Source: Actinopolyspora lacussalsi subsp. righensis (GTDB lineage: Bacteria; Actinomycetota; Actinomycetes; Mycobacteriales; Pseudonocardiaceae). From it: a DNA stretch of 64,000 bases. A program made the position numbers and the translations under genes. Of the stretch, positions 1 to 64,000 are shown piece after piece. Under the pieces are notes generated by a model. It did no database searches. It worked only from the letters and a program-made list of their open reading frames with translations, and was not told where the DNA came from. Numbering within the stretch: position 1 is the stretch's first letter; every line of letters starts with the position of its first letter. Where the stretch lies: the NCBI RefSeq assembly GCF_900116555.1, contig NZ_FPAT01000015.1, positions 1 to 64,000 of the forward strand, written 5' to 3'.

Positions 1-275
1 ACCCCCCCAACACACCGCCCACCCGCGCACCGAACCCGCAAGCACACGCGATCTCGCCACCACTATACGGCTCCCAACACAGCCACCAGCCCCTATCAAC
101 TAACTACATACCGGCTGACCCAGTCGGCCCCATGGTTGTTTGGGTCGGTGGCCACAGCGGAGGAGACACGCCCGGTATCCATCCCGAACCCGGCAGCTAA
201 GCCCTCCAGCGCCCCAGGTACTGCACCCCCACGGGTGTGGGAGACACGGACACCGCCGACCCAACCCCCCCGAGA
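1..275. other. Non-coding left edge, no gene recognised
   Basis: I see no supported gene here. The short open frames lack the third-position GC bias of the neighbouring genes and resemble nothing I know. The first 110 bases are C-rich and less GC-rich than the rest. The hairpin at 276-303 may terminate a gene lying to the left of the window. Confidence 0.5.
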
Positions 276-303
276 CCGGCCCCACCCACCAGGGTGGGGC
301 CGG
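276..303. terminator. Perfect 12-bp hairpin upstream of ilvD
   Basis: The arms CCGGCCCCACCC (276-287) and GGGTGGGGCCGG (292-303) are perfectly complementary around a 4-nt loop (ACCA). No T-run follows on either side. It sits about 60 bp upstream of the ilvD -10 box, so it could terminate an upstream transcript or be a structured site. Its role is inferred. Confidence 0.45.
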
Positions 304-364
304 ACTCATACCCAGCCCCCTTACGGCTCGTCCCCACTGCTCCGGATCGCGGAACTCCTCGTTC

Positions 365-370
365 TATCCT
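365..370 (+). promoter_or_regulatory. -10 box TATCCT, probable leaderless ilvD start
   Basis: TATCCT ends 6 nt before the GTG at 377 and no Shine-Dalgarno sequence precedes that GTG. This spacing is typical of actinobacterial leaderless transcripts. No clear -35 box is visible. Confidence 0.4.
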
Positions 371-376
371 CGTACC

Positions 377-2116
377 GTGAGTGAAAACATCAGTTCGACG
401 GAATCAGGGGCCGACCACGGTGCAGGCCCCGGACAGTCTTCCCGAGCGATGCCGCCCAGACCGCGTAGTCACGAGGTGACCGACGGTATGGAACGCGCGG
501 CCGCTCGCGGCATGTTGCGCGCTGTCGGTATGCAGGACGGCGACTTCGCCAAACCGCAGATCGGCGTGGCTTCCTCCTGGAACGAGATAACCCCCTGCAA
601 TCTCTCGCTGCAGCGACTGGCGGGAAGTGCCAAGGACGGAGTGCACGCGGCCAACGGCTACCCGCTGGAATTCGGGACCATCTCCGTTTCCGACGGCATC
701 TCGATGGGGCACGAGGGGATGCACTACTCGCTGGTGTCCCGCGAGATGATCGCGGACTCGGTGGAGACCGTGATGCAGGCCGAACGACTCGACGGTTCGC
801 TGCTGCTGGCGGGCTGCGACAAGAGCCTGCCCGGAATGCTCATGGCCGCGGCCCGACTGGATCTCGCGTCGGTGTTCATCTACGCGGGATCCATCCTGCC
901 TGGAAAGGTGGACGGGCGCGAGGTCACGATCATCGATGCCTTCGAAGCGGTGGGTGCCTGCTCGCGGGGGCTCATCCCACGCTCGGAGGTCGACCGCATC
1001 GAACGCGCGATCTGCCCCGGCGAAGGGGCGTGCGGTGGGATGTACACCGCGAACACGATGGCTTGCGCCGCGGAGGCGTTGGGCATGTCGTTGCCGGGTT
1101 CGGCGAGCCCACCATCGGTGGACCGTCGTCGTGACGCCGGCGCCAGGGCCGCCGGTGAGGCCGTGGTGGGGATGCTGGAGAAAGGCATCACCGCCCGCGA
1201 CGTGTTGACCAAGGAAGCCTTCGAGAACGCGATCGCGGTGGTCATGGCGTTCGGCGGTTCCACCAACGCGGTACTGCACCTGCTGGCCATAGCGAACGAG
1301 GCGGGTGTCGAGCTGACCCTCGAGGACTTCAACCGGGTGGGGGACCGTACCCCACATCTCGCCGACGTGAAGCCGTTCGGTGAGTACGTGATGACCGCGG
1401 TGGACCGTATCGGCGGTGTCCCCGTCGTGATGAAGGCACTGCTGGACGCGGGGCTCATCCACGGCGACTGTCTGACCGTGACCGGTCGTACCGTGGCAGA
1501 GAACCTCGCCGAGCTCGAACCTCCGGAGCTGGACGGCTCGGTGATTCATCGACTCTCCGACCCGATACATCCCACCGGTGGACTGACGGTGCTGCGGGGC
1601 TCGTTGGCTCCGGAAGGCGCCGTCGTGAAGAGCGCGGGATTCGACACCGCACGCTTCGAGGGCACGGCCAGGGTGTTCGACGGGGAGCAGGCCGCGATGG
1701 ACGCCGTGGAGAACAACACCCTGAGCGCTGGGGACGTGGTGGTCATCCGTTACGAGGGCCCCAGGGGCGGTCCGGGCATGCGCGAGATGCTCGCCGTCAC
1801 CGGTGCGATCAAGGGTGCGGGCCTGGGCAAGGACGTTCTGCTGCTCACCGACGGCCGGTTCTCCGGAGGGACGACCGGATTGTGCATCGGCCACGTCGCA
1901 CCGGAGGCCACCGATGGTGGTCCGATCGCCCTCGTCGCCGATGGCGACCCGATCCGACTGGATCTGGCTGACCGGAAACTGGACCTGCTGGTTTCGGACG
2001 AGGAGCTGTCGCGTCGCGAGCAGCGGTGGCAGCCGCCGGAGCCGAAGTACCGCGGTGGCGTGTTGGGCAAGTACGCCAAGCTGGTCGGCTCCGCTGCCAA
2101 TGGTGCGGTCTGCTGA
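377..2116 (+). CDS. ilvD: Dihydroxy-acid dehydratase, short actinobacterial type
   Basis: IlvD dehydrates 2,3-dihydroxy-isovalerate and -methylvalerate to the 2-keto acids, the third common step of valine and isoleucine synthesis. The 579-residue protein matches the length of mycobacterial IlvD. Three Cys that would ligate the Fe-S cluster are visible: C74 in ITPCNLS, C147 in AGCDKS and C219 in GEGACGG. The same three-Cys pattern belongs to the 2Fe-2S enzymes. I chose the GTG at 377 because the family N-terminus begins near there and a -10 box lies 6 nt before it; the frame stays open further upstream but is unlike coding sequence. It stands alone, away from ilvBNC, and a second, different ilvD lies at 24254-26098. 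Family assignment is certain; cluster type is inferred. Confidence 0.95.
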
Positions 2117-2274
2117 CCCGATCGCCCGTGTCGCGGTCTCGCCCGACGTCATCGGGACCGGACTTCGCAGGGGACGTTCGATCGAGTTGATGCCCGGCCG
2201 GTTCGACCGGCCCGCCGGGGAACGTGCCGGATTCCCGGGACACCCCCCGGCGGGCTGTCGGCGTGCCGCGTGGG

Positions 2275-3024
2275 TCAGGTCGGCATGTTCATCTCGAGCA
2301 GCGGATCGTTCGAGGGCTGCTCGCTGCCGCCCGCCGGTTCCACGGTTATGCCGATGGCACGGGTGTTCGGCGGAATCTCGGCCGTCATCGCCGACATGTT
2401 GCCGCTGGACTCCTGCCGCAGCAGTCCGGCCGACTCCGCACCGTAATCGCCGAGGAACCACAGTTGGTAAACCCGTTCCGGCGGTGCGGGTTCCATACCG
2501 GAGCCCAGGAACATGACTTTGTCCATGCGTTCGGACATCACCGTGACGGCTTCCATGCCACCCGTGCTGGTGGTGGCGACCTTGGCGTCCGGTGCTCGTA
2601 CGAGTCGCTCCACCGCCGCGTCACGATCCGCGCGCGCCTGCTGCAACTCCTGCTGAGTGTTCCACGCCAGGGCACCGAAACCGGCGGCCAGTACGACACC
2701 GACGATCGCCGCCGCCGTCGCCAGCCGCGTGCCCCACGACGCCCGACGGTTCACCCCCCGGCCACCGCGGCGTCGTGGTCGTTCCGCTGTGGCGGGGGGC
2801 TCCTGCCGGGTGCGCGAGACCTCCGACAGCACCCGCTGCTTGAACTCCTCCGGAGGCTCGACAGCGGTGGTTCCACCCAGGTAAGCGGCCGTTTCCCGGA
2901 ACTGGCGCACCTCCTCGGCACAGTCCGAGCACGAGGCCATGTGCCGTTCGAAGGCCACCCGCTCGGTCTCCGACAGCGCGTCCAGCACGTAGGCCCCCGT
3001 CAACGTGGCCATGTCGGTGTTCAT
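2275..3024 (-). CDS. rskA: Anti-sigma-K factor RskA
   Basis: A 249-residue membrane anti-sigma factor expected to hold SigK inactive until regulated proteolysis. The N-terminal cytoplasmic domain contains a zinc-finger-like H28-x3-C32-x2-C35 motif (HMASCSDC). A single membrane helix spans about residues 100-121, and the C-terminal part (about 130-245) is the extracytoplasmic RskA domain ending in the typical GITVEPAGGS region. Its start codon overlaps the sigK stop by 4 nt (ATGA), so the two are translationally coupled. It is the last gene of an operon that encodes lipid-modifying enzymes, in the same order as Rv0444c in M. tuberculosis. Redox sensing, reported for mycobacterial RskA, is not provable from this sequence. 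Confidence 0.93.
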   Translation of the reverse strand: MNTDMATLTGAYVLDALSETERVAFERHMASCSDCAEEVRQFRETAAYLGGTTAVEPPEEFKQRVLSEVSRTRQEPPATAERPRRRGGRGVNRRASWGTRLATAAAIVGVVLAAGFGALAWNTQQELQQARADRDAAVERLVRAPDAKVATTSTGGMEAVTVMSERMDKVMFLGSGMEPAPPERVYQLWFLGDYGAESAGLLRQESSGNMSAMTAEIPPNTRAIGITVEPAGGSEQPSNDPLLEMNMPT

Positions 3025-3641
3025 CTGCCCACCCCCAGGCAGTCCCGGAGTCGGATAAGCCCGTCCCGCAGCCGCGTTTTCAGCGTGGACGCCGGTGTGC
3101 TCAGCAATCCGGCCGCTTCCCGGTAGGTGTAGCCACGGTAGTAGGTCAGCATCACCGACTCACGTTGAATCTCGGTCAGTGTGGACAGACACTTGCGTAC
3201 CTGCTGCTGCTCCCAGCGGGAGGCCACGGTCTCCGACACCTCGTCGAACGGGCGCCCCTGCTCCCGTGAGCCGGCACGGCTCTCACGGTCGGTGGCGGCC
3301 TGCGCCGAGCGCACGCGGTCCACCGCGCGGCGGTGCGCCAACGTCAGGACCCAGGTGAGCACGCTGCCCTTGCCCGCGCTGTAGTGCGTGGCGCTGCGCC
3401 AGACCTCCACCAGGACTTCCTGCGCCACCTCCTCGGACTGGGCGGTGTCGCGCACGACGCGCTGCACCAGGCCGAACACCGAGCCGGCGATCAGGTCGTA
3501 GAGCCGCTCGAAGGCCTGTTCGTCCCCCTTCGCCACCTCGGCGAGCAACGCCTCGGTGTCCGGGCCGTGCTCCGAGGCCTCCTCGAGCTCCTCGGAATCG
3601 CGCAACCACCGTTTCGATCGGTGACTCGCGGGGTTCTCCAT
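3021..3641 (-). CDS. sigK: ECF RNA polymerase sigma factor SigK
   Basis: A 206-residue extracytoplasmic-function sigma factor. Region 2 covers roughly residues 45-110 (LYDLIAGSVFGLVQRVV and the -10 binding helix around VAQEVLVEVWR). Region 4 covers about 148-197 with the helix-turn-helix YTYREAAGLLSTPASTLKTR. It overlaps rskA by 4 nt and lies 21 bp downstream of the CFA-type methyltransferase gene, so it appears to be co-transcribed with it. The coupling to rskA and the lipid genes matches the sigK locus of mycobacteria. An autoregulated response acting on membrane lipids is inferred from this context. Confidence 0.93.
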   Translation of the reverse strand: MENPASHRSKRWLRDSEELEEASEHGPDTEALLAEVAKGDEQAFERLYDLIAGSVFGLVQRVVRDTAQSEEVAQEVLVEVWRSATHYSAGKGSVLTWVLTLAHRRAVDRVRSAQAATDRESRAGSREQGRPFDEVSETVASRWEQQQVRKCLSTLTEIQRESVMLTYYRGYTYREAAGLLSTPASTLKTRLRDGLIRLRDCLGVGR

Positions 3642-3662
3642 CGCGCCGCTCCTTTCTGCGCG

Positions 3663-4928
3663 TTACCCGCTGTCCCGGGCGCCGTCGGTGGTGGGTTTGG
3701 CGAAGACGAGCTGCCACACGTCCAGATATCGTGCGCGGAATCCCGCTTCACTGTATGCCAGGTAGAACTCCCACATGCGCCGGAACCGCTCGTTGAATCC
3801 GAGCCCGGCGATGTGCTCGCGCCGTCGAGTGAACCCCGCGCGCCATTGCCGCAGGGTTTCGGCGTAGCTTTGCCCGAAAGCGTGTCGTTCCACAGGGTGA
3901 ATACCGGTGTGCTCGGACACGATGCGCTCGATGGCCGGGATCGAGGGCAGCTGCCCGCCCGGGAAGATGTACTTGTGGATCCAGGTGTAGGAGTCCCGGG
4001 TCGCCAGCATCCGTTCGTGCGGCATCGTGATCGCCTGGACAACCGCCCGACCACCGGGCGTCAGCAGCCGGTCGAGCTTCGTGAAGAACCTGTCCCAGTA
4101 CTCCGCGCCGACGGCTTCGATCATCTCCAGGCTGATCACCGCGTCGAACTCGCCGTCGGCCTGCCGGTAGTCGCGCAGCTCGACGTCGACGTGATCGGCC
4201 AACCCCGCTCGCTCGACGCGCTCCACGGCGAGCGCACGCTGCTGCTCCGACAGGGTCAGCGTGGTGACTCGCGCGCCGCGCCGCGCCGCTCGGATCGCCA
4301 GCGATCCCCAGCCGCTGCCGATCTCCAGCAGCCTGGTGCCTTCCACCACACCGGCCGCGTCGAGTGCCCGGTCGAGTTTGCACCGCTGCGCGGTCGCCAG
4401 GTCCGTTACTCCCGGTCGGAACAGTCCCGCCGAGTAGGTCATGGTCTCGTCCAGGAAAGCGGCGAAAACCTCGTTGGACAGGTCGTAGTGCCGTTGAACG
4501 TTGCGTGTCGCTCCGGCGGTGGTGTTGCGCTCCGCCGTGGGCCTGGAAGCGTCCACCCAGCGGCGCAGGGACTGCAGCGGGCGCGGCACAAGTGTGGAAA
4601 GTCGCCGTGCGAACGGGGTCAGCAGCGCGGCCGGATCTGGGCTGTCCCAGTCGCCGGTCATGTAGGCCTCGCCGAAACCGATCTTGGCGTCCACCCCGAG
4701 CCGGTGGAAGAACGCCTCGGGACGGATCACTCGCATCAGGGGAGCGTCCGGTCCGCCCGCGCCGAGGCGCTCGCCGCCCGCGAGCACAACCCGCACCGGC
4801 AGCTCACGTACGGCGTGGCGGAACAGTCGTTCGGCCAGCCCGGCGCGTACCGGGGAACGCGGCGCTTCGTCCACCGCGTCCCACACCGACACGCTCGCCG
4901 GGGCGGGTAACGACATGGCAGTGGTCAT
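3663..4928 (-). CDS. Cyclopropane-fatty-acyl-phospholipid synthase family methyltransferase (UfaA1-like)
   Basis: A 421-residue SAM-dependent enzyme that would transfer a methyl or methylene group to the double bond of an unsaturated acyl chain in phospholipids. The SAM motif LLEIGSGWGS is at about 200-209, the family signature HYDLSN at 147-152, and the IHKYIFPGG segment typical of CFA synthases follows. I chose the ATG at 4928: it overlaps the DUF1365 stop by 4 nt (ATGA) and has a GGAAGG ribosome site. The M. tuberculosis counterpart in the same position, UfaA1 (Rv0447c), has been linked to tuberculostearic acid. The product here may be a cyclopropane, 10-methyl or furan fatty acid; the sequence does not decide. 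Confidence 0.9.
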   Translation of the reverse strand: MTTAMSLPAPASVSVWDAVDEAPRSPVRAGLAERLFRHAVRELPVRVVLAGGERLGAGGPDAPLMRVIRPEAFFHRLGVDAKIGFGEAYMTGDWDSPDPAALLTPFARRLSTLVPRPLQSLRRWVDASRPTAERNTTAGATRNVQRHYDLSNEVFAAFLDETMTYSAGLFRPGVTDLATAQRCKLDRALDAAGVVEGTRLLEIGSGWGSLAIRAARRGARVTTLTLSEQQRALAVERVERAGLADHVDVELRDYRQADGEFDAVISLEMIEAVGAEYWDRFFTKLDRLLTPGGRAVVQAITMPHERMLATRDSYTWIHKYIFPGGQLPSIPAIERIVSEHTGIHPVERHAFGQSYAETLRQWRAGFTRRREHIAGLGFNERFRRMWEFYLAYSEAGFRARYLDVWQLVFAKPTTDGARDSG

Positions 4929-5665
4929 CTGACACCTTCCTGGTGAACATGGGGAGTACGGGGGTTCGGTGAGCGTCCGCGCAGCCACAGCGAGATCCCG
5001 TGCGCGCGAATCATCGCCGCCACACGCTGCGGCACCAGCGGGTTGCCGAGCAGCAGCCGCGTGAGCCGTCGTGGTTCCGCCGGAACGCGCCGACCGTGCA
5101 TCTCCGCCGTCAACAGCGGTTTCCCGGCCTCGTCGCGCAGCCGGACGCTCACGTCCACCCGTTCACCCGGATAACCCAACCGCATCTCGTAGTTTCCCCG
5201 CTGTGGCAGGAAGGGCGAGACGTAGAACCGCTTGGTGACCGTGGCGTGCCCGTGTGGGTCCGGCCGCAGCAGATAGCAGTGTCGCTCTCCGTAGGTGTTG
5301 TGTACCTCGGCCACCACGCATGCCAGCTCCCCGTCCGGACGGTGACACCAGTAGAACGTGACGGGGTTGAACACGTAGCCCAGCACCCGTGCGTGGGCCA
5401 GCATGAGTACTCGGCCGCCTTCGAGGTCCACGCCGTTGCGGGACAGCCAGTTGTCCAGGTTGGCCCGGATGGAGCGGTGGGGAGACCCGAGGTGATCACG
5501 TGCCTCGAACCGTGCGAACGGCCGTAGCGGCAGCGGCAGCCGTGGCAGGTCGTCCAGATCGACCAGCCAGGTGTAGAGCCGGTGCCGGAACCCGTCACCC
5601 GGTTCGGTGTGCCTGGTGTGGCCGACCGTCACGTCGTACAGGGCGGTTGTCGTCGAATCGCTCAT
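4925..5665 (-). CDS. DUF1365 family protein
   Basis: A 246-residue member of the DUF1365 family, with typical motifs YVFNPVTFYWCH and EVHNTYGERHCYLL. Family members are almost always found between a flavin amine-oxidase-like gene and a CFA-type methyltransferase gene, as here; related clusters in proteobacteria take part in unusual fatty acid formation. Its biochemical role is not established. The ATG at 5665 lies 5 nt after the upstream stop. A GTG at 5674 that overlaps that stop (GTGA) is an alternative start. The downstream methyltransferase start overlaps its stop codon, so this is a tight operon. Confidence 0.85.
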   Translation of the reverse strand: MSDSTTTALYDVTVGHTRHTEPGDGFRHRLYTWLVDLDDLPRLPLPLRPFARFEARDHLGSPHRSIRANLDNWLSRNGVDLEGGRVLMLAHARVLGYVFNPVTFYWCHRPDGELACVVAEVHNTYGERHCYLLRPDPHGHATVTKRFYVSPFLPQRGNYEMRLGYPGERVDVSVRLRDEAGKPLLTAEMHGRRVPAEPRRLTRLLLGNPLVPQRVAAMIRAHGISLWLRGRSPNPRTPHVHQEGVR

Positions 5666-5670
5666 CCGGC

Positions 5671-6951
5671 TCACCAGCCCGCCCCCAGCGCGGCGGCGGC
5701 ACGCACCCCCGAGGCGCAACCGTCCTCGTGGAAGCCCCAACCCTGGTACGCCCCCGCGAACCGGACTCGGTCGTCGCCGATCTCGTCCAACCGCCGCTGC
5801 GCGGCCACCGCCTCGGGTGTGTAGATCGGATGCCGGTAGGTCATGCGCGCCAGCACGCTGGCCGGACGAACCCGTTCACCGGAGTTCAGCGTGACCAGGT
5901 AGTCGTCCGGCTCGGCCAGTCGCATCAGGCGGTTCATGTGGTAGCTGATCCGCACCCCGGTCCCGGCCCGGTCGCAGGAGGGCATCGTGTAGTTCCAGCT
6001 GGCCACGGCCGCCGGACTGCGCGGTAGCACCGTGGCATCGGTGTGCAGCAGGGTCTCGTTCTCGCTGTAGCCGAAGGCCCCCAGCAGTTCCTTCTCCAGC
6101 GGTTCCGGATCGGCCAGCATCTCCAGGGCCGTGTCGGCGGGGCTGGCCAGCACGGCGTGCCGTGCTCGGTACCGCTCTCCCGCCGCGTCCCATAGCGTCA
6201 CCCCTTCGGCGGAGCGCCGGACGGTCCGTATCGGGGTTGTGGAGCGCACCGCGTGCAGCCGTTCGGCGATGCGTGCCACGTACTCCCGCGATCCCCCGGG
6301 GACGAACCGCCAGCTCGGTGATCCGCGCACGCTCAGCATTCCGTGGTTGCGCAGGAAATGGAACAGGTAACGCGCCGGGTACTGGCCGCTGCTGATCCCG
6401 TCGGCCGACCAGACCGCGGAGACCAGCGGTAGTGCGAAGTGGTTGACGAAGTACTCCGAGAAGTTCCCCTGCCGCAGGAAGGTTTCCAGCGTGGGCAGCG
6501 ACTCGTCCGCCACCGGTGTATCCAGCAACGAGTTGGCTCGCCGGTGAAACCGGATCACCTGCCTGAGCAGGTTCAGGTAGGCCGGGTTGCCGAGATTGTG
6601 GGGCTGGGCGAACAGCCCGCGCAGTCGTTTCGCCCCGGCGTACTCCAGCCCGCATCCTTCGCAGCGCACGCTCATCGACATCTCGGTCGGCCGGGTCGCA
6701 ACGCCCAGCTCCTCGAACAGCCTGCACAACTGCGGATAGGTGCTCCGGTTGTGCACGATGAAGCCGCTGTCCACGGCTATCCTTCGCCCGTCGCCGGTGG
6801 GCACGTCGTGCGTGTGCGCGTTACCGCCCAGTCGGTCCGCCGCTTCGAACAGCGTCACCTCGTAGTGCCGTTGCAGCAGGTACGCCGCCGTCAGTCCGGA
6901 AACCCCGGAACCGATGACGGCCACTCGCGGTCGGCCGGATCCGTTCTCCAT
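5671..6951 (-). CDS. FAD-dependent amine-oxidase-like oxidoreductase (Rv0449c-like)
   Basis: A 426-residue flavoprotein. The dinucleotide-binding motif GSGVSG lies at residues 14-19, followed by the acidic end of strand 2 in VTLFEAADRLGGNAHT. The C-terminus carries the second FAD signature, VRFAGAYQGWGFHEDG. Family members act in the same operon as DUF1365 and CFA-like genes and are thought to oxidise or desaturate lipid-bound acyl chains. The ATG at 6951 shares one base with the upstream hydrolase stop (TGATG). Orthologous position is Rv0449c in M. tuberculosis. The substrate is unknown. Confidence 0.88.
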   Translation of the reverse strand: MENGSGRPRVAVIGSGVSGLTAAYLLQRHYEVTLFEAADRLGGNAHTHDVPTGDGRRIAVDSGFIVHNRSTYPQLCRLFEELGVATRPTEMSMSVRCEGCGLEYAGAKRLRGLFAQPHNLGNPAYLNLLRQVIRFHRRANSLLDTPVADESLPTLETFLRQGNFSEYFVNHFALPLVSAVWSADGISSGQYPARYLFHFLRNHGMLSVRGSPSWRFVPGGSREYVARIAERLHAVRSTTPIRTVRRSAEGVTLWDAAGERYRARHAVLASPADTALEMLADPEPLEKELLGAFGYSENETLLHTDATVLPRSPAAVASWNYTMPSCDRAGTGVRISYHMNRLMRLAEPDDYLVTLNSGERVRPASVLARMTYRHPIYTPEAVAAQRRLDEIGDDRVRFAGAYQGWGFHEDGCASGVRAAAALGAGW

Positions 6952-7664
6952 CACTGCCCTCCGGCGTGTCCTTCGAGGTGGGACGGTGTCCTGCTCGCGG
7001 CGCGGCTCGGCCCGACCTCGGCCACGAATTCGCGGGCCAGGCGGGTCCATTCCCGGTGTCGACGCAGCATCGCGTGCCCGCTGCTCGGAACCAGCCGGTA
7101 CCGCGCGGTGTGTCCGGCGCGATTCGCCCGCCGTGCGTACTCGGCGGAAGCGGGTGCCGAAGTGATGCCGTCACGATCGCCGTGCGCGAGCAGTGTTCGG
7201 GTGCCCGCGAGCTGTTCCACCGGATCTGACGGTTCGATCCACGGTGCCAACGCGCAGACGTCACCCACGCCGTCCTCGCCCGCGAGCAGCAGGGCCGCGC
7301 GGCCTCCCATCGAGTGCCCCAACAGCACGATCCGGGCCCGCGGCGAGCGTCGCCGGATCTCTCGCAGCGCCCAGCGCGCGTCGACCACCGGATCCCGATC
7401 CGGCTCGTTCCACCCGCGCAGTCGGTTCCGCAGCAACCACACCGCCGATGTTCCGCCGTGCTGCCGGGCCACTCGCAGCGCGAGCCACCACATGCGCAGA
7501 TAGGCCAGCCGCCAGGGGCGCATCGGCTCCTCGCTGCGAGAGCGGCCGCCGTGCAGCACCAGTACCGCAACGTCAGCCTCGGCGGATCGCCGGATGCTGT
7601 GCAGTACGGCTCCGCGGTTCTCCCCATCCCGGATCACCCGGTCGGCTGCCTCGTGATCTCGCAT
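6951..7664 (-). CDS. Alpha/beta hydrolase, first gene of the sigK lipid operon
   Basis: A 237-residue serine hydrolase with the nucleophile elbow GHSMGG (S118), a likely acid in AHGDRDG (D165) and the histidine in SSGHAM (H197). HGG in VLVLHGGRS would form the oxyanion hole. Size and motifs suggest an esterase, lipase or lysophospholipase-like enzyme. It is coupled by TGATG to the FAD oxidoreductase, so it starts the six-gene operon. This gene is not part of the standard mycobacterial locus. The start is uncertain: an in-frame GTG at 7718 would add 18 residues. Confidence 0.8.
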   Translation of the reverse strand: MRDHEAADRVIRDGENRGAVLHSIRRSAEADVAVLVLHGGRSRSEEPMRPWRLAYLRMWWLALRVARQHGGTSAVWLLRNRLRGWNEPDRDPVVDARWALREIRRRSPRARIVLLGHSMGGRAALLLAGEDGVGDVCALAPWIEPSDPVEQLAGTRTLLAHGDRDGITSAPASAEYARRANRAGHTARYRLVPSSGHAMLRRHREWTRLAREFVAEVGPSRAASRTPSHLEGHAGGQ

Positions 7665-7977
7665 ACCCGTTGTTCGGAACCGCCGGGCATCGGGGTTGGT
7701 CGGTGTGGCGGCCCGCACAGTCCGGGTGTTCGGGCAATCGCTTTCGCCCCCGGCTGCGAATCGCCCGAAACCGCCGCACGACGTGCCGGATTCGTACGCG
7801 CGTGCGGCACTTGATCACGACGATCGTGTGGGAGGTCGGGTGTTACGAGTTCGCAGGGGTTCTCCCGCGTCGTTCCGGAGCGCTGTCCGCGGCTCGGAGC
7901 GGCGCGCTCGTGCCACGCCGCTCGTCCTGTCGGGACGGATCCGGAAACGGCGGCGTACGGCCGGCGGGGCGAGCGGC
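7665..7977. other. Divergent promoter region of the two lipid-modification units
   Basis: This stretch separates the minus-strand hydrolase operon from the plus-strand methyltransferase pair and must carry both promoters. The reading frame of the methyltransferase is open through it, but third-position GC is lower than in the gene proper. A short inverted repeat GTGCCG/CGGCAC (about 7789-7816) is visible. I could not place convincing -35/-10 boxes, nor confirm a SigK-type promoter. Confidence 0.4.
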
Positions 7978-9255
7978 GTGGCGGACGGTATCGCCGACCT
8001 GGTGGAGCGGGTGCTCGGCGTCGAGCCCCCGCTGGGGATCAGCGCCTGGGACGGCAGCGGTCACGGACCGCCCGGAAACCCGCGCGTGCTGCTCCGCGGT
8101 CGGCGCGCGTTGCGCCACCTGCTCTACCGCCCCGGGGAACTGGGACTGGCCCGAGCGTTCGTCACCGGCGATCTGGACGTGCGTGGGGATCTCACCGAGG
8201 CACTGCGGCGGTGCCGGGCACTCGCGCGACACGAGGGTGTGACCGTCCCACGGTTCGGCCCCGGGCACTTGTGGGGGCTGGTCCGAGACTTCGCCGTGCT
8301 GGGAGCTCTCGGCCCCCGTCCGGACCCTCCCCGCAGTGAGGCACGGCCCACCGGCAGGCTGCACAGCAGACGACGCGATTCCCAGGTCATCGCCCATCAC
8401 TACGACCTGGGCAACGAGTTCTACGGGCTGTTGCTCGATCCCAGGATGGCCTACTCCTGCGGCTACTGGCCCGACGACGGCACCGAGCGCACGTTGGCGG
8501 CCGCACAGGAGGCCAAGCTCGACCTGATCTGCCGCAAACTCGGTCTGGACAGCGGCACCCGCCTGCTCGACGTCGGTTGTGGTTGGGGTTCGCTGCTGCT
8601 TTACGCGGCCCAGCACTACGGTGTCTCCGCCACCGGCGTGACCCTCTCGACGCAGCAGGCCGACCACGTTCGACGGCGCGCGCACGAACTCGGGCTGGCG
8701 GAGCTGGTCGAGGTCCGGCGTTGCGACTACCGCGAGCTGGCGGTGCCCGACTCCGGCGAGTACGACGCGGTGGCCTCGGTGGAGATGGGCGAACACGTGG
8801 GTTCGGCCAACTATCCGGATTTCGTCGCCACCCTGCACCGCATGCTCCGGCCCGGCGGCAGGCTGCTGCTGCAGCAGATGTCGCGCGGTGATTCGGCACC
8901 CGGCGGTGGTGCCTTCATCGGGTCCTACATCGCGCCCGACATGAACATGGTTCCGATCGGTGCGACGCTGTGGAAACTGGAACGTGCCGGTTTCGAGGTT
9001 CGTGATGTCCAGGCGATGCGCGAGCACTACGTTTACACGGTTCGGGCCTGGTTGCGGACCCTGCTCGACCGGTGGGACGAGGTGATCGCGCTGGCGGGTA
9101 CGGAACAGGCCAGGGTGTGGTGGCTGTACCTGGCAGGCGGCGGGCTGGCCTTCGAGGAGAACCGGATGGGAGTGCACCAGATTCTCGGGGTGCGTCCCCA
9201 CGAGGACGGTTCGATCGACGACTGCACCCTCGCGTTGCCCGAGGTCCGGCGTTGA
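7978..9255 (+). CDS. Second CFA-family methyltransferase (TmsB/BfaB-like)
   Basis: A SAM-dependent fatty-acyl methyltransferase of about 425 residues. Visible are the family motif HYDLGNEFY, the SAM motif LLDVGCGWGS, the acidic SVEMGEHVG and the segment SYIAPDMNMVPIG. The N-terminal GLARAFVTGDLDVRGD resembles TmsB/BfaB, which methylate oleoyl chains at carbon 10. It is clearly different from the first paralogue at 3663-4928. TmsB usually sits beside the FAD reductase TmsA; here the neighbour is a DUF1295 protein instead. The start is uncertain. GTG 7978 gives the usual family length; GTG 7840 has a GGGAGG site but adds atypical sequence. The methyl position is inferred from similarity. Confidence 0.85.
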   Translation: MADGIADLVERVLGVEPPLGISAWDGSGHGPPGNPRVLLRGRRALRHLLYRPGELGLARAFVTGDLDVRGDLTEALRRCRALARHEGVTVPRFGPGHLWGLVRDFAVLGALGPRPDPPRSEARPTGRLHSRRRDSQVIAHHYDLGNEFYGLLLDPRMAYSCGYWPDDGTERTLAAAQEAKLDLICRKLGLDSGTRLLDVGCGWGSLLLYAAQHYGVSATGVTLSTQQADHVRRRAHELGLAELVEVRRCDYRELAVPDSGEYDAVASVEMGEHVGSANYPDFVATLHRMLRPGGRLLLQQMSRGDSAPGGGAFIGSYIAPDMNMVPIGATLWKLERAGFEVRDVQAMREHYVYTVRAWLRTLLDRWDEVIALAGTEQARVWWLYLAGGGLAFEENRMGVHQILGVRPHEDGSIDDCTLALPEVRR

Positions 9256-10073
9256 CCCCGGGTGCCGTGGCCGGTGTGCTCGCGATCGGGCTGGGCGTGG
9301 CGTGGGCCACGGTCACCGTCACGTTCCTGATGGCGCGGGTGCGGAATCGCTACGACACCATCGACACCGCCTGGGGCACCGGGTTCGCGCTGATCGCGGT
9401 GTGCGCACTGGCACTGGTCCGGCCGGTGTCCGGGGACTCGGAGCAGCCCGGGGTGGCGGGGTGGCTCGCCACGGTGCTCACTGTCGTGTGGGGGGTGCGG
9501 TTGGCGCTGCACCTGCATCTGCGCAACCGGACCAAGCCGGAGGATCCCCGCTACCGGGAGATGCTCGCCAAGGCGCGCCGGTTCCCGGCCGGGCGGATGT
9601 ACTTCCGGGTGTATCTCACCCAGGCCCTGGTGATGTGGTTCGTCGCCCTTCCGGTACAGCTCGCCCAGTTCGGCGGTTCCGCCCGGCATCCCCTGTCAGC
9701 GGCGGTGCTCTGGGCGGGGGTGTTCGTCTGGCTGGTGGGGTTCGCGTTCGAGACCGTCGGCGACGAGCAGTTGCGCAGGTTCCGGAACCGGCCGGAGAAC
9801 TCGGGGGCGGTGCTTCGCATGGGGCTGTGGCGCTACACGCGCCACCCGAACTACTTCGGTGATGCCTGCGTGTGGTGGGGGCTGTACCTGATCGCCTGCC
9901 ACCACCAGGTCGGCGTTCTCCCGCTGTTGTCCCCCGTGCTGATGACCTGGTTGTTGGCCCGGGGCAGCGGCAAACCGTTGCTGGAGCGCGACATCGTCGA
10001 ACGTCGGCCGGACTACGCGGACTACGTCCGGCGAACCAGCGGGTTCGTGCCCCTGCCACCGAAGCGGGATTGA
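9252..10073 (+). CDS. DUF1295 (steroid 5-alpha-reductase-like) membrane protein
   Basis: A 273-residue protein with about six hydrophobic segments and the conserved C-terminal motif LWRYTRHPNYFGD, shared by DUF1295, steroid 5-alpha reductases and isoprenylcysteine methyltransferases; this region binds NADPH or SAM in relatives. It starts at a TTG that overlaps the methyltransferase stop (TTGA), so the two are coupled. In M. tuberculosis the homologue (Rv0446c) lies between ufaA1 and sigK. Here it has moved to the divergent unit. A reductive step on a modified acyl chain is a reasonable guess, not shown. Confidence 0.85.
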   Translation: MTPGAVAGVLAIGLGVAWATVTVTFLMARVRNRYDTIDTAWGTGFALIAVCALALVRPVSGDSEQPGVAGWLATVLTVVWGVRLALHLHLRNRTKPEDPRYREMLAKARRFPAGRMYFRVYLTQALVMWFVALPVQLAQFGGSARHPLSAAVLWAGVFVWLVGFAFETVGDEQLRRFRNRPENSGAVLRMGLWRYTRHPNYFGDACVWWGLYLIACHHQVGVLPLLSPVLMTWLLARGSGKPLLERDIVERRPDYADYVRRTSGFVPLPPKRD

Positions 10074-10130
10074 CGCCCACGCCGTGATGGTCGGGTTCCC
10101 CGCTCGCTCCCGGCCGGAATTGATTCCGGC

Positions 10131-10964
10131 TCACGTTTCGTGGCGCCGATCCTCCTCGCGAGGATCGACCTCCCGTCCCCGATCGGTTCGTTTCGCGCGT
10201 TCCACCAGCCTGGAACGCAGCGGCGCCAACCGCGATGACAGGGTATGGACGCTGACGAGCCCGATCGTGAAAATCGCTCCCAGAATCCAGCCCGCCACGA
10301 CGTCGGAGGGGGAGTGCACGCCCAGCACGAGTCGGGAGAACCCGGTGATCAGCACCAGCAGTACGCCCAGTCCCACGACACCCGCGCGTGACCAGCGCCC
10401 GCGCAGCACTCCCAGCAGCAGAATCGCCAGCATCAGGTAGACCGCCGCGGAATGGGCGGAGTGCCCGGAGGGGAAGGCGAAGCTGTCCTCGGTGAGCGCG
10501 TTGGGGGCCGGAACCGGTCTGGGGCGCGCGATGGTGAGTTTGAGCAGGAAAACCGTCAGTGCTGTTCCGGTGGAGGTCAGCACCAACAGCATCGGACGAC
10601 TCCAACCGCGGGTGCTGGTTCCCAACCAGACGGCGCCGATGACCGCCACGGAGAACACCACCGCTCCCTCGCCCAGGTGAGTGATGACGTTGAACGCCGC
10701 GATCACGGTGGGAGTGCGCAGTTCGGCGATCATCTCCAGTAGCCGACGGTCCAGCCCGAGGATCGCGCCGTGCTCGTAGACCTGTTCCGCGAGCTCGCCG
10801 AACACGTTGATCCCGGCCACCACGAGTAACAGCCCAAGCACCGGGGTGAACCAGGGGTACCAACTCGCGAGGTCACGCCAGCTCGCGTGCGACTCGGCGA
10901 GACGTTCCTCGGGGTCGTACCCGTCACCGGAGCGCGGGCTCTCGCCGGTGGGGGCCATTGTCAT
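10131..10964 (-). CDS. PAP2-family membrane phosphatase
   Basis: A 277-residue membrane phosphatase of the type-2 phosphatidic acid phosphatase family. All three catalytic motifs are present: KLTIARPRP, PSGHS and SRLVLGVHSPSD. There are about five to six membrane helices, with a charged cytoplasmic tail at the C-terminus. Likely substrates are phosphatidate, phosphatidylglycerophosphate or undecaprenyl pyrophosphate; the sequence does not discriminate. It is convergent with the DUF1295 gene, separated by 57 bp. Confidence 0.9.
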   Translation of the reverse strand: MTMAPTGESPRSGDGYDPEERLAESHASWRDLASWYPWFTPVLGLLLVVAGINVFGELAEQVYEHGAILGLDRRLLEMIAELRTPTVIAAFNVITHLGEGAVVFSVAVIGAVWLGTSTRGWSRPMLLVLTSTGTALTVFLLKLTIARPRPVPAPNALTEDSFAFPSGHSAHSAAVYLMLAILLLGVLRGRWSRAGVVGLGVLLVLITGFSRLVLGVHSPSDVVAGWILGAIFTIGLVSVHTLSSRLAPLRSRLVERAKRTDRGREVDPREEDRRHET

Positions 10965-11231
10965 GGATCACACTCCCGGCCTCGGTCGCCGTGATTGCTC
11001 GGTCCCCGTGCATTCTACGTGCGCTCGGACTTTCGAGCCCGGATGTCGGACGAGAGGCATTCCGGTGGCGTGACTCGCGGAACGGAATCCGAGGAATTCG
11101 TGATTGTCGCCGCGCCGGGAGCTGTCTCCCCACCGGAGGGGCAGGAATCGTTCGGCGGCGGAAGTGCTCGACAATCCGTCCCGCGTGCGATCCGCTTCGT
11201 TCCGGTTGGGTTCCGGTCGGGAATGCCTTGG
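10965..11231. other. Intergenic region between PAP2 gene and tRNA-Lys
   Basis: No gene recognised. It should hold the promoter of the minus-strand PAP2 gene. The small open frames that cross it also run through the tRNA gene and are rejected. Confidence 0.5.
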
Positions 11232-11267
11232 AAACGAAAAAGTCCCGAGCCGAATGACTCGGGACTT
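11232..11267 (-). terminator. Rho-independent terminator of tRNA-Lys
   Basis: On the minus strand, AAGTCCCGAG and CTCGGGACTT form a perfect 10-bp stem with an 8-nt loop, followed by TTTTCGTTTC. It begins 4 nt after the tRNA 3' end. Confidence 0.85.
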
Positions 11268-11270
11268 CGG

Positions 11271-11343
11271 TGCGCCAACAGGGACTCGAACCCCGAACCC
11301 ACTGATTAAGAGTCAGTTGCTCTGCCGCTTGAGCTATTGGCGC
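11271..11343 (-). tRNA. tRNA-Lys (CTT)
   Basis: A 73-nt tRNA on the minus strand. The acceptor stem GCGCCAA/TTGGCGC is perfect. The anticodon stem ACTGA/TCAGT flanks the loop CTCTTAA, giving anticodon CTT (Lys, AAG codons). The T-loop is GTTCGAGTC. The CCA end is not encoded. A strong terminator follows directly. Confidence 0.95.
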
Positions 11344-11888
11344 GTTGCCGTGTGAAATTTTTCCGCCTCGCTCGAATTCCCTCTCGCGTTGGCGACAACA
11401 CAAACTTTAGCACGGTTGCCGGAGGTGTGATTCGAGGGGGGTCGCTTGCGTGTCGTGGGTGGTGTGCGCTGCGGCTTCGTCGCTTCCTCGCTGGGCTGGG
11501 GCGCGGTCGGTCGGATCGTCCGCTCGCCGGCGGCGGTGCGGCTCGTCGGGACGGGTTCATCATGGGGCGGCGCTTCTCGTCATCCGCTTCGTCGTTCGGG
11601 CGGCCGTCTCACCCGACTTCGATCTCCGGGAGTGATCCGCTCGATGTCCTCCGAGCTCGATGTCCACCCGAGGTTACGGAAGTACTACGGCTGAGACGCG
11701 ATGACAACCCTTTCGGGTGAGAAGGCGTCATCCTGGACAGCAGTTGTGCGGACTCACGTTTCGTCGTCCGGTACGGGACGGCGCCGGGTGAGCCTCGAAC
11801 TCACGGGGGACACGACTGTGGGGAATGGCGAATCGAGCGGAACGGAACGCCACGGATGGAACTGTTGAGTCGCTCTTCCGGGGGATCC
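11344..11888. other. Intergenic region before the L,D-transpeptidase gene
   Basis: About 545 bp without a convincing gene; open frames here lack coding bias. Two small hairpins are visible near its end: GATGAC...GTCATC enclosing ACCC/GGGT (about 11700-11735), and GTGAG/CTCAC (11788-11804). A structured 5' leader for the downstream gene is possible, but I do not recognise a riboswitch class. Confidence 0.35.
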
Positions 11889-13073
11889 ATGGTTTCCCCA
11901 CGGCAAAGACTTCTGACGACCCTGCTCTGCTTGGTCGCGTTACTGGTCGCCGGTTGCGGTACGGGGGCCGGTGGTGACTCCCGCACCCAGACCTCGGGTT
12001 CGGAGCCGAGCAGCACCGGCCCGCCCGCGATCGAGTTCACCCCGAAGTCGGGAGCCTCGTCCGCCTCCCCGGTGGATGATGTCGGGGCCCGGGCGAAGAA
12101 TGCCACGTTCACCGAGGTCGTGATGACCAACGCCTCCGGTGAGAAGGTCGAGAGCTCGCTCGAGGACGACGGCCGAGGTTGGTCGGTCCAGGAGCCGCTC
12201 GGCTACGGCAAGACCTACGAGGTGGTGGCGAAGGCCACCGGTGCGGACGGCGAGAAACTGACCGAACGCTCCCGGTTCACCACGCTGACCCCCGAGAATC
12301 TCACCTACGTGTCCATGAACCCGCTCGACGGGCAAACCGTGGGTGTCGGTCAGCCCCTGGCGTTCTACTTCAGCGAGGACGCGCCCGCTCCCGTCAGGGA
12401 ACGCGCCGAGAAGGCCATCGACATCAGTACCGACCCGAAGGTCAAGGGCGAGTTCTACTGGTTCGACGACCGCGAGGTGCACTGGCGTCCCAAGGAGTAC
12501 TGGGAACCGGGTACCGAGATCACCGTCGACGTCAACATCTACGGCAAGAACCTCGGCAACGGTGTCTACGGCGAGTCCGACCGCCACGCCACCGTGAAGA
12601 TCGGTGACGAGGTGATCCTGCGTGCCGACGCGGCCTCCCATCGGATGAAGGTCACGGTCAACGGCGAGCTCAAACGCACGATTCCGGTCTCGCTGGGACG
12701 CCCCTCCTACCCATCGCACAACGGCACCCACGTGGTGATGCGCAAGCACGACACTTACATGATGGATTCGACCACCTACGGCCTGGGGCTGGACGAGGGT
12801 GGCTACCGCACCGAGGTCGAGTGGGCCGTACGGATCTCCAACGGCGGTGAGTTCCTGCACGCCGCCCCCTGGTCGGTCGGGGACCAGGGCGAGCGCAATG
12901 TCAGCCACGGCTGCATCAACATGAGCACCGCCGACGCGAAGTGGGTCTACGACCTGCTCAAGAAGGGCGACGTCGTCGAGGTGACCAACTCCAAGGGCGG
13001 GGAACTGGCTTCCTGGGACGGCTTCGGCGACTGGCAGGTTCCGTGGAGCGAGTGGACCAGTGGCAACAGCTGA
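11889..13073 (+). CDS. L,D-transpeptidase lipoprotein (LdtMt2-like)
   Basis: A 394-residue cell-wall enzyme that would form 3-3 cross-links in peptidoglycan outside the membrane. The signal peptide ends in a lipobox LVAGC with C23 as the lipidated residue. Two immunoglobulin-like domains (about 50-240) precede the YkuD catalytic domain, whose active-site motif is SHGCINM with C342; the GTHVVMRKHDTYMMD segment is also typical. Ser/Thr-rich linker follows the lipid anchor. I chose the ATG at 11889, which has a GGGGGA site; an ATG at 11856 would add 11 residues ahead of the signal peptide. The domain order matches mycobacterial LdtMt2/LppS-type enzymes. Confidence 0.93.
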   Translation: MVSPRQRLLTTLLCLVALLVAGCGTGAGGDSRTQTSGSEPSSTGPPAIEFTPKSGASSASPVDDVGARAKNATFTEVVMTNASGEKVESSLEDDGRGWSVQEPLGYGKTYEVVAKATGADGEKLTERSRFTTLTPENLTYVSMNPLDGQTVGVGQPLAFYFSEDAPAPVRERAEKAIDISTDPKVKGEFYWFDDREVHWRPKEYWEPGTEITVDVNIYGKNLGNGVYGESDRHATVKIGDEVILRADAASHRMKVTVNGELKRTIPVSLGRPSYPSHNGTHVVMRKHDTYMMDSTTYGLGLDEGGYRTEVEWAVRISNGGEFLHAAPWSVGDQGERNVSHGCINMSTADAKWVYDLLKKGDVVEVTNSKGGELASWDGFGDWQVPWSEWTSGNS

Positions 13074-13164
13074 CCGAGGTCACGCGTTCGGCTCCGCCTC
13101 TCGTGCGGGGCCGATTCGTTCGAACGCCCGCGTGGAACCGCCCGATGGTGATAGGAAATCAGCT

Positions 13165-13815
13165 GTGGGTAGCGGGAACGCGGAAGTCGATCGGCACGGT
13201 TGGATCCACGACAGCGCCGTACGGGACGCGGCGTGCCTGACCCTGGTTCGGGGAACCGATGTGTTCCGGGTGGCACGAGCCTTCGGCGCCGATCCGACCC
13301 GGGGCAGACACTGGAACTTCGAGGAGTTCTGCGAGGAGTCCTTCGCCTGTGCGGACAAGCAGTCCCTGATCGGTCTCCGCCGGGTGGGCGAGTGGACACT
13401 CGTCGCCGAGGAGAGCCGTTTCGAGGGGATCCGGCACGAGGTGCTCGCCGAGGCCAGTTCCGGCGGCGAACTGGTCTCGGTGTACTGGGACGTCGGTGGT
13501 TCCGGTGGATTCGCCCACGCCGTGGGCGGCGAGTTGCGCACCTTCTTCGAACCCGTGCTTCCCGAGTACCGCTCCGGAACCCGCCCGGACGATCTGGAGT
13601 CGTTACGCGCCGGGCTACCCTGGCACGAGGCGGAGCGTGTGCCGCTCATGCTGGCGCTGTCGGCGCGTGTCACGGGATGCGTGCCCGACCCGGAGTGGTT
13701 CGTCGGACAGTTCCTGACCTGCCCGGTGGTGGGGACGGGCGGGAACGTGGTTCTCGGTCCCGCCTCCCACCAGATCGGTTCGCTGTTCCACGGTTCGGCG
13801 GGATGGAGAGTTTGA
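13165..13815 (+). CDS. DUF6461-like conserved actinobacterial protein
   Basis: A protein of about 216 residues without signal peptide or membrane segment. The N-terminal WIHDSAVRDAACLTLVRGTD and the rest of the sequence resemble the DUF6461 family of actinobacteria, which has no known function. Acidic and aromatic residues dominate. The start is uncertain (GTG 13165 chosen; GTG 13132 and an upstream start at 13060 overlapping the previous gene are possible). Its stop overlaps the next gene (TGATG), so the two are probably co-expressed. Confidence 0.65.
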   Translation: MGSGNAEVDRHGWIHDSAVRDAACLTLVRGTDVFRVARAFGADPTRGRHWNFEEFCEESFACADKQSLIGLRRVGEWTLVAEESRFEGIRHEVLAEASSGGELVSVYWDVGGSGGFAHAVGGELRTFFEPVLPEYRSGTRPDDLESLRAGLPWHEAERVPLMLALSARVTGCVPDPEWFVGQFLTCPVVGTGGNVVLGPASHQIGSLFHGSAGWRV

Positions 13816-14522
13816 TGGGGTTGCTGCGTCGGTTGTTCGGGCTCGAACGGCGGGCCGCGGAAGCGACGTCGCGGGTGGGGGACGAGTCCGCCGAGGCCGC
13901 TCGCCGCGCGGAGCTGTTCTGGCGCCGCTGGGAGGAGCTACTGCCGCGGGTGGGCTCCGCGTTGGGTGACGGTGTGCCGCAACGTGTCGACCACCAGCTC
14001 GCGGAAGCGGTCGGGCTGCTGCATCCGAGACTGAACTTCTCGATCGAGCGCGGCAGCGAGGCCATCTACGCCTTGGTGATCACCGCCCAGGCGGATCCCG
14101 AACTGCGGGTATACACCGATGCCTGGAAGGCGGCCGCGCCCGCCGCCGATTCACTGTGGGAGTACCACGACGCGGTGCCTCCGGTCCCCGATCCGAGGGA
14201 AGTCACCGTCAACCTCCGTGGCAAGCGCTACCAGCTGGACGAGGTGCGTGTCGCGGCGCAGTTCGACAACACCAGGAACCTGATCGACGTCGCGGTCTAC
14301 CACCCCGGCTTCTCCGAACTGGCCGATGAGGAACGGGAGGCGTTGACCTTCCTGCCGTTGCACGCCGCGCTGGGGGAGAAGTTGGCGGCCGATCGCATCG
14401 GCAGGGTCGAGACGGCCGACCTGCTTCCCGCCAACGCGGTCGATCTGGTCGCGTTCCGCGAGCGGGTTCGTGCCTTCGACACCGGGGAGACCGATTCCGC
14501 CGAACCGGACACCGAGCAGTAG
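13815..14522 (+). CDS. Conserved hypothetical protein coupled to the DUF6461-like gene
   Basis: A soluble protein of 235 residues that I do not recognise with certainty. It begins MGLLRRLFGLERR, a short basic amphipathic stretch, followed by a helical region (WRRWEELLPRVGSAL) and a core with YALVITAQADPELRVYTDAW and LWEYHDAVPP. This pattern resembles actinobacterial proteins of DUF695-like type, but I cannot confirm it. The ATG at 13815 shares a base with the upstream stop (TGATG) and has GGAGAG before it. The C-terminus is acidic. It ends 57 bp before ligA. Confidence 0.7.
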   Translation: MGLLRRLFGLERRAAEATSRVGDESAEAARRAELFWRRWEELLPRVGSALGDGVPQRVDHQLAEAVGLLHPRLNFSIERGSEAIYALVITAQADPELRVYTDAWKAAAPAADSLWEYHDAVPPVPDPREVTVNLRGKRYQLDEVRVAAQFDNTRNLIDVAVYHPGFSELADEEREALTFLPLHAALGEKLAADRIGRVETADLLPANAVDLVAFRERVRAFDTGETDSAEPDTEQ

Positions 14523-14567
14523 GCGGACGCGGCACCGGTCGAACGCGCCGTTGTCGGCGGTGCTGGT

Positions 14568-16799
<2,232 letters not shown>

Positions 16800-16841
16800 C
16801 GAGTGGTGCGGTGTCCGTCGCTCGACCGTCGTGGGCGCCAC

Positions 16842-16847
16842 TAGTAT
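16842..16847 (+). promoter_or_regulatory. -10 box TAGTAT before the GNAT gene
   Basis: TAGTAT ends 7 nt before the ATG at 16855 and no ribosome site is present, so a leaderless transcript is likely. Confidence 0.45.
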
Positions 16848-16854
16848 CGACCGC

Positions 16855-17355
16855 ATGGAGAGCGTGACCATCAGACGGGCGCTGCCGGCCGAGTTCGACA
16901 CCGTCGGTGAGCTGACGGCGCGTGCCTACCTGGAGGGTGGGCACATTCCCGCCGAGAACACGCACTATCTCACGTCGCTCCGCGACGCCGCCGACCGCGC
17001 CGCCAAGGCGGAACTGCTCGTGGCGGTGCACGGTGACAAGGTGTGCGGCACGGTGACGGTGGCCCGCCACGGCAGCGAGTACACCGAGCTCGCGCGTCCC
17101 GGCGAACTGGAGTTCCGGATGTTGGCCGTGGCCCCGGAAGCGGCGGGCAGCGGTGTGGGTGCCGCTCTGGTCGACCGGGTGATCGAGCTGGCGGCCGCGG
17201 AGTCCTGGGAGCGGGTCGTGTTGTACAGCAACCGGTCCATGACGGTCGCGCACCGGTTGTACGAGCGGAAGGGATTCCACCGCCTTCCCGAGCACGACTG
17301 GGAGCCTTTCCCGGCCGTCAGGTTGCTCGCCTACGCCCTTGATCCGGCCCGGTGA
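16855..17355 (+). CDS. GNAT-family N-acetyltransferase
   Basis: A 166-residue acetyltransferase of the GNAT fold. The acetyl-CoA loop is AVAPEAAGSGVGAAL (motif Q/RxxGxG/A variant), followed by the C-terminal helix and strand ending in AHRLYERKGFHRL. The N-terminus MESVTIRRALPAEFDTVGELT is typical. The substrate is unknown. It lies after ligA with its own promoter and is convergent with the ACT-domain gene. Confidence 0.88.
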   Translation: MESVTIRRALPAEFDTVGELTARAYLEGGHIPAENTHYLTSLRDAADRAAKAELLVAVHGDKVCGTVTVARHGSEYTELARPGELEFRMLAVAPEAAGSGVGAALVDRVIELAAAESWERVVLYSNRSMTVAHRLYERKGFHRLPEHDWEPFPAVRLLAYALDPAR

Positions 17356-17452
17356 GGCTTCCGGACTCCCGCTTCCCCGGCCGTGCGCTAGCCCGGATCA
17401 CCGGTTCCTCCGCGCGACCGTTCGTGGTCCCCTCCGGGCGGTACGGTCGTGC

Positions 17453-18106
17453 TCAGCCGTCCAGCACCACCGAGACGATGCCCGCCAGGTGCGCGAGCCG
17501 GGCGACCTCGGAGGTGCGAAACATCGGTCCGCCCGGCCTGCCTGCCAGCAGCACCAGGTCGGGTTTGCCTATCGGCGTGGCCGCCAGCTCGGTGCCCAGT
17601 TCCCTCCAGGTGTCCGGTACCCAGGACTCGTCCCCGTCCAGCACGGTGGCCCTGGGTAACGGCATCCACGGTAACCGCAGGTATTCGTCCTCCGGGGCCG
17701 ATGTGCTGGCCGCCAGGTGCTCCGCCCCGCCCGCGCGGTTACCGAAGATCATCGCCCATCCCGAGCGAATGATCCGGGGTACGCCCTCGGCGAACAGCTG
17801 GAGTCCCCGCGCCGGTTCCGCGGCGATCTCCTCGACCAGCTCCAGCTCGCGATGGGTGTCCAGTATGCCGGCATAGGGCCGCACCGCGTCCACACGAACG
17901 CCTTCCACCGACTCCGCGGCCGTGATCAGCACGTCCGGCAGCCTTCCGGAGGGAAGCTCCACGATGAGGTCGTCGATGGCGGCCTCGCTGCTCCGCTCGA
18001 CCACATCCACGCTGAGGATGTCGGCCTCGATCTCGCCCAGCGCGCTCGCCACCGACCCGAGTGCGCCGGGACGGTCCGGAACCTGGACCCGGATGAGGAA
18101 GGACAC
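17453..18106 (-). CDS. ACT-domain protein (Rv3013-like)
   Basis: A 217-residue protein with an N-terminal ACT domain (residues 1-75, starting MSFLIRVQVPDRPGALGSVA), a fold that usually binds amino acids and regulates enzymes. The C-terminal part (LVLLAGRPGGPMFRTSEVARL and following) is conserved in actinobacteria without known function. Its position, divergent from gatC, matches Rv3013 in M. tuberculosis. A regulatory or amino acid-sensing role is inferred only from the domain. Confidence 0.85.
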   Translation of the reverse strand: MSFLIRVQVPDRPGALGSVASALGEIEADILSVDVVERSSEAAIDDLIVELPSGRLPDVLITAAESVEGVRVDAVRPYAGILDTHRELELVEEIAAEPARGLQLFAEGVPRIIRSGWAMIFGNRAGGAEHLAASTSAPEDEYLRLPWMPLPRATVLDGDESWVPDTWRELGTELAATPIGKPDLVLLAGRPGGPMFRTSEVARLAHLAGIVSVVLDG

Positions 18107-18525
18107 CGGTTCTCACGCCTCCAACATCGTGCGCGGCACCTCGCCGTCCGCGCCGGACCGGTTCGCACGAGCGGCTCGGGGCCCTCGTGTGGAGCGGACC
18201 GGCCAAATTGTGGCAGACACGACGTTCCCCGGGGACGACACCGCTGGATGCACACCGGCCCGAAACGATCCCGATGCCCGGGTGTGACCACCCGTTGGTG
18301 GTCGTGGTCGCTGCCCATAGACTCGTTGTCACCTTTCGAAGCCTGGGCGGCGCCCCGAGCGAATCGGTTCAGTGATCAGCGGGAGTGGGACGGTCGGCAC
18401 CGTTCCCGCGTCCCTGATCGTTCCGCGCCGCGCGGGTGGCGTACAGGCATTCGACTCGAACACGCGTGGTAGCCGGAAGCGACCGGATACCCGAACGAAC
18501 CGGACACGATCAGGGGGCCCGCGCA
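18107..18525. other. Divergent intergenic region between ACT gene and gatC
   Basis: No gene seen in about 420 bp. It should hold the promoter of the gatC-gatA-gatB operon (candidate at 18295-18323) and that of the minus-strand ACT gene. Confidence 0.5.
18295..18323 (+). promoter_or_regulatory. Candidate sigma-70 promoter for gatCAB
   Basis: TTGGTG (18295-18300) and TAGACT (18318-18323) are separated by 17 bp, the ideal spacing. Transcription from here would give a leader of about 195 nt before gatC. This is a visual match only. Confidence 0.35.
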
Positions 18526-18825
18526 TTGTCCACGATTTCCCGTGACGAGGTGGCTCACCTCGCCGGACTCGCCCGGCTGGCCGTATCCGAGGAGGAGCTC
18601 GACACGTTCGCAGGCCAGTTGGACGTGATCCTCGATTCGGTAGCCAGGGTCGGCGAAGTGGCCGCCGACGAGATACCGCCCACGTCCCACGCGGTACCGG
18701 TCACCAACGTTTTCCGAACGGACGAGGTGCGCGACGGGCTGTCCCGCGGGGAAGCACTCGCCGGGGCGCCCGCCACCGAGGAAAACAGGTTCCGAGTACC
18801 CAGGATTCTCAACGAGGAGGCGTGA
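18526..18825 (+). CDS. gatC: Asp/Glu-tRNA amidotransferase subunit C
   Basis: GatC is the small stabilising subunit of the GatCAB amidotransferase, which turns misacylated Glu-tRNA(Gln) and Asp-tRNA(Asn) into Gln-tRNA and Asn-tRNA. The 99-residue protein carries the family pattern [21 protein letters not shown] and the conserved C-terminal RVPRIL. The TTG at 18526 is chosen: a strong AGGGGG site lies about 8 nt upstream. Its stop overlaps the gatA ATG (TGATG). Confidence 0.95.
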
Positions 18826-20372
18826 TGTCCTCGACCACATCAGTCCCGGACGGGCCTGGTTCGACCGAACTCACCGGTCTCGCCGCCTCCGAACTGGCCG
18901 CCAAGATCGCCGCGGGCGAGGTGTCCGCTGTCGAGGTCACCCGTGCGCACCTGGACCGTATCGAGGCGATCGAACCGGCGGTGCACGCCTTTCTGCACGT
19001 CGACCGCGAAGCGGCGCTGGACGCCGCCCGGCGGGCCGACGAGCAGCGTGCCAACGGCACTCCCGCCTCTCCGCTGGCTGGCGTGCCGCTGGCGCTGAAG
19101 GACGTGCTCACCACCACCGACATGCCGACCACCTGCGGCTCCAGGATGCTGGAGGGCTGGACACCGCCGTACGACTCGACCGTGGCGGCCAGGCTCCGCG
19201 ACGCGGGTGTGGTGGTCCTCGGCAAGACCAACATGGACGAGTTCGCCATGGGCTCGTCGACCGAGAACTCCGCGTTCGGCCCGACCCGCAACCCGTGGGA
19301 CACCGACCGGATCCCCGGTGGTTCCGGGGGAGGCTCCTCGGCCGCGCTGGCGGCGTTCGAGGCGCCGCTGGCGATCGGCACCGACACGGGAGGTTCCATC
19401 CGGCAGCCCGCCGCGGTCACCGGGACCGTGGGGGTCAAGCCCACCTACGGCGGGGTGTCCCGCTACGGCCTGGTCGCGTTCTCCTCCTCGCTGGACCAGG
19501 CGGGGCCGTGCGGGCGTACGGTGCTGGACGCCGCGATGCTGCACGAGGTCATCGCCGGGCACGATCCGATGGACTCCACCTCGGTGGACGCGCCGGTTCC
19601 GAAGGTGACCGCGGCAGCACGGGACGGAGCGGACGGAGACCTGCGCGGGGTGCGCGTGGGAGTCGTCCGCGAGTTCGGTGGCGAGGGCTACCAGCAGGGT
19701 GTGCGGGACTCGTTCCGCACCGCCGTGGACACGCTCACCTCGCTCGGTGCCGAGGTCGTCGAGGTCTCCTGCCCGCACTTCGAGTACGCCCTCGGGGCCT
19801 ACTACCTGATCGCGCCCAGCGAGTGCTCCTCGAACCTCGCGCGGTTCGACGCGATGCGCTACGGGCTGCGGGTCGGCGACGACGGCACCCGCAGCACCGA
19901 GGAGGTCATGTCGCTGACTCGGGAGCAGGGCTTCGGCCCCGAGGTCAAGCGTCGTATCATGCTCGGTACCTACGCGCTCTCGTCCGGCTACTACGATGCC
20001 TACTACGGCCAGGCGCAGAAGGTCCGCACCCTGATCACCAGGGATTTCGAGGCCGCTTTCGGGCAGGTGGACGTGTTGGTCTCGCCCACGACCCCCACCA
20101 CCGCGTTCCGCATCGGGGAACGTGTCGACGACCCGATGGCCATGTACCGCGCGGACCTGTGCACCATTCCGAGCAATCTCGCCGGCAACGCCGCCATGAG
20201 CGTGCCGTCGGGGCTTTCCACCGAGGACGGTATGCCCGTCGGTCTGCAGATCATGGCACCCGCCATGGCCGACGACCGGCTCTACCGCGTGGGTGCGGCC
20301 TACGAGGCGGCACGCGACGCGGCTTCGGAAGTTTCCCTGCTCGACCGTGTCCCACGGTTGGAGGTCGCCTGA
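18825..20372 (+). CDS. gatA: Asp/Glu-tRNA amidotransferase subunit A
   Basis: GatA is the glutaminase subunit that supplies ammonia to GatB. The 515-residue protein has the amidase signature with the Ser-cisSer-Lys triad: K92 in LALKDVL, S167 in PGGSGGG and S191 in DTGGSIR. The ATG at 18825 overlaps the gatC stop (TGATG) and has a GAGGAGG site; a GTG at 18822 is an alternative. Its own stop again overlaps the next ATG. Confidence 0.97.
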
Positions 20373-20566
20373 TGAATCCCAAGTTGCGAGCCCTGCTCGC
20401 CGTCGGCGCGGAGCTGTCCCGCGGCATCGGTCTGCGTGGCAAGATCCGCCAGGCGCGCGAGGACAACGATCGACTGGTGATGGCGGACGCGATCGTCACC
20501 GTTCTCGGGTTGATCACCGGAGTGGCGTTGGCCGTTCGCGAGGTACGTAAGGCGGAACGGGAATGA
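20372..20566 (+). CDS. Small conserved protein between gatA and gatB
   Basis: A 64-residue basic protein, too short to be recognised as a known family. The N-terminal part is rich in Arg and Lys ([20 protein letters not shown], then KIRQARED), and residues about 37-55 form a hydrophobic segment ([20 protein letters not shown]) that could be one membrane helix. The gene overlaps gatA by one base (TGATG) and gatB by four (ATGA), and has high third-position GC, so it is a real coupled gene. In M. tuberculosis pfkA occupies roughly this place. Function unknown. Confidence 0.8.
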
Positions 20567-22071
20567 CAGCTGTCGCCGAGATCATGGACTACGACGAGGT
20601 TCTGCGACGTTTCGACCCGGTGCTCGGGCTGGAGGTGCACGTCGAGCTCTCCACGGCCACCAAGATGTTCTGCGGTTGCGCCAACGAGTTCGGCGCCGAG
20701 CCGAACACGCGGGTCTGCCCGGTGTGCCTGGGTATGCCGGGCGCGTTGCCGGTCGTCAACGGCTCGGCCGTGGAGTCGGCCATCAGGATCGGTCTGGCCC
20801 TGGACTGCCAGGTGGCGGAGTGGTGCAGGTTCGCGCGGAAGAACTACTTCTATCCGGACATGCCCAAGAACTTCCAGACCTCGCAGTACGACGAGCCGAT
20901 CGTGTTCGACGGTGGTCTCGACGTCGTGCTCGACGACGGTGAGACCTTCCGGGTGGGCATCGAACGGGCCCACATGGAGGAGGACACCGGCAAGTCGTCG
21001 CACGTCGGCGGTGCCTCCGGCAGGATCCACGGTGCCGAGCACTCGCTGCTGGACTACAACCGTGCGGGTGTTCCGCTCATCGAGATCGTCACCAAGCCGA
21101 TCACCGGTGCCGGGGAACGTGCTCCCGAGATCGCTCGTGCCTACGTGACCGCGCTGCGGGATCTGCTGCGTTCGATGGGCGTTTCGGACGTTCGGATGGA
21201 TCAGGGGTCGTTGCGTTGCGACGCCAACGTCTCGTTGACCCCGAAGGGGGAGAGCGGTTTCGGCACCCGCACCGAGACGAAGAACGTCAACTCGTTCCGC
21301 AGCATCGAGCGGGCGGTGCGTTTCGAGATGCGCAGGCAGGCGTCCCTGCTGGAGAACGGTTCCGAGATCGTCCAGGAGACCAGGCACTTCGACGAGTCCA
21401 CCGGTGAGACCTCCTCGGGAAGGCGTAAGGAGGAGGCCGAGGACTACCGCTACTTCCCGGAACCCGATCTCGTTCCGATCGCCCCCTCGCGGGAGTGGGT
21501 GGAGCAGCTGCGCGGCACGCTTCCCGAGATGCCCTGGGAACGGCGCAAGCGGGTCCAGGAGCAGTGGGGCCTGTCGGACGAGGAGCTGCGCGATCTGGTC
21601 AACGCCTCGGCGCTGGACCTCGTCGCGGCCACCGTGGACGCCGGTGCCTCGCCCTCGGAGGCGCGCTCGTGGTGGGTCGCCTACCTGAGCCAGCGCGCCA
21701 ACGAGCGCGGCGTGGAGCTCGCGGAGCTCTCGGTCACACCAGCCCAGGTGGCCCGGGTGATCGAGCTGGTCGGCGAGGGCAAGCTCACGCACAAACTGGC
21801 CCGCCAGGTGATCGACGGGGTGCTCGAGGACCGGGGCGAGCCGGACGAGGTGATCGCCGCCGACGGCATCGAGGTCGTCTCCGACGACTCCTCGTTGCAG
21901 GCCGCGGTGGACGAGGCCCTGGCTGCCCAGCCCGACGCGGCGGAGAAGATCCGCGGCGGCAAGGTGCAGGCCGCGGGCGCCATCGTGGGGGCCGTCATGA
22001 AGGCCACCCAGGGGCAGGCGGACGCCAAGCGGGTCCGCGAACTGGTGCTGGCCGCCTGCGGTCAGCAGTGA
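20563..22071 (+). CDS. gatB: Asp/Glu-tRNA amidotransferase subunit B
   Basis: GatB binds the misacylated tRNA, phosphorylates the acyl group with ATP and uses ammonia from GatA. The 502-residue protein shows the cradle-domain signature [10 protein letters not shown], the zinc/metal-site Cys residues in FCGCANEFG and CPVCLGMPG, and the C-terminal YqeY-like tail domain ending in [17 protein letters not shown] overlap with the small upstream gene. With gltX and tRNA-Gln in the same window, it points to indirect Gln-tRNA synthesis. Confidence 0.97.
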
Positions 22072-22101
22072 GGACCGGGCCGGTGTGACGCGCGCACCGG
22101 C

Positions 22102-22146
22102 GTGACCGTTTCCCGCGCCGCCGCACGTGGCGCGGGAAACGGTCAC
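22102..22146. terminator. Perfect 18-bp inverted repeat, bidirectional terminator
   Basis: GTGACCGTTTCCCGCGCC (22102-22119) pairs perfectly with 22129-22146 around a 9-nt loop. It lies 30 bp after gatB and overlaps the stop codon of the convergent lipoprotein gene. There is no T-run, which is common for actinobacterial terminators. A protein-binding site is the alternative. Confidence 0.65.
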
Positions 22147-23336
22147 TCCTTGCCCGCTGTCCCTCCGTTGGGCGGTTCGATGCGGATCACCCTGTCGTCG
22201 CTGGAGACGGGATCACCGCCCGCCTTGTTCGCGGTGCCGAGCCACAGCAGTCCGTTCGGTCCGCTGCTGGCCGCGCGCAGCCGACCGTAGGTGTCCTCCA
22301 GTGCCCGTTCCGGTTCGCCGGTGAACGTTCCCTCCGGACCGGGACGCATGGTGTAGACGGCCGAGGCGTCGGTCAGTGCCACCACGATCAGCCCACCGCC
22401 GGCGGCGCAGCCCGCCACGCCGGGGCTCGTCCGCCAGGACCACTTGGGGCCGCTCAGTTCCTCGTCGGGTGAGCCGCGCAGCAGCACGTCCCGCTCGGCA
22501 CGCCGATCCGTCACCCAGAAAGTGGAACTGTTCGGTTGGGTGCACACGCCGCCGGGCGAGCTCAGCCCTTCCGCGATCACCGGTGAACCCGGGTCGGGAT
22601 TGTCCTGGGCGGGCTCGCCGAAAGCGTCGATCCGCAGCACCTTGCCGGTCAGCGCGGAGCGTTCGTCCGTCCTGCCCGGGGACCCCGCGTTGCCCGTGGC
22701 GACGAGCAGCGCGTCCGAGCCGCTCGTCGTGATGGCGCCCGCGTTGCCGCTGGGACCGCGCGGAATACCGGTCAGGACGGGGTCCGGAGGATCATCCGGC
22801 GCGATGCGGATCACCCGGTTGTCGGTGGGGGTGGTCACATAGGCGTAGGCGAGGCCGTCCTCGGCATAGCTCGGCGAGAGAGTCAGGCCGGTGAGTCCGC
22901 CACCGCCGGTGGCGTCGACGTCGACACTGGCCAGCTGCCGGGGATCGGAGCCCCGTTCGACCAGCATGACCCTGCCCGTCTTGCGCTCACCGACGAGAGC
23001 ACCCCGGCCACCGGGCAGTACGGCCACGTCCCCCACCGCCCCGAGGCAGGTCGCCACGACGGCGGGGTCGGGGTCGTCGCAGCCGTCCGGCTCGGCCTGT
23101 TCGGAGGGCGAGGTCTCGGTGTCCTCCGCCCCGGGAGGCTGTTGACCTTCTTCGGCGCGCGGTTGCGGCCCGGCCTGCGGCCGCAACGAGGGCTGTTCCT
23201 GCCACTGCTTCGGGTGCTGGTCGGGGAACTCCGCGCAACCACCGGCCAGGACGGCTGCGACCAACGCCGTCCCGACCGCCGCGTATCGGCGCGGCGCACG
23301 GAAGCGCTGGTGTCGGTCGCCGGTTCGGACTGCCAC
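22143..23336 (-). CDS. Lipoprotein, glucose/sorbosone dehydrogenase-like beta-propeller (LppZ-like)
   Basis: An exported lipoprotein of about 397 residues. A basic N-terminus, hydrophobic stretch and lipobox LAGGC mark a lipid anchor, followed by a Pro/Gln/Glu-rich linker and a beta-propeller domain of the PQQ-dependent sugar dehydrogenase type (VLPGGRGALVGERKTGRV, LTLSPSYAEDGLAYAYVT, SPGGVC, GPNGLLWLGT). The same position and type belong to LppZ (Rv3006) in M. tuberculosis. Dehydrogenase activity is not shown for that family. The start is uncertain; the GTG at 23336 gives a normal signal peptide, and a longer frame reaches 23432. Confidence 0.85.
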   Translation of the reverse strand: MAVRTGDRHQRFRAPRRYAAVGTALVAAVLAGGCAEFPDQHPKQWQEQPSLRPQAGPQPRAEEGQQPPGAEDTETSPSEQAEPDGCDDPDPAVVATCLGAVGDVAVLPGGRGALVGERKTGRVMLVERGSDPRQLASVDVDATGGGGLTGLTLSPSYAEDGLAYAYVTTPTDNRVIRIAPDDPPDPVLTGIPRGPSGNAGAITTSGSDALLVATGNAGSPGRTDERSALTGKVLRIDAFGEPAQDNPDPGSPVIAEGLSSPGGVCTQPNSSTFWVTDRRAERDVLLRGSPDEELSGPKWSWRTSPGVAGCAAGGGLIVVALTDASAVYTMRPGPEGTFTGEPERALEDTYGRLRAASSGPNGLLWLGTANKAGGDPVSSDDRVIRIEPPNGGTAGKE

Positions 23337-23448
23337 GGTCGCAGACCATATCGCGTCACCGGTTAACCCGGAGTGAGTGCCGCGAGCACTCCCGGCGCTC
23401 CCGCCGTCGATTTTTCCGAAAAGCTCGCACATTTCGTGGGGAATGTCC

Positions 23449-23454
23449 TAGCCT
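23449..23454 (+). promoter_or_regulatory. -10 box TAGCCT, probable leaderless DoxX gene
   Basis: TAGCCT ends 6 nt before the GTG at 23461; no ribosome site. The local context TCCTAGCCT is also found before the HAD gene at 40438. Confidence 0.45.
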
Positions 23455-23460
23455 TTCGCC

Positions 23461-24213
23461 GTGCGAATCCACGATGACCGCCCCGATTCCGCGGGCGGGT
23501 ATCCCGATGATCAGTATCACCGTGATGTCCGGGAACCGCAGGGTGGCTGGACCGTTCCGGAGCGGGAACAGGTCTCGACACGCACGTACGGCGGTTCCAC
23601 CGGTACCGGATCCGTCGAACTCGACTACTACGACGACGATGCCTACACCGACGTGGGAGACCCCGCCTCGCAACGCGACCTCGACCTCTACGACGAGTTC
23701 GCCGACTCGGTGAACCGGCGTCGCTGGAACGGCGGTGCGGACTTCGCGCTGCTGGTGTTGCGATTGGCGCTGGGGGTCGTGTTCATCACCCGCGGTGCGC
23801 GGAAGCTCTTCGGCGTGCTCGGTGGGCAGGGTCCGGAGGGAACCGCGGACATGCTGTCCGACATGGGCTTCCGAGAACCGCAACTGCTCGCCACCGTCAC
23901 GGGTGGGGTCGAGTTCGGCGCGGGGATCCTGTTGCTGCTCGGGCTGTTCACGCCGCTGGCCGCGGCGGGGTTGCTCGGTGTGATGCTCAACGCGGTGGTG
24001 GTCCAGCGTTCCAGCGGGTTCTTCCTGGAAGACGGCGGTGTCGAGTATCCGGCGTTGCTCGGTGTCGTGGCCCTGGCGCTGCTGTTCGCGGGGCCTGGAC
24101 GAGTGGCGGCGGACAACGGGCGCTTCTGGTTCCGACGCCCGGTCGCCAGTGGTTTCGTGGGACTGCTGCTGGCGGTGGCTGCCGCCGCGGTGGTGTTCTT
24201 CGTGTTCCGGTGA
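23461..24213 (+). CDS. DoxX-family membrane protein (Rv3005c-like)
   Basis: A 250-residue protein. The first 90 or so residues are hydrophilic and very acidic (ELDYYDDDAYTDVGD). The C-terminal 160 residues form the four-helix DoxX domain, with the motif LRLALGVVFITRGARKLFG and later VTGGVEFGAGILLLLGLFTP. M. tuberculosis Rv3005c, in the same genomic place, is a DoxX protein that acts with SseA and SodA in oxidative stress defence; such a role is inferred here. Leaderless start at GTG 23461. Confidence 0.88.
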   Translation: MRIHDDRPDSAGGYPDDQYHRDVREPQGGWTVPEREQVSTRTYGGSTGTGSVELDYYDDDAYTDVGDPASQRDLDLYDEFADSVNRRRWNGGADFALLVLRLALGVVFITRGARKLFGVLGGQGPEGTADMLSDMGFREPQLLATVTGGVEFGAGILLLLGLFTPLAAAGLLGVMLNAVVVQRSSGFFLEDGGVEYPALLGVVALALLFAGPGRVAADNGRFWFRRPVASGFVGLLLAVAAAAVVFFVFR

Positions 24214-24253
24214 ATCGTGGCCGGCGGGCCCGGACCCGCCGGCCACGTCCGGT

Positions 24254-26098
24254 TCAGCCGCCGATGCTCCGAACGGCTCCGTAGGAGGCGGAGGTGGCCA
24301 GGCTCGCGTAGGCACGCAGCGCCGTACTGACCCGGCGCTGTCGGTCCACCGGTTGCCAGGGGTGTTCGGAGCTTTCCATCTTGGCCCGGCGTTCGGCCAG
24401 GGTGCGCTCGTCCACCAGCAGTTCGAGTTTCCGCTCGCCCACGTCGATGCGGATCTCGTCACCGTCCTGGACCAACCCGATCGTGCCGCCGTTGCCCGCT
24501 TCCGGGGAGATGTGCCCGATGGACAGGCCCGAGGTTCCCCCGGAGAACCTCCCATCGGTGATCAGTGCGCACTCGCGGTCCATCCGGGCGCCTTTGAGAA
24601 AAGCGGTGGGGTGCAGCATTTCCTGCATACCGGGGCCACCCGACGGGCCCTCGTAGCGGATCACCAGCACGTCGCCCGCTTCGATCTCCCTGTTCAGGAT
24701 CGCCGAGACGGCTTGCTCCTGGCTCTCCAGAACCCGGGCCGTCCCCTGGAAGATCCAGAGTCCCTCGTCGACACCGGCCGTTTTGACCACAGCACCGTCC
24801 TCGGCCAGATTGCCCCGCAGCACGGCCAGTCCACCGTCGGCGGTGTAGGCGTGTGCGACGTCGCGGATGCACCCCTCCGCCGCGTCGGTGTCCAGTGTGG
24901 ACCAACGGTTGTCCGTGGAGAACGCCTCCGTGGTGCGGACTCCGCCGGGAGCGGCGTGGAAGAGTTCCGAGGCGTGCTCGGCGGGGCTCTCGCCGCGCAC
25001 GTCCCATTCGGACAGCCAGGACTCCAGGCTCGGGCTGTGCACCGAACGGACCTCCCGGTTGAGCAGCCCGCCGCGGTCGAGCTCACCCAGGATGGCCGTG
25101 ATGCCGCCCGCCCGGTGCACGTCCTCCATGTGGTAGTTGGAGTTCGGGCTGACCTTCGCCAGGCAGGGGACGTCGCGGCTGATCCGCTCGATGTCGGAGA
25201 GCGTGAAGTCGATCTCGCCCTCGCGTGCGGCGGCGAGGGTGTGCAGCACCGTGTTGGTCGATCCGCCCATGGCCATGTCCAGCGCCAACGCGTTCTCGAA
25301 CGCCCGCTCGTCGGCGATCGAACGCGGCAGCACGGATTCGTCGTCGTGCCGGTACCACCGCTCGGCGATCTCGACCACCGTGCGGCCCGCCCGCTCGAAC
25401 AGGTCGCGCCTGAGCCGGTGGGTGGCCAGTGTCGAACCGTTGCCGGGCAGCGCCAGCCCGAGCGCCTCGGTCAGGCAGTTCATCGAGTTGGCCGTGAACA
25501 TGCCCGAGCAGGAACCGCAGGTGGGGCAGGCCGAGCGCTCCACCTCGCTCAGCCCCTCCTCGTCCACCCCCGAGTTCGCCGACGCGGCGATCGTGGTGAT
25601 CAGATCGGTAGGAGCGTGGGCGACACCGTCGACCACGACCGCCTTGCCGGCCTCCATCGGCCCGCCCGAGACGAAAACCGTGGGGATGTTCAGCCGCATG
25701 GCGGCGTTGAGCATTCCCGGGGTGATCTTGTCGCAGTTCGATAGACAGACGAGCGCGTCCGCCTGGTGCCCGTTGACCATGTACTCCACCGAGTCCGCGA
25801 TGATCTCGCGGGAAGGCAGCGAGTACAGCATTCCGCTGTGTCCCATGGCGATGCCGTCGTCGATCGCGATGGTGTGGAACTCCCGAGGGACACCGCCCGC
25901 CTCGCGGACCGCTCCGGCGATCACCTCGCCCAGGTCGCGGAGGTGGACGTGGCCCGGTACGAACTGGGTGAAGGAGTTGGCGATCGCCACGATCGGTTTG
26001 CCGAAGTCGCCGTCGGTCATTCCGGTGGCACGCCACAGCGAGCGGGCGCCTGCGGCGTTTCGACCGTGTGTCGTCGTTCGGGAACGCAACTCGGGCAT
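24254..26098 (-). CDS. ilvD: Dihydroxy-acid dehydratase, long E. coli type
   Basis: Second dihydroxy-acid dehydratase of the window, for valine and isoleucine synthesis. At 614 residues it is nearly colinear with E. coli IlvD and very unlike the paralogue at 377-2116. The first cluster Cys of the short type is replaced by [13 protein letters not shown], while C122 (NCDKITPGM) and the Cys-rich [11 protein letters not shown] (C191, C194, C197) are kept. This is the pattern of the oxygen-labile 4Fe-4S E. coli enzyme. It lies close to ilvBNC but in the opposite direction, behind the PH-domain gene. Which copy is the main enzyme cannot be told from sequence. Confidence 0.96.
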
Positions 26099-26256
26099 GA
26101 TTGAAAGCTCTCACTTCGTGGGAATGCCGCCGCGCGGGCGGACGCGGTCACGCCTCGTGGGCGCCGGGAGTTCGCGGTGAGCACGACACTACTCCGGTGC
26201 CGCTCGTATTCGTGAGCGCCCTGGTTGTGTCCACAAAGTGAGAAAGCCGCACGGCG

Positions 26257-26904
26257 TCAATCCCCGTCGGTGTCCTTGGGTCGGCTCGGGTCCTGTATCC
26301 GGCCGCGGCTCATCACGGCCAGCCGGGGGACGTCCCGGACCCGGATCGCGGGCAGCCGAACCTCGCGGCCCGAAGTGGTCACCGCGCGCACCCAGTGCCG
26401 TTCGTCGAGTCGCAGCGCCCTGATGTCGGACCAGTCCATCCGAGTTGTTCCGGTGATGCTCCGCGCCGTGATGCCGGACTCGTCGACGACGGTGCGCGTC
26501 CGAACCAACCAGACGATCAGGCCCAGCGGTATCAGGTACAGCACCGACAACGGGGGCAACGACGCCGCCATCGGGCTGATGCAGAACGCGACCACGAGGA
26601 TCACCAGCAGACTCACCCGCGTGATCCGGAAAACCAGGCGGGGCGGTAGTTCGGAGTGCTCCGCGGGATCGGAGTCGCTCTCCGGGTGCTCCGGTTCCCG
26701 CTCGGCCGTGGCGTCCGGTGCCGCTGCCGCGGTCCCGCCGGTGTCCCCCGCCTCGGGTGCGGCCTCGTGTCCGGCTTCGGACTCGGTCCCGGACTCGTTC
26801 GGGGAGTCCGCTCGCTGCTCCTCCGCCCCGGTGGTTTCCGGCCGGGGCGGTTCCTCCCGCGCCTCCGGGCCGGAAGGTCGATCGTTTTCCTGGGAGTCGT
26901 TCAC
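26257..26904 (-). CDS. PH-domain membrane protein (CFP-6-like)
   Basis: A 215-residue protein with an acidic, disordered N-terminal half (residues 1-85, rich in Glu, Pro, Ala) followed by two membrane helices (about 93-132, [17 protein letters not shown] and [13 protein letters not shown]) and a bacterial PH-like domain ([22 protein letters not shown] onwards). The same gene, cfp6 (Rv3004), neighbours ilvB in M. tuberculosis. It is divergent from the ilvB leader. Function unknown. Confidence 0.82.
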
Positions 26905-27049
26905 CGTTCGATGGTCTCAGCTGCGCAGTTCGCCTTTCCGGGGAGTGGGTGCTACCGGTGGAGCCCTTCCGTCCGTGCGCCGGGACCGCCCGCTTCGCGC
27001 GCCCTGTCACCCGTTGGTGTCCACCATGCGGGAAGTTCTTCCCGTAGGT

Positions 27050-27079
27050 TTGACTTGACTGTCGTGCCGGGTCTAATGT
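27050..27079 (+). promoter_or_regulatory. Promoter of the ilvB leader and ilvBNC operon
   Basis: TTGACT (27050-27055) and TAATGT (27074-27079) are spaced by 18 bp; a second TTGACT overlaps at 27055-27060. The -10 box ends 7 nt before the ATG of the leader peptide, so the transcript would start at or next to that ATG and the leader would be translated leaderless. Confidence 0.65.
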
Positions 27080-27086
27080 TCGAGCC

Positions 27087-27137
27087 ATGCAGCGCAGTAA
27101 CGACATTCTCGTACTTTCCGGGCGCGTCGACGCCTGA
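27087..27137 (+). CDS. ilvB leader peptide (Ile-Leu-Val-Leu)
   Basis: A 16-codon frame, [16 protein letters not shown], ending 97 nt before ilvB. Residues 7-10 are Ile-Leu-Val-Leu and residue 14 is Val, the end products of the pathway. The Ile, Val and second Leu codons in that run are ATT, GTA and CTT, uncommon in this GC-rich genome, which would sharpen ribosome stalling. Its last codons form the first arm of the attenuator hairpins. No ribosome site precedes it; a leaderless start is likely. The composition, position and hairpins together make it a convincing attenuation leader, as known upstream of ilvBNC in other actinobacteria. Confidence 0.85.
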
Positions 27138-27196
27138 GGAGTACGAAACGTCGACGCGCCAACCCTCGTTCGGCCCTGTGCCGGCGGGGGTTTTTT
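27121..27196 (+). terminator. Transcription attenuator of ilvBNC
   Basis: Arm 1 GGCGCGTCGACG (27121-27132) overlaps the end of the leader and pairs perfectly with arm 2 CGTCGACGCGCC (27149-27160). A terminator follows: 27163-27174 pairs with 27180-27190 (11 pairs, two G-U, one bulge) and is followed by TTTTTT (27191-27196). Arm 2 can instead pair partly with the terminator's 5' arm (27158-27163 with 27168-27174), which would act as the antiterminator when a ribosome stalls on the Ile-Leu-Val codons. Confidence 0.82.
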
Positions 27197-27234
27197 CGTG
27201 CCCGGCCCCATTCATCGACCACGAGGCAGAATCG

Positions 27235-29064
27235 ATGACCAGCGCCAACACCAGGCAGAATCCGGCCCCGGAGGCATCACCGGGGCAACGTCCGAAACCG
27301 GCTCCGCCCAACGGGGCGCCGGTAAGAGCCACCGGTGCGCAGTCCCTCGTCCGCTCGCTGGAAGCGGTGGGCTGCGAAGTGGTGTTCGGTATCCCGGGCG
27401 GTACGATCCTGCCCACCTACGATCCACTGCTGGACTCGACGAAGGTTCGTCACGTACTGGTTCGGCACGAGCAGGCGGCCGGACACGCCGCTACCGGATA
27501 CGCCCAGGCCACCGGCAAGACCGGGGTCTGCATGGCGACCTCCGGTCCCGGGGCGACCAACCTGGTCACCGCGCTGGCCGACGCGCACATGGACTCGGTG
27601 CCGCTGGTGGCGATCACCGGGCAGCAGTCCACCGGACAGATCGGTACCGACGCGTTCCAGGAAGCCGACATCTGCGGCATCACGTTGCCGGTCACCAAGC
27701 ACAACTTCCTGGTCACCGATCCCGACGAGATCCCGCGGACCATCGCGGAGGCGTTCTACATCGCCTCCAGCGGTCGTCCCGGTCCCGTCGTGGTCGACGT
27801 CCCCAAGGACGTGCAACAGCTCGCCACCTCCTTCTCCTGGCCCCCCGAGCAGCGGCTGCCCGGTTACCGCCCGGTCGGTAAACCGCACGGCAAGCAGGTC
27901 AGGGAAGCGGCCCGGCTGATGGCCTCGGCGCAGCGGCCGGTGCTGTACGTGGGGGGCGGTGTGGTCAAGGCCGACGCCGCCGAGGAGTTGACCAAGCTCG
28001 CCGAGCGCACCGGCATTCCGGTGGTGACCACGCTGATGGCGCGCGGCGTGTTCCCGGACACGCACCCGTTGCACCTCGGCATGCCCGGCATGCACGGCAC
28101 CGTCTCGGCGGTCGCCGCGATGCAGCGTTCCGACCTGCTGCTCGCGCTGGGAACCCGGTTCGATGACAGGGTGACCGGTCGGCTGTCGGATTTTGCTCCG
28201 GAGGCCAAGGTCGTGCACGCCGACATCGATCCGGCGGAGATCTCCAAGAACCGGGTCGCCGACGTGCCCATCGTCGGGGACTGCAAGGAGGTCATCTCCG
28301 AACTCATCGACGCCGTGGACACCGCCGAAGCGGAGCACGGCGCCCCCGACCTCGCGCAGTGGTGGAGCCAGCTCGGCGACTGGCGGGACCGCTTCCCGCT
28401 GGGCTACGACTGGCCGGAGGACGGCACGCTGTCGCCGGAGTACGTGATCGAACGCATCGGCGCTCTGGCGGGGCCCGAGGCCGTCTACACCGCGGGGGTG
28501 GGACAGCACCAGATGTGGGCCGCCCAGTTCATCGGCTACCAGCGGCCCCGCAGCTGGCTCAACTCCGGCGGCCTGGGAACGATGGGCTACGCGGTGCCCG
28601 CTGCCATGGGCGCGAAGGCCGGTAGCCCCGGTCGGCAGGTGTGGGCCATCGACGGCGACGGCTGTTTCCAGATGACCAACCAGGAACTGGCCACCTGCGC
28701 CATCGAACAGTTGCCGATCAAGGTCGCCGTCATCAACAACGGCAATCTCGGTATGGTTCGGCAGTGGCAGAACCTGTTCTACGCCGAGCGCTACTCACAC
28801 AGTGACCTCGGCACCCACAACCACCGGATTCCCGATTTCGCGATGCTGGCCGAGGCGCTCGGCGGTGTGGGAATGCGGTGTGAGGCCGCCTCCGACGTGG
28901 ACAGCGTCATCGAGCGGGCCATGGCCGTCGACGACCGACCCGTGGTCATCGACTTCGTTGTGGGCAAGGACGCCCAGGTCTGGCCGATGGTCGCGTCCGG
29001 CACCGGCAACGACGAGATCATGGCCGCTCGCGGAATCCGCCCACTGTTCGACGACGAGGGGTGA
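27235..29064 (+). CDS. ilvB: Acetolactate synthase large subunit
   Basis: IlvB is the catalytic, thiamine-diphosphate-dependent subunit of acetohydroxyacid synthase, condensing pyruvate with pyruvate or 2-ketobutyrate. The 609-residue protein shows the catalytic glutamate in [11 protein letters not shown], the FAD-region [22 protein letters not shown] and the TPP motif [12 protein letters not shown]...NN. A Pro-rich N-terminal tail of about 35 residues precedes the domain. The ATG at 27235 has GAGG upstream and follows the attenuator by 38 nt. First gene of ilvB-ilvN-ilvC. Confidence 0.97.
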
Positions 29065-29072
29065 ACACACCG

Positions 29073-29579
29073 ATGAGTCGACACACACTCAGCGTGCTGG
29101 TGGAAAACGTCCCCGGTGTGCTCTCCCGGGTCTCCGGACTGTTCTCCCGGCGCAGCTTCAACATCGAATCCCTGGCCGTCGGTCCCACCGAGCACCCGGA
29201 GATCTCCCGGATGACCATCGTGGTCTCGGTGGAGGAGCAACCGCTGGAACAGGTCACCAAGCAGCTCAACAAGCTGATCAACGTCATCAAGATCGTCGAG
29301 TTGGAGCCCGAGTCCTCGGTGCAGCGCGAACTGCTGCTGGTCAAGGTGCGGGCCGATGCCTCGGTGCGCAGTCAGGTCCTGGAGACCGTGCAGCTGTTCC
29401 GGGCCAAGGTCGTCGACGCCTCCCCGGAGGCGCTGACCATCGAGGCCACCGGGGACACCGACAAACTCGACGCCCTGCTGCGCATGCTCGAGCCCTACGG
29501 CGTCCGCGAGATGGTCCAGTCCGGCATGGTCGCCATCGGTCGGGGAGCGCGCTCCATCACGGCAACCGCGGTGCGTTGA
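29073..29579 (+). CDS. ilvN: Acetolactate synthase small (regulatory) subunit
   Basis: IlvN activates IlvB and makes it sensitive to valine. The 168-residue protein begins MSRHTLSVLVENVPGVLSRV, an ACT domain (1-75) with the valine-site loop NIESLAVGPTE, followed by the C-terminal IlvN domain. I chose ATG 29073, about 13 nt after a GAGGGG site; a GTG at 29061 overlapping the ilvB stop (GTGA) would add four residues. It is 45 bp from ilvC. Confidence 0.96.
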   Translation: MSRHTLSVLVENVPGVLSRVSGLFSRRSFNIESLAVGPTEHPEISRMTIVVSVEEQPLEQVTKQLNKLINVIKIVELEPESSVQRELLLVKVRADASVRSQVLETVQLFRAKVVDASPEALTIEATGDTDKLDALLRMLEPYGVREMVQSGMVAIGRGARSITATAVR

Positions 29580-30620
<1,041 letters not shown>

Positions 30621-30626
30621 GTGCTC

Positions 30627-30713
30627 ACCCGATGCCGGGCCCCCGCGGCGAGAGCCGTCGGGAGGTTCCGCCGAGCGAGTAGCTCGACGACCCGACCGGA
30701 GAACCCCGATGAG
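30627..30713 (+). repeat. Dispersed repeat, copy A (after ilvC)
   Basis: About 87 bp starting 7 nt after the ilvC stop. It matches copy B at 57688-57775, after ddl, with roughly 85 percent identity by eye over its right-hand 65 bp (10 differences) and one indel on the left. Shared blocks include CGGGAGGTTCCGCC, CTCGAC and GATGAG. A small conserved hairpin CGAG-nnn-CTCG keeps its pairing in both copies while its loop differs. It is likely transcribed as part of the ilvC 3' UTR. Confidence 0.7.
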
Positions 30714-30738
30714 GGGCCGTTCGGACGATTCGCCGCCT

Positions 30739-30782
30739 CGTGGGGCGGCCCCGAAGCGACTCGGGGCCGCCCCACGGTTTTT
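30739..30782 (+). terminator. Rho-independent terminator of ilvBNC
   Basis: CGTGGGGCGGCCCCGA (30739-30754) pairs perfectly over 16 bp with 30761-30776 around a 6-nt loop, followed by GTTTTT. Confidence 0.93.
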
Positions 30783-30824
30783 CCGGAGGGATCCCGGGCG
30801 TCACGGGGGGCTCGCGCGGCGCGC

Positions 30825-30830
30825 TAATAT
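30825..30830 (+). promoter_or_regulatory. -10 box TAATAT before the small GTG-started gene
   Basis: TAATAT ends 7 nt before the GTG at 30838; no ribosome site; leaderless transcript likely. No clear -35 box. Confidence 0.55.
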
Positions 30831-30837
30831 CCACACC

Positions 30838-31083
30838 GTGAGTGAGGAAACGCAACCGGTCGACGACAAAGCCCACATCAGGGACGAGCTCGACTTCACC
30901 AACGCCGAGTGGATCACCAGTACCGACGACGATGACGAACCGGGCGTGGAGATCGCCTTCGTGGACGGCTACATCGGCATGCGCAACGGAGCCGATCCGG
31001 AGGGGCCCGTGCTGGTGTTCACCCCGGAGGAGTGGGACGCCTTCGTGGCGGGTGCCAAGGACGGCGAGTTCGACGAACCGTGA
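30838..31083 (+). CDS. Small acidic DUF397-like protein
   Basis: An 81-residue, strongly acidic protein (many Asp and Glu). The pattern FVDGYIGMRNGADPEGPVLVFTPEEWDAFVAGAKDGEFD matches the DUF397 family of actinobacteria, small proteins often paired with XRE-type regulators. No such regulator lies next to it here. The GTG start fits a leaderless transcript. Third-position GC is high, so it is a real gene. Function unknown. Confidence 0.8.
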   Translation: MSEETQPVDDKAHIRDELDFTNAEWITSTDDDDEPGVEIAFVDGYIGMRNGADPEGPVLVFTPEEWDAFVAGAKDGEFDEP

Positions 31084-31316
31084 GCCGTCGACCCGCTCCG
31101 CCGCGAGGCGGTGGGGTCCCGAACCGTCCACGGAGCCCGTGTGCGGCTGTTTCGGTGTTGTTTCCGCTACACGGTCGTGTTGGGATGCCGTAGCGTTACG
31201 GTGATACGTCCAACACTTGTGTGAACGGATTCTCATATCAGCGTTAAACTGCTGCACCAGCCCGGCACAATGGCGTGCCTTGCTTCGACCCTGATCTCTG
31301 TTACTGGAGCGCGCCC

Positions 31317-32912
31317 GTGACCAACGCAAGCCGTCCTGTCGTCCTGATCGCCGAGAAGCTGGCCCCTTCGGTGCTGGAAGCATTCGGAGACGAGGTCGAG
31401 ATCCGTCACGTCGACGGCACCGACCGCCCGGCACTGCTCGAAGCCGTTGCCGACGCCGACGCGCTGCTGGTCCGTTCGGCGACGAAAGTCGATGCCGAGG
31501 TCTACTCGGCCAGCACGCGGCTGAAGGTCGTCGCCCGTGCGGGAGTGGGACTGGACAACGTCGAGGTTCCCGCCGCCACCGAACGCGGCATCATGGTCGT
31601 CAACGCCCCCACCTCCAACATCGTCTCGGCCGCCGAGCACGCGATCGCGTTGCTGCTGGCGGTATCCCGCAACGTGGCCGTGGCCGATGCCAGCCTGCGT
31701 GCCGGTGAGTGGAAGCGCAGTGCGCTCAGCGGCGTGGAGATCAACGACAAGACCGTCGGTGTCATCGGTCTCGGCAAGATCGGCCAGCTCGTCGCGCAGC
31801 GGCTGGAGGCCTTCGGCGCCAAGCTGATCGCCTACGATCCCTACGTCTCGGCCGCGCGTGCCGCCCAGCTCGGGATCGAGCTCGTCAGCCTCGAGGAGTT
31901 GCTGCAGCGCGCCGACGCCATGTCGATCCACCTGCCGAAGACCGCCGAGACGCTCGGCCTCATCGGTGCGGAGGAACTCAAGAAGACCAAGCAGGGCGCG
32001 ATCATCGTCAACGCCTCGCGCGGTGGGCTCATCGACGAGGACGCGCTCGCCGAGTCCCTGCGCAGTGGACACCTCGGTGGTGCGGGTATCGACGTCTACA
32101 GCACCGAGCCCACGACCTCCAGCCCGCTGTTCGAGCTGTCCAACGTGGTCGCGACCCCGCACCTGGGTGCTTCCACCGCCGAGGCCCAGGACCGTGCCGG
32201 TACCGACGTGGCCCATTCCACGCTGCAGGCGCTGCGCGGTGACTTCGTTCCCGACGCGGTCAACGTGCAGGGCGGTGCCGTCGGTGAGGAGGTCCGTCCC
32301 TACCTGCCGCTGACCCAGAAGCTGGGCTCGTTGCTGGCCGCGGTGCTCGGCAGCACGCCGACCTCCGTCACGGTCGAGGCCAGGGGCGAGCTCGCCGACG
32401 AGGACGTCTCCGTGCTGCCGCTGGCCGCGCTGCGCGGTGTCTTCTCCGGCGCGGTGGAGAGCCAGGTCACCTTCGTCAACGCTCCGCAACTCGCCGAGGA
32501 CCTCGGGGTGGACATCGACGTCAAGACCGCTCCGGAGAGCGCGAGCCACCGCAGCGTGGTCTCGGTGCGCGCCGTGCTGTCCGACGGTCGTACGGGTGTC
32601 GTCTCGGGTGCCCTGGACGGTCCGAACCAGGTGGAGAAGCTCGTCGAGGTCAACGGCAGGCACTTCGACCTGCGCGCCGAGGGCAGCGTCCTGCTGCTGG
32701 AGTACCCGGACCGGCCCGGTGTCATGGGCAAGGTCGGGACGCTGCTCGGCGAGGTCGGGACGAACATCGAGGCCGCGCAGATCAGCCAGACCTCGGACGG
32801 TTCGGACGCGATCATGCTGCTGCGCGTGGACCGTCCGGTCGACGCGGGCGTGCTCGAGCCGATCGGTGCCGCCGTCGGAGCCAAGACCGTGCGTACCGTC
32901 AGTTTCGAGTGA
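31317..32912 (+). CDS. serA: D-3-phosphoglycerate dehydrogenase
   Basis: SerA oxidises 3-phosphoglycerate, the first step of serine synthesis. The 531-residue protein is the long form: substrate domain, NAD domain with GVIGLGKIGQLVAQRL, catalytic histidine region ATPHLGASTAEAQ, an intervening ASB domain (about 320-450) and a C-terminal ACT domain (EYPDRPGVMGKVGTLLGEVG) that senses serine. GTG 31317 is chosen because the conserved N-terminus follows and GGAG lies upstream; the frame extends to 31275. Corresponds to serA1 (Rv2996c). Confidence 0.96.
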   Translation: MTNASRPVVLIAEKLAPSVLEAFGDEVEIRHVDGTDRPALLEAVADADALLVRSATKVDAEVYSASTRLKVVARAGVGLDNVEVPAATERGIMVVNAPTSNIVSAAEHAIALLLAVSRNVAVADASLRAGEWKRSALSGVEINDKTVGVIGLGKIGQLVAQRLEAFGAKLIAYDPYVSAARAAQLGIELVSLEELLQRADAMSIHLPKTAETLGLIGAEELKKTKQGAIIVNASRGGLIDEDALAESLRSGHLGGAGIDVYSTEPTTSSPLFELSNVVATPHLGASTAEAQDRAGTDVAHSTLQALRGDFVPDAVNVQGGAVGEEVRPYLPLTQKLGSLLAAVLGSTPTSVTVEARGELADEDVSVLPLAALRGVFSGAVESQVTFVNAPQLAEDLGVDIDVKTAPESASHRSVVSVRAVLSDGRTGVVSGALDGPNQVEKLVEVNGRHFDLRAEGSVLLLEYPDRPGVMGKVGTLLGEVGTNIEAAQISQTSDGSDAIMLLRVDRPVDAGVLEPIGAAVGAKTVRTVSFE

Positions 32913-33293
32913 GCCGGTTCAGCGGTCCCGTTCGGGCCGCGTATCACCCGGGTTCCGTACCGGATCACCTCGTGTGACCGGTGGGCCCTTCCGCTGGATC
33001 CTTCGGGGGTCGCCGCTGCACGCGGCGGCCCCCGTTTCTCGTTCTCCGGGGCGCGGACAGCAGCCCGGAACGAGTTCTCGGCACGGTGCCCGAAGGTTGT
33101 ACCGGCTGGTCAGCGGCACGCTTTCGACCTCCGAACACCCCCTGCGCGGGTGACAATCACCCGATCGGGTGTCCCACTGTTCGGGAGGTGACGTCCAGTA
33201 TTGGGGTCCGGCGTGCCTGAGCGACATCGAAGCACGGTAGCCTGCGGCACAACGTTTCAGCCCCAAATCGGGGGTAGGACTCGGGAGGTGTGC
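32913..33293. other. Intergenic region between serA and leuB
   Basis: About 380 bp with no gene. It holds the serA terminator (33005-33038) and, near leuB, a -10-like TAGCCT (33238-33243) that would give a leader of about 45 nt with a GGGAGG ribosome site. No leader peptide rich in leucine is visible, so leuB does not seem to have its own attenuator. Confidence 0.5.
33005..33038 (+). terminator. Terminator after serA
   Basis: GGGGGTCGCCGC (33005-33016) pairs with GCGGCGGCCCCC (33022-33033), 12 pairs with one G-U and a 5-nt loop, followed by GTTTC. Confidence 0.8.
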
Positions 33294-34337
33294 ATGCGGC
33301 TCGCTGTGATCCCAGGTGACGGGATCGGGCCGGAAGTGGTGGCCGAGGCGCTGAAGGTGCTCGGGGAAGTGGTCCCCGAAACCGAGATCACTCGGTACGA
33401 TCTGGGCGCCGCTCGCTGGCACAACACCGGGGAGCTACTTCCGGAATCCGTGTTGGGTGAGTTGCGCGAGCACGACGGGATTCTGCTCGGTGCGGTGGGT
33501 GATCCGTCGGTGCCGAGCGGGATTCTGGAACGCGGATTGCTGTTGCGGCTGCGTTTCGAACTCGACCACCACGTGAATCTGCGTCCGGCGCGGCTTTATC
33601 CGGGAGTGCAGAGTCCGATCGCCGATCCCGGTGAGGTCGACATGGTCGTCGTCCGGGAAGGCACCGAAGGCCCCTACGCGGGCAACGGGGGGCTGCTCCG
33701 AAAGGACACGCCACAGGAAGTGGCGACCGAGGTGAGCCTCAACACGGCCTTCGGCGTGGAGCGTGTGGTCCGCGACGCGTTCGCGAGGGCCGCGGCGCGT
33801 CCGCGCAAGCATCTGACCCTGGTGCACAAGACCAACGTGCTCAGTCACGCCGGATCACTGTGGTCCCGGGTGGTCGAGGAGCTGTCGTTGCAGTACCCGG
33901 ACGTCACGGTGAACTACGAGCACGTCGACGCCACCACGATCCATCTGGTGCAGGATCCCGCCCGGTTCGACGTGATCGTCACCGACAACCTCTTCGGCGA
34001 CATCATCACCGATCTGGCCGGTGCGGTGACCGGTGGTATCGGCAGGGCCGCCAGCGGGAACATCGACGCCACACGGCGCAATCCGAGCATGTTCGAACCG
34101 GTGCACGGCAGTGCGCCCGACATCGCCGGTCAGGCCATCGCGGACCCCACCGCGGCGGTGTTGTCCGTCGCGCTGCTGCTCGACCACGTCGGTTACGCGG
34201 AGGCGGCGAGGAGGGTGCAGGCCTCGGTCGCCTTCGATCTGGCCACGCGCGATCACTCCGCGCCGGGGGCCACGCACGCCATCGGTGATCGGCTCGCCGC
34301 GCTGGTTTCGGCGCGGGAAGTCGTGCAGCAGGCGTGA
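33294..34337 (+). CDS. leuB: 3-isopropylmalate dehydrogenase
   Basis: LeuB oxidises and decarboxylates 3-isopropylmalate in leucine synthesis; in the citramalate route the same enzyme acts on methylmalate. The 347-residue protein shows the N-terminal [15 protein letters not shown], the substrate arginines in [28 protein letters not shown], and the metal and NAD sites [13 protein letters not shown] and [14 protein letters not shown]. The ATG at 33294 has GGGAGG upstream. cimA follows 300 bp downstream, which is biochemically consistent. Confidence 0.96.
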
Positions 34338-34465
34338 TTCCCCGCCACGTCCGGCCGGATCGGCCGCGCCGCTGACGGGTCGTGGCACGGATACCCCGAT
34401 TGTCCGCATCGTGGGAAGAAAGGCCCACTGCTTGGAGTGTGTCCGCGATGTGCGAGCATTGCGGC

Positions 34466-34510
34466 ATGCTCCAGTACACGACGGGCATTATTGGCAAGCG
34501 CGCCGGGTGA
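34466..34510 (+). CDS. Putative cimA leader peptide (Ile-Ile)
   Basis: A 14-codon frame, MLQYTTGIIGKRAG; starting at the in-frame ATG 34448 it would be MCEHCGMLQYTTGIIGKRAG. Residues 8-9 are two adjacent Ile codons, both ATT, rare in this genome. Isoleucine is the expected end product of citramalate synthase. The stop codon overlaps the last base of the first hairpin arm, and an intrinsic terminator follows at 34535-34565. A weak promoter TTGGAG-N16-GAGCAT (34432-34459) would make it leaderless at 34466. Function as an attenuation leader is inferred from this arrangement. Confidence 0.72.
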   Translation: MLQYTTGIIGKRAG

Positions 34511-34565
34511 CTCGACTCCGCGAACCCGGCGCGCAGACCTCTCGCATTCGCGGGGGGTCTTTTTT
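34498..34565 (+). terminator. Transcription attenuator of cimA
   Basis: Arm 1 GCGCGCCGGGT (34498-34508) pairs perfectly with arm 2 ACCCGGCGCGC (34524-34534). The terminator stem AGACCTCTCGC (34535-34545) pairs with 34550-34560 over 11 bp (two G-U) and runs into TTTTTT (34560-34565). An alternative 9-bp pairing joins 34516-34524 with 34547-34555 and would destroy both arm 1:2 and the terminator. A ribosome stalled on the Ile codons (34487-34492) would mask arm 1 and favour this antiterminator; one at the stop codon would mask 34516-34522 and favour termination. Confidence 0.78.
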
Positions 34566-34637
34566 GTGTCCACGACAGCCACAACGGGCCGTTCCAGCCA
34601 CGACCGGCCCGATCATCACCGCCCTTCTGGAGGGACA

Positions 34638-36323
34638 GTGACCCGCACCAGCCCGGCAGGGACCCCACAGGCGGACACGTTTCACGTCTACGACACGACG
34701 CTTCGCGACGGCGCGCAGCGCGAAGGCATCTCCTACTCGGTGGCCGACAAGCTCGCGGTCGCCCGCATCCTGGACAGTCTCGGCGTGGGCTTCATCGAAG
34801 GCGGTTGGCCCGGTGCGTTGCCGAAGGACACCGAGTTCTTTCGCCGGGCCACCGCCGGCGAGCTCGACCTTCGGCACGCCGTGCTCACCGCGTTCGGCTC
34901 CACACGCCGCCCCGGGGTTCCCGTGCAGCAGGACGACCAGGTAGCCGCGTTGCTCGAATCGGGAGCTCCCGCGGTCACGCTGGTCGCCAAGTCCGACAGC
35001 AGGCACATCGAACGCGCGTTGCGTACCGACGTGGCCGAGAACGGTGCCATGATCGCCGACACGGTCCGGTACCTCACCGAGCACGGCAGACGCGTGTTCC
35101 TGGATGCCGAGCACTTCTTCGACGGTTACGCCCACGATCCGGACACCGCCCTGCGGATGCTCGACGCGGCCGTGCACGCGGGGGCCGATCTGGTGTGCCT
35201 GTGCGACACCAACGGTGGGCAGCTGCCGACAGCGCTGGCCGAAACGGTGGAGGAGATCGGCCGTCGTACCGGTTTCCGGTTGGGGATCCACTGCCAGGAC
35301 GACACCGGTTGCGCCGTCGCCAACACGCTCGCCGCGGTGCAGGCGGGGGTTACGCACGTGCAGTGCACCGCCAACGGTTACGGAGAGCGGGCAGGCAACG
35401 CCGACCTGTTCCCCGTCATCGGCAATCTGGAGACGAAACTGGGACTGCCCGTGCTGCCCGAGGGAAACCTGTCCGAGCTCAGCCGGGTATCGCACGCGCT
35501 CGCCGAGATCGCCAACATCGCGCCGGACACGCACCAGGCGTACGTGGGAGGCTCCACCTTCGCCCACAAGGCCGGGCTGCACGCCAGCGCGATCAAAGTG
35601 GACCCCGAACTGTACAACCACATAGACCCCGAGCGCGTCGGCAACGGAATGCGCGTGCTCGTCACCGAGATGTCCGGCCGCGCCAGCTTGGAGCTCAAGG
35701 CAGCCGAACTGGGACTGGACCTGAGTGCGGCTCCGGACGCCATCACCGGTGCCGTGCGGCGGGTCAAGGAACTGGAAGCACGGGGATGGTCCTTCGAAGG
35801 GGCCGACGCCTCGTTGGAACTGATGCTGCGTCGTGAGATGGAACTGGCCGACGGCACCGCGGCGGAAGCGGACGTCGACGCCTCGGAAGACGTGTCGTTC
35901 GGCGCTCCCTTCGAACTGGAGTCCTACCGGGTATCGCTCGACCACCGTCCCGACGGCCAGGTGGTCTCGGAGGCGACGGTCAAGTTGCACGTGTTGCGGG
36001 AACGCGTCATCGCCACCGCCGAGGGGAACGGTCCCGTCAACGCGCTGGACGCCGCACTGCGCAAGGCACTGGTACCTCGGCTGCCGTGGTTGGACGAGGT
36101 CGAACTGGTGGACTACAAGGTGCGGATTCTCACCGACGCCTCCGGGACCGATGCCGTCACCAGGGTGCTCGTCGAGTCGCGGGACGAACACCGCGAGTGG
36201 AGCACCGTTGGTGTGCACGGCAACATCGTGGAAGCGAGCTGGTACGCGCTGTGCGACGCGTTCGCCCACAAGGCGATCCACCGGGGTGAGACGGCGGAGG
36301 TCGGCACCTCCAACACGAGGTGA
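34638..36323 (+). CDS. cimA: Citramalate synthase
   Basis: CimA condenses acetyl-CoA and pyruvate to (R)-citramalate, which LeuCD and LeuB turn into 2-ketobutyrate, giving isoleucine without threonine deaminase. The 561-residue protein has the DRE-TIM signature YDTTLRDGAQREGIS, FIEGGWPG (typical of CimA rather than LeuA), the metal-site HCQDDTGCAVAN, and the C-terminal LeuA-dimer regulatory domain (about 430-545). The GTG at 34638 has a perfect GGAGGG site. It is preceded by its own attenuator and lies between leuB and leuCD. LeuA itself is not in the window. Confidence 0.93.
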   Translation: MTRTSPAGTPQADTFHVYDTTLRDGAQREGISYSVADKLAVARILDSLGVGFIEGGWPGALPKDTEFFRRATAGELDLRHAVLTAFGSTRRPGVPVQQDDQVAALLESGAPAVTLVAKSDSRHIERALRTDVAENGAMIADTVRYLTEHGRRVFLDAEHFFDGYAHDPDTALRMLDAAVHAGADLVCLCDTNGGQLPTALAETVEEIGRRTGFRLGIHCQDDTGCAVANTLAAVQAGVTHVQCTANGYGERAGNADLFPVIGNLETKLGLPVLPEGNLSELSRVSHALAEIANIAPDTHQAYVGGSTFAHKAGLHASAIKVDPELYNHIDPERVGNGMRVLVTEMSGRASLELKAAELGLDLSAAPDAITGAVRRVKELEARGWSFEGADASLELMLRREMELADGTAAEADVDASEDVSFGAPFELESYRVSLDHRPDGQVVSEATVKLHVLRERVIATAEGNGPVNALDAALRKALVPRLPWLDEVELVDYKVRILTDASGTDAVTRVLVESRDEHREWSTVGVHGNIVEASWYALCDAFAHKAIHRGETAEVGTSNTR

Positions 36324-36391
36324 CCAGGAACTGGGGCGTGGTCCCCCCGCACGTAAGCTGTTCGGCGGACAGTTGATGACGGAGGTTTCGT

Positions 36392-37174
36392 TTGCGCCTG
36401 GCACGTGTTGCTCAGCCCGAAGGGGTCTCGTTCGTGGCATTGGAGCCGGACCCCAAATCCCCCGGTGAGAAGGTGCTCGCCGTCGAGATCGACCAGCATC
36501 CGTTCGGGGAGCCGACGTTCACCGGCCGTAAGTGGCCGATGGCCGACGTGCGGCTGTTGGCGCCCATCCTGCCGACCAAGGTGATCTGCGTGGGTAAGAA
36601 CTACGCCGAGCACGCGCGGGAGATGGGTGGAGAGGTACCGGAGAATCCGGTGCTGTTCATGAAGCCTTCGACATCAGTGATCGGCCCGAGCGCCCCGATC
36701 AAGATGCCGCCGAACTCCGAACGGGTCGACTACGAGGGCGAGCTGGCCGCGGTGATCGGCCAGCCCTGCAAGGACGTGCCCGAGGCCAGGGGAACCGACG
36801 TGGTGCTCGGATACACGATCGCCAACGACGTCACGGCCAGGGATCAGCAACGGGCCGACGGCCAGTGGACCAGGGCGAAGGGCTACGACACCTTCTGTCC
36901 GCTGGGGCCGTGGATCGACACCACCGTTGATCCCTCCGACCTGGGGTTGCGCACCGAACTCGACCGCGAGTTGTGCCAGGAGTCCCGCACCTCGCTGTTG
37001 ACGCACGATGTGGCCGGGCTGATCTCGTTCGTCTCCCGGGTCATGACCCTGTTGCCCGGTGACGTGATCCTGACCGGAACCCCGTCCGGGGTGGGACCGA
37101 TGCGGGCCGGACAGAAGGTCTCGGTCTCCATCGACGGCCTCGGCACACTCACCAACCCGGTGCAGCAGGCCTGA
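36392..37174 (+). CDS. Fumarylacetoacetate hydrolase family protein (Rv2993c-like)
   Basis: A 260-residue enzyme of the FAH superfamily, which hydrolyses or isomerises C-C bonds in oxo-acids. Typical segments are ICVGKNYAEHAREMG, FMKPSTSVIGP, the metal-binding VDYEGELAAVIG, and the C-terminal VILTGTPSGVGPM. Substrate unknown; catechol-degradation enzymes of the HpcE/HHDD isomerase type are closest. The TTG start at 36392 follows GGAGG by a proper distance. Same place as Rv2993c in mycobacteria, upstream of gltX. Confidence 0.9.
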   Translation: MRLARVAQPEGVSFVALEPDPKSPGEKVLAVEIDQHPFGEPTFTGRKWPMADVRLLAPILPTKVICVGKNYAEHAREMGGEVPENPVLFMKPSTSVIGPSAPIKMPPNSERVDYEGELAAVIGQPCKDVPEARGTDVVLGYTIANDVTARDQQRADGQWTRAKGYDTFCPLGPWIDTTVDPSDLGLRTELDRELCQESRTSLLTHDVAGLISFVSRVMTLLPGDVILTGTPSGVGPMRAGQKVSVSIDGLGTLTNPVQQA

Positions 37175-37240
37175 CTCCCGCTGTCGAGTCGCGGCGCGAT
37201 CCGCGCGTTTCGGGCCCGGTCACGGCGCCACCGGCAGTGC

Positions 37241-37284
37241 GCTCGTTTCACCCGCGAGCCGACCGAACCGCGGGTGAAACGAGC
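37241..37284. terminator. Perfect 16-bp inverted repeat, bidirectional terminator
   Basis: GCTCGTTTCACCCGCG (37241-37256) is perfectly complementary to 37269-37284 around a 12-nt loop. It lies between two convergent genes (ending at 37174 and 37296). No T-run is present. Confidence 0.7.
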
Positions 37285-37295
37285 TTCTCCGGGAA

Positions 37296-38534
37296 TCAGC
37301 GGAGCGCCTCCTTCGGCGGGCGCTCCCGCCGGGCCCCGTAGGCGAGGATGTACGGCGGAACGACGCGCAGCCAGGGAAGTCTCGGCAGCAGCTTGAGCAA
37401 CCAGGGCAGTCCGGCGCGTCGACCGAAGTCGATTTCCCCTCGCAGCGCGGGCTCGACCACGTTGGCGTGGATGGTGCGTTGCAGTCCCTGGATGAGCGCG
37501 GTCGTGGGCCAGCGGGTGCGTTGGACCGCCGCGACGTGCCTGCGCCGCGGTCCACCACGCCGCAGCGGTTTCGCGAGGTGACGAGCGGCGGCCACCGCGT
37601 CCTGCACCGCCAGGTTGATACCGATCCCGCCGACCGGTGACATCGCGTGCGCCGCGTCCCCGATGCACAGCAGTCCCGGAACGTGCCAGCGGCGCAGCCG
37701 GTCCAGGGTGACGTGCAGCGGCTTCACCTCCTCCCAGCTCCGGACGAGTTCCCGTCCGTCGTCGAGCCAGCCGAGTCGTGCCCGCAGCGATTCGTTGAAC
37801 CTCTCGATGTCGTTGGCGCGCTCGGCGGCGTCGGAGCCCTTGGCTATGACCGAGGCGACCTGGAAGTAGTCCCCCCGGTCCAGCAGCACGGTGAACGCGC
37901 CGTTCCCGATGTTGCCCACGGCTCCGGCGGGATCCTCCTCCCGCCGTGGAATCCGGAACCACTGCACGTCCATCGGGGCCGGAAAGTCCCGGACCCGGAG
38001 CTGGTCGGCCAGTTCACGCCGGACCAGGGAGTCCCTGCCGTCACAGGCCACCGTGATGGTGGCCCGGAGTCGGCCGTGCTCCCCGTCGGCGGTGCGGTAG
38101 TCGACCCCCGTCACCCGGCCGTGCTCCCGCACCAGTCCGGTCACCTCGGTGTTCATGCGCAGCTCGAAGTTCGGCTCCTTCGCCGCTTCCGCCGCCAGCA
38201 GATTGAGCAGGTCCCACTGCGGCACCATGGCGATGTAGTTGTACTTGATCGGTAGCCGACCGAAATCACCCAGCGTGTAGAACTCGCCGTCCGGCCCGAC
38301 CGGCAACATCACCGTGCTGACCCTTCGCTGCGGCAGTTCGGCGAACCGCTCGGCGAGGCCGAGCTCGTCCAGCAGCGCCAACGTCGTCGGGTGCACCGTG
38401 TCACCGCGGAAGTCCCGCAGGAAGTCCGCGTGCTTTTCCAGCACCGTCACGGCTACCCCGGAGCGGGCGAGTAACAGCCCCAGCACCATCCCCGCGGGGC
38501 CGCCACCGACGACGCAGCAGGTGGTCCGCTTCAT
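37296..38534 (-). CDS. FAD-dependent aromatic-type monooxygenase
   Basis: A 412-residue flavoprotein of the p-hydroxybenzoate hydroxylase group. The FAD motif VVGGGPAGMVLGLLLARSG is at the N-terminus, an Asp-Gly motif (VACDGRDSLVR) in the middle, and the second FAD signature LLCIGDAAHAMSPVGGIGIN near residue 280-300. Such enzymes hydroxylate aromatic rings or polyketides; the substrate is unknown. It does not belong to the conserved mycobacterial block. A TetR-type palindrome lies 147 bp upstream (38681-38698), overlapping a possible -35 box, which suggests repression by an unlinked regulator. Confidence 0.88.
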   Translation of the reverse strand: MKRTTCCVVGGGPAGMVLGLLLARSGVAVTVLEKHADFLRDFRGDTVHPTTLALLDELGLAERFAELPQRRVSTVMLPVGPDGEFYTLGDFGRLPIKYNYIAMVPQWDLLNLLAAEAAKEPNFELRMNTEVTGLVREHGRVTGVDYRTADGEHGRLRATITVACDGRDSLVRRELADQLRVRDFPAPMDVQWFRIPRREEDPAGAVGNIGNGAFTVLLDRGDYFQVASVIAKGSDAAERANDIERFNESLRARLGWLDDGRELVRSWEEVKPLHVTLDRLRRWHVPGLLCIGDAAHAMSPVGGIGINLAVQDAVAAARHLAKPLRRGGPRRRHVAAVQRTRWPTTALIQGLQRTIHANVVEPALRGEIDFGRRAGLPWLLKLLPRLPWLRVVPPYILAYGARRERPPKEALR

Positions 38535-38680
38535 CGCGATCCCTCCCGACTAGGAACTCTTCGGCTCGGCCGCCCTGTCGCTCGCGTGGGTGGCCACTCG
38601 GCGCGGGCCGCGCCGAACGAGTTCCCGCTCCGGCGGTCGGAACGGGCACCTCGCGAGCCGAGGAGTACCGCCGCAGAAGA

Positions 38681-38698
38681 ATTCAACAAACGTTGAAT
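38681..38698. promoter_or_regulatory. TetR-type operator between monooxygenase and gltX
   Basis: ATTCAACAAACGTTGAAT is a palindrome with perfect 7-bp arms (ATTCAAC/GTTGAAT) and a 4-nt centre, AT-rich in a GC-rich setting. On the minus strand it overlaps a possible -35 TTGTTG (38684-38689), 16 bp from TACTCC (38662-38667). This is the form of many TetR-family operators. No TetR gene lies in the window. Confidence 0.6.
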
Positions 38699-38766
38699 AA
38701 CGCCAGCATGCGCCGAAGGGACGCGCCGGTCAAGAGGGGCGGCGCGCGGGATAAGCTGAATCAGTC

Positions 38767-40278
38767 ATGAGCACGTCAGATGTCACCACCGCCGAGTCCG
38801 ACCGTCCGGTACGAGCCAGGTTCTGCCCCTCACCCACCGGCACGCCACACGTCGGACTGATCCGCACCGCGCTGTTCAACTGGGCGTTCGCCCGGCACAA
38901 CAACGGGTCGTTGCTGTTCCGCATCGAGGACACCGACGCGAGCAGGGACAGCGAGGAGTCCTACCAGGCACTGCTGGAGGCTCTTCGCTGGTTGCGCCTC
39001 GACTGGGACGAAGGGCCGGACGTGGGAGGTGAGTACGGTCCCTACCGGCAGAGCCAACGGCGTGAGATCTACGCGGACGTGGCCGCCAGACTGCTGGAGG
39101 CCGGTGAACTCTACGAGTCCTTCTCCACGCCGCAGGAAGTCGAACAGCGCCACCGAGACGCCGGCCGGGACCCCAAACTGGGGTACGACAACGCCGACCG
39201 CGAGTTGACCGAGCAGCGCAAGTCGGAGCTGCGCGCCGAGGGACGCAGTCCGGTCCTGCGGTTGCGGATGCCGGACCGCGACATCGGATTCACCGATCTG
39301 ATTCGCGGCGAAGTCACCTTCCCCGCGGGCAGCGTGCCCGACCCCGTCCTGGTGCGTGGCAACGGGGACGCGCTGTACCCGCTGACGAATCCCGTCGACG
39401 ACGCCCTCATGGGGATCACTCACGTACTGCGCGGTGAGGACCTGCTGTCCTCCACGCCGCGCCAGATCGCGCTCTACGAGGCGCTGCGGCGGATCGGCAC
39501 GACGGACTTCACGCCCGAGTTCGGACATCTGCCGTTCGTGATGGGGGAGGGAAACAAGAAGCTCTCCAAACGGGACCCGCAGTCCGATGTCTTCCACCAT
39601 CGCGAGCGTGGCTTCCTTCCCGAGGGGCTGCTCAACTACCTGGCGTTGCTCGGCTGGTCCATCTCCGACGACCGCGACGTGTTCGACCTCGACGAGATGG
39701 TCAGTGCGTTCGACATTCGCCGGGTCAGTGCCAATCCGGCGCGGTTCGACCAGAAGAAGGCCGATGCCATCAACGCCGCTCACCTGCGCGCGTTGGAGCT
39801 CGACGATTTCGTCGACAGGGTCGTGCCGTACCTGGTCGCCGGTGATGTACTGCCCGCCGATCCGAGCGAGCGGCAGCTGGAGACGGTGCGAGCGGCCGCC
39901 CCACTGGTGCAGGAGCGATTGACCGTGCTGTCGGACGCGGTCGGGATGATGGGCTTCCTGTTCGCGGGTGAGGACTTCGAGCCGGAACCGGCGGCCGCGA
40001 CCAAGGCGTTGGGCAGTGACGCGCGGCCGGTGCTTTCGGCCGCCCTGGAAGTTCTCGAGCCGTTGCCCGAGTGGCGCGCCGCCGACATCGAGAACGCCCT
40101 GAAACAGGCGATCGTCGAAGGGCTGGGCATCAAGCCCCGGAAGGCGTTCACGCCGGTCCGTGTGGCCATCACGGGGCGTACGGTCTCACCGCCGTTGTTC
40201 GAGTCGATGGAACTGCTCGACAGGCGGTCCTGCCTCGATCGGTTGCGCACGGCGCTGCGGAACGCACCTGAGGAGTGA
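38767..40278 (+). CDS. gltX: Glutamyl-tRNA synthetase
   Basis: GltX charges tRNA-Glu and, in organisms using GatCAB, also misacylates tRNA-Gln with Glu. The 503-residue class I synthetase has the HIGH-type motif [18 protein letters not shown] and the KLSKR motif in [11 protein letters not shown]. The C-terminal anticodon-binding region covers roughly 330-500. A -10-like TAAGCT (38752-38757) lies 9 nt before the ATG. tRNA-Gln and two tRNA-Glu genes follow within 3.3 kb. That it is non-discriminating is inferred from gatCAB here and the absence of glnS in the window. Confidence 0.96.
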
Positions 40279-40425
40279 GCACCACGGCCGTGTCGGTCGC
40301 CACGACGGAAGTCGGGCGGCCGGCACGGCACGTGTGTTCATGTGCTGTTGCACGCGGCGAGCTAAACCGTGTCAGTGATGTAAGTATCACCATGTTGGAC
40401 GAGTCGGCCACTCCGGGTGGAGTCC

Positions 40426-40431
40426 TAGCCT
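40426..40431 (+). promoter_or_regulatory. -10 box TAGCCT, probable leaderless HAD gene
   Basis: TAGCCT ends 6 nt before the GTG at 40438, in the same TCCTAGCCT context as before the DoxX gene. Confidence 0.45.
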
Positions 40432-40437
40432 CACGGA

Positions 40438-41229
40438 GTGAAATCCGCACTTGAAGTATCCGCCTCGGAACGGCCTCGCGGCATCAGAGCGGTCTGCCTG
40501 GATATCGACGACACCCTGCTGGACAGTCGGGGCTCGGCTCGACGGGCTTTCGCGTCATTGACCGGCAACGATGCGGCATGGCCGGTGTGGCGGCGGATAA
40601 CCGACGAGTACAACGCGCGCATGATGGCGGGTGAGATCGATTTCGAGACGATGTGTCGTAGCCGCACCCGTGACTTCTTCGCCGCCTTCGGTGAACGGCT
40701 CAGCGAGGACGAGGTGCTGGCCAGGGAGCACCGGCGAATGGTGGCGTTGCGCGATTCCTGGGAACTCTTCGAGGACGCCACCGGCTGCCTGGAATGGCTG
40801 CGCGCCAGCGGACTGCGCGTCGCGGCCATAACCAACGCCCCGGGTGGGTACCAGCGACACAAGCTCGCCGTCACCGGGTTGGCCGCGACCTTCGACGCGA
40901 CGGTGATATCGGGCGAGTGCGGTGTGGCCAAGCCGTCCTCCGGAATCTTCGCGGCTGCCTGCGACGCGTTGGGGCTCTCGCCCGCGGAAGTGGCTCATGT
41001 CGGCAACAACCTGGAGATCGACGCCAACGGGGCCGCTTGCGCGGGTATGCACGGCATCTGGCTGGACCGGGACAGCGGCGGTTCGACGAGTGCGGTGGTT
41101 CCCGCCGACGGGGTGTCGGTGATCACGAGTCTGTACGAGTTGCCCGAAGTTCTGGTGTGTGATCTTCCCTTCCGCGGCGCGGACGACGAACTGCCCGCCT
41201 GCCAAGCGAGCATGGCCGGCTCTGCCTGA
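40438..41229 (+). CDS. HAD-family hydrolase
   Basis: A 263-residue phosphatase-like enzyme of the haloacid dehalogenase superfamily. Motif I is CLDIDDTLLD with the nucleophilic Asp, motif II is AITNAPGGYQ, the lysine is in GVAKPSSGIF, and motif IV is VAHVGNNLEIDANGA, where Asn-Asn replaces the more usual Gly-Asp; the acidic pair is shifted. The cap is the small helical C1 type (residues 30-105). Substrate unknown. It sits between gltX and the tRNA cluster and is monocistronic. Confidence 0.87.
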   Translation: MKSALEVSASERPRGIRAVCLDIDDTLLDSRGSARRAFASLTGNDAAWPVWRRITDEYNARMMAGEIDFETMCRSRTRDFFAAFGERLSEDEVLAREHRRMVALRDSWELFEDATGCLEWLRASGLRVAAITNAPGGYQRHKLAVTGLAATFDATVISGECGVAKPSSGIFAAACDALGLSPAEVAHVGNNLEIDANGAACAGMHGIWLDRDSGGSTSAVVPADGVSVITSLYELPEVLVCDLPFRGADDELPACQASMAGSA

Positions 41230-41610
41230 TCGATGCTGTCCGTTCGGGGAATGGAACCTTTCGGAGCGGGCTCGTTCGCTTCGACGGGGCCGTTCCCCGG
41301 GTGGAATCCCCGTGGTGCTTCGTCGCGGGCCGTCCTCCTCGCGTGGGATTCCAACAGCATCGGCGCGGGGAGCCCCACGAACGTGGTGCGGGAGTTTCCG
41401 GCGGCTGTTCGGTCCCCGTCGGGGCGGAATCGGGGCAACGGCCCGACAGCTTCGGTGGAAGGCCCGCTCACCTGCTGAATCGCCTCGAACAGGGGGGTGG
41501 TGCGAAGCCGTTCACGGGCATGGTCTAGTATATTCATCAACGCGATGAACAGAGGTCATCGAAGCGGAAAAGAGAAAACCGCCGAATGATACGATGTTCA
41601 TCGGTGCCGG
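41230..41610. other. Intergenic region upstream of the tRNA cluster
   Basis: About 380 bp without a credible gene. Near its end, TAGTATATTC (from 41526) is the most AT-rich spot and may be the -10 region of the tRNA-Gln promoter; no convincing -35 box at standard spacing. Confidence 0.4.
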
Positions 41611-41682
41611 TGGGGTATGGTGTAATCGGCAGCACGACTGATTCTGGTTCAGTTAGTCTAGGTTCGAATCCTGGTACCCCAG
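41611..41682 (+). tRNA. tRNA-Gln (CTG)
   Basis: A 72-nt tRNA. Acceptor stem TGGGGTA/TACCCCA, anticodon stem ACTGA/TCAGT, loop TTCTGGT giving anticodon CTG (Gln), T-loop GTTCGAATC. CCA is not encoded. The weak first pair (T-A) is characteristic of tRNA-Gln. Confidence 0.95.
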
Positions 41683-41710
41683 CTGAGGAAGCGTTCGATG
41701 CTTCTCGTAT

Positions 41711-41783
41711 GGTCCCGTCGTCTAGTGGCCTAGGACGCCGCCCTCTCAAGGCGGTAACGTGGGTTCGAATCCCATCGGGACTA
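41711..41783 (+). tRNA. tRNA-Glu (CTC), copy 1
   Basis: A 73-nt tRNA. Acceptor stem GGTCCCG/CGGGACT (one G-U), anticodon stem CCGCC/GGCGG, loop CTCTCAA giving anticodon CTC (Glu). CCA is not encoded. It lies 28 nt after tRNA-Gln. Confidence 0.95.
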
Positions 41784-41946
41784 CGATAACCGGAGAGTTC
41801 CCGCTTTCCGGTGGTGACCGGTTGTGGCCGACGCTGGTGTCGACAGCGTTGTGCGCCCCTTGGAGGCCGTGTTTCGTGTCTCATCGGGTTATCAATCGGC
41901 ATGTTCGTGGGTTATGGTCCGCTCGAAAGCGTTCGATAGCTTACGC

Positions 41947-42019
41947 GGTCCCGTCGTCTAGTGGTCTAGGACGCCGCCCTCTCAAGGCGGTAACGTGGGT
42001 TCGAATCCCATCGGGACTA
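41947..42019 (+). tRNA. tRNA-Glu (CTC), copy 2
   Basis: Identical to the copy at 41711-41783 except for one base in the D-loop (GTGGTCTA instead of GTGGCCTA). The preceding 25 bp are also related (AAGCGTTCGAT in both), so the duplicated unit includes flanking DNA. A terminator follows at 42033. Confidence 0.95.
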
Positions 42020-42032
42020 CACGAGAGATACG

Positions 42033-42063
42033 AAGCCGGTGTGCGAGCACACCGGCTTTATTC
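42033..42063 (+). terminator. Terminator after tRNA-Glu copy 2
   Basis: AAGCCGGTGTG (42033-42043) pairs with CACACCGGCTT (42048-42058), a perfect 11-bp stem with a 4-nt loop, followed by TATTCG. Confidence 0.85.
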
Positions 42064-42192
42064 GTATTCACGCGGTCTTACCGACTCCGACGAGCGCCGA
42101 ATCGTCTCGTGTCCGGTGCGGAAGGGCCCGGGCGGTACGGCTTCCCGCGCTCATCGGGACCGTACCGCCCTCGCCCACGTATTCGCCCGGTG

Positions 42193-42894
42193 TCAGAGTC
42201 TGTTCTGCAGCCCGTCGGCAGCCGCGAGCAGATCGGCGGCCCAACGACTTCCGGGGCGGCGTCCCATCCGATCGATCGGTCCGGATACCGAGATGGCGGC
42301 CACCACGGTGCCCGCCGAGTCCCGCACCGGTGCCGAGACGCTGGCCACTCCGGATTCCCGCTCGGCGACACTCTGCGCCCATCCCCGGCGGCGCACCTCC
42401 ATCAGAGTGCGTTCCCCGAAGACGGCCTCTGCCAGCACGGCTCGCTGGGTGGCGGGATCGGACCACGCGGCCAGCACCTTGGCGCCGGATCCGGCCGTCA
42501 TCGGCAGCGCGGTGTTGACCGGGACCGTGTCACGTAGTCCGCTGGGCGGTTCCGCGGTGGCCACGCAGGTACGTTGCATCCCGTCGCGGCGATAGAGCTG
42601 CACGCTCTCGCCGGTGATGTCGCGAAGTTTGGGCAGCACCGCGGCCGCCGCCTCCAGCAGAGGATCCACCGCGCCACCCGCCAGCTCTCCCAGCGCCGGA
42701 CCGGAACGCCAGCGTCCGTCCGAGCCGCGTCGCAGCATCCGGTGCGTTTCCAAGCCGACCGCGAGTCTGTGTGCCGTTGCCCTGGGCAATCCCGTACGCT
42801 CGCACAGCTCCGCCAGCCCGCACGGATCCTCGGCGGCGGCCTGTAGCACGGCCACCGCTTTGTCCAGAACTCCGATACCGCTATGCTCTCCCAC
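42193..42894 (-). CDS. IclR-family regulator of leucine genes (NdgR/LtbR-like)
   Basis: A 233-residue regulator with an N-terminal winged helix-turn-helix (residues 5-60, [21 protein letters not shown]) and a C-terminal IclR effector domain (75-230). It is divergent from leuCD with only 87 bp between the start codons. The same arrangement is known for NdgR in Streptomyces and LtbR in Corynebacterium, which control leuCD and other amino acid genes. A -10 box TAGTAT ends 6 nt before the GTG, so it is probably leaderless. Direct control of leuCD here is inferred. Confidence 0.9.
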
Positions 42895-42900
42895 GGGGCG

Positions 42901-42906
42901 ATACTA
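42901..42906 (-). promoter_or_regulatory. -10 box TAGTAT of the IclR gene
   Basis: On the minus strand TAGTAT ends 6 nt before the GTG at 42894, with TGGACT as a possible -35 box about 18 bp upstream. A leaderless transcript is likely. Any IclR operator for leuCD should lie in 42907-42970. Confidence 0.45.
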
Positions 42907-42981
42907 ACGTCTCGTTATCTGGGAAGTCCACAACGTGGGAGCCGTACCACTCGGATCCCACGGCTTCGATGGGGAGGAGCG

Positions 42982-44382
42982 ATGGGTAGCACGCTCGCCG
43001 AGAAGGTTTGGAACGAGCATCTGGTACGTCGCGGTGAGGGCGATGAACCGGATCTGCTCTACATCGACCTCCATCTCGTGCATGAGGTGACCAGTCCGCA
43101 GGCTTTCGAGGGGCTGCGACTGGCCGACCGTGCCGTACGCCGTCCGGATCTGACGCTGGCGACAGAGGACCACAACGTGCCCACCGAGGGCGTGGAGTTG
43201 CCGATCGCCGATCCGGTGTCGCGCACACAGGTCGAGACACTGCGCAAGAACTGTGCCGACTTCGGGGTGCGGCTCCACCCGATGGGCGACGCCGAGCAGG
43301 GGATCGTCCACGTGGTCGGGCCGCAGTTGGGGCTGACCCAGCCCGGAACCACCGTGGTGTGCGGCGACAGCCACACCTCGACCCACGGCGCCTTCGGCGC
43401 GCTCGCGTTCGGCATCGGTACTTCCGAGGTCGAGCACGTACTGGCCACGCAGACACTGCCGCTGCGCCCCTTCCGCACCATGGCGATCAACATCGAGGGG
43501 ACGCTGCGTCCGGGAGTCACGAGCAAGGACGTCATCCTCGCCGTCATCTCCAAGATCGGAACCGGTGGTGGTCAGGGCTACGTGCTGGAGTACCGCGGTT
43601 CGGCGGTGGAGTCCATGACGATGGAAGCACGCATGACCATGTGCAACATGTCCATCGAAGCCGGCGCCAGGGCCGGCATGATCGCCCCCGACGAGACCAC
43701 CTTCGAGTACCTCAGGGGACGTTCGCACGCGCCCGCCGGAGCGGACTGGGACGCCGCCGTGGAGCACTGGAAATCGTTGCGCACGGACTCCGACGCGGTC
43801 TACGACGCCGAGGTGACGATCGACGCGGACTCACTCACGCCGTTCGTGACATGGGGAACCAATCCCGGGCAGGGGCTGCCGCTCGGGGAGCGGGTTCCCG
43901 ATCCGGAGTCGATCGCCGACGAGGAGAGCAGGGCCGCCACCGAGAAGGCGCTGGAGTACATGGGGCTGCGCGCCGGTACTCCGCTCCGCGACGTCGCGGT
44001 GGACACCGTGTTCCTCGGCTCCTGCACCAACGGGCGGATCGAGGACCTGCGCAGCGCCGCGGGGGTACTACGCGATCGCAGGGTCGCCGACGACGTGCGG
44101 ATGCTGGTCGTTCCGGGGTCCATGCGAGTACGCGAGCAGGCCGAGGAGGAGGGGCTGCACGAGGTGTTCGAGGCGGCGGGTGCCGAATGGCGCCAGGCGG
44201 GGTGCTCGATGTGCTTGGGGATGAACCCCGATCAGCTCACCCCCGGGGAACGCTCGGCCTCGACCTCCAACCGCAACTTCGAAGGCAGACAGGGCAAGGG
44301 CGGGCGCACCCATCTGGTCTCGCCCGTCGTCGCGGCGGCGACGGCGGTGCGCGGCACGCTCTCCTCGCCGGAGGACCTGTAA
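42982..44382 (+). CDS. leuC: 3-isopropylmalate dehydratase large subunit
   Basis: LeuC with LeuD isomerises isopropylmalate in leucine synthesis and citramalate in the CimA route. The 466-residue aconitase-type protein has [19 protein letters not shown] and the 4Fe-4S ligands: one Cys in [11 protein letters not shown] and two in [11 protein letters not shown]. The ATG at 42982 has a perfect GGGGAGGAG site. leuD follows 100 bp later. Confidence 0.97.
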
Positions 44383-44482
44383 CCGAGCCGCGTCGCGACA
44401 CCGGTGCGCTCGGCCCGGCAGGTTCGCGGAAGTCCGGACCAGTCGGGCAGCCACCCAACCAACCCGAGATACGGAGTACCTC

Positions 44483-45085
44483 ATGGAGCCGTTCACCACG
44501 CACACCGGCATCGGAGTGCCACTTCGGCGGTCCAACGTAGACACCGACCAGATCATCCCCGCCGTCTACCTCAAGCGTGTGGCGCGAACAGGTTTCGAGG
44601 ACGCCCTGTTCGCGGCCTGGCGTGCCGACGAGGACTTCATCCTCAACGCCGAACCGTTCAACCGGGGGAGCGTGCTGGTGGCCGGTCCCGATTTCGGGAC
44701 CGGTTCCTCCAGGGAACACGCCGTCTGGGCGCTGAAGGACTACGGTTTCCGGGTCGTCATCTCCTCCCGGTTCGCCGACATCTTCCGAGGTAACGCGGGG
44801 AAGCAGGGACTTCTCGCCGCGCGGTGCGAGCAGTCCGATGTGGAACTGCTCTGGAAGCTGCTCGAGTCCGAGCCCGGAACCGAGGTCACGGTGGACCTCG
44901 AGGCCCGCACCGTGAGCGCCAAGGAACTCACCATCGGTTTCGAGGTCGACGAGTACACGCGCTGGCGACTGCTGGAGGGCTTCGACGACATCGGCCTGAC
45001 GATGCGTTCGGAGGACAGCATCGACGCCTTCGAACGAACCAGGCCGGGCTTTCTGCCCAACACGCAGCCCGCTCCCACCGTTTGA
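44483..45085 (+). CDS. leuD: 3-isopropylmalate dehydratase small subunit
   Basis: The 200-residue swivel subunit that completes the LeuCD active site. Conserved segments are [15 protein letters not shown] near the N-terminus and [34 protein letters not shown] in the middle. The start is ATG 44483. It is transcribed with leuC and ends before a 450-bp gap ahead of hupB. Confidence 0.96.
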
Positions 45086-45539
45086 GGTTGTCCGTTCGAG
45101 TTCCGTCGTAACTCGGCCGTTCGGATCCGGGTGACGGGCGGACTCGTCCCCGAGGACGCGGTTCGGACGCACCGCGAGGCCACGAGGCACATCCGGGAAT
45201 CGGTGCTCGATGCGCCCAGGCCCGCGGGGCGCCGACCCGGCGCATTCCCCGCGTCGTGTTCCCGCATCGTTCCCCTCCCGGGACTCACCGCTACGCGGTC
45301 CGGAAGCCCGCTCGACGTCGGTTCACCGCGGCCGGGAGCGGGTTGTGGTTTCCGTCCGTCGTTCCCCACGGAAAACCGGGCTACAAAGCCCTGCCGGGGC
45401 CACATCGGTTTTCTCCGGCTGCCAATGGCGCGCCACCACGCGAAAAGCGGGCGTGGCGAATGGCATCCACTCCCGCGGAGATTTACCGTGGCCCCTGAGT
45501 CGGCCCGGACGGGCCGTAGTTGTCCTGGGAGGGACTGAC
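45086..45539. other. Intergenic region upstream of hupB
   Basis: About 450 bp with no recognised gene; it must carry the hupB promoter. Imperfect dyad symmetry CGCCAC...GTGGCG is visible around 45430-45460. The hupB frame is open backwards through most of it, but that stretch lacks coding bias. Confidence 0.45.
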
Positions 45540-46646
45540 GTGAACAAGGCGCAACTAATCGAGGCATTGGCCGAACGCCTCGGTGACAAACAAACCGCGA
45601 GTCAGGCAGTGGACAACGTCGTGGATCTCATCGTCCGCAACGTCAACAAAGGCGAGAAGGTGAATATCACCGGTTTCGGCGTTTTCGAGAAACGAGCTCG
45701 TGCCGCCCGCACCGCCCGCAATCCGCGTACCGGTGAGGCGGTGAAGGTCCGCAAGACCAACGTGCCCGCTTTCCGGGCCGGTACACAGTTCAAGGAAGTA
45801 GTGGGCGGCCAACGAAAACTTCCCCGCGCGGCGGCGGCCAAGACCGGTACGGCGAGTCGTACCACCACCACGAGCACTTCCGGTGCCAGCCGTACCGGAA
45901 CTACGACCCGTGGCGGTAGGACGGGATCCCGCACCACAGCTGCCACCACGAGTGGGACGAGCAGCCGTGCCTCCACGGCGAAGACGGGTACCGCCAAGAC
46001 CGGCGCCGCCAAGACGGGAACGGCAACCAAGACCGGAACGGCAACCAAGACCGGAACGACCGCCAAGACCGGAACGACCGCCAAGACCGGAACGGCGACG
46101 AAGGCGGGTACCGCCAAGTCGGGGAGCACGAAGTCGACGGGTGCCGCCAGGACGACGAGCTCCAAGTCCACCACCGCTCGTTCGACGACGACCAAGAGTG
46201 GTGCCGCGGGTGGAACCCGCGCGAAGACGGCGACGAGCCGGACGAGCGCTGCCACCGCCACCAGGGCCAGCACCGCGAAGGCCAGCACCGCGAAGACCGG
46301 CACCGCGAAGGCCAGCACCGCGAAGACCGGCACCGCGAAGACCGGGACGGCGGCCAAGAGCGGGGCGGCGGCCAAGTCGGGCACTGCCAAGAGCGGGACG
46401 GCGGCGAAGGCGAGCACGACCAAGGCGGGCACGACCAAGGCGGGCACCGCCAAGTCGGGCACTACGAAACCTTCGACCGGGACCGCCTCGGCGAAGTCCA
46501 CCGGCACCGCCAAGTCGGGGACCACGAAGTCGACGGGTGCCGCCAGGACGACGAGCTCCAAGTCCGGCACCGGCAGGACTCAACAGGCCAAGACCTCCAC
46601 GACATCGACCAAGAAGTCCACTTCCGGACGTAACAGCGGGAAGTGA
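45540..46646 (+). CDS. hupB: HU nucleoid protein with a very long repetitive tail
   Basis: HU compacts and bends DNA. Residues 1-90 are a standard HU domain: [20 protein letters not shown], the core [18 protein letters not shown] and the DNA-binding arm. The remaining 270 residues are low-complexity repeats of [15 protein letters not shown] and related units, rich in Thr, Lys, Ala, Gly and Ser. Mycobacterial HupB also has a basic tail, but shorter (about 214 residues in all) and of Pro-Ala-Lys type. The gene body carries tandem DNA repeats, so tail length may vary between strains. GTG 45540 has GGGAGG upstream. Same place as hupB (Rv2986c). Confidence 0.95.
46110..46565 (+). repeat. 60-bp direct repeat and tandem arrays inside hupB
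   Basis: A 60-bp block at 46110-46169 recurs at 46506-46565 with one mismatch. Between and before them lie short tandem units, for example repeated ACCGCGAAG-type blocks around 46270-46350 and ACCAAGACCGGAACG-type blocks around 46025-46095. They are all in frame and encode the protein tail. Confidence 0.85.
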
Positions 46647-46664
46647 CGCCGGTGGCCGTACCTT

Positions 46665-47702
46665 TCACGCGTTTTCCGGCGTTGGAGCGGGGAAGTAGTC
46701 GGCGGCTGCCAACAGCGGTGCCGGACGCGACCCGTCATCGGAATGCCCGTCACCGGAATGCGTCGTGGTGAGGAAGGAGAGAACCCAGACACTGGCCTTA
46801 CGGCTGTTGACCTCACCGAGCGGCAGCCCGTCCGAGCGAGCCAGTGAGCCCACCAGATCCGGAATGACACCGCCCTGGCTGCACACCACCGCGGTTCCCG
46901 GCTCGGCGGCGATGCGCAGCAGTCGTCGCCTCCCGGCTTCCGGATCGGCTCGATACGCCTCCTCGGAAAGCGCGGGCTCGGATTCGATGTTCGTCCGTAG
47001 ACTCCCGGCGACGGAATCCACCGTCTGCTCGCAGCGCAGCCTCGGCGCGGAGTGGACACGTTCGGGGCCGAACAGCGACAGCAGGCTGTGCAGCTGATTC
47101 CGTTGCCGCCATCCTGCTTCGCTGAGCGGTCGCAGGTTGTCGTCACCGTGGAATTCCGTGCGCTTGCCCGCCTCGGCGTGCCGTACCAGCAGTACGGTGC
47201 TCATCGTGGTGGGCAGGCTCAGGAACGAGTCCACCACGTGGTGGTCGTCGGCGTAGGTCAACCACTCGTGGGCCCGTGCGGCGGGAACCCAACGCAGTTC
47301 GTCGACCTCCTCGTTGGCGACGAATTCCCCGGGAAGCGCACGCGCGGCGAAGTAGTCCACGGACTTGGAGGCACGGCCGTCCCGCCCGTGGGGAACCTCG
47401 TAGCAGATCCTGCGCAGGTGACGGGACAGTACGCAGTTCACCCCCGTCTCCTCGGTGACCTCCCGCGCGGCTGCTTGCGGGATAGTCTCACCGGGGTCGA
47501 GCTTGCCCTTGGGAAGCGACCAGTCCCCGTAGCGCGGGCGGTGCACCACGGCGATCTCCGTGTCCTCGGTCGAACCCGGCCGCCACAGCACGGCCCCGGC
47601 AGCCATTACCGTGGGCCGTTGACCGGCGGGATCGCCGTGAATCGTCGCGGATTTCGACGTCGCGGGTGAATCGATCTCGGAAGCGGGTTCGGTGTCGGAC
47701 AT
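46665..47702 (-). CDS. mutT1: Nudix hydrolase fused to histidine phosphatase (MutT1-like)
   Basis: A 345-residue two-domain protein. The N-terminal Nudix domain (about 28-160) holds a complete Nudix box, GKLDPGETIPQAAAREVTEE. The C-terminal histidine-phosphatase domain starts with LLVRHAEAGKR. Mycobacterial MutT1 of the same build hydrolyses 8-oxo-dGTP and diadenosine polyphosphates, protecting against mutation. It follows ppk1 by 6 bp on the same strand, matching Rv2985-Rv2984, and is convergent with hupB. Confidence 0.93.
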   Translation of the reverse strand: MSDTEPASEIDSPATSKSATIHGDPAGQRPTVMAAGAVLWRPGSTEDTEIAVVHRPRYGDWSLPKGKLDPGETIPQAAAREVTEETGVNCVLSRHLRRICYEVPHGRDGRASKSVDYFAARALPGEFVANEEVDELRWVPAARAHEWLTYADDHHVVDSFLSLPTTMSTVLLVRHAEAGKRTEFHGDDNLRPLSEAGWRQRNQLHSLLSLFGPERVHSAPRLRCEQTVDSVAGSLRTNIESEPALSEEAYRADPEAGRRRLLRIAAEPGTAVVCSQGGVIPDLVGSLARSDGLPLGEVNSRKASVWVLSFLTTTHSGDGHSDDGSRPAPLLAAADYFPAPTPENA

Positions 47703-47708
47703 CTCGGC

Positions 47709-49973
47709 TCATACCTTAGCGCCGTGCAGGCGCAGCATCTCCGTCTGGTGGTCCCGCACCTGTTGGTCCTGCCGCGGTGATGCTTCCCAATCACCCTTCG
47801 AGTTGAGCACCCAGCAACGCGTCTGCGGGTGAAGTGCCGAATCCAGCAGCGAGTCCAGTTCCGAGGTCAGCCTGGGATCGGTCACCTGCACCTGCGCCTC
47901 GATCCGCCGATCCAGATTCCGGTGCATCATGTCGGCACTTCCGATCCAGTGCTCGTCCGCGCCCTGGAAATGAAACACCCTGGAATGTTCCAGGAACCTG
48001 CCGAGAATCGAGCGGACCTCGATGTTCTCGCTCAGTCCGTCGACTCCCGCCTGCAAGGCACAAATACCGCGTACCACGATCCGAACGGGAACTCCGGCGA
48101 GCGATGCCCGGTAGAGGGCATCGATGATCTGTTCGTCGACCAGCGAATTGACCTTCATCCGGATACCTGCCGGTTTTCCCGTTCGCGCCAGTGCTATTTC
48201 ACCCTCGATTCGTTCGACTATCCCGGTTCGGATGCCCTGAGGTGAGACCAGAATCCTGCGATAAGTGTCGTGCCGCGCGTATCCGGTGAGCACGTTGAAC
48301 AGATCGGTCAGATCGGCGCCGATGTCGTCGTCGGCGGTGAGCAGGCCCAGATCCTCATATGTTCGAGCGGTTTTCGGATTGTAGTTGCCGGTTCCCAGGT
48401 GGCAGTAACGCCGCAGCGTCGCCCCCTCCTGACGCACCACGAGTGCCGTTTTGCAGTGGGTTTTCAACCCCACCAGGCCGTAGACCACGTGCACCCCGGA
48501 GCGTTCCAGAGCACGTGCCCACTGGATGTTGGCCTGCTCGTCGAACCGCGCCTTGAGCTCGACCAGCGCCACCACCTGCTTGCCCGCCTCGGCCGCGTCG
48601 ATCAGCGAGTTGACGATCGGCGAGTCACCCGAGGTCCGGTACAACGTCTGTTTGATCGCGAGCACCTGCGGGTCCACGGCCGCCTGCTCTATGAAGCGCT
48701 GCACCGACGTGGAGAACGCGTGGTAGGGATGGTGTAACAGCACGTCGCCCTCGCGTAACGTCGCGAAGATGCTCTTGGACGTGTTGCCCTCCGCGAAGGC
48801 CGGATGAGTGGCGGGTACGACCGGCGACCCCTTCAGGTCCGGGCGTTGTAGTTTGCCCAGCTGGAACATGCAGGACAGATCCAGCAGGCCACGCACCTCC
48901 ACGACGTCGTGCGGGTCCACGTCCAGCTCGCGCAACAGCAGGTCGAGCATTGTCCGGCTCATCGTGTCGGCTATTTCCAGCCGTACGGGCGGGCCGAACC
49001 GCCTGCGGGCCAGCTCACGCTCCATTGCCTGCAGCAGGTCCTCGTCGCGGTCCTCCTCGACCTCCAGGTCCGCGTTGCGGGTCACGCGAAAAATGTGGTG
49101 CTCGGTGACCTCCATGCCGGGGAAGAGTTTGTCCAGATGCGCGGCTATGAGCTCTTCGAGCGGGATGAACGTGCTCTGCAGCTGGTCCCGCTCGTCCTCC
49201 ACCCGGATCAACCGCGCCACGTTGTCGGGCACCTTGACCCTGGCGAACCGCTTGATCCCCGCCTCGGTGTCGGTGACCATCACCGCGAGGTTCAGCGACA
49301 GCCCGGAGATGTAGGGGAACGGGTGCGCCGGGTCGACGGCGAGCGGAGTCAGGACCGGGAAGACGTGGTCCTCGAAGTAGCGAGTCAGGTTCTCCCGGTC
49401 CCGCTTCTCGAGCCGCGCCCAGCTCAGGATGCGGATGCCGTTGGCCTCCAGCTCCGGCAGCAGCTCGTCGAGGAAGACGCGGTCGAGCCGTTCCACCAGG
49501 TCCTGGTTCCGTGCCGAGATACGGGTCAGCTGTTCGTGCGGCGATAGGCCGTCGGCGCTGCGTACCGAGAGCCCCGTTTCCTCGCGCCGTTTCAGCCCCG
49601 CCACGCGCACCATGTAGAACTCGTCCAGGTTCGAGGCGAAGATGCCCAGGAACTTCACCCGTTCCAGCGGCGGTTGGGACCGGTCCTCGGCCACGGCCAG
49701 TACCCGAGCGTTGAAATCCAACCAGGACAGCTCGCGATTGAGGTACCGGTTCTCCGGCAGGTCCGTGCTGGCCACGGCCCTGGTGACGGCGGGAGGAGCA
49801 GCCGGTACGCGCGCGCCGTCCGATTCGCCGCCACGCGTGGCCGTTTCGTCCGGCGCCGTTTCGGCCTCGGGCGTGATGGCTTCGGGCGCGTTCCGAGCCA
49901 CCTTCTCGGGAGCCGTCTCGTGGCTGTTCCCTCGCATCGATTCGGAAAGCCGATCGTCGCCGTCCGTACTCAC
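47709..49973 (-). CDS. ppk1: Polyphosphate kinase 1
   Basis: Ppk1 makes inorganic polyphosphate from ATP. The protein of about 754 residues has the N-terminal domain ([15 protein letters not shown]), the head domain, and catalytic C-terminal domains with the autophosphorylated His in [12 protein letters not shown] and a second conserved His-containing [15 protein letters not shown] low-complexity acidic extension of about 70 residues precedes the domain. Start: a GTG at 49973 has a -10-like GACAAT ending 6 nt upstream (leaderless); an ATG at 49991 would add six residues. Operon with mutT1. Confidence 0.95.
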
Positions 49974-50087
49974 ACCACTATTGTCACGCATGAGGTGGGG
50001 GATACGCTCATCCGATCGGATGGTGACGGAGGTTACACAAGCCGGCCGGGGTGTGGGCTCACCCGAACGGCAGTGGTTTCGGTGGTG

Positions 50088-50759
50088 CTACATCATTCCC
50101 GAACAGCCGATTTCGGAACGACTTGGTCTCGATTCGTTTCCTCGCGGCAGTTTCCGGGTGTGGGAGCCGAGCCCCAGCTCCTCCGCCGCACGCAGGTCGG
50201 TTTCGGTGTCCACGTCGCAGCGCAGTGAGGCCCACGAGCCGAGGAGCGCCTTCGCGCCGCTCTCGTGGTGAGCCGCTGCCGAGTCCGTGCCGAAGCCGGG
50301 ACGTAGCGCTTCGCCGGCGGACGCGAGCAACAGCGTGGTCCCGGTGCCCTGGCGGTCCGCGCAGTAGGAGCGTTCCGAGCCCGCCTCCGCGATCGCACCG
50401 TCCAGCTCGGTGCCGCGCAACGCGGGGAGGTCGGCCTGCAGCGCGCCGATCCGGACCTTCGTGCCCCGCTCGCCGAGGAGGTGATCACCGTGGCGCAGTG
50501 CCGCGTTGAGCCCGGCCCGCGGTGAATCGGGCAGCACCTCGACCCCGAGCTCCCGGAACCGGTGCGTCAGCGCCGGGTCCGAGGTGACCACGAGCACTTC
50601 CCGTACTCGTTCGGCCGTTGCCGCCGCCAGGACGGTGTCCATCGCGAGTGCGGTCACGAGCTCGGCGTGCTCCTCGGGAAGGGTTCGCTCGGTACGCAAC
50701 CGGGTCTTGGCCAGGTGCAGTGGTTTGATCGGTACGAGCAGTTGGACTCCCACGGTCAC
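50088..50759 (-). CDS. cofC: 2-phospho-L-lactate / phosphoenolpyruvate guanylyltransferase
   Basis: CofC (FbiD) activates phosphoenolpyruvate or phospholactate with GTP, a step in coenzyme F420 synthesis. The 223-residue protein begins VQLLVPIKPLHLAKTRL, the nucleotide-binding loop of the family, and later shows ALQADLPAL and the GTGTTLLLA and LRCDVDTETDLR segments. GTG 50759 is chosen; the frame is open further back but noncoding. Same position as Rv2983. No other F420 gene is in the window. Confidence 0.92.
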   Translation of the reverse strand: MTVGVQLLVPIKPLHLAKTRLRTERTLPEEHAELVTALAMDTVLAAATAERVREVLVVTSDPALTHRFRELGVEVLPDSPRAGLNAALRHGDHLLGERGTKVRIGALQADLPALRGTELDGAIAEAGSERSYCADRQGTGTTLLLASAGEALRPGFGTDSAAAHHESGAKALLGSWASLRCDVDTETDLRAAEELGLGSHTRKLPRGNESRPSRSEIGCSGMM

Positions 50760-50861
50760 CCCGCCATTCTGCGCCTCGCGGGGAGGGATCCAGCGACCGG
50801 TCAATCGGCGGTGCCCACCCCAACGGGTATGTTGGCAGCCGCTCAAACGGAAGGAGTTGGC

Positions 50862-51641
50862 GTGGCCGAGCCGAGGAGTTTGCGACGTTCCCGCGGCGCC
50901 ACCAAAGAGCGTGGAAACGGTGTGGTCGGCAGAATCTGGTTGGCGATCGCCATCGTCGTGTTCTATCCGCTCAAGGCTTTGCTGGCGCGGACCAGGCTGA
51001 TCGGGTTGGAGCACGTCCCCGCGCGGGGCGGCGCGCTGTTGGTGCTCAACCACATCTCACATCTCGATCCGATCTACGACGCGGTGTCGGTGCATCGGGC
51101 GGGCAGGCTTCCCCGCTTCCTGGCCAAGCACACACTCTGGAACTATCCGGTGCTGCGCGGTGTGTTGCGTGGCGTCGAGCAGATCCCGGTGTATCGCGGC
51201 AGTGTGAACGCCCAGCAGAGCCTTCGGGACGCGCACCGGGCTCTGGAACAGGGCAAGGTGGTGCTGATCTACCCCGACGGCACCATCACCAAGGATCCCG
51301 AGGGCTGGCCCATGACCCCCAAGGTGGGAGTGGCCAGGCTCGCCCTGGAGCACGACGTCCCGGTGATTCCGGTGGCGAGATGGGGCACCAGGGAAATCCT
51401 CGACGGGTACCACAAACGTTTTCGCCCCTTCCCGCGCAAACGGGTCACGATGCGGTTCGGCGCCCCCGCGGACCTGTCCGAGTACCGCGAGCGGGAAGCC
51501 GACACCAGGGTGTTGCGTGAGGTCACCGAGCTGCTCATGCGTCGGGTGCGCGATCAGCTGGCCGAGATCAGGGAGGAACCCGCACCGTCCTCGTTCTACT
51601 CCGGTTCGAGGCGTGCGGAGCGGAACGACGACCATGTCTGA
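50862..51641 (+). CDS. 1-acylglycerol-3-phosphate acyltransferase
   Basis: A 259-residue PlsC-type acyltransferase that would make phosphatidic acid. Motif I NHISHLD (HX4D), motif II around VEQIPVYRG, motif [12 protein letters not shown] (normally EGTR-like) and motif [10 protein letters not shown] are visible, with one N-terminal membrane helix ([17 protein letters not shown]). GTG 50862 has AAGGAG 5 nt upstream. It overlaps gpsA by 8 bp, linking acyl transfer with supply of glycerol-3-phosphate. Confidence 0.92.
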
Positions 51642-52671
51642 GACCGCGGTTCCCGGGCCGGAGGGCGGTGCCTTGCGGCGCGTGGCAGTGCTGGGGGCCG
51701 GTTCCTGGGGAACCGCGTTCGCCAAGGTGCTCGCCGACGCGGGCACCGAGGTGCGGTTGTGGGCCCGCAGGAGCCACGTGGCCGAGGCGATCGAGCGTGA
51801 CCGCGTCAACACCGAGTACCTCCCGCGCACCCCGCTTCCCGACGGGCTGCGTGCCACCGACGACGCCGCGGTGGCGCTGCACGGGGCCGACGCGGTGGTG
51901 CTCGCGGTTCCGAGTCAGACCCTGCGGGAGAACCTGACCGGATGGCAACCCCTCCTCCCGGCGGGGGCCACGCTGGTCAGTCTGGCCAAGGGGGTCGAGT
52001 TGAGCACCCTGAAACGGATGAGCCAGGTGATAGCCGAGGTGGCCGATGTGCCCGCCGCTCGGGTGGCCGTCGTTTCCGGTCCCAACCTCGCCAAGGAGAT
52101 CGCCGACGAGCAGCCCACCGCCACAGTGGTCGCCTGTCCGGACCACGAGCGCGCCGTCGCGCTGCAGCGCGCCTGTTCGACGGGGTACTTCCGGCCCTAC
52201 ACCAACACCGATATCGTCGGTGTGGAGGTGGCCGGTGCCTGCAAGAACGTGATCGCGCTCGCCTGCGGGGTGGCCTCCGGCCTGGGGTACGGCTCCAACA
52301 CCATGTCCACTCTCATCACCAGGGGCATCGCCGAGACGACCCGGTTGGGAACAGCGCTGGGCGCCGAGCCCATGACCTTCGCCGGGCTGGCCGGAATGGG
52401 TGATCTGGTGGCCACCTGTGTTTCGCCGCTGTCCCGCAACCGCACGTTCGGGGAGCGGCTGGGGCGCGGTGATTCCGTCGCCGAGGCGCAGCGTGCCGCG
52501 CACGGGCAGGTCGCGGAGGGCGTCAAGTCCTGCCGGTCGCTGTGCGAACTCGCTGCCGCCAACGGCGTGGAGATGCCGATAGCCGAAGTGGTCCACCGGG
52601 TGTGCCACGAAGGGTTGGACCCGGTACCCGCCGCGGCCGAGCTGCTGGGACGGGACCGCAAACCGGAATAG
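51634..52671 (+). CDS. gpsA: Glycerol-3-phosphate dehydrogenase (NAD(P)+)
   Basis: GpsA reduces dihydroxyacetone phosphate to glycerol-3-phosphate for phospholipids. The 345-residue protein shows the nucleotide motif [35 protein letters not shown], the catalytic lysine in [15 protein letters not shown], and [13 protein letters not shown]. It overlaps the acyltransferase gene by 8 bp. Same position as gpdA2 (Rv2982c). Confidence 0.96.
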
Positions 52672-52703
52672 CGATCGAGACGTCGCACAGGAAGGAGAAC
52701 CCG

Positions 52704-53807
52704 TTGTACGGGGACGGGACGCGCTGCGTACACGGTGGAGAGACCGAACCGGCCGCCGGGGAGTCGTTCATGCCCGGTCCGGTGTTCGCGGCCCCGTACC
52801 ACCTGGGTGGCTCCGATCGTCTCGGTGACACCGATTTCTACGGTCGGGGTGGGAATCCCACCTGGCGGGCGCTGGAAACCGCCGTCGGGGATCTCGACGG
52901 CGGAACGTGCCTGCTGCTGCCCTCCGGGATGGCGGCCATCGGCACTCTGCTGCGGGCCGTGCTGCACGCCGGTGACGTGCTGGTGCTGCCCACCGACGGC
53001 TACTACGCCACCAGGGAGTTCGTGCGGAACGAACTCGCCGAGCTGCATCTGCGGGTCAGGGAGGTTCCGACCGCGGGCCCCTTCCCGGACGACGTTTTCG
53101 ACGACGCCCGTCTGGTGTTGCTGGAGACTCCCTCCAATCCCGGTCTCGACGTCTGCGACATCGCGGCACTTGCCGAGCGTGCCCACGCCGCCGGCGCGCT
53201 GCTGGCCGTGGACAACACGACCGCCACGCCGCTGGGCCAGCGACCGCTGGAACTCGGCGCCGACGCGGTGGTCGCCAGTGACACGAAGGCCCTGTGCGGG
53301 CACAGCGACCTGTTGCTCGGCCACGTCAGTGTGCGTGACGAGGAGCTCGCGCGACGCCTCGGCCGGGTACGCACCCTCTCCGGTGCGATCCCGGCACCGT
53401 TCGAGACCTGGCTGGCGCACCGCAGCATGGCGACGCTCGACCTGCGTCTCGCCCGGCAGGCCGAGAACGCGGCGGTGCTCGCCGAGGCGTTGTCCGGGCA
53501 CGCGGACGTCACGGGAGTTCGCTGGCCCGGCATGCCGAGCGACCCCGCGCACGAAGTGGCGAGTCGACAGATGCGCCGTTGGGGCGGTGTGCTGCGCTTC
53601 GAACTGCGGGACGCCGAGGCGGTGGAACGGTTCGTCAACCGCAGTCACCTCGTTTCCGGAGCGACCAGTTTCGGTGGGGTGCACAGCACCGTGGACCGGC
53701 GTGCCCAGTGGGGCGATCCCGTTCCGGAGGGTTTCGTGCGGTTCTCGGCCGGTTGTGAGGATCCCGCCGATCTCGTGGCCGACGTCCTCGCCGCGCTGCG
53801 GCGGTAG
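52704..53807 (+). CDS. Cystathionine gamma-lyase (PLP, Cys/Met metabolism family)
   Basis: A 367-residue PLP enzyme of the trans-sulfuration family, likely cleaving cystathionine to cysteine. The N-terminal GTRCVHGGETEPAAGESFMPGP and YGRGGNPTW, TCLLLPSGMAAI, ETPSNPGLDVCDI and the PLP lysine in ASDTKALCGHSDLLLGHV are visible. The TTG at 52704 has a strong GGAAGGAG site. A cysteine dioxygenase gene follows, so the pair may channel cystathionine sulfur to oxidation. Gamma-lyase versus gamma-synthase is not certain from sequence alone. Confidence 0.88.
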   Translation: MYGDGTRCVHGGETEPAAGESFMPGPVFAAPYHLGGSDRLGDTDFYGRGGNPTWRALETAVGDLDGGTCLLLPSGMAAIGTLLRAVLHAGDVLVLPTDGYYATREFVRNELAELHLRVREVPTAGPFPDDVFDDARLVLLETPSNPGLDVCDIAALAERAHAAGALLAVDNTTATPLGQRPLELGADAVVASDTKALCGHSDLLLGHVSVRDEELARRLGRVRTLSGAIPAPFETWLAHRSMATLDLRLARQAENAAVLAEALSGHADVTGVRWPGMPSDPAHEVASRQMRRWGGVLRFELRDAEAVERFVNRSHLVSGATSFGGVHSTVDRRAQWGDPVPEGFVRFSAGCEDPADLVADVLAALRR

Positions 53808-54133
53808 TGGCGCCCTGTTCCGGTTCGCGCGGCGAGAGCTCTCGCCGCGACGTGAGTCGGTGTCGCACGACAGTGTGAGATCTTGCGAGCCCCCCGGGGA
53901 TTTCCTTGCCGTAACGTCTCGTTCCTGGTTGACTGGTCGTCGTGTTTTTGCGCGCTACGAAGGCGAACCCGACGGCGGTCCGGCGTCCGGCCGGTCAGTA
54001 CCGCCATGTCGAGCTGCGCCTGGTAGCGAGCGCGCTGTGTCCTTCTCGGTGAGTTGCCCCGTGATCACGGATCGTTGATCCGCCGATCCCGCTTTCCGCT
54101 CTTCTCCCGTACTATCGCGAAGGACCCTCCGCT
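53808..54133. other. Intergenic region before cysteine dioxygenase
   Basis: About 325 bp, no gene seen. A TTGACT at about 53930 is a possible -35 box but no good -10 box follows at 17 bp. The region before 54134 contains AAGGA as a ribosome site. Confidence 0.4.
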
Positions 54134-54580
54134 GTGTTCGCTGTTCCACCGAATACTGTTCTCCACGCGCCCGAACGCACCCGGCCGCATCCGGCTCTGA
54201 TAGCCCGCGATGTCGCGACCGATCGCCGCGGTTGGGCACACCTGGTGCGTTACGACCGGGAACAACGTTGGTCCGCGCTGCTGCGGCGCACCGACGACCA
54301 CGAGGTCTGGATCCTGAGCTGGTTGCCCGGCCAGCACACCGAGCTGCACGATCACGGAGGTGCCGACGGTGCCTTCACCGTGGTCTCCGGTGTGCTGACC
54401 GAACGCGCCGTGCGCTCCGACTCCGGGCACCACCAGGCCGAGGCGCTGCACACGCTCGTCGCGGGCCAGTCCCGGGTCTTCGGTCCCAACTACGCCCACC
54501 AGGTGCACAACGAGGGGCCGGACCCCGCGATCAGCATTCACGTGTACCGACCCGGCAGGGCGCTCAACCCGACCGGTTGA
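54134..54580 (+). CDS. Cysteine dioxygenase family protein
   Basis: A 148-residue cupin of the cysteine dioxygenase type I family, oxidising cysteine to cysteine sulfinate with Fe(II). The three-His site is visible: two His in ELHDHGGADGAF and a third in NYAHQVHNEG. The GTG at 54134 follows AAGGACC. It lies downstream of the cystathionine lyase gene with its own upstream region. Another thiol as substrate is possible. Confidence 0.88.
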   Translation: MFAVPPNTVLHAPERTRPHPALIARDVATDRRGWAHLVRYDREQRWSALLRRTDDHEVWILSWLPGQHTELHDHGGADGAFTVVSGVLTERAVRSDSGHHQAEALHTLVAGQSRVFGPNYAHQVHNEGPDPAISIHVYRPGRALNPTG

Positions 54581-55063
54581 TCAGGACTCCGCGTTCGCGG
54601 TCGAGAGCTTTCGGACGAAGTGCGTGGAAGGGGCGGTGAATCCGCTGCTCGCGTACAACCGATGCGCGGTGTGACGCCCGTTTCCCGAATCGAGGTGGAT
54701 CTCGCCCACCCCCGACGCCGCCGCCTCACGCGCGATCCAGCGCAGCAGTTCGCCCGCGTACCCGTTTCCCCTGGCTCGCGGCAGCGTGCACAGATCGTCG
54801 ATGTACAGGTAGCTGCCCCAGGCCAGGCATTCACCGGAGCGGAATCCCGCCGCTGCCACCGCCCGATGTTGCGAGTCGAGAGCCGCGATCAGTCGGTACC
54901 CGTGCTGCCGCTGCCTGCCCACCGCGGCCAGGAAGTCGGCCATCGTGCTCAACCGAGGGCGTAGTTCCCGGAGTACCGGGTACGCCGTGCTCGTCTCCGC
55001 CTGGTCGAGTTCTCTGATCAGCAACGCAGCACCTTTCCCGCAGCAGTGCCCTGTGGGCCGCAT
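54581..55063 (-). CDS. GNAT-family acetyltransferase
   Basis: A 160-residue GNAT protein with the acetyl-CoA loop LPRARGNGYAGELLRW and the C-terminal AHRLYASSGF. The stop codon abuts the stop of the convergent cysteine dioxygenase gene without a gap. Start at 55063 or an internal TTG at 55024. It is divergent from a MocR-type regulator with only 57 bp between, so it may be that regulator's target. Substrate unknown. Confidence 0.85.
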   Translation of the reverse strand: MRPTGHCCGKGAALLIRELDQAETSTAYPVLRELRPRLSTMADFLAAVGRQRQHGYRLIAALDSQHRAVAAAGFRSGECLAWGSYLYIDDLCTLPRARGNGYAGELLRWIAREAAASGVGEIHLDSGNGRHTAHRLYASSGFTAPSTHFVRKLSTANAES

Positions 55064-55120
55064 CCGCAGCTTCTCCCGAGCGGTGGCATCATTGAAGGGC
55101 CAATCGAGGAGTGTTCGAAA

Positions 55121-56533
55121 ATGCCACCCAGGGTTTCCGCGTCCGGAGCGCCACCGCTGGAACTGGCAGTGGAGCTGGACCGCACCAGCGCCCGGCCGTT
55201 GGCGGTTCAGTTGGCCGAGGGACTGCGTGGCGCCGCGACGAGGGGTCAGCTACGACGTGGTGATCGGCTGCCGTCCACCCGCGCACTCGCCCGGCACCTC
55301 GACGTCAGCCGTACGGTCACGGCGGCCGCTTACGAACAGCTCCACGCCGAGGGCTGGATCGCGGGCAGGCACGGTTCCGGCACCTACGTCACCGCCGCTC
55401 CGCCGGGAGTCGACGGGGTGGCGCAGGCCGGAACGGTCGTCGAGAGCGACGCGGACGCGACGCGGGGAGTGCTGCTGGCACCGGGAGCGCCGTGGTCACA
55501 GGGGATAGACCGAGCGGCTTGGCGGCGCGCCTGGCGTGCGGCCGGGGACAAGGCACCGTCCACCATGCCCTATCGGGCCGGCGTGCCGGAGTACCGCGCG
55601 GTCATCGTGGAGCACCTGTTGCGCCACCGCGGCCTGGTGGTCGAAGGTCCGGCCGAGAACTCGGTACTGGCAACGGCCGGAACCACCGCCGCGCTCGCCG
55701 AACTGGCCGCCGCCGTGCTGCCGTCCGGTGCGACCGTGGCGATGGAGGAACCCGGATATCAGCGAGCGGTGGGTGCGCTGCGCGCCGGCGGCATCGAGGT
55801 GTTTCCCGTTCCCGTGGACCACTCCGGTCTGCTGGTCGAGCGGATTCCCGAGCACGTCGACGCCGTCTACTGCTCACCCGCGCACCAGTATCCGCTGGGC
55901 GGCAGAATGCCCGCCCAGCGGCGAACCGCGCTGATCGAACGGGCACGCACGGCGAACTGGTTGATCGTCGAGGACGACTACGACGGCGAGTTGCGCTACG
56001 ACGTGGCTCCGCTGCCCGTGCTGGCGGCCCTGGCGCCGGACGTGGTCGTGCATCTGGGGACCACCAGCAAGATCCTCACTCCCACGCTCGGTGTCGGCTG
56101 GTTGTTGGCTCCCGAGTGGGTGACCACCGCGGTGCTGGAGTATCGCGAACGCACCGGTACCCGTCCCGCACCGGCGGGGCAGTGGTTGCTCACCGAGTTC
56201 GCCGCGAACGGGGATCTGGGCAGGCATCTGCGGCGGTTGCGCCGCGAGCTCTCCGGACGCAGGGAGCTGGTCGTCGACGCCTTCGAAGGGGCGGGTGTCG
56301 AACTGTTCGGTGATCGTGCCGGGGCACACGTCGTGGTTCCGCTGTCGGACGGTGACACCGAACGTCGCATCATGGCCTCCCTCCGCCGGCGGGGAGTGCT
56401 CGTCGACGGTCTGCGCAGGCACCATCAGGCCGAGCAGCAGTGGTACGGACTGGCCCTCGGCTACGCCGTGTGCGGCGGACGGGAACTGCGTGAGACCTTG
56501 CCGATCCTGGTCTCGGAGATCGTCGGCGGTTGA
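55121..56533 (+). CDS. MocR/PdxR-type regulator (GntR HTH fused to aminotransferase)
   Basis: A 470-residue fusion. Residues 20-90 are a GntR winged helix ([27 protein letters not shown]...[14 protein letters not shown]). Residues 115-465 are a type I aminotransferase-like domain that binds PLP; the lysine lies in [11 protein letters not shown]. Such regulators control vitamin B6, GABA, taurine or amino acid genes. The ATG at 55121 has GAGGAG upstream. The divergent GNAT gene and the nearby sulfur genes are candidate targets; no pdxST is seen here. Confidence 0.9.
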
Positions 56534-56580
56534 TCCGCCGCTTACGGTGTGGCCCCCGTACGCGAGGTATGGTGCTGCGT

Positions 56581-57672
56581 ATGGCTGAACGCAAGATCCG
56601 GGTGGCGGTTGTTTTCGGCGGACGCAGTACCGAGCACGGTATTTCCTGCCTGTCCGCGGGCAGTGTGCTGGCTCATCTGGATCGGCGGCGTTTCGAGGTC
56701 GTTCCCGTGGGAATCACCCGCGCCGGCTCCTGGGTGCTCGGCCCGGACGACGAGGAGCAGCTACGACTCAAGGACCGGGTCGAACCGGAGATCGTCGACG
56801 GCGAGGCGTTGACCCTGCCCGCGGATCCCAGCAGCCGCCAGCTGGTCTCGCTGGAGTCGGACACTGTGGGGCAGGCGCTGTCCGGCGTGGATGTGGTGCT
56901 GCCGATGCTGCACGGTGCTTTCGGTGAGGACGGCACCATCCAGGGGCTGCTGGAGATGGCCGGCATTCCGTACGCCGGGCCGGGCGTGCTCGCCAGTGCG
57001 GCAGCCATGGACAAGGAGTTCGCCAAGAAGCTCCTCGCCGCCGAGGGGCTGGAGGTCGGCACCTACGAGGTACTGCGTCGCGACGAGACCACATTGGACG
57101 AAGCTCGCAGGAGCAGGCTGGGCCTGCCCGTGTTCGTCAAACCGGCCCGTGCCGGGTCCTCGGTGGGGATCACCAAGGTCACCGATCACGCCGAGCTCGA
57201 CGCCGCCATCGCCGAGGCGCGACGTGTCGATCCCAAGGTGATCGTCGAGTCCGCGCTGTCCGGACGCGAGATCGAGTGCGGTGTTCTGGAGTTCCCGGAC
57301 GGAGAGGTGACCGCTTCGGCGCCCGCCGAACTGCGCGTCGACAGTGATTCCGGCTGGTACGACTACGATTCGAAGTATCTCGACGACGACACCGAGTTCG
57401 ACGTGCCGGCCAAACTTTCCGACGAGGAGACGGAACGGTTGCGCGCGGCCGCGGTCGGCGCTTTCCGCGCCCTGGACTGCCAGGGCCTGGCCCGGGTCGA
57501 CTTCTTCCTGACCGAGGAAGGTCGGCCGGTGGTCAACGAGGTGAACACCATGCCGGGATTCACCCCGATCTCGCTGTACCCGCGCATGTGGGCGCACGCG
57601 GGTGTCGACTATTCGAGCCTGCTGAGCATCCTGCTGGACACCGCTGTGGCCCGCGGCACCGGTCTGCGGTGA
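56581..57672 (+). CDS. ddl: D-alanine--D-alanine ligase
   Basis: Ddl makes the D-Ala-D-Ala end of peptidoglycan precursors with ATP. The 363-residue ATP-grasp protein has [50 protein letters not shown] and the C-terminal [23 protein letters not shown] box (56568-56573) ends 7 nt before the ATG at 56581, suggesting a leaderless transcript; an ATG at 56569 overlaps that box. A repeated element follows 16 nt after the stop. Same position as ddlA (Rv2981c). Confidence 0.96.
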
Positions 57673-57687
57673 CCCGCCTGACTACCT

Positions 57688-57775
57688 ACCCGATGTCGGA
57701 CCTTCCGGAGCGAGAGCCCGCGGGAGGTTCCGCCAAGCGAGCGACTCGACAACCCGATCGGAAAACCTCGATGAG
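57688..57775 (+). repeat. Dispersed repeat, copy B (after ddl)
   Basis: About 88 bp, homologous to copy A at 30627-30713, again starting just after a stop codon. It ends 8 bp before the stop of the convergent DUF3515 gene. Shared features are described under copy A. Confidence 0.7.
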
Positions 57776-57782
57776 ACGGGAA

Positions 57783-58376
57783 TCAGTCGAACACGTCCCG
57801 CTTGGGCAGGTGTTCGTCGAGGATCCGTGACACGTCCTGGATCGGGCCGATACCGGTGTCGTTCGATCCGGTGACCGCGACGTAGATCGGCCGGTCGACC
57901 GCCAGCCAGGTGGTGGTTTCACCGCTGCTGATCGGCAGCCAGCTCACTCCGGAGATCACCACCAGCTTCGAGGTGGGTTTCAGCTCGGCCGGGGCGGTCA
58001 GCCCGCACCGTAGACTGATCGGGTCGTGCTCGGCGTCACCCCATGCCACCGTGCCCGCCGGTTTCGGGGTCGCCAGTTCACGCCGGGGCACTCCGGAACC
58101 GTCGACACGCAGCTTGTCGGGCAGCGCGTCCAGCACCGTCGCGCAGTCCGCCGAGTTCGCCTCCGGAGCCTTCACCGGGGGCAACGCCAATGGTCCGCTG
58201 CGGTCGGCCGTCGTATTCGCGGCGGCTCCCTCGTCGGGCCGGGCGTGCTGTCCGGTCCCGCCGCTCAGGACTCCCAACGTGGCAACGCCCGCCGCCAGCA
58301 GTACACCGAGCGACAACGCGATGATCAGTACGACCCGGGGTGGCCCGGATCCGGATTGTTCCCGCACGTCACCCAC
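57783..58376 (-). CDS. DUF3515 membrane-anchored protein (Rv2980-like)
   Basis: A 197-residue protein with one N-terminal membrane helix (PRVVLIIALSLGVLLAAGVATLGVL, about 14-38) and an exported domain of the DUF3515 family, containing two Cys (SADCATVLDALP and SLRCGLTAP) that may form a disulfide. Function unknown. Same neighbourhood and orientation as Rv2980, opposite to ddl and thiL. Confidence 0.88.
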   Translation of the reverse strand: MGDVREQSGSGPPRVVLIIALSLGVLLAAGVATLGVLSGGTGQHARPDEGAAANTTADRSGPLALPPVKAPEANSADCATVLDALPDKLRVDGSGVPRRELATPKPAGTVAWGDAEHDPISLRCGLTAPAELKPTSKLVVISGVSWLPISSGETTTWLAVDRPIYVAVTGSNDTGIGPIQDVSRILDEHLPKRDVFD

Positions 58377-58429
58377 TACAGCACGAGCGACGCGGGCGAT
58401 GCGGACCGGTGCCGTTCCCGCCGCGGGGA

Positions 58430-58451
58430 GCGGGAGGCTCCGCCGGGCGAG
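58430..58451 (+). repeat. Possible partial third copy of the dispersed repeat
   Basis: A 22-bp stretch matches the core of copy B (GCGGGAGGTTCCGCC region) with three differences. It lies between the DUF3515 and Lrp-like genes. The flanks do not clearly match, so it may be chance. Confidence 0.3.
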
Positions 58452-58533
58452 TCACCACCGCGAGCGGGCCGAAATGCTCCCACCCGGTGCGAAGCCGGGG
58501 GCTCGGACAGGCACCGTCCGGTGGACGGATGCT

Positions 58534-58767
58534 CTACAGGTGCACGACCGGACAGGTCAGCGTGCGGGTTATTCCCGCCACGTTCTGAATGTTGGCCACC
58601 ACCATCTTGCCGAGTTTGTCCACGTTCTCGGCCTCGGCGCGCACGATGACGTCGTACGGCCCCGTCACGTCCTCGGCGCTGATGATCCCGGTGTTCCCGG
58701 ATATCTCGGCCGCCACCGCTGCGGCTTTGCCTACCTCGGTCTGAATGAGGATGTATGCCTGGACCAC
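58534..58767 (-). CDS. Stand-alone Lrp/AsnC ligand-binding (RAM) domain protein
   Basis: A 77-residue protein that is only the RAM domain of Lrp/AsnC regulators (VQAYILIQTEVGKAAAVAAEI, GPYDVIVRAEAENVDKLGKM, VAGITRTLTCPVV), without a DNA-binding part. Such proteins bind amino acids and oligomerise; they may modulate other Lrp proteins. GTG 58767 is chosen, with AAGGGG upstream; the frame extends to 58995 but that part is noncoding. It is divergent from thiL. Confidence 0.87.
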   Translation of the reverse strand: MVQAYILIQTEVGKAAAVAAEISGNTGIISAEDVTGPYDVIVRAEAENVDKLGKMVVANIQNVAGITRTLTCPVVHL

Positions 58768-58955
58768 GGGTGTGTGCCCCTTCGTCTCGTCGGAAGCGTT
58801 CGAGGTGGAAACTGGGAGCTGTTTACGACTTGGTCGAGCGGGCAGGTGCCCCGGCGGCCGGCCAGGCCGGTGCTGTCCCGATGAGCGGATCCAGTCCCCG
58901 AACGGGCAAGTTACCGCATCGAGCCGCGTGGACGCGCAACGAAAGGAAGATCCAG

Positions 58956-59924
58956 TTGACTCCCGAGGAGAGACCGGACACACGGACCGTCTCACAGGTG
59001 GGTGAGTTCGGTCTCATCCGGAGAGTGACCGAGCACCGTAACCAGCCGAGCAGCACCCTCCTCGGCCCCGGTGACGATGCCGCCGTGCTCACCGCTCCGG
59101 ACGGCAGGGTCGTGGCCACCACCGACGTGCTGGTGCAGGACGTGCACTTCCGGCTGGACTGGTCCGGTCCCCGGCACGTGGGCCGCAAGGCCGTGGCCGT
59201 GAACCTCTCCGACATCGCGGCGATGGGGGCCGTGCCGACCGGCCTGCTGGTGGGACTCGGGTGCTCCGGGGAAGTGACCGCGGAGTTCGTCGACGAACTG
59301 GCCGCGGGCATGTGGGAAGAGGCGCGGCGTGCCGGTACCGCCCTGATAGGCGGCGACATGGTCACCTCGAACCAACTGACCGTCTCGGTGACCGCGCTGG
59401 GTGACCTGCGGGGTGGAAAACCCGTGACCAGGGAGGGCGCGCGACAGGGCGATGTCGTGGCGTTGGCCGGTGGCCTGGGGTGGTCGGCGGCGGGGTTGGC
59501 GGTGCTGGCTCGTGGATTCCGCTCACCGCTGTCGGTGGTCGGTGCTCATCGGGTTCCCCAACCGCCCTACGAGGCCGGGCCCGCCGCGGCGGTGGCCGGT
59601 GCCACTTCGATGATCGACATCTCGGACGGGTTGCTCGCGGACATGGCGCACGTCGCGGATGCCTCCGGAGTCTCGGTGGACATCCGCACCGACCAGCTCG
59701 AAGTGCCGCAGCGACTGCTGGAGGTGGCCTCGGCGCTCGGGGCCGATCCCGGTGACTGGGTGCTCAACGGCGGTGAGGACCAGGCGTTGGTGGCGACTTT
59801 CCCCGGTGATCGCGAGCTGCCCGACGGGTGGCGCCCCATCGGTCGTGTCCGACAGGGCCGAGGTGTCACCGTGGACGGTGTCGAGCACACCGAACGGGCC
59901 GGGTGGCAGCACTGGCGGCATTGA
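58956..59924 (+). CDS. thiL: Thiamine-monophosphate kinase
   Basis: ThiL phosphorylates thiamine monophosphate to the active cofactor thiamine diphosphate, used for example by IlvB. The 322-residue PurM-fold protein has the N-terminal [46 protein letters not shown] and the C-terminal [16 protein letters not shown]. The TTG at 58956 has an AAGGAAG site. No TPP riboswitch is visible upstream. Same position as Rv2977c. Confidence 0.94.
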
Positions 59925-60027
59925 GAGCCCGACGGGGGCTCGGTCGGTTCTCATACCCGATTCCGTGACGTGGCGGGCACCCAGGGGGGCGGTGTTGATG
60001 ATCAAAAGGTCGCTAGGGTCATGGCCC

Positions 60028-60705
60028 GTGACCAGGAGCCCGTTGAACGAGATTGTGGAACCAGGCTGGGCCGAGGCGCTCGCGCCGGTGTCCGACCGGA
60101 TAGCCGCCATGGGCGATTTCCTGCGCTCGGAAGTCGCCGCAGGACGCGAGTACCTGCCGGCCGGGGAGAACGTGCTGCGCGCCTTCCAACAGCCGTTTCG
60201 GGATGTGCGAGTGCTCATCGTGGGACAGGACCCCTACCCGACGCCGGGGCATCCCGTCGGCTTGAGCTTCTCGGTCGCTCCGGACGTCGACCCCGTGCCA
60301 CGCAGCCTGGCCAACATCTTTCGTGAGTACTGTGACGATCTCGGCCATCCGTACCCCTCCAACGGTGATCTCACGCCGTGGACCGAGCGGGGCGTGCTGT
60401 TGCTCAACCGCGCGTTGACCGTGCAGCCGGGCAAATCGGCCTCGCATCGCGGCAAGGGGTGGGAAGAAGTCACCGATCAGGCCATCAAGGCGCTGGCACA
60501 GCGTTCCGAACCACTGGTGGCGATTCTGTGGGGACGTGACGCGCGGAGCCTGCGTACGTTGATGCCCGGCGTCGGGTGCGTCGAGTCGCCGCACCCGAGC
60601 CCGATGTCAGCTGATCGGGGGTTCTTCGGATCACGGCCGTTCAGTCGCGCGAACGAGATGTTGCGGGAACTGGGGGCGGAACCGATCGACTGGAAACTTC
60701 CGTGA
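60028..60705 (+). CDS. ung: Uracil-DNA glycosylase
   Basis: Ung removes uracil from DNA in base-excision repair. The 225-residue family 1 enzyme shows the water-activating loop [18 protein letters not shown], the uracil-binding LLLNRALTV and the leucine-loop [16 protein letters not shown] 60028 gives the usual length; TAGGGT (60014-60019) ends 8 nt upstream, suggesting a leaderless or nearly leaderless transcript. Confidence 0.96.
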
Positions 60706-60846
60706 CCGCGACGCTTCGTTCCGATCCGTGAGTGGGTCCCGCCCCGTGCGCGGGATCCGAACCACGAGTGGGCGTCGGGGAGATGGGTCTCGACGAGGGG
60801 ACGGGGAAGTACCGCCCCGCTGTGTGCTCGTCCGGCGCCCACCGGC

Positions 60847-60882
60847 AGAAAAACGCTCGGCCGGTTGTACCGACCGAGCGTT
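60847..60882 (-). terminator. Terminator after rpmB
   Basis: On the minus strand a 14-bp stem (60852-60865 with 60869-60882, one G-U pair) with a 3-nt loop is followed by TTTTCTG. It is about 37 bp after the rpmB stop. Confidence 0.85.
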
Positions 60883-60918
60883 CTCGACGAGTGATCGAGA
60901 CGACGTCTCGCCATCGTC

Positions 60919-61110
60919 TCAGCCGCGCACGACCTTACCCGCCTTCAGGCAGGAAGTGCACACGTTCATCCGCTTGCGCTGCGTCGGGCTGACCTTGGCG
61001 CGCACGGTCTGAATGTTCGGGTTCCACCTGCGCTTGGTGCGCCGGTGAGAGTGCGAGACCGCCATACCGAAACCCGGCCCCTTGTTGCAGACGTCGCAGA
61101 CGGCAGCCAC
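60919..61110 (-). CDS. rpmB: 50S ribosomal protein L28
   Basis: A 63-residue ribosomal protein: [22 protein letters not shown] at the N-terminus and [14 protein letters not shown] at the end. The two CxxC pairs mark the zinc-binding form, which actinobacteria often keep beside a zinc-free paralogue expressed in zinc starvation. The GTG at 61110 has AAGGGG upstream; a start at 61119 is less likely. It stands alone between ung and the DAK2 gene. Confidence 0.95.
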
Positions 61111-61730
61111 GTCAGACACCCCTTACTTCGCTCGAATCTCCGTCCCCGCGCCGTCACCCGACGCGGGTCATGCTCGTGCGGTGACAGCGCTGTTGGGCAA
61201 CGCGGCTACCCCGCGCCGGTGAAGGCTGTCCACCCAGGGGTGACTGCGCGCCCGTACACCGCCGTTCGAGTAACGTGCGAAATCGTGCACGCTCCCCGAG
61301 CCGTCGCCTCGCGGCGCGGCATTGGCCCCGCTCCGCTGTGGTGCGAGGTCTTCCCGTGGCGATACCCGATGCCAGCGTGACTGGCCTTACCTGGGTTTCC
61401 AGTTACCTGGGTTTCCAGCGGGCTGTCACGACGCAACTCGCCGCCGATTCAGGTCCCCCGGCGAACCGGCTCGGTTCTCACCGGTCCTTGCCGAGTTCCA
61501 TCGCGAGGGAGTCTAGCAACAGGTGTCGACCCGGTCGGACACGGCGGGACGCCCATCGTTCGGAGGCCCGCCGCCGGTGCCGGACCGCGCCCCCGTGGGA
61601 CGCCCGCGCTCCTCGCGGTCCGGCGCCACCGACGTGGTGGGTACTCACCATGCCGTCGCTCACCCACACCACGGTCGCGGCGACTATTCTCAGCGGCAAC
61701 CGGGACGAGTGTGGTCCACGCATTGGAGGA
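61111..61730. other. Intergenic region between rpmB and the DAK2 gene
   Basis: About 620 bp without a convincing gene. It holds the divergent promoters; TATTCT (about 61684-61689) is a possible -10 box for the DAK2 gene. A 16-bp unit is tandemly duplicated at 61387-61418. The downstream frame is open backwards across most of it, but without coding bias or homology. Confidence 0.45.
61387..61418 (+). repeat. Tandem 16-bp duplication
   Basis: TTACCTGGGTTTCCAG occurs twice in direct succession (61387-61402 and 61403-61418), exact copies in non-coding DNA. Confidence 0.85.
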
Positions 61731-63392
61731 ATGGTGCTGCAGGCGTTGGACGGCCCCGCTGTACGGCGTTGGGCCGAGTTGGCAGTGCTCGCGCTGACCG
61801 CGAACCGCGCGGCCATCGACCACATCAACGTCTATCCCGTCGCCGACAACGACACCGGCACCAATCTGCTGCAGACGATGCGTGCGGCCGCGGAATCGGC
61901 GGCGAACACCGCGGCCGAGGAGCGATCCGACCGGGTGCTGGCAGCGCTGGCGGACGGTGCGTTGCACAGTGCCCGCGGCAACTCCGGGCTGTTGCTCTCG
62001 CAGGTGCTGCGCGGCATCGCCCAACAGGCCGAGGGGCGAGCCCCGGTGGAGGCGGATCTGTTCCGGGAAGCGTTACGGCGTGGTCTCCAGCTGGCAGGGC
62101 AGTCGGTGGCCCGACCGGTGGAGGGAACCCTGCTGACCGTGCTGCGCGCGGCCGTCGACGCCTGCTGGGAAGCGACCGACGAACTTCCCGAGGTGGTCGG
62201 AGCCGCGACCAGGGCCTCGATCGACGCGTTGCGACTCACCCGCACGCAACTTCCGGTGCTGAACTCGGCGGGCGTGGTCGATGCCGGGGGGCGTGGACTG
62301 GTCATCCTGCTCGACTCGCTGCACGCGGTGGTCTGCGACGCACAACGACTCGCGGCGGACAGCCCAGCCGTGCTGGACTCCGACCCGGCCGCTGCGGATA
62401 TGCCCCGGCACGACTCGGACTACGACTACGAAGTCATGTACCTGCTCTCCGACGCACCCGCCTCCGTCGCCGCCGACCTGCGCAGTCACCTCGCGGAGCT
62501 CGGTGACTGCGTGTCGGTGGCCGACACGGGAGAAGCCCTTCCGGACCCGACAACACCCGCCACCTGGGCGGTACACGTGCACTGCGACGACATCGGTGCG
62601 GCCATCGAGTCGGGCATCGAACTCGGCAGGGTTCACGGCATCCGCGTCACCAGGTTCGCCGACCAGGTCGGCGACGCCGCGCGCGGTGGTTCGGGACAGC
62701 GCGCCCACGCCGCGAGCGGCGACCTCTCGGAGGGACGTGTCGTACTCGCGGTCACGCGCGGCGGGCGGCTGGAAAGCCTCTTCCGCGCGGAAGGCGCGTT
62801 GACGCTGCGCATCGACGAGCAGGAGGTGCCGGAGGCGCGGGAGCTCCTGGAGGCGATCCTCGACACCGGTTACGGGGACGTTCTGCTGCTGCCCAACGAG
62901 GAGTCGTTGGCACCTCCGGCCGAGGACGCGGCACAGGCCGCACTGCGGGCGGGAATCGAAGTCGTGGTGGTCCCCACGGCGTCACCGGTGCAGGGACTGG
63001 CCGCGCTCGCGGTGCACGATCCGAACCGCAGGACCGCCGACGACACCGTCGCGCTGGCGGAGGCTGCCGCGGCGACGCGCCGTGGTGAGCTGAGCGTCGC
63101 GGCGGGGGAGGCACTGACCTGGGTCGGCTACTGCCGCAGCGGTGACCTGCTGGGCATGCTGGACGGCGAGGTCGTGCTCATCGGCGACGACAGGCGGCGG
63201 GCGGCCTGTCTGCTGCTGGACCGGATGCTCGCCTCGGGGGGAGAACTGGTCACCGCGCTGATTCCGGACCACGCTCCGACCGCGCTGCCCGAGGTGCTGG
63301 CCGAGCACCTGCGCGGAACCCATCCCGAGGTCGAGCTGATCTGCTACCCCTGCGGGGAGTCGACCACCGAACTGATGCTGGGAGTGGAGTGA
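61731..63392 (+). CDS. DAK2-domain protein (FakA-like fatty acid kinase type)
   Basis: A 553-residue protein with an N-terminal DhaL/DAK2 ATP-binding domain (NVYPVADNDTGTNLLQTM with the metal-binding aspartates; ARGNSGLLLSQVLRG), a middle domain with VMYLLSDAPASVAADLR and a C-terminal DegV-like part. This is the domain order of FakA, which phosphorylates fatty acids carried by FakB proteins. In M. tuberculosis the counterpart is split into Rv2975c and Rv2974c; here it is one intact gene. No fakB is seen in the window. The start could be ATG 61731 or GTG 61734 after GGAGG. Confidence 0.9.
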   Translation: MVLQALDGPAVRRWAELAVLALTANRAAIDHINVYPVADNDTGTNLLQTMRAAAESAANTAAEERSDRVLAALADGALHSARGNSGLLLSQVLRGIAQQAEGRAPVEADLFREALRRGLQLAGQSVARPVEGTLLTVLRAAVDACWEATDELPEVVGAATRASIDALRLTRTQLPVLNSAGVVDAGGRGLVILLDSLHAVVCDAQRLAADSPAVLDSDPAAADMPRHDSDYDYEVMYLLSDAPASVAADLRSHLAELGDCVSVADTGEALPDPTTPATWAVHVHCDDIGAAIESGIELGRVHGIRVTRFADQVGDAARGGSGQRAHAASGDLSEGRVVLAVTRGGRLESLFRAEGALTLRIDEQEVPEARELLEAILDTGYGDVLLLPNEESLAPPAEDAAQAALRAGIEVVVVPTASPVQGLAALAVHDPNRRTADDTVALAEAAAATRRGELSVAAGEALTWVGYCRSGDLLGMLDGEVVLIGDDRRRAACLLLDRMLASGGELVTALIPDHAPTALPEVLAEHLRGTHPEVELICYPCGESTTELMLGVE

Positions 63393-63577
63393 ACGTTGTG
63401 CCTGGCGCAGGCCCCGAACCCAGGGGTGGGCGACCGTTGTCGGCCGCCTCGGATAGTTTGATCGTTGAACACCGATACGAGCCCTCGGGCGTCCCCGCAT
63501 CGGCCGAAGCGGCTCGGTCTGCCTACGACGTCGAAAGCACGGCTCAGTGCGCCGTGGCACTGCTGGTGAAGCGATGA
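63389..63577 (+). CDS. Possible 62-residue gene between the DAK2 gene and recG
   Basis: This frame starts at a GTG overlapping the DAK2 stop (GTGA) and ends overlapping the recG ATG (ATGA), which looks like a coupled small gene. However, only about two thirds of its third positions are G or C, lower than neighbouring genes, and the sequence resembles nothing I know. It may simply be the recG promoter region. Confidence 0.25.
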   Translation: MNVVPGAGPEPRGGRPLSAASDSLIVEHRYEPSGVPASAEAARSAYDVESTAQCAVALLVKR

Positions 63578-64000
63578 CCGGGTGGGACACCAACCTCGAC
63601 CGGGTGTTGGGCGGCAAGACCGCCAAGGCACTCAACAGCTCGTTCGGCATGTCCACAGTGGGCGACCTGCTGCGGCACTATCCCCGCCGTTACGCGGAGC
63701 GTGGTGAGCTCACGGCTATCGGCGGGCTCGAGATCGGGGAGCACGCCACCGTGCTCGCCAGGGTCGAGCGAGTCGGCAAGCGCAAGATGCGGTCACGTCG
63801 CGGCACGATCCTGCAGGCCCGCATCACCGACGGCTCGCGCTCCATGTCCTGCACGTTCTTCAACCAGGCATGGCGCGAGCGCGAACTCCTCCCCGGCAGG
63901 ACGGGGATGTTCGCGGGCAAGGTCACGGCCTACCGCAACGAGCTGCAACTCGCCCATCCCGAGTACCAGTTGTTCACCGAGGAGGAGGAAGCCGACGCGC
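63574..64000 (+). CDS. recG: ATP-dependent DNA helicase RecG (5' part)
   Basis: RecG remodels stalled replication forks and Holliday junctions. The first 142 residues are present: the N-terminal region with GDLLRHYPRRYAERGELTAI and the start of the wedge/OB-fold domain (ATVLARVERVGKRKMRSRRGT, MSCTFFNQAWRERELLPG, MFAGKVTAYRNELQLAHPEY). Helicase motifs lie beyond the window edge. The ATG at 63574 fits the known N-terminus. Same order as Rv2973c after the DAK2 gene. Confidence 0.93.
   Translation, partial: MTGWDTNLDRVLGGKTAKALNSSFGMSTVGDLLRHYPRRYAERGELTAIGGLEIGEHATVLARVERVGKRKMRSRRGTILQARITDGSRSMSCTFFNQAWRERELLPGRTGMFAGKVTAYRNELQLAHPEYQLFTEEEEADA

Follow-up and report, generated by a model that had tools for sequence, protein, structure and literature searches.

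The question raised by this locus is what the short open reading frame and the two hairpins found upstream of cimA, the gene for citramalate synthase, are doing in the window, by which is meant the whole stretch of 64,000 nucleotides analyzed here. An earlier note on this DNA had interpreted them as an isoleucine-responsive transcription attenuator. From the sequence evidence, transcription attenuation mediated by the ribosome and specific for isoleucine appears highly likely, and the leader would very probably switch the enzyme on only when isoleucine is short; an isoleucine switch is the reading suggested by the occurrence of a leader with a terminator before cimA both in the window and in most of the sampled relatives that carry cimA. 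The elements of the locus are as follows.

34432-34459, forward strand: putative sigma70-type promoter, with -35 TTGGAG at 34432-34437, a spacer of 16 nt, and -10 GAGCAT at 34454-34459
34466-34510, forward strand: leader open reading frame MLQYTTGIIGKRAG, 14 codons, from the ATG at 34466 (putative start) to a TGA ending at 34510
34487-34492, forward strand: proposed regulatory codons ATT ATT (Ile Ile), 5 nt 5' of hairpin 1
34498-34534, forward strand: hairpin 1, a perfect 11 bp with arms 34498-34508 and 34524-34534
34535-34545 with 34550-34560, forward strand: Rho-independent terminator of 11 bp including two G-U pairs, followed by a T-run to 34565
34516-34524 with 34547-34555, forward strand: candidate antiterminator of 9 bp including one G-U pair
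34638-36323, forward strand: cimA, citramalate synthase, with a GTG start and GGAGGG at 34629-34634

The identity of cimA is indicated by a TIGR00977 score of 575.3 bits relative to a cut-off of 450. The individual parts described in the earlier note are present in the window, where it had placed them: a short leader with two adjacent ATT codons, ATT being rare here (7 of the 123 Ile codons in seven coding sequences); an 11-bp perfect hairpin that begins inside the leader; and an 11-bp terminator with its T-run, which adjoins hairpin 1 directly on the 3' side. The RNA from 34466 to 34566 has a folding energy of -51.1 kcal/mol, compared to -34.3 ± 3.4 kcal/mol for shuffled sequences (n = 200; z -4.9). 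The putative promoter was not flagged by a consensus promoter scan. The absence of GGAG from the 25 nt upstream of the leader ATG, the recurrence (by eye, in 59 leaders including that of the window) of a TGTG-GCA-like -10 element about 6 nt upstream of the leader start, and the presence of C at position -1 in 49 of 59 leaders, again with the window included, together point to leaderless translation, with the 5' end of the mRNA probably on or adjacent to the leader ATG. A longer leader beginning at the in-frame ATG at 34448 (MCEHCG...) was rejected because a start 6 to 8 nt past the -10-like element recurs, by eye, in the relatives. A strong 5' hairpin (34432-34474), obtained when folding begins at 34432, was also rejected as part of the leader, since it spans the putative promoter and probably lies outside the transcript. 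By eye, only the closest relatives share the long inverted repeat that corresponds to this hairpin.

Conservation was assessed by comparing 110 cimA upstream regions drawn from the window's genome and its relatives and from named genomes. A filter requiring a short open reading frame, adjacent Ile codons, and a suitably spaced T-run is passed by 62 of the 110 regions versus 11 of 2200 shuffles, and the strict pattern ATHATH-N5-GCGC...GCGC...TTTT is found in 60 of the 110 versus 0 of 2200 dinucleotide shuffles. The strict pattern is carried by 30 of 30 regions in the window's genome and family and by 30 of 80 among the named loci. Many metagenome bins and members of other classes and phyla are among the named loci that lack it, as are Nakamurella and Isoptericola. 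Leader carriers are found in Amycolatopsis, Kutzneria, Lentzea, Saccharothrix, Pseudonocardia, Nonomuraea, Planotetraspora, Acrocarpospora, Pedococcus, Cellulomonas, Cellulosimicrobium, Demequina, and Motilibacter. From the 62 regions passing the filter an alignment of 51 rows (A2) was prepared, leaving out L088 and L101 (other stems), L023 and L050 (long loops), and L008, L009, L011, L014, L015, L041, and L043 (near-identical). In L088, from Ilumatobacteraceae, the cimA leader MKSLSASEIIIIC is accompanied by unrelated stem sequences, and is possibly an independent or far-diverged isoleucine attenuator.

Because the T-run was a selection criterion, its presence in the rows of A2 is not evidence; the rows were selected for the Ile-Ile pair and the T-run, and not for the spacing between the Ile codons and the hairpin. 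The last Ile codon is separated from hairpin 1 by 5 nt, without gaps, in 51 of 51 rows of A2 and in 60 of the 62 filtered leaders, and the conservation of the Ile codons that the earlier note had asked to see in relatives is thereby found in every row, together with the spacing. When hairpin 1 and the terminator are imposed on A2, 96.9% of cells are paired, and 11 of the 21 base pairs have changed on both sides, an extent reached by 0 of 500 shuffles; doubly changed cells number 58, compared to 11.3 ± 2.8 after shuffling. Sliding the stems by 1 to 3 columns (six slides) reduces pairing to 40-59%. For the terminator helix alone, 97.1% of cells are paired and both-side changes occur in 5 of 11 pairs. 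The four base pairs GCGC:GCGC at the base of hairpin 1 are invariant in A2, and the upper half covaries. Comparison among genomes thus demonstrates the leader, the Ile identity of its codons, their fixed spacing, and both stems, the terminator included; of the three stems in which compensatory changes were to be sought, these two display them and the third, discussed below, is not conserved in position. The covariation of the terminator stem also argues against the possibility that the leader responds to isoleucine through control that is Rho-dependent or translational, with the hairpin being secondary. This alternative draws on the antiterminator being unproven, and we consider it very unlikely.

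The position of the leader stop codon varies among leaders. Two Kutzneria cimA leaders (L037 and L038) differ by TAG versus CAG, which moves the stop from before hairpin 1 to inside it, and this difference suggests that the position of the stop is not critical. The choice of Ile codon is biased relative to the genes themselves: ATT accounts for 80 of the 154 codons in the Ile runs of leaders versus 32 of 791 Ile codons in cimA bodies (60 loci), an odds ratio of 25.6 in which related leaders are counted singly.

The codon identity of the leader can be compared with that of a second leader in the same window.

27087-27196, forward strand: ilvB leader, with an open reading frame at 27087-27137, a Leu-Val-Leu box, a GCGCG stem, and a terminator

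All 30 ilvB upstream regions fetched from family f1 contain a leader built in this way, with N5-GCGC spacing and a GCGCG stem. For 26 genomes, all of one family, both leaders were fetched, and the last two box codons of the cimA leader are Ile-Ile in all 26. Over three codons, the cimA leaders of these genomes have Ile at 68 of 78 positions (the rest being Gly at five, Asp at four, and Arg at one), versus Leu at 49, Val at 26, and Ile at three of 78 in the ilvB leaders, the box of which reads Leu-Val-Leu/Ile. The same build bears different amino-acid boxes that fit the downstream products, and this codon swap between cimA and ilvB, evident from the comparison, is the strongest codon evidence for Ile-specific sensing; the agreement between codon identity and the product of the downstream gene in the 26 paired genomes is that expected of ribosome-mediated attenuators. 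These data bear directly on an alternative in which the conserved terminator and leader open reading frame sense general translation (ppGpp, ribosome supply, or antibiotics), with the Ile codons not acting as the sensor. The variable stop position would agree with such sensing, as would the report that codon changes in the Streptomyces coelicolor ilvB leader were without effect, regulation being kept (PMC1262725). Nevertheless, the Ile identity and spacing fixed in 51 of 51 rows of A2 (of which the Ile pair was selected for and the spacing was not), the match of box to product in every one of the 26 paired genomes, and the enrichment of the rare ATT in leader Ile runs are all contrary to it, making general-translation sensing improbable.

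The possibility that the RNA itself binds a ligand, as a riboswitch recognizing a metabolite or a T-box recognizing tRNA-Ile, has a precedent in the T-boxes of some actinobacterial ileS genes (PMC1262725). It is opposed by the absence of any Rfam 15 family matching the window leader at gathering score, the search at E up to 5 returning just two chance-level matches far under their gathering scores. The conserved positions in A2, furthermore, are the Ile codons, the stem base, and the terminator arms, and a riboswitch or T-box is accordingly regarded as extremely unlikely.

For an isoleucine attenuator at cimA we infer the transcription start site, the stalling of the ribosome, and the direction of the response as follows. 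Transcription would begin on or beside the leader ATG; a ribosome would load at the leaderless end and translate the 14 codons. When Ile-tRNA is ample, the ribosome would pass the Ile codons and complete the leader; hairpin 1 or the finishing ribosome would then hold the loop and 3' arm off the terminator, which would form at 34535-34565 and keep cimA off. When Ile-tRNA is scarce, the ribosome would stall on ATT ATT and, judging from the spacing and assuming that about 12 nt are covered from the first base of the last Ile codon, would sit over the GCGC at the base of hairpin 1, which is invariant. Once freed, the loop and 3' arm may then interfere with the terminator during the passage of RNA polymerase, allowing cimA to be transcribed.

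The earlier note had proposed a 9-bp alternative pairing that would destroy the terminator, and had seen in the whole the full logic of attenuation. This pairing, 34516-34524 with 34547-34555, can form in the window once the terminator is forbidden (rank 0.04 relative to shuffled loops), but by column in A2 it pairs 42.3% of cells and is therefore not conserved in position. Thus, as far as sequence allows, an isoleucine-responsive attenuator is supported, and the pairing that had been named is a candidate for its antiterminator. A looser version of this pairing, complementarity between the hairpin-1 loop and the 3' arm of the terminator, is moderately above chance (mean z -0.74, Wilcoxon p 2.7e-4, from related rows) over the 47 distinct loops left once repeats and those shorter than 6 nt had been removed, and 10 of the 47 have a rank of 0.05 or below; the whole alternative fold is no better than with shuffled loops (mean z -0.15, p 0.26, 47 loops). 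With cover over the first 5 nt of hairpin 1, folding predicts a local 2:3 hairpin, GCGCAGACCTCTCGC, in many of the Pseudonocardiales leaders, and the mean unpaired probability of the terminator arm is 0.54, compared to 0.76 when nothing is covered. As a classical 2:3 antiterminator, GCGCAGACCTCTCGC was rejected, being no better than shuffles (best rank 0.128). Equilibrium folding retains the terminator in all 60 cimA leaders, whether the cover on hairpin 1 is 7 or 10 nt, and also in all 30 ilvB leaders when it is 7 nt (L189 having been cut at an earlier T-run). Because the terminator wins at equilibrium, a kinetic effect must be assumed if attenuation is correct; and because the terminator is also kept in ilvB leaders, which are unproven themselves though of a type supported by experiment, the equilibrium test does not discriminate.

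The distribution of the leader was examined with a covariance model (R1) built on A2, that is, on cimA leaders only, with the window sequence included. In the 4.9-Mb genome of the window, where 150 of 6410 first-look candidates were scored, R1 has one real match, at the cimA leader; the sole further match, at E 0.28, comes from that leader's stem read on the reverse strand. Across the class, R1 was run over 246 genomes with stricter filters and 18 candidates scored per genome, in a sample that may share species with the named loci behind the model. Matches at E ≤ 0.01 occur in 163 of the 246 genomes and cimA (E ≤ 1e-60) in 195; a match is found somewhere in 154 of the 195 cimA-bearing genomes versus 9 of the 51 without cimA. 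Among the 150 matches listed, 139 sit just upstream of cimA on the same strand, 120 of them at 8 to 215 nt before the start of the cimA protein match (median 56.5) and 19 added by a look-up of cimA in 23 further genomes. The remaining 11 lie at ilvB (six), leuA (one), threonine-ammonia-lyase-like PALP genes (two), and small open reading frames with weak ACT matches (two). Taken alone, terminator-like patterns are about as frequent in this 10 kb as chance would give (5 found versus 4.1 expected), as would suit a fortuitous origin of the hairpins and reading frame in G+C-rich DNA; this origin is refuted by the comparisons, namely the strict pattern in none of 2200 shuffles and the location upstream of cimA of 139 of the 150 listed matches, and its probability is negligible.

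No R1 match is found in 41 of the 195 cimA-bearing class genomes, and in the 13 cimA upstream regions read from these 41 genomes an Ile leader was not seen in any. Among 150 cimA genes listed, 30 are without a listed R1 match nearby, and 20 of their upstream regions were read, 10 of which fall in one family, f32. Thirteen of the 20 are the regions just mentioned; in the other seven the genome has an R1 match that is unlisted or away from cimA. One of these seven (L205) has a leader MTSVAMIII (leader peptides are written here without the stop) and a terminator, another (L201) has by eye a variant leader MRRSGIKIR with a GCGCG stem and terminator, and the other five have nothing recognizable upstream of cimA. 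R1 matches also occur in 56 of 61 relatives, which are not an independent sample because the model was built from relatives and named loci. Among the weakest of these, four of those fetched (L228, L229, L230, and L233; E 0.0018 to 0.0077) have no recognizable leader or branched-chain gene and look like chance matches; a further weak match (E 0.0068) is in G006. The leader would add isoleucine control to the citramalate entry of the isoleucine pathway in at least 139 of the 195 cimA-bearing genomes of the class. Amycolatopsis, one of the carrier genera, makes antibiotics. R1 can also be used for annotating such leaders, for which Rfam has no match.

Although built from cimA leaders only, R1 at E ≤ 0.01 also finds sites in front of ilvB, at distances of 12-220 nt, in 20 of the 61 relatives (best E 7.2e-10), indicating that the relatedness of cimA leaders to ilvB-type leaders is detectable in sequence and structure. 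For the ilvB leader of the window itself, R1 gives no match up to E 10. Sites at other genes are as follows.

L157 2374-2454, reverse strand: Leu-only leader MTNLLLT and terminator, directly before leuA, in one genome
L227 513-590, L231 560-628, L232 542-608: R1 matches at leuS leaders, with LLL or LLVV boxes
L150 480-567, L151 2311-2388 (reverse strand): sites at threonine-ammonia-lyase-like genes in two f32 genomes in which cimA lacks the leader
L148 2337-2417, L153 2236-2315 (reverse strand): Ile leaders MFTPRIII and MFALVIIM at small open reading frames
L226 591-671: leader MSLGLIIIDGAG before an amino-acid-dehydrogenase-like gene (NF035922, below cut-off)

The leuA leader is unlike the LEU pseudoknot element described for most actinobacterial leuA genes (PMC1262725). 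The three leuS matches have E values of 8.3e-9, 7.5e-4, and 0.0036, two of them being weak. The f32 leaders, MQRHLMAITWARD and MQLHLMAIT, contain one Ile codon each, and the family scores of the threonine-ammonia-lyase-like genes are below the curated cut-offs, so that isoleucine control of IlvA in these two genomes is a tentative reading; it may be the alternative isoleucine entry that carries the leader there. The small open reading frames have weak ACT-domain matches (E 0.19 and 0.0014, both under the Pfam cut-off) and are perhaps orphan regulatory subunits. We lean toward a single modular actinobacterial attenuator chassis that is re-aimed by swapping two or three codons. It would consist of a leaderless open reading frame, an amino-acid box, exactly 5 nt, a GCGCG hairpin, and a terminator, with the box being Ile at cimA, Leu-Val-Leu/Ile at ilvB, and Leu at leuA and leuS; perhaps it also stands before the threonine-ammonia-lyase-like gene in the two genomes that lack it at cimA. 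If correct, this would provide a natural codon-swap series revealing which codon and which distance set specificity. The paired cimA and ilvB leaders lend themselves to a comparative test of codon-specific attenuation in Actinobacteria, a group in which mutants of an ilvB leader had given ambiguous results (PMC1262725).

That no cimA attenuator has been described, as the earlier note had supposed, agrees with the literature searches, in which no paper on one was found, an earlier prediction in print being possible, and with the lack of an Rfam 15 match for the cimA leader. The elements reported by Seliverstov et al. (2005) are those of trp, ilvB, leuS, cys, and leuA, together with ileS T-boxes (PMC1262725), and a term search of that whole text finds neither cimA nor citramal-. 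Neither cimA nor citramalate occurs in the main texts of PMC10272879, PMC13236596, PMC11857589, PMC8269248, PMC4833913, or PMC2965389, and the eight Streptomyces lividans leaders of Table 4 in PMC8079986 include none for cimA. Attenuators of related kind are documented: in Mycobacterium tuberculosis, ilvB1 has a proposed attenuator, with experimental support, in which stalling at branched-chain codons leads to an antiterminator (PMC13236596); in Corynebacterium glutamicum, three competing hairpins at ilvBNC are supported by mutants (PMC11857589); and S. lividans ilvL, MRTRILVLGKRVG, is a leaderless branched-chain leader (PMC8079986).

Our verdict is that the cimA leader is a real and widespread, apparently undescribed case of the known actinobacterial branched-chain attenuators. 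Like the ilvB attenuators (S. lividans ilvL, C. glutamicum ilvBNC, M. tuberculosis ilvB1, and the Corynebacterium ilvB-II motif), it combines a leader containing branched-chain codons, a hairpin, and a Rho-independent terminator, but it differs from actinobacterial ilvB leaders in having a box of Ile only (in the window's family), a different gene, and a different terminator sequence. With the actinobacterial leuA and leuS leaders it shares a short leader of amino-acid codons, their box being Leu and that of cimA Ile. The enterobacterial trp, his, and ilv attenuators comprise regulatory codons, competing hairpins, and a terminator; compared to these, the cimA leader is probably leaderless and is without a clear 2:3 antiterminator, and the logic is shared.
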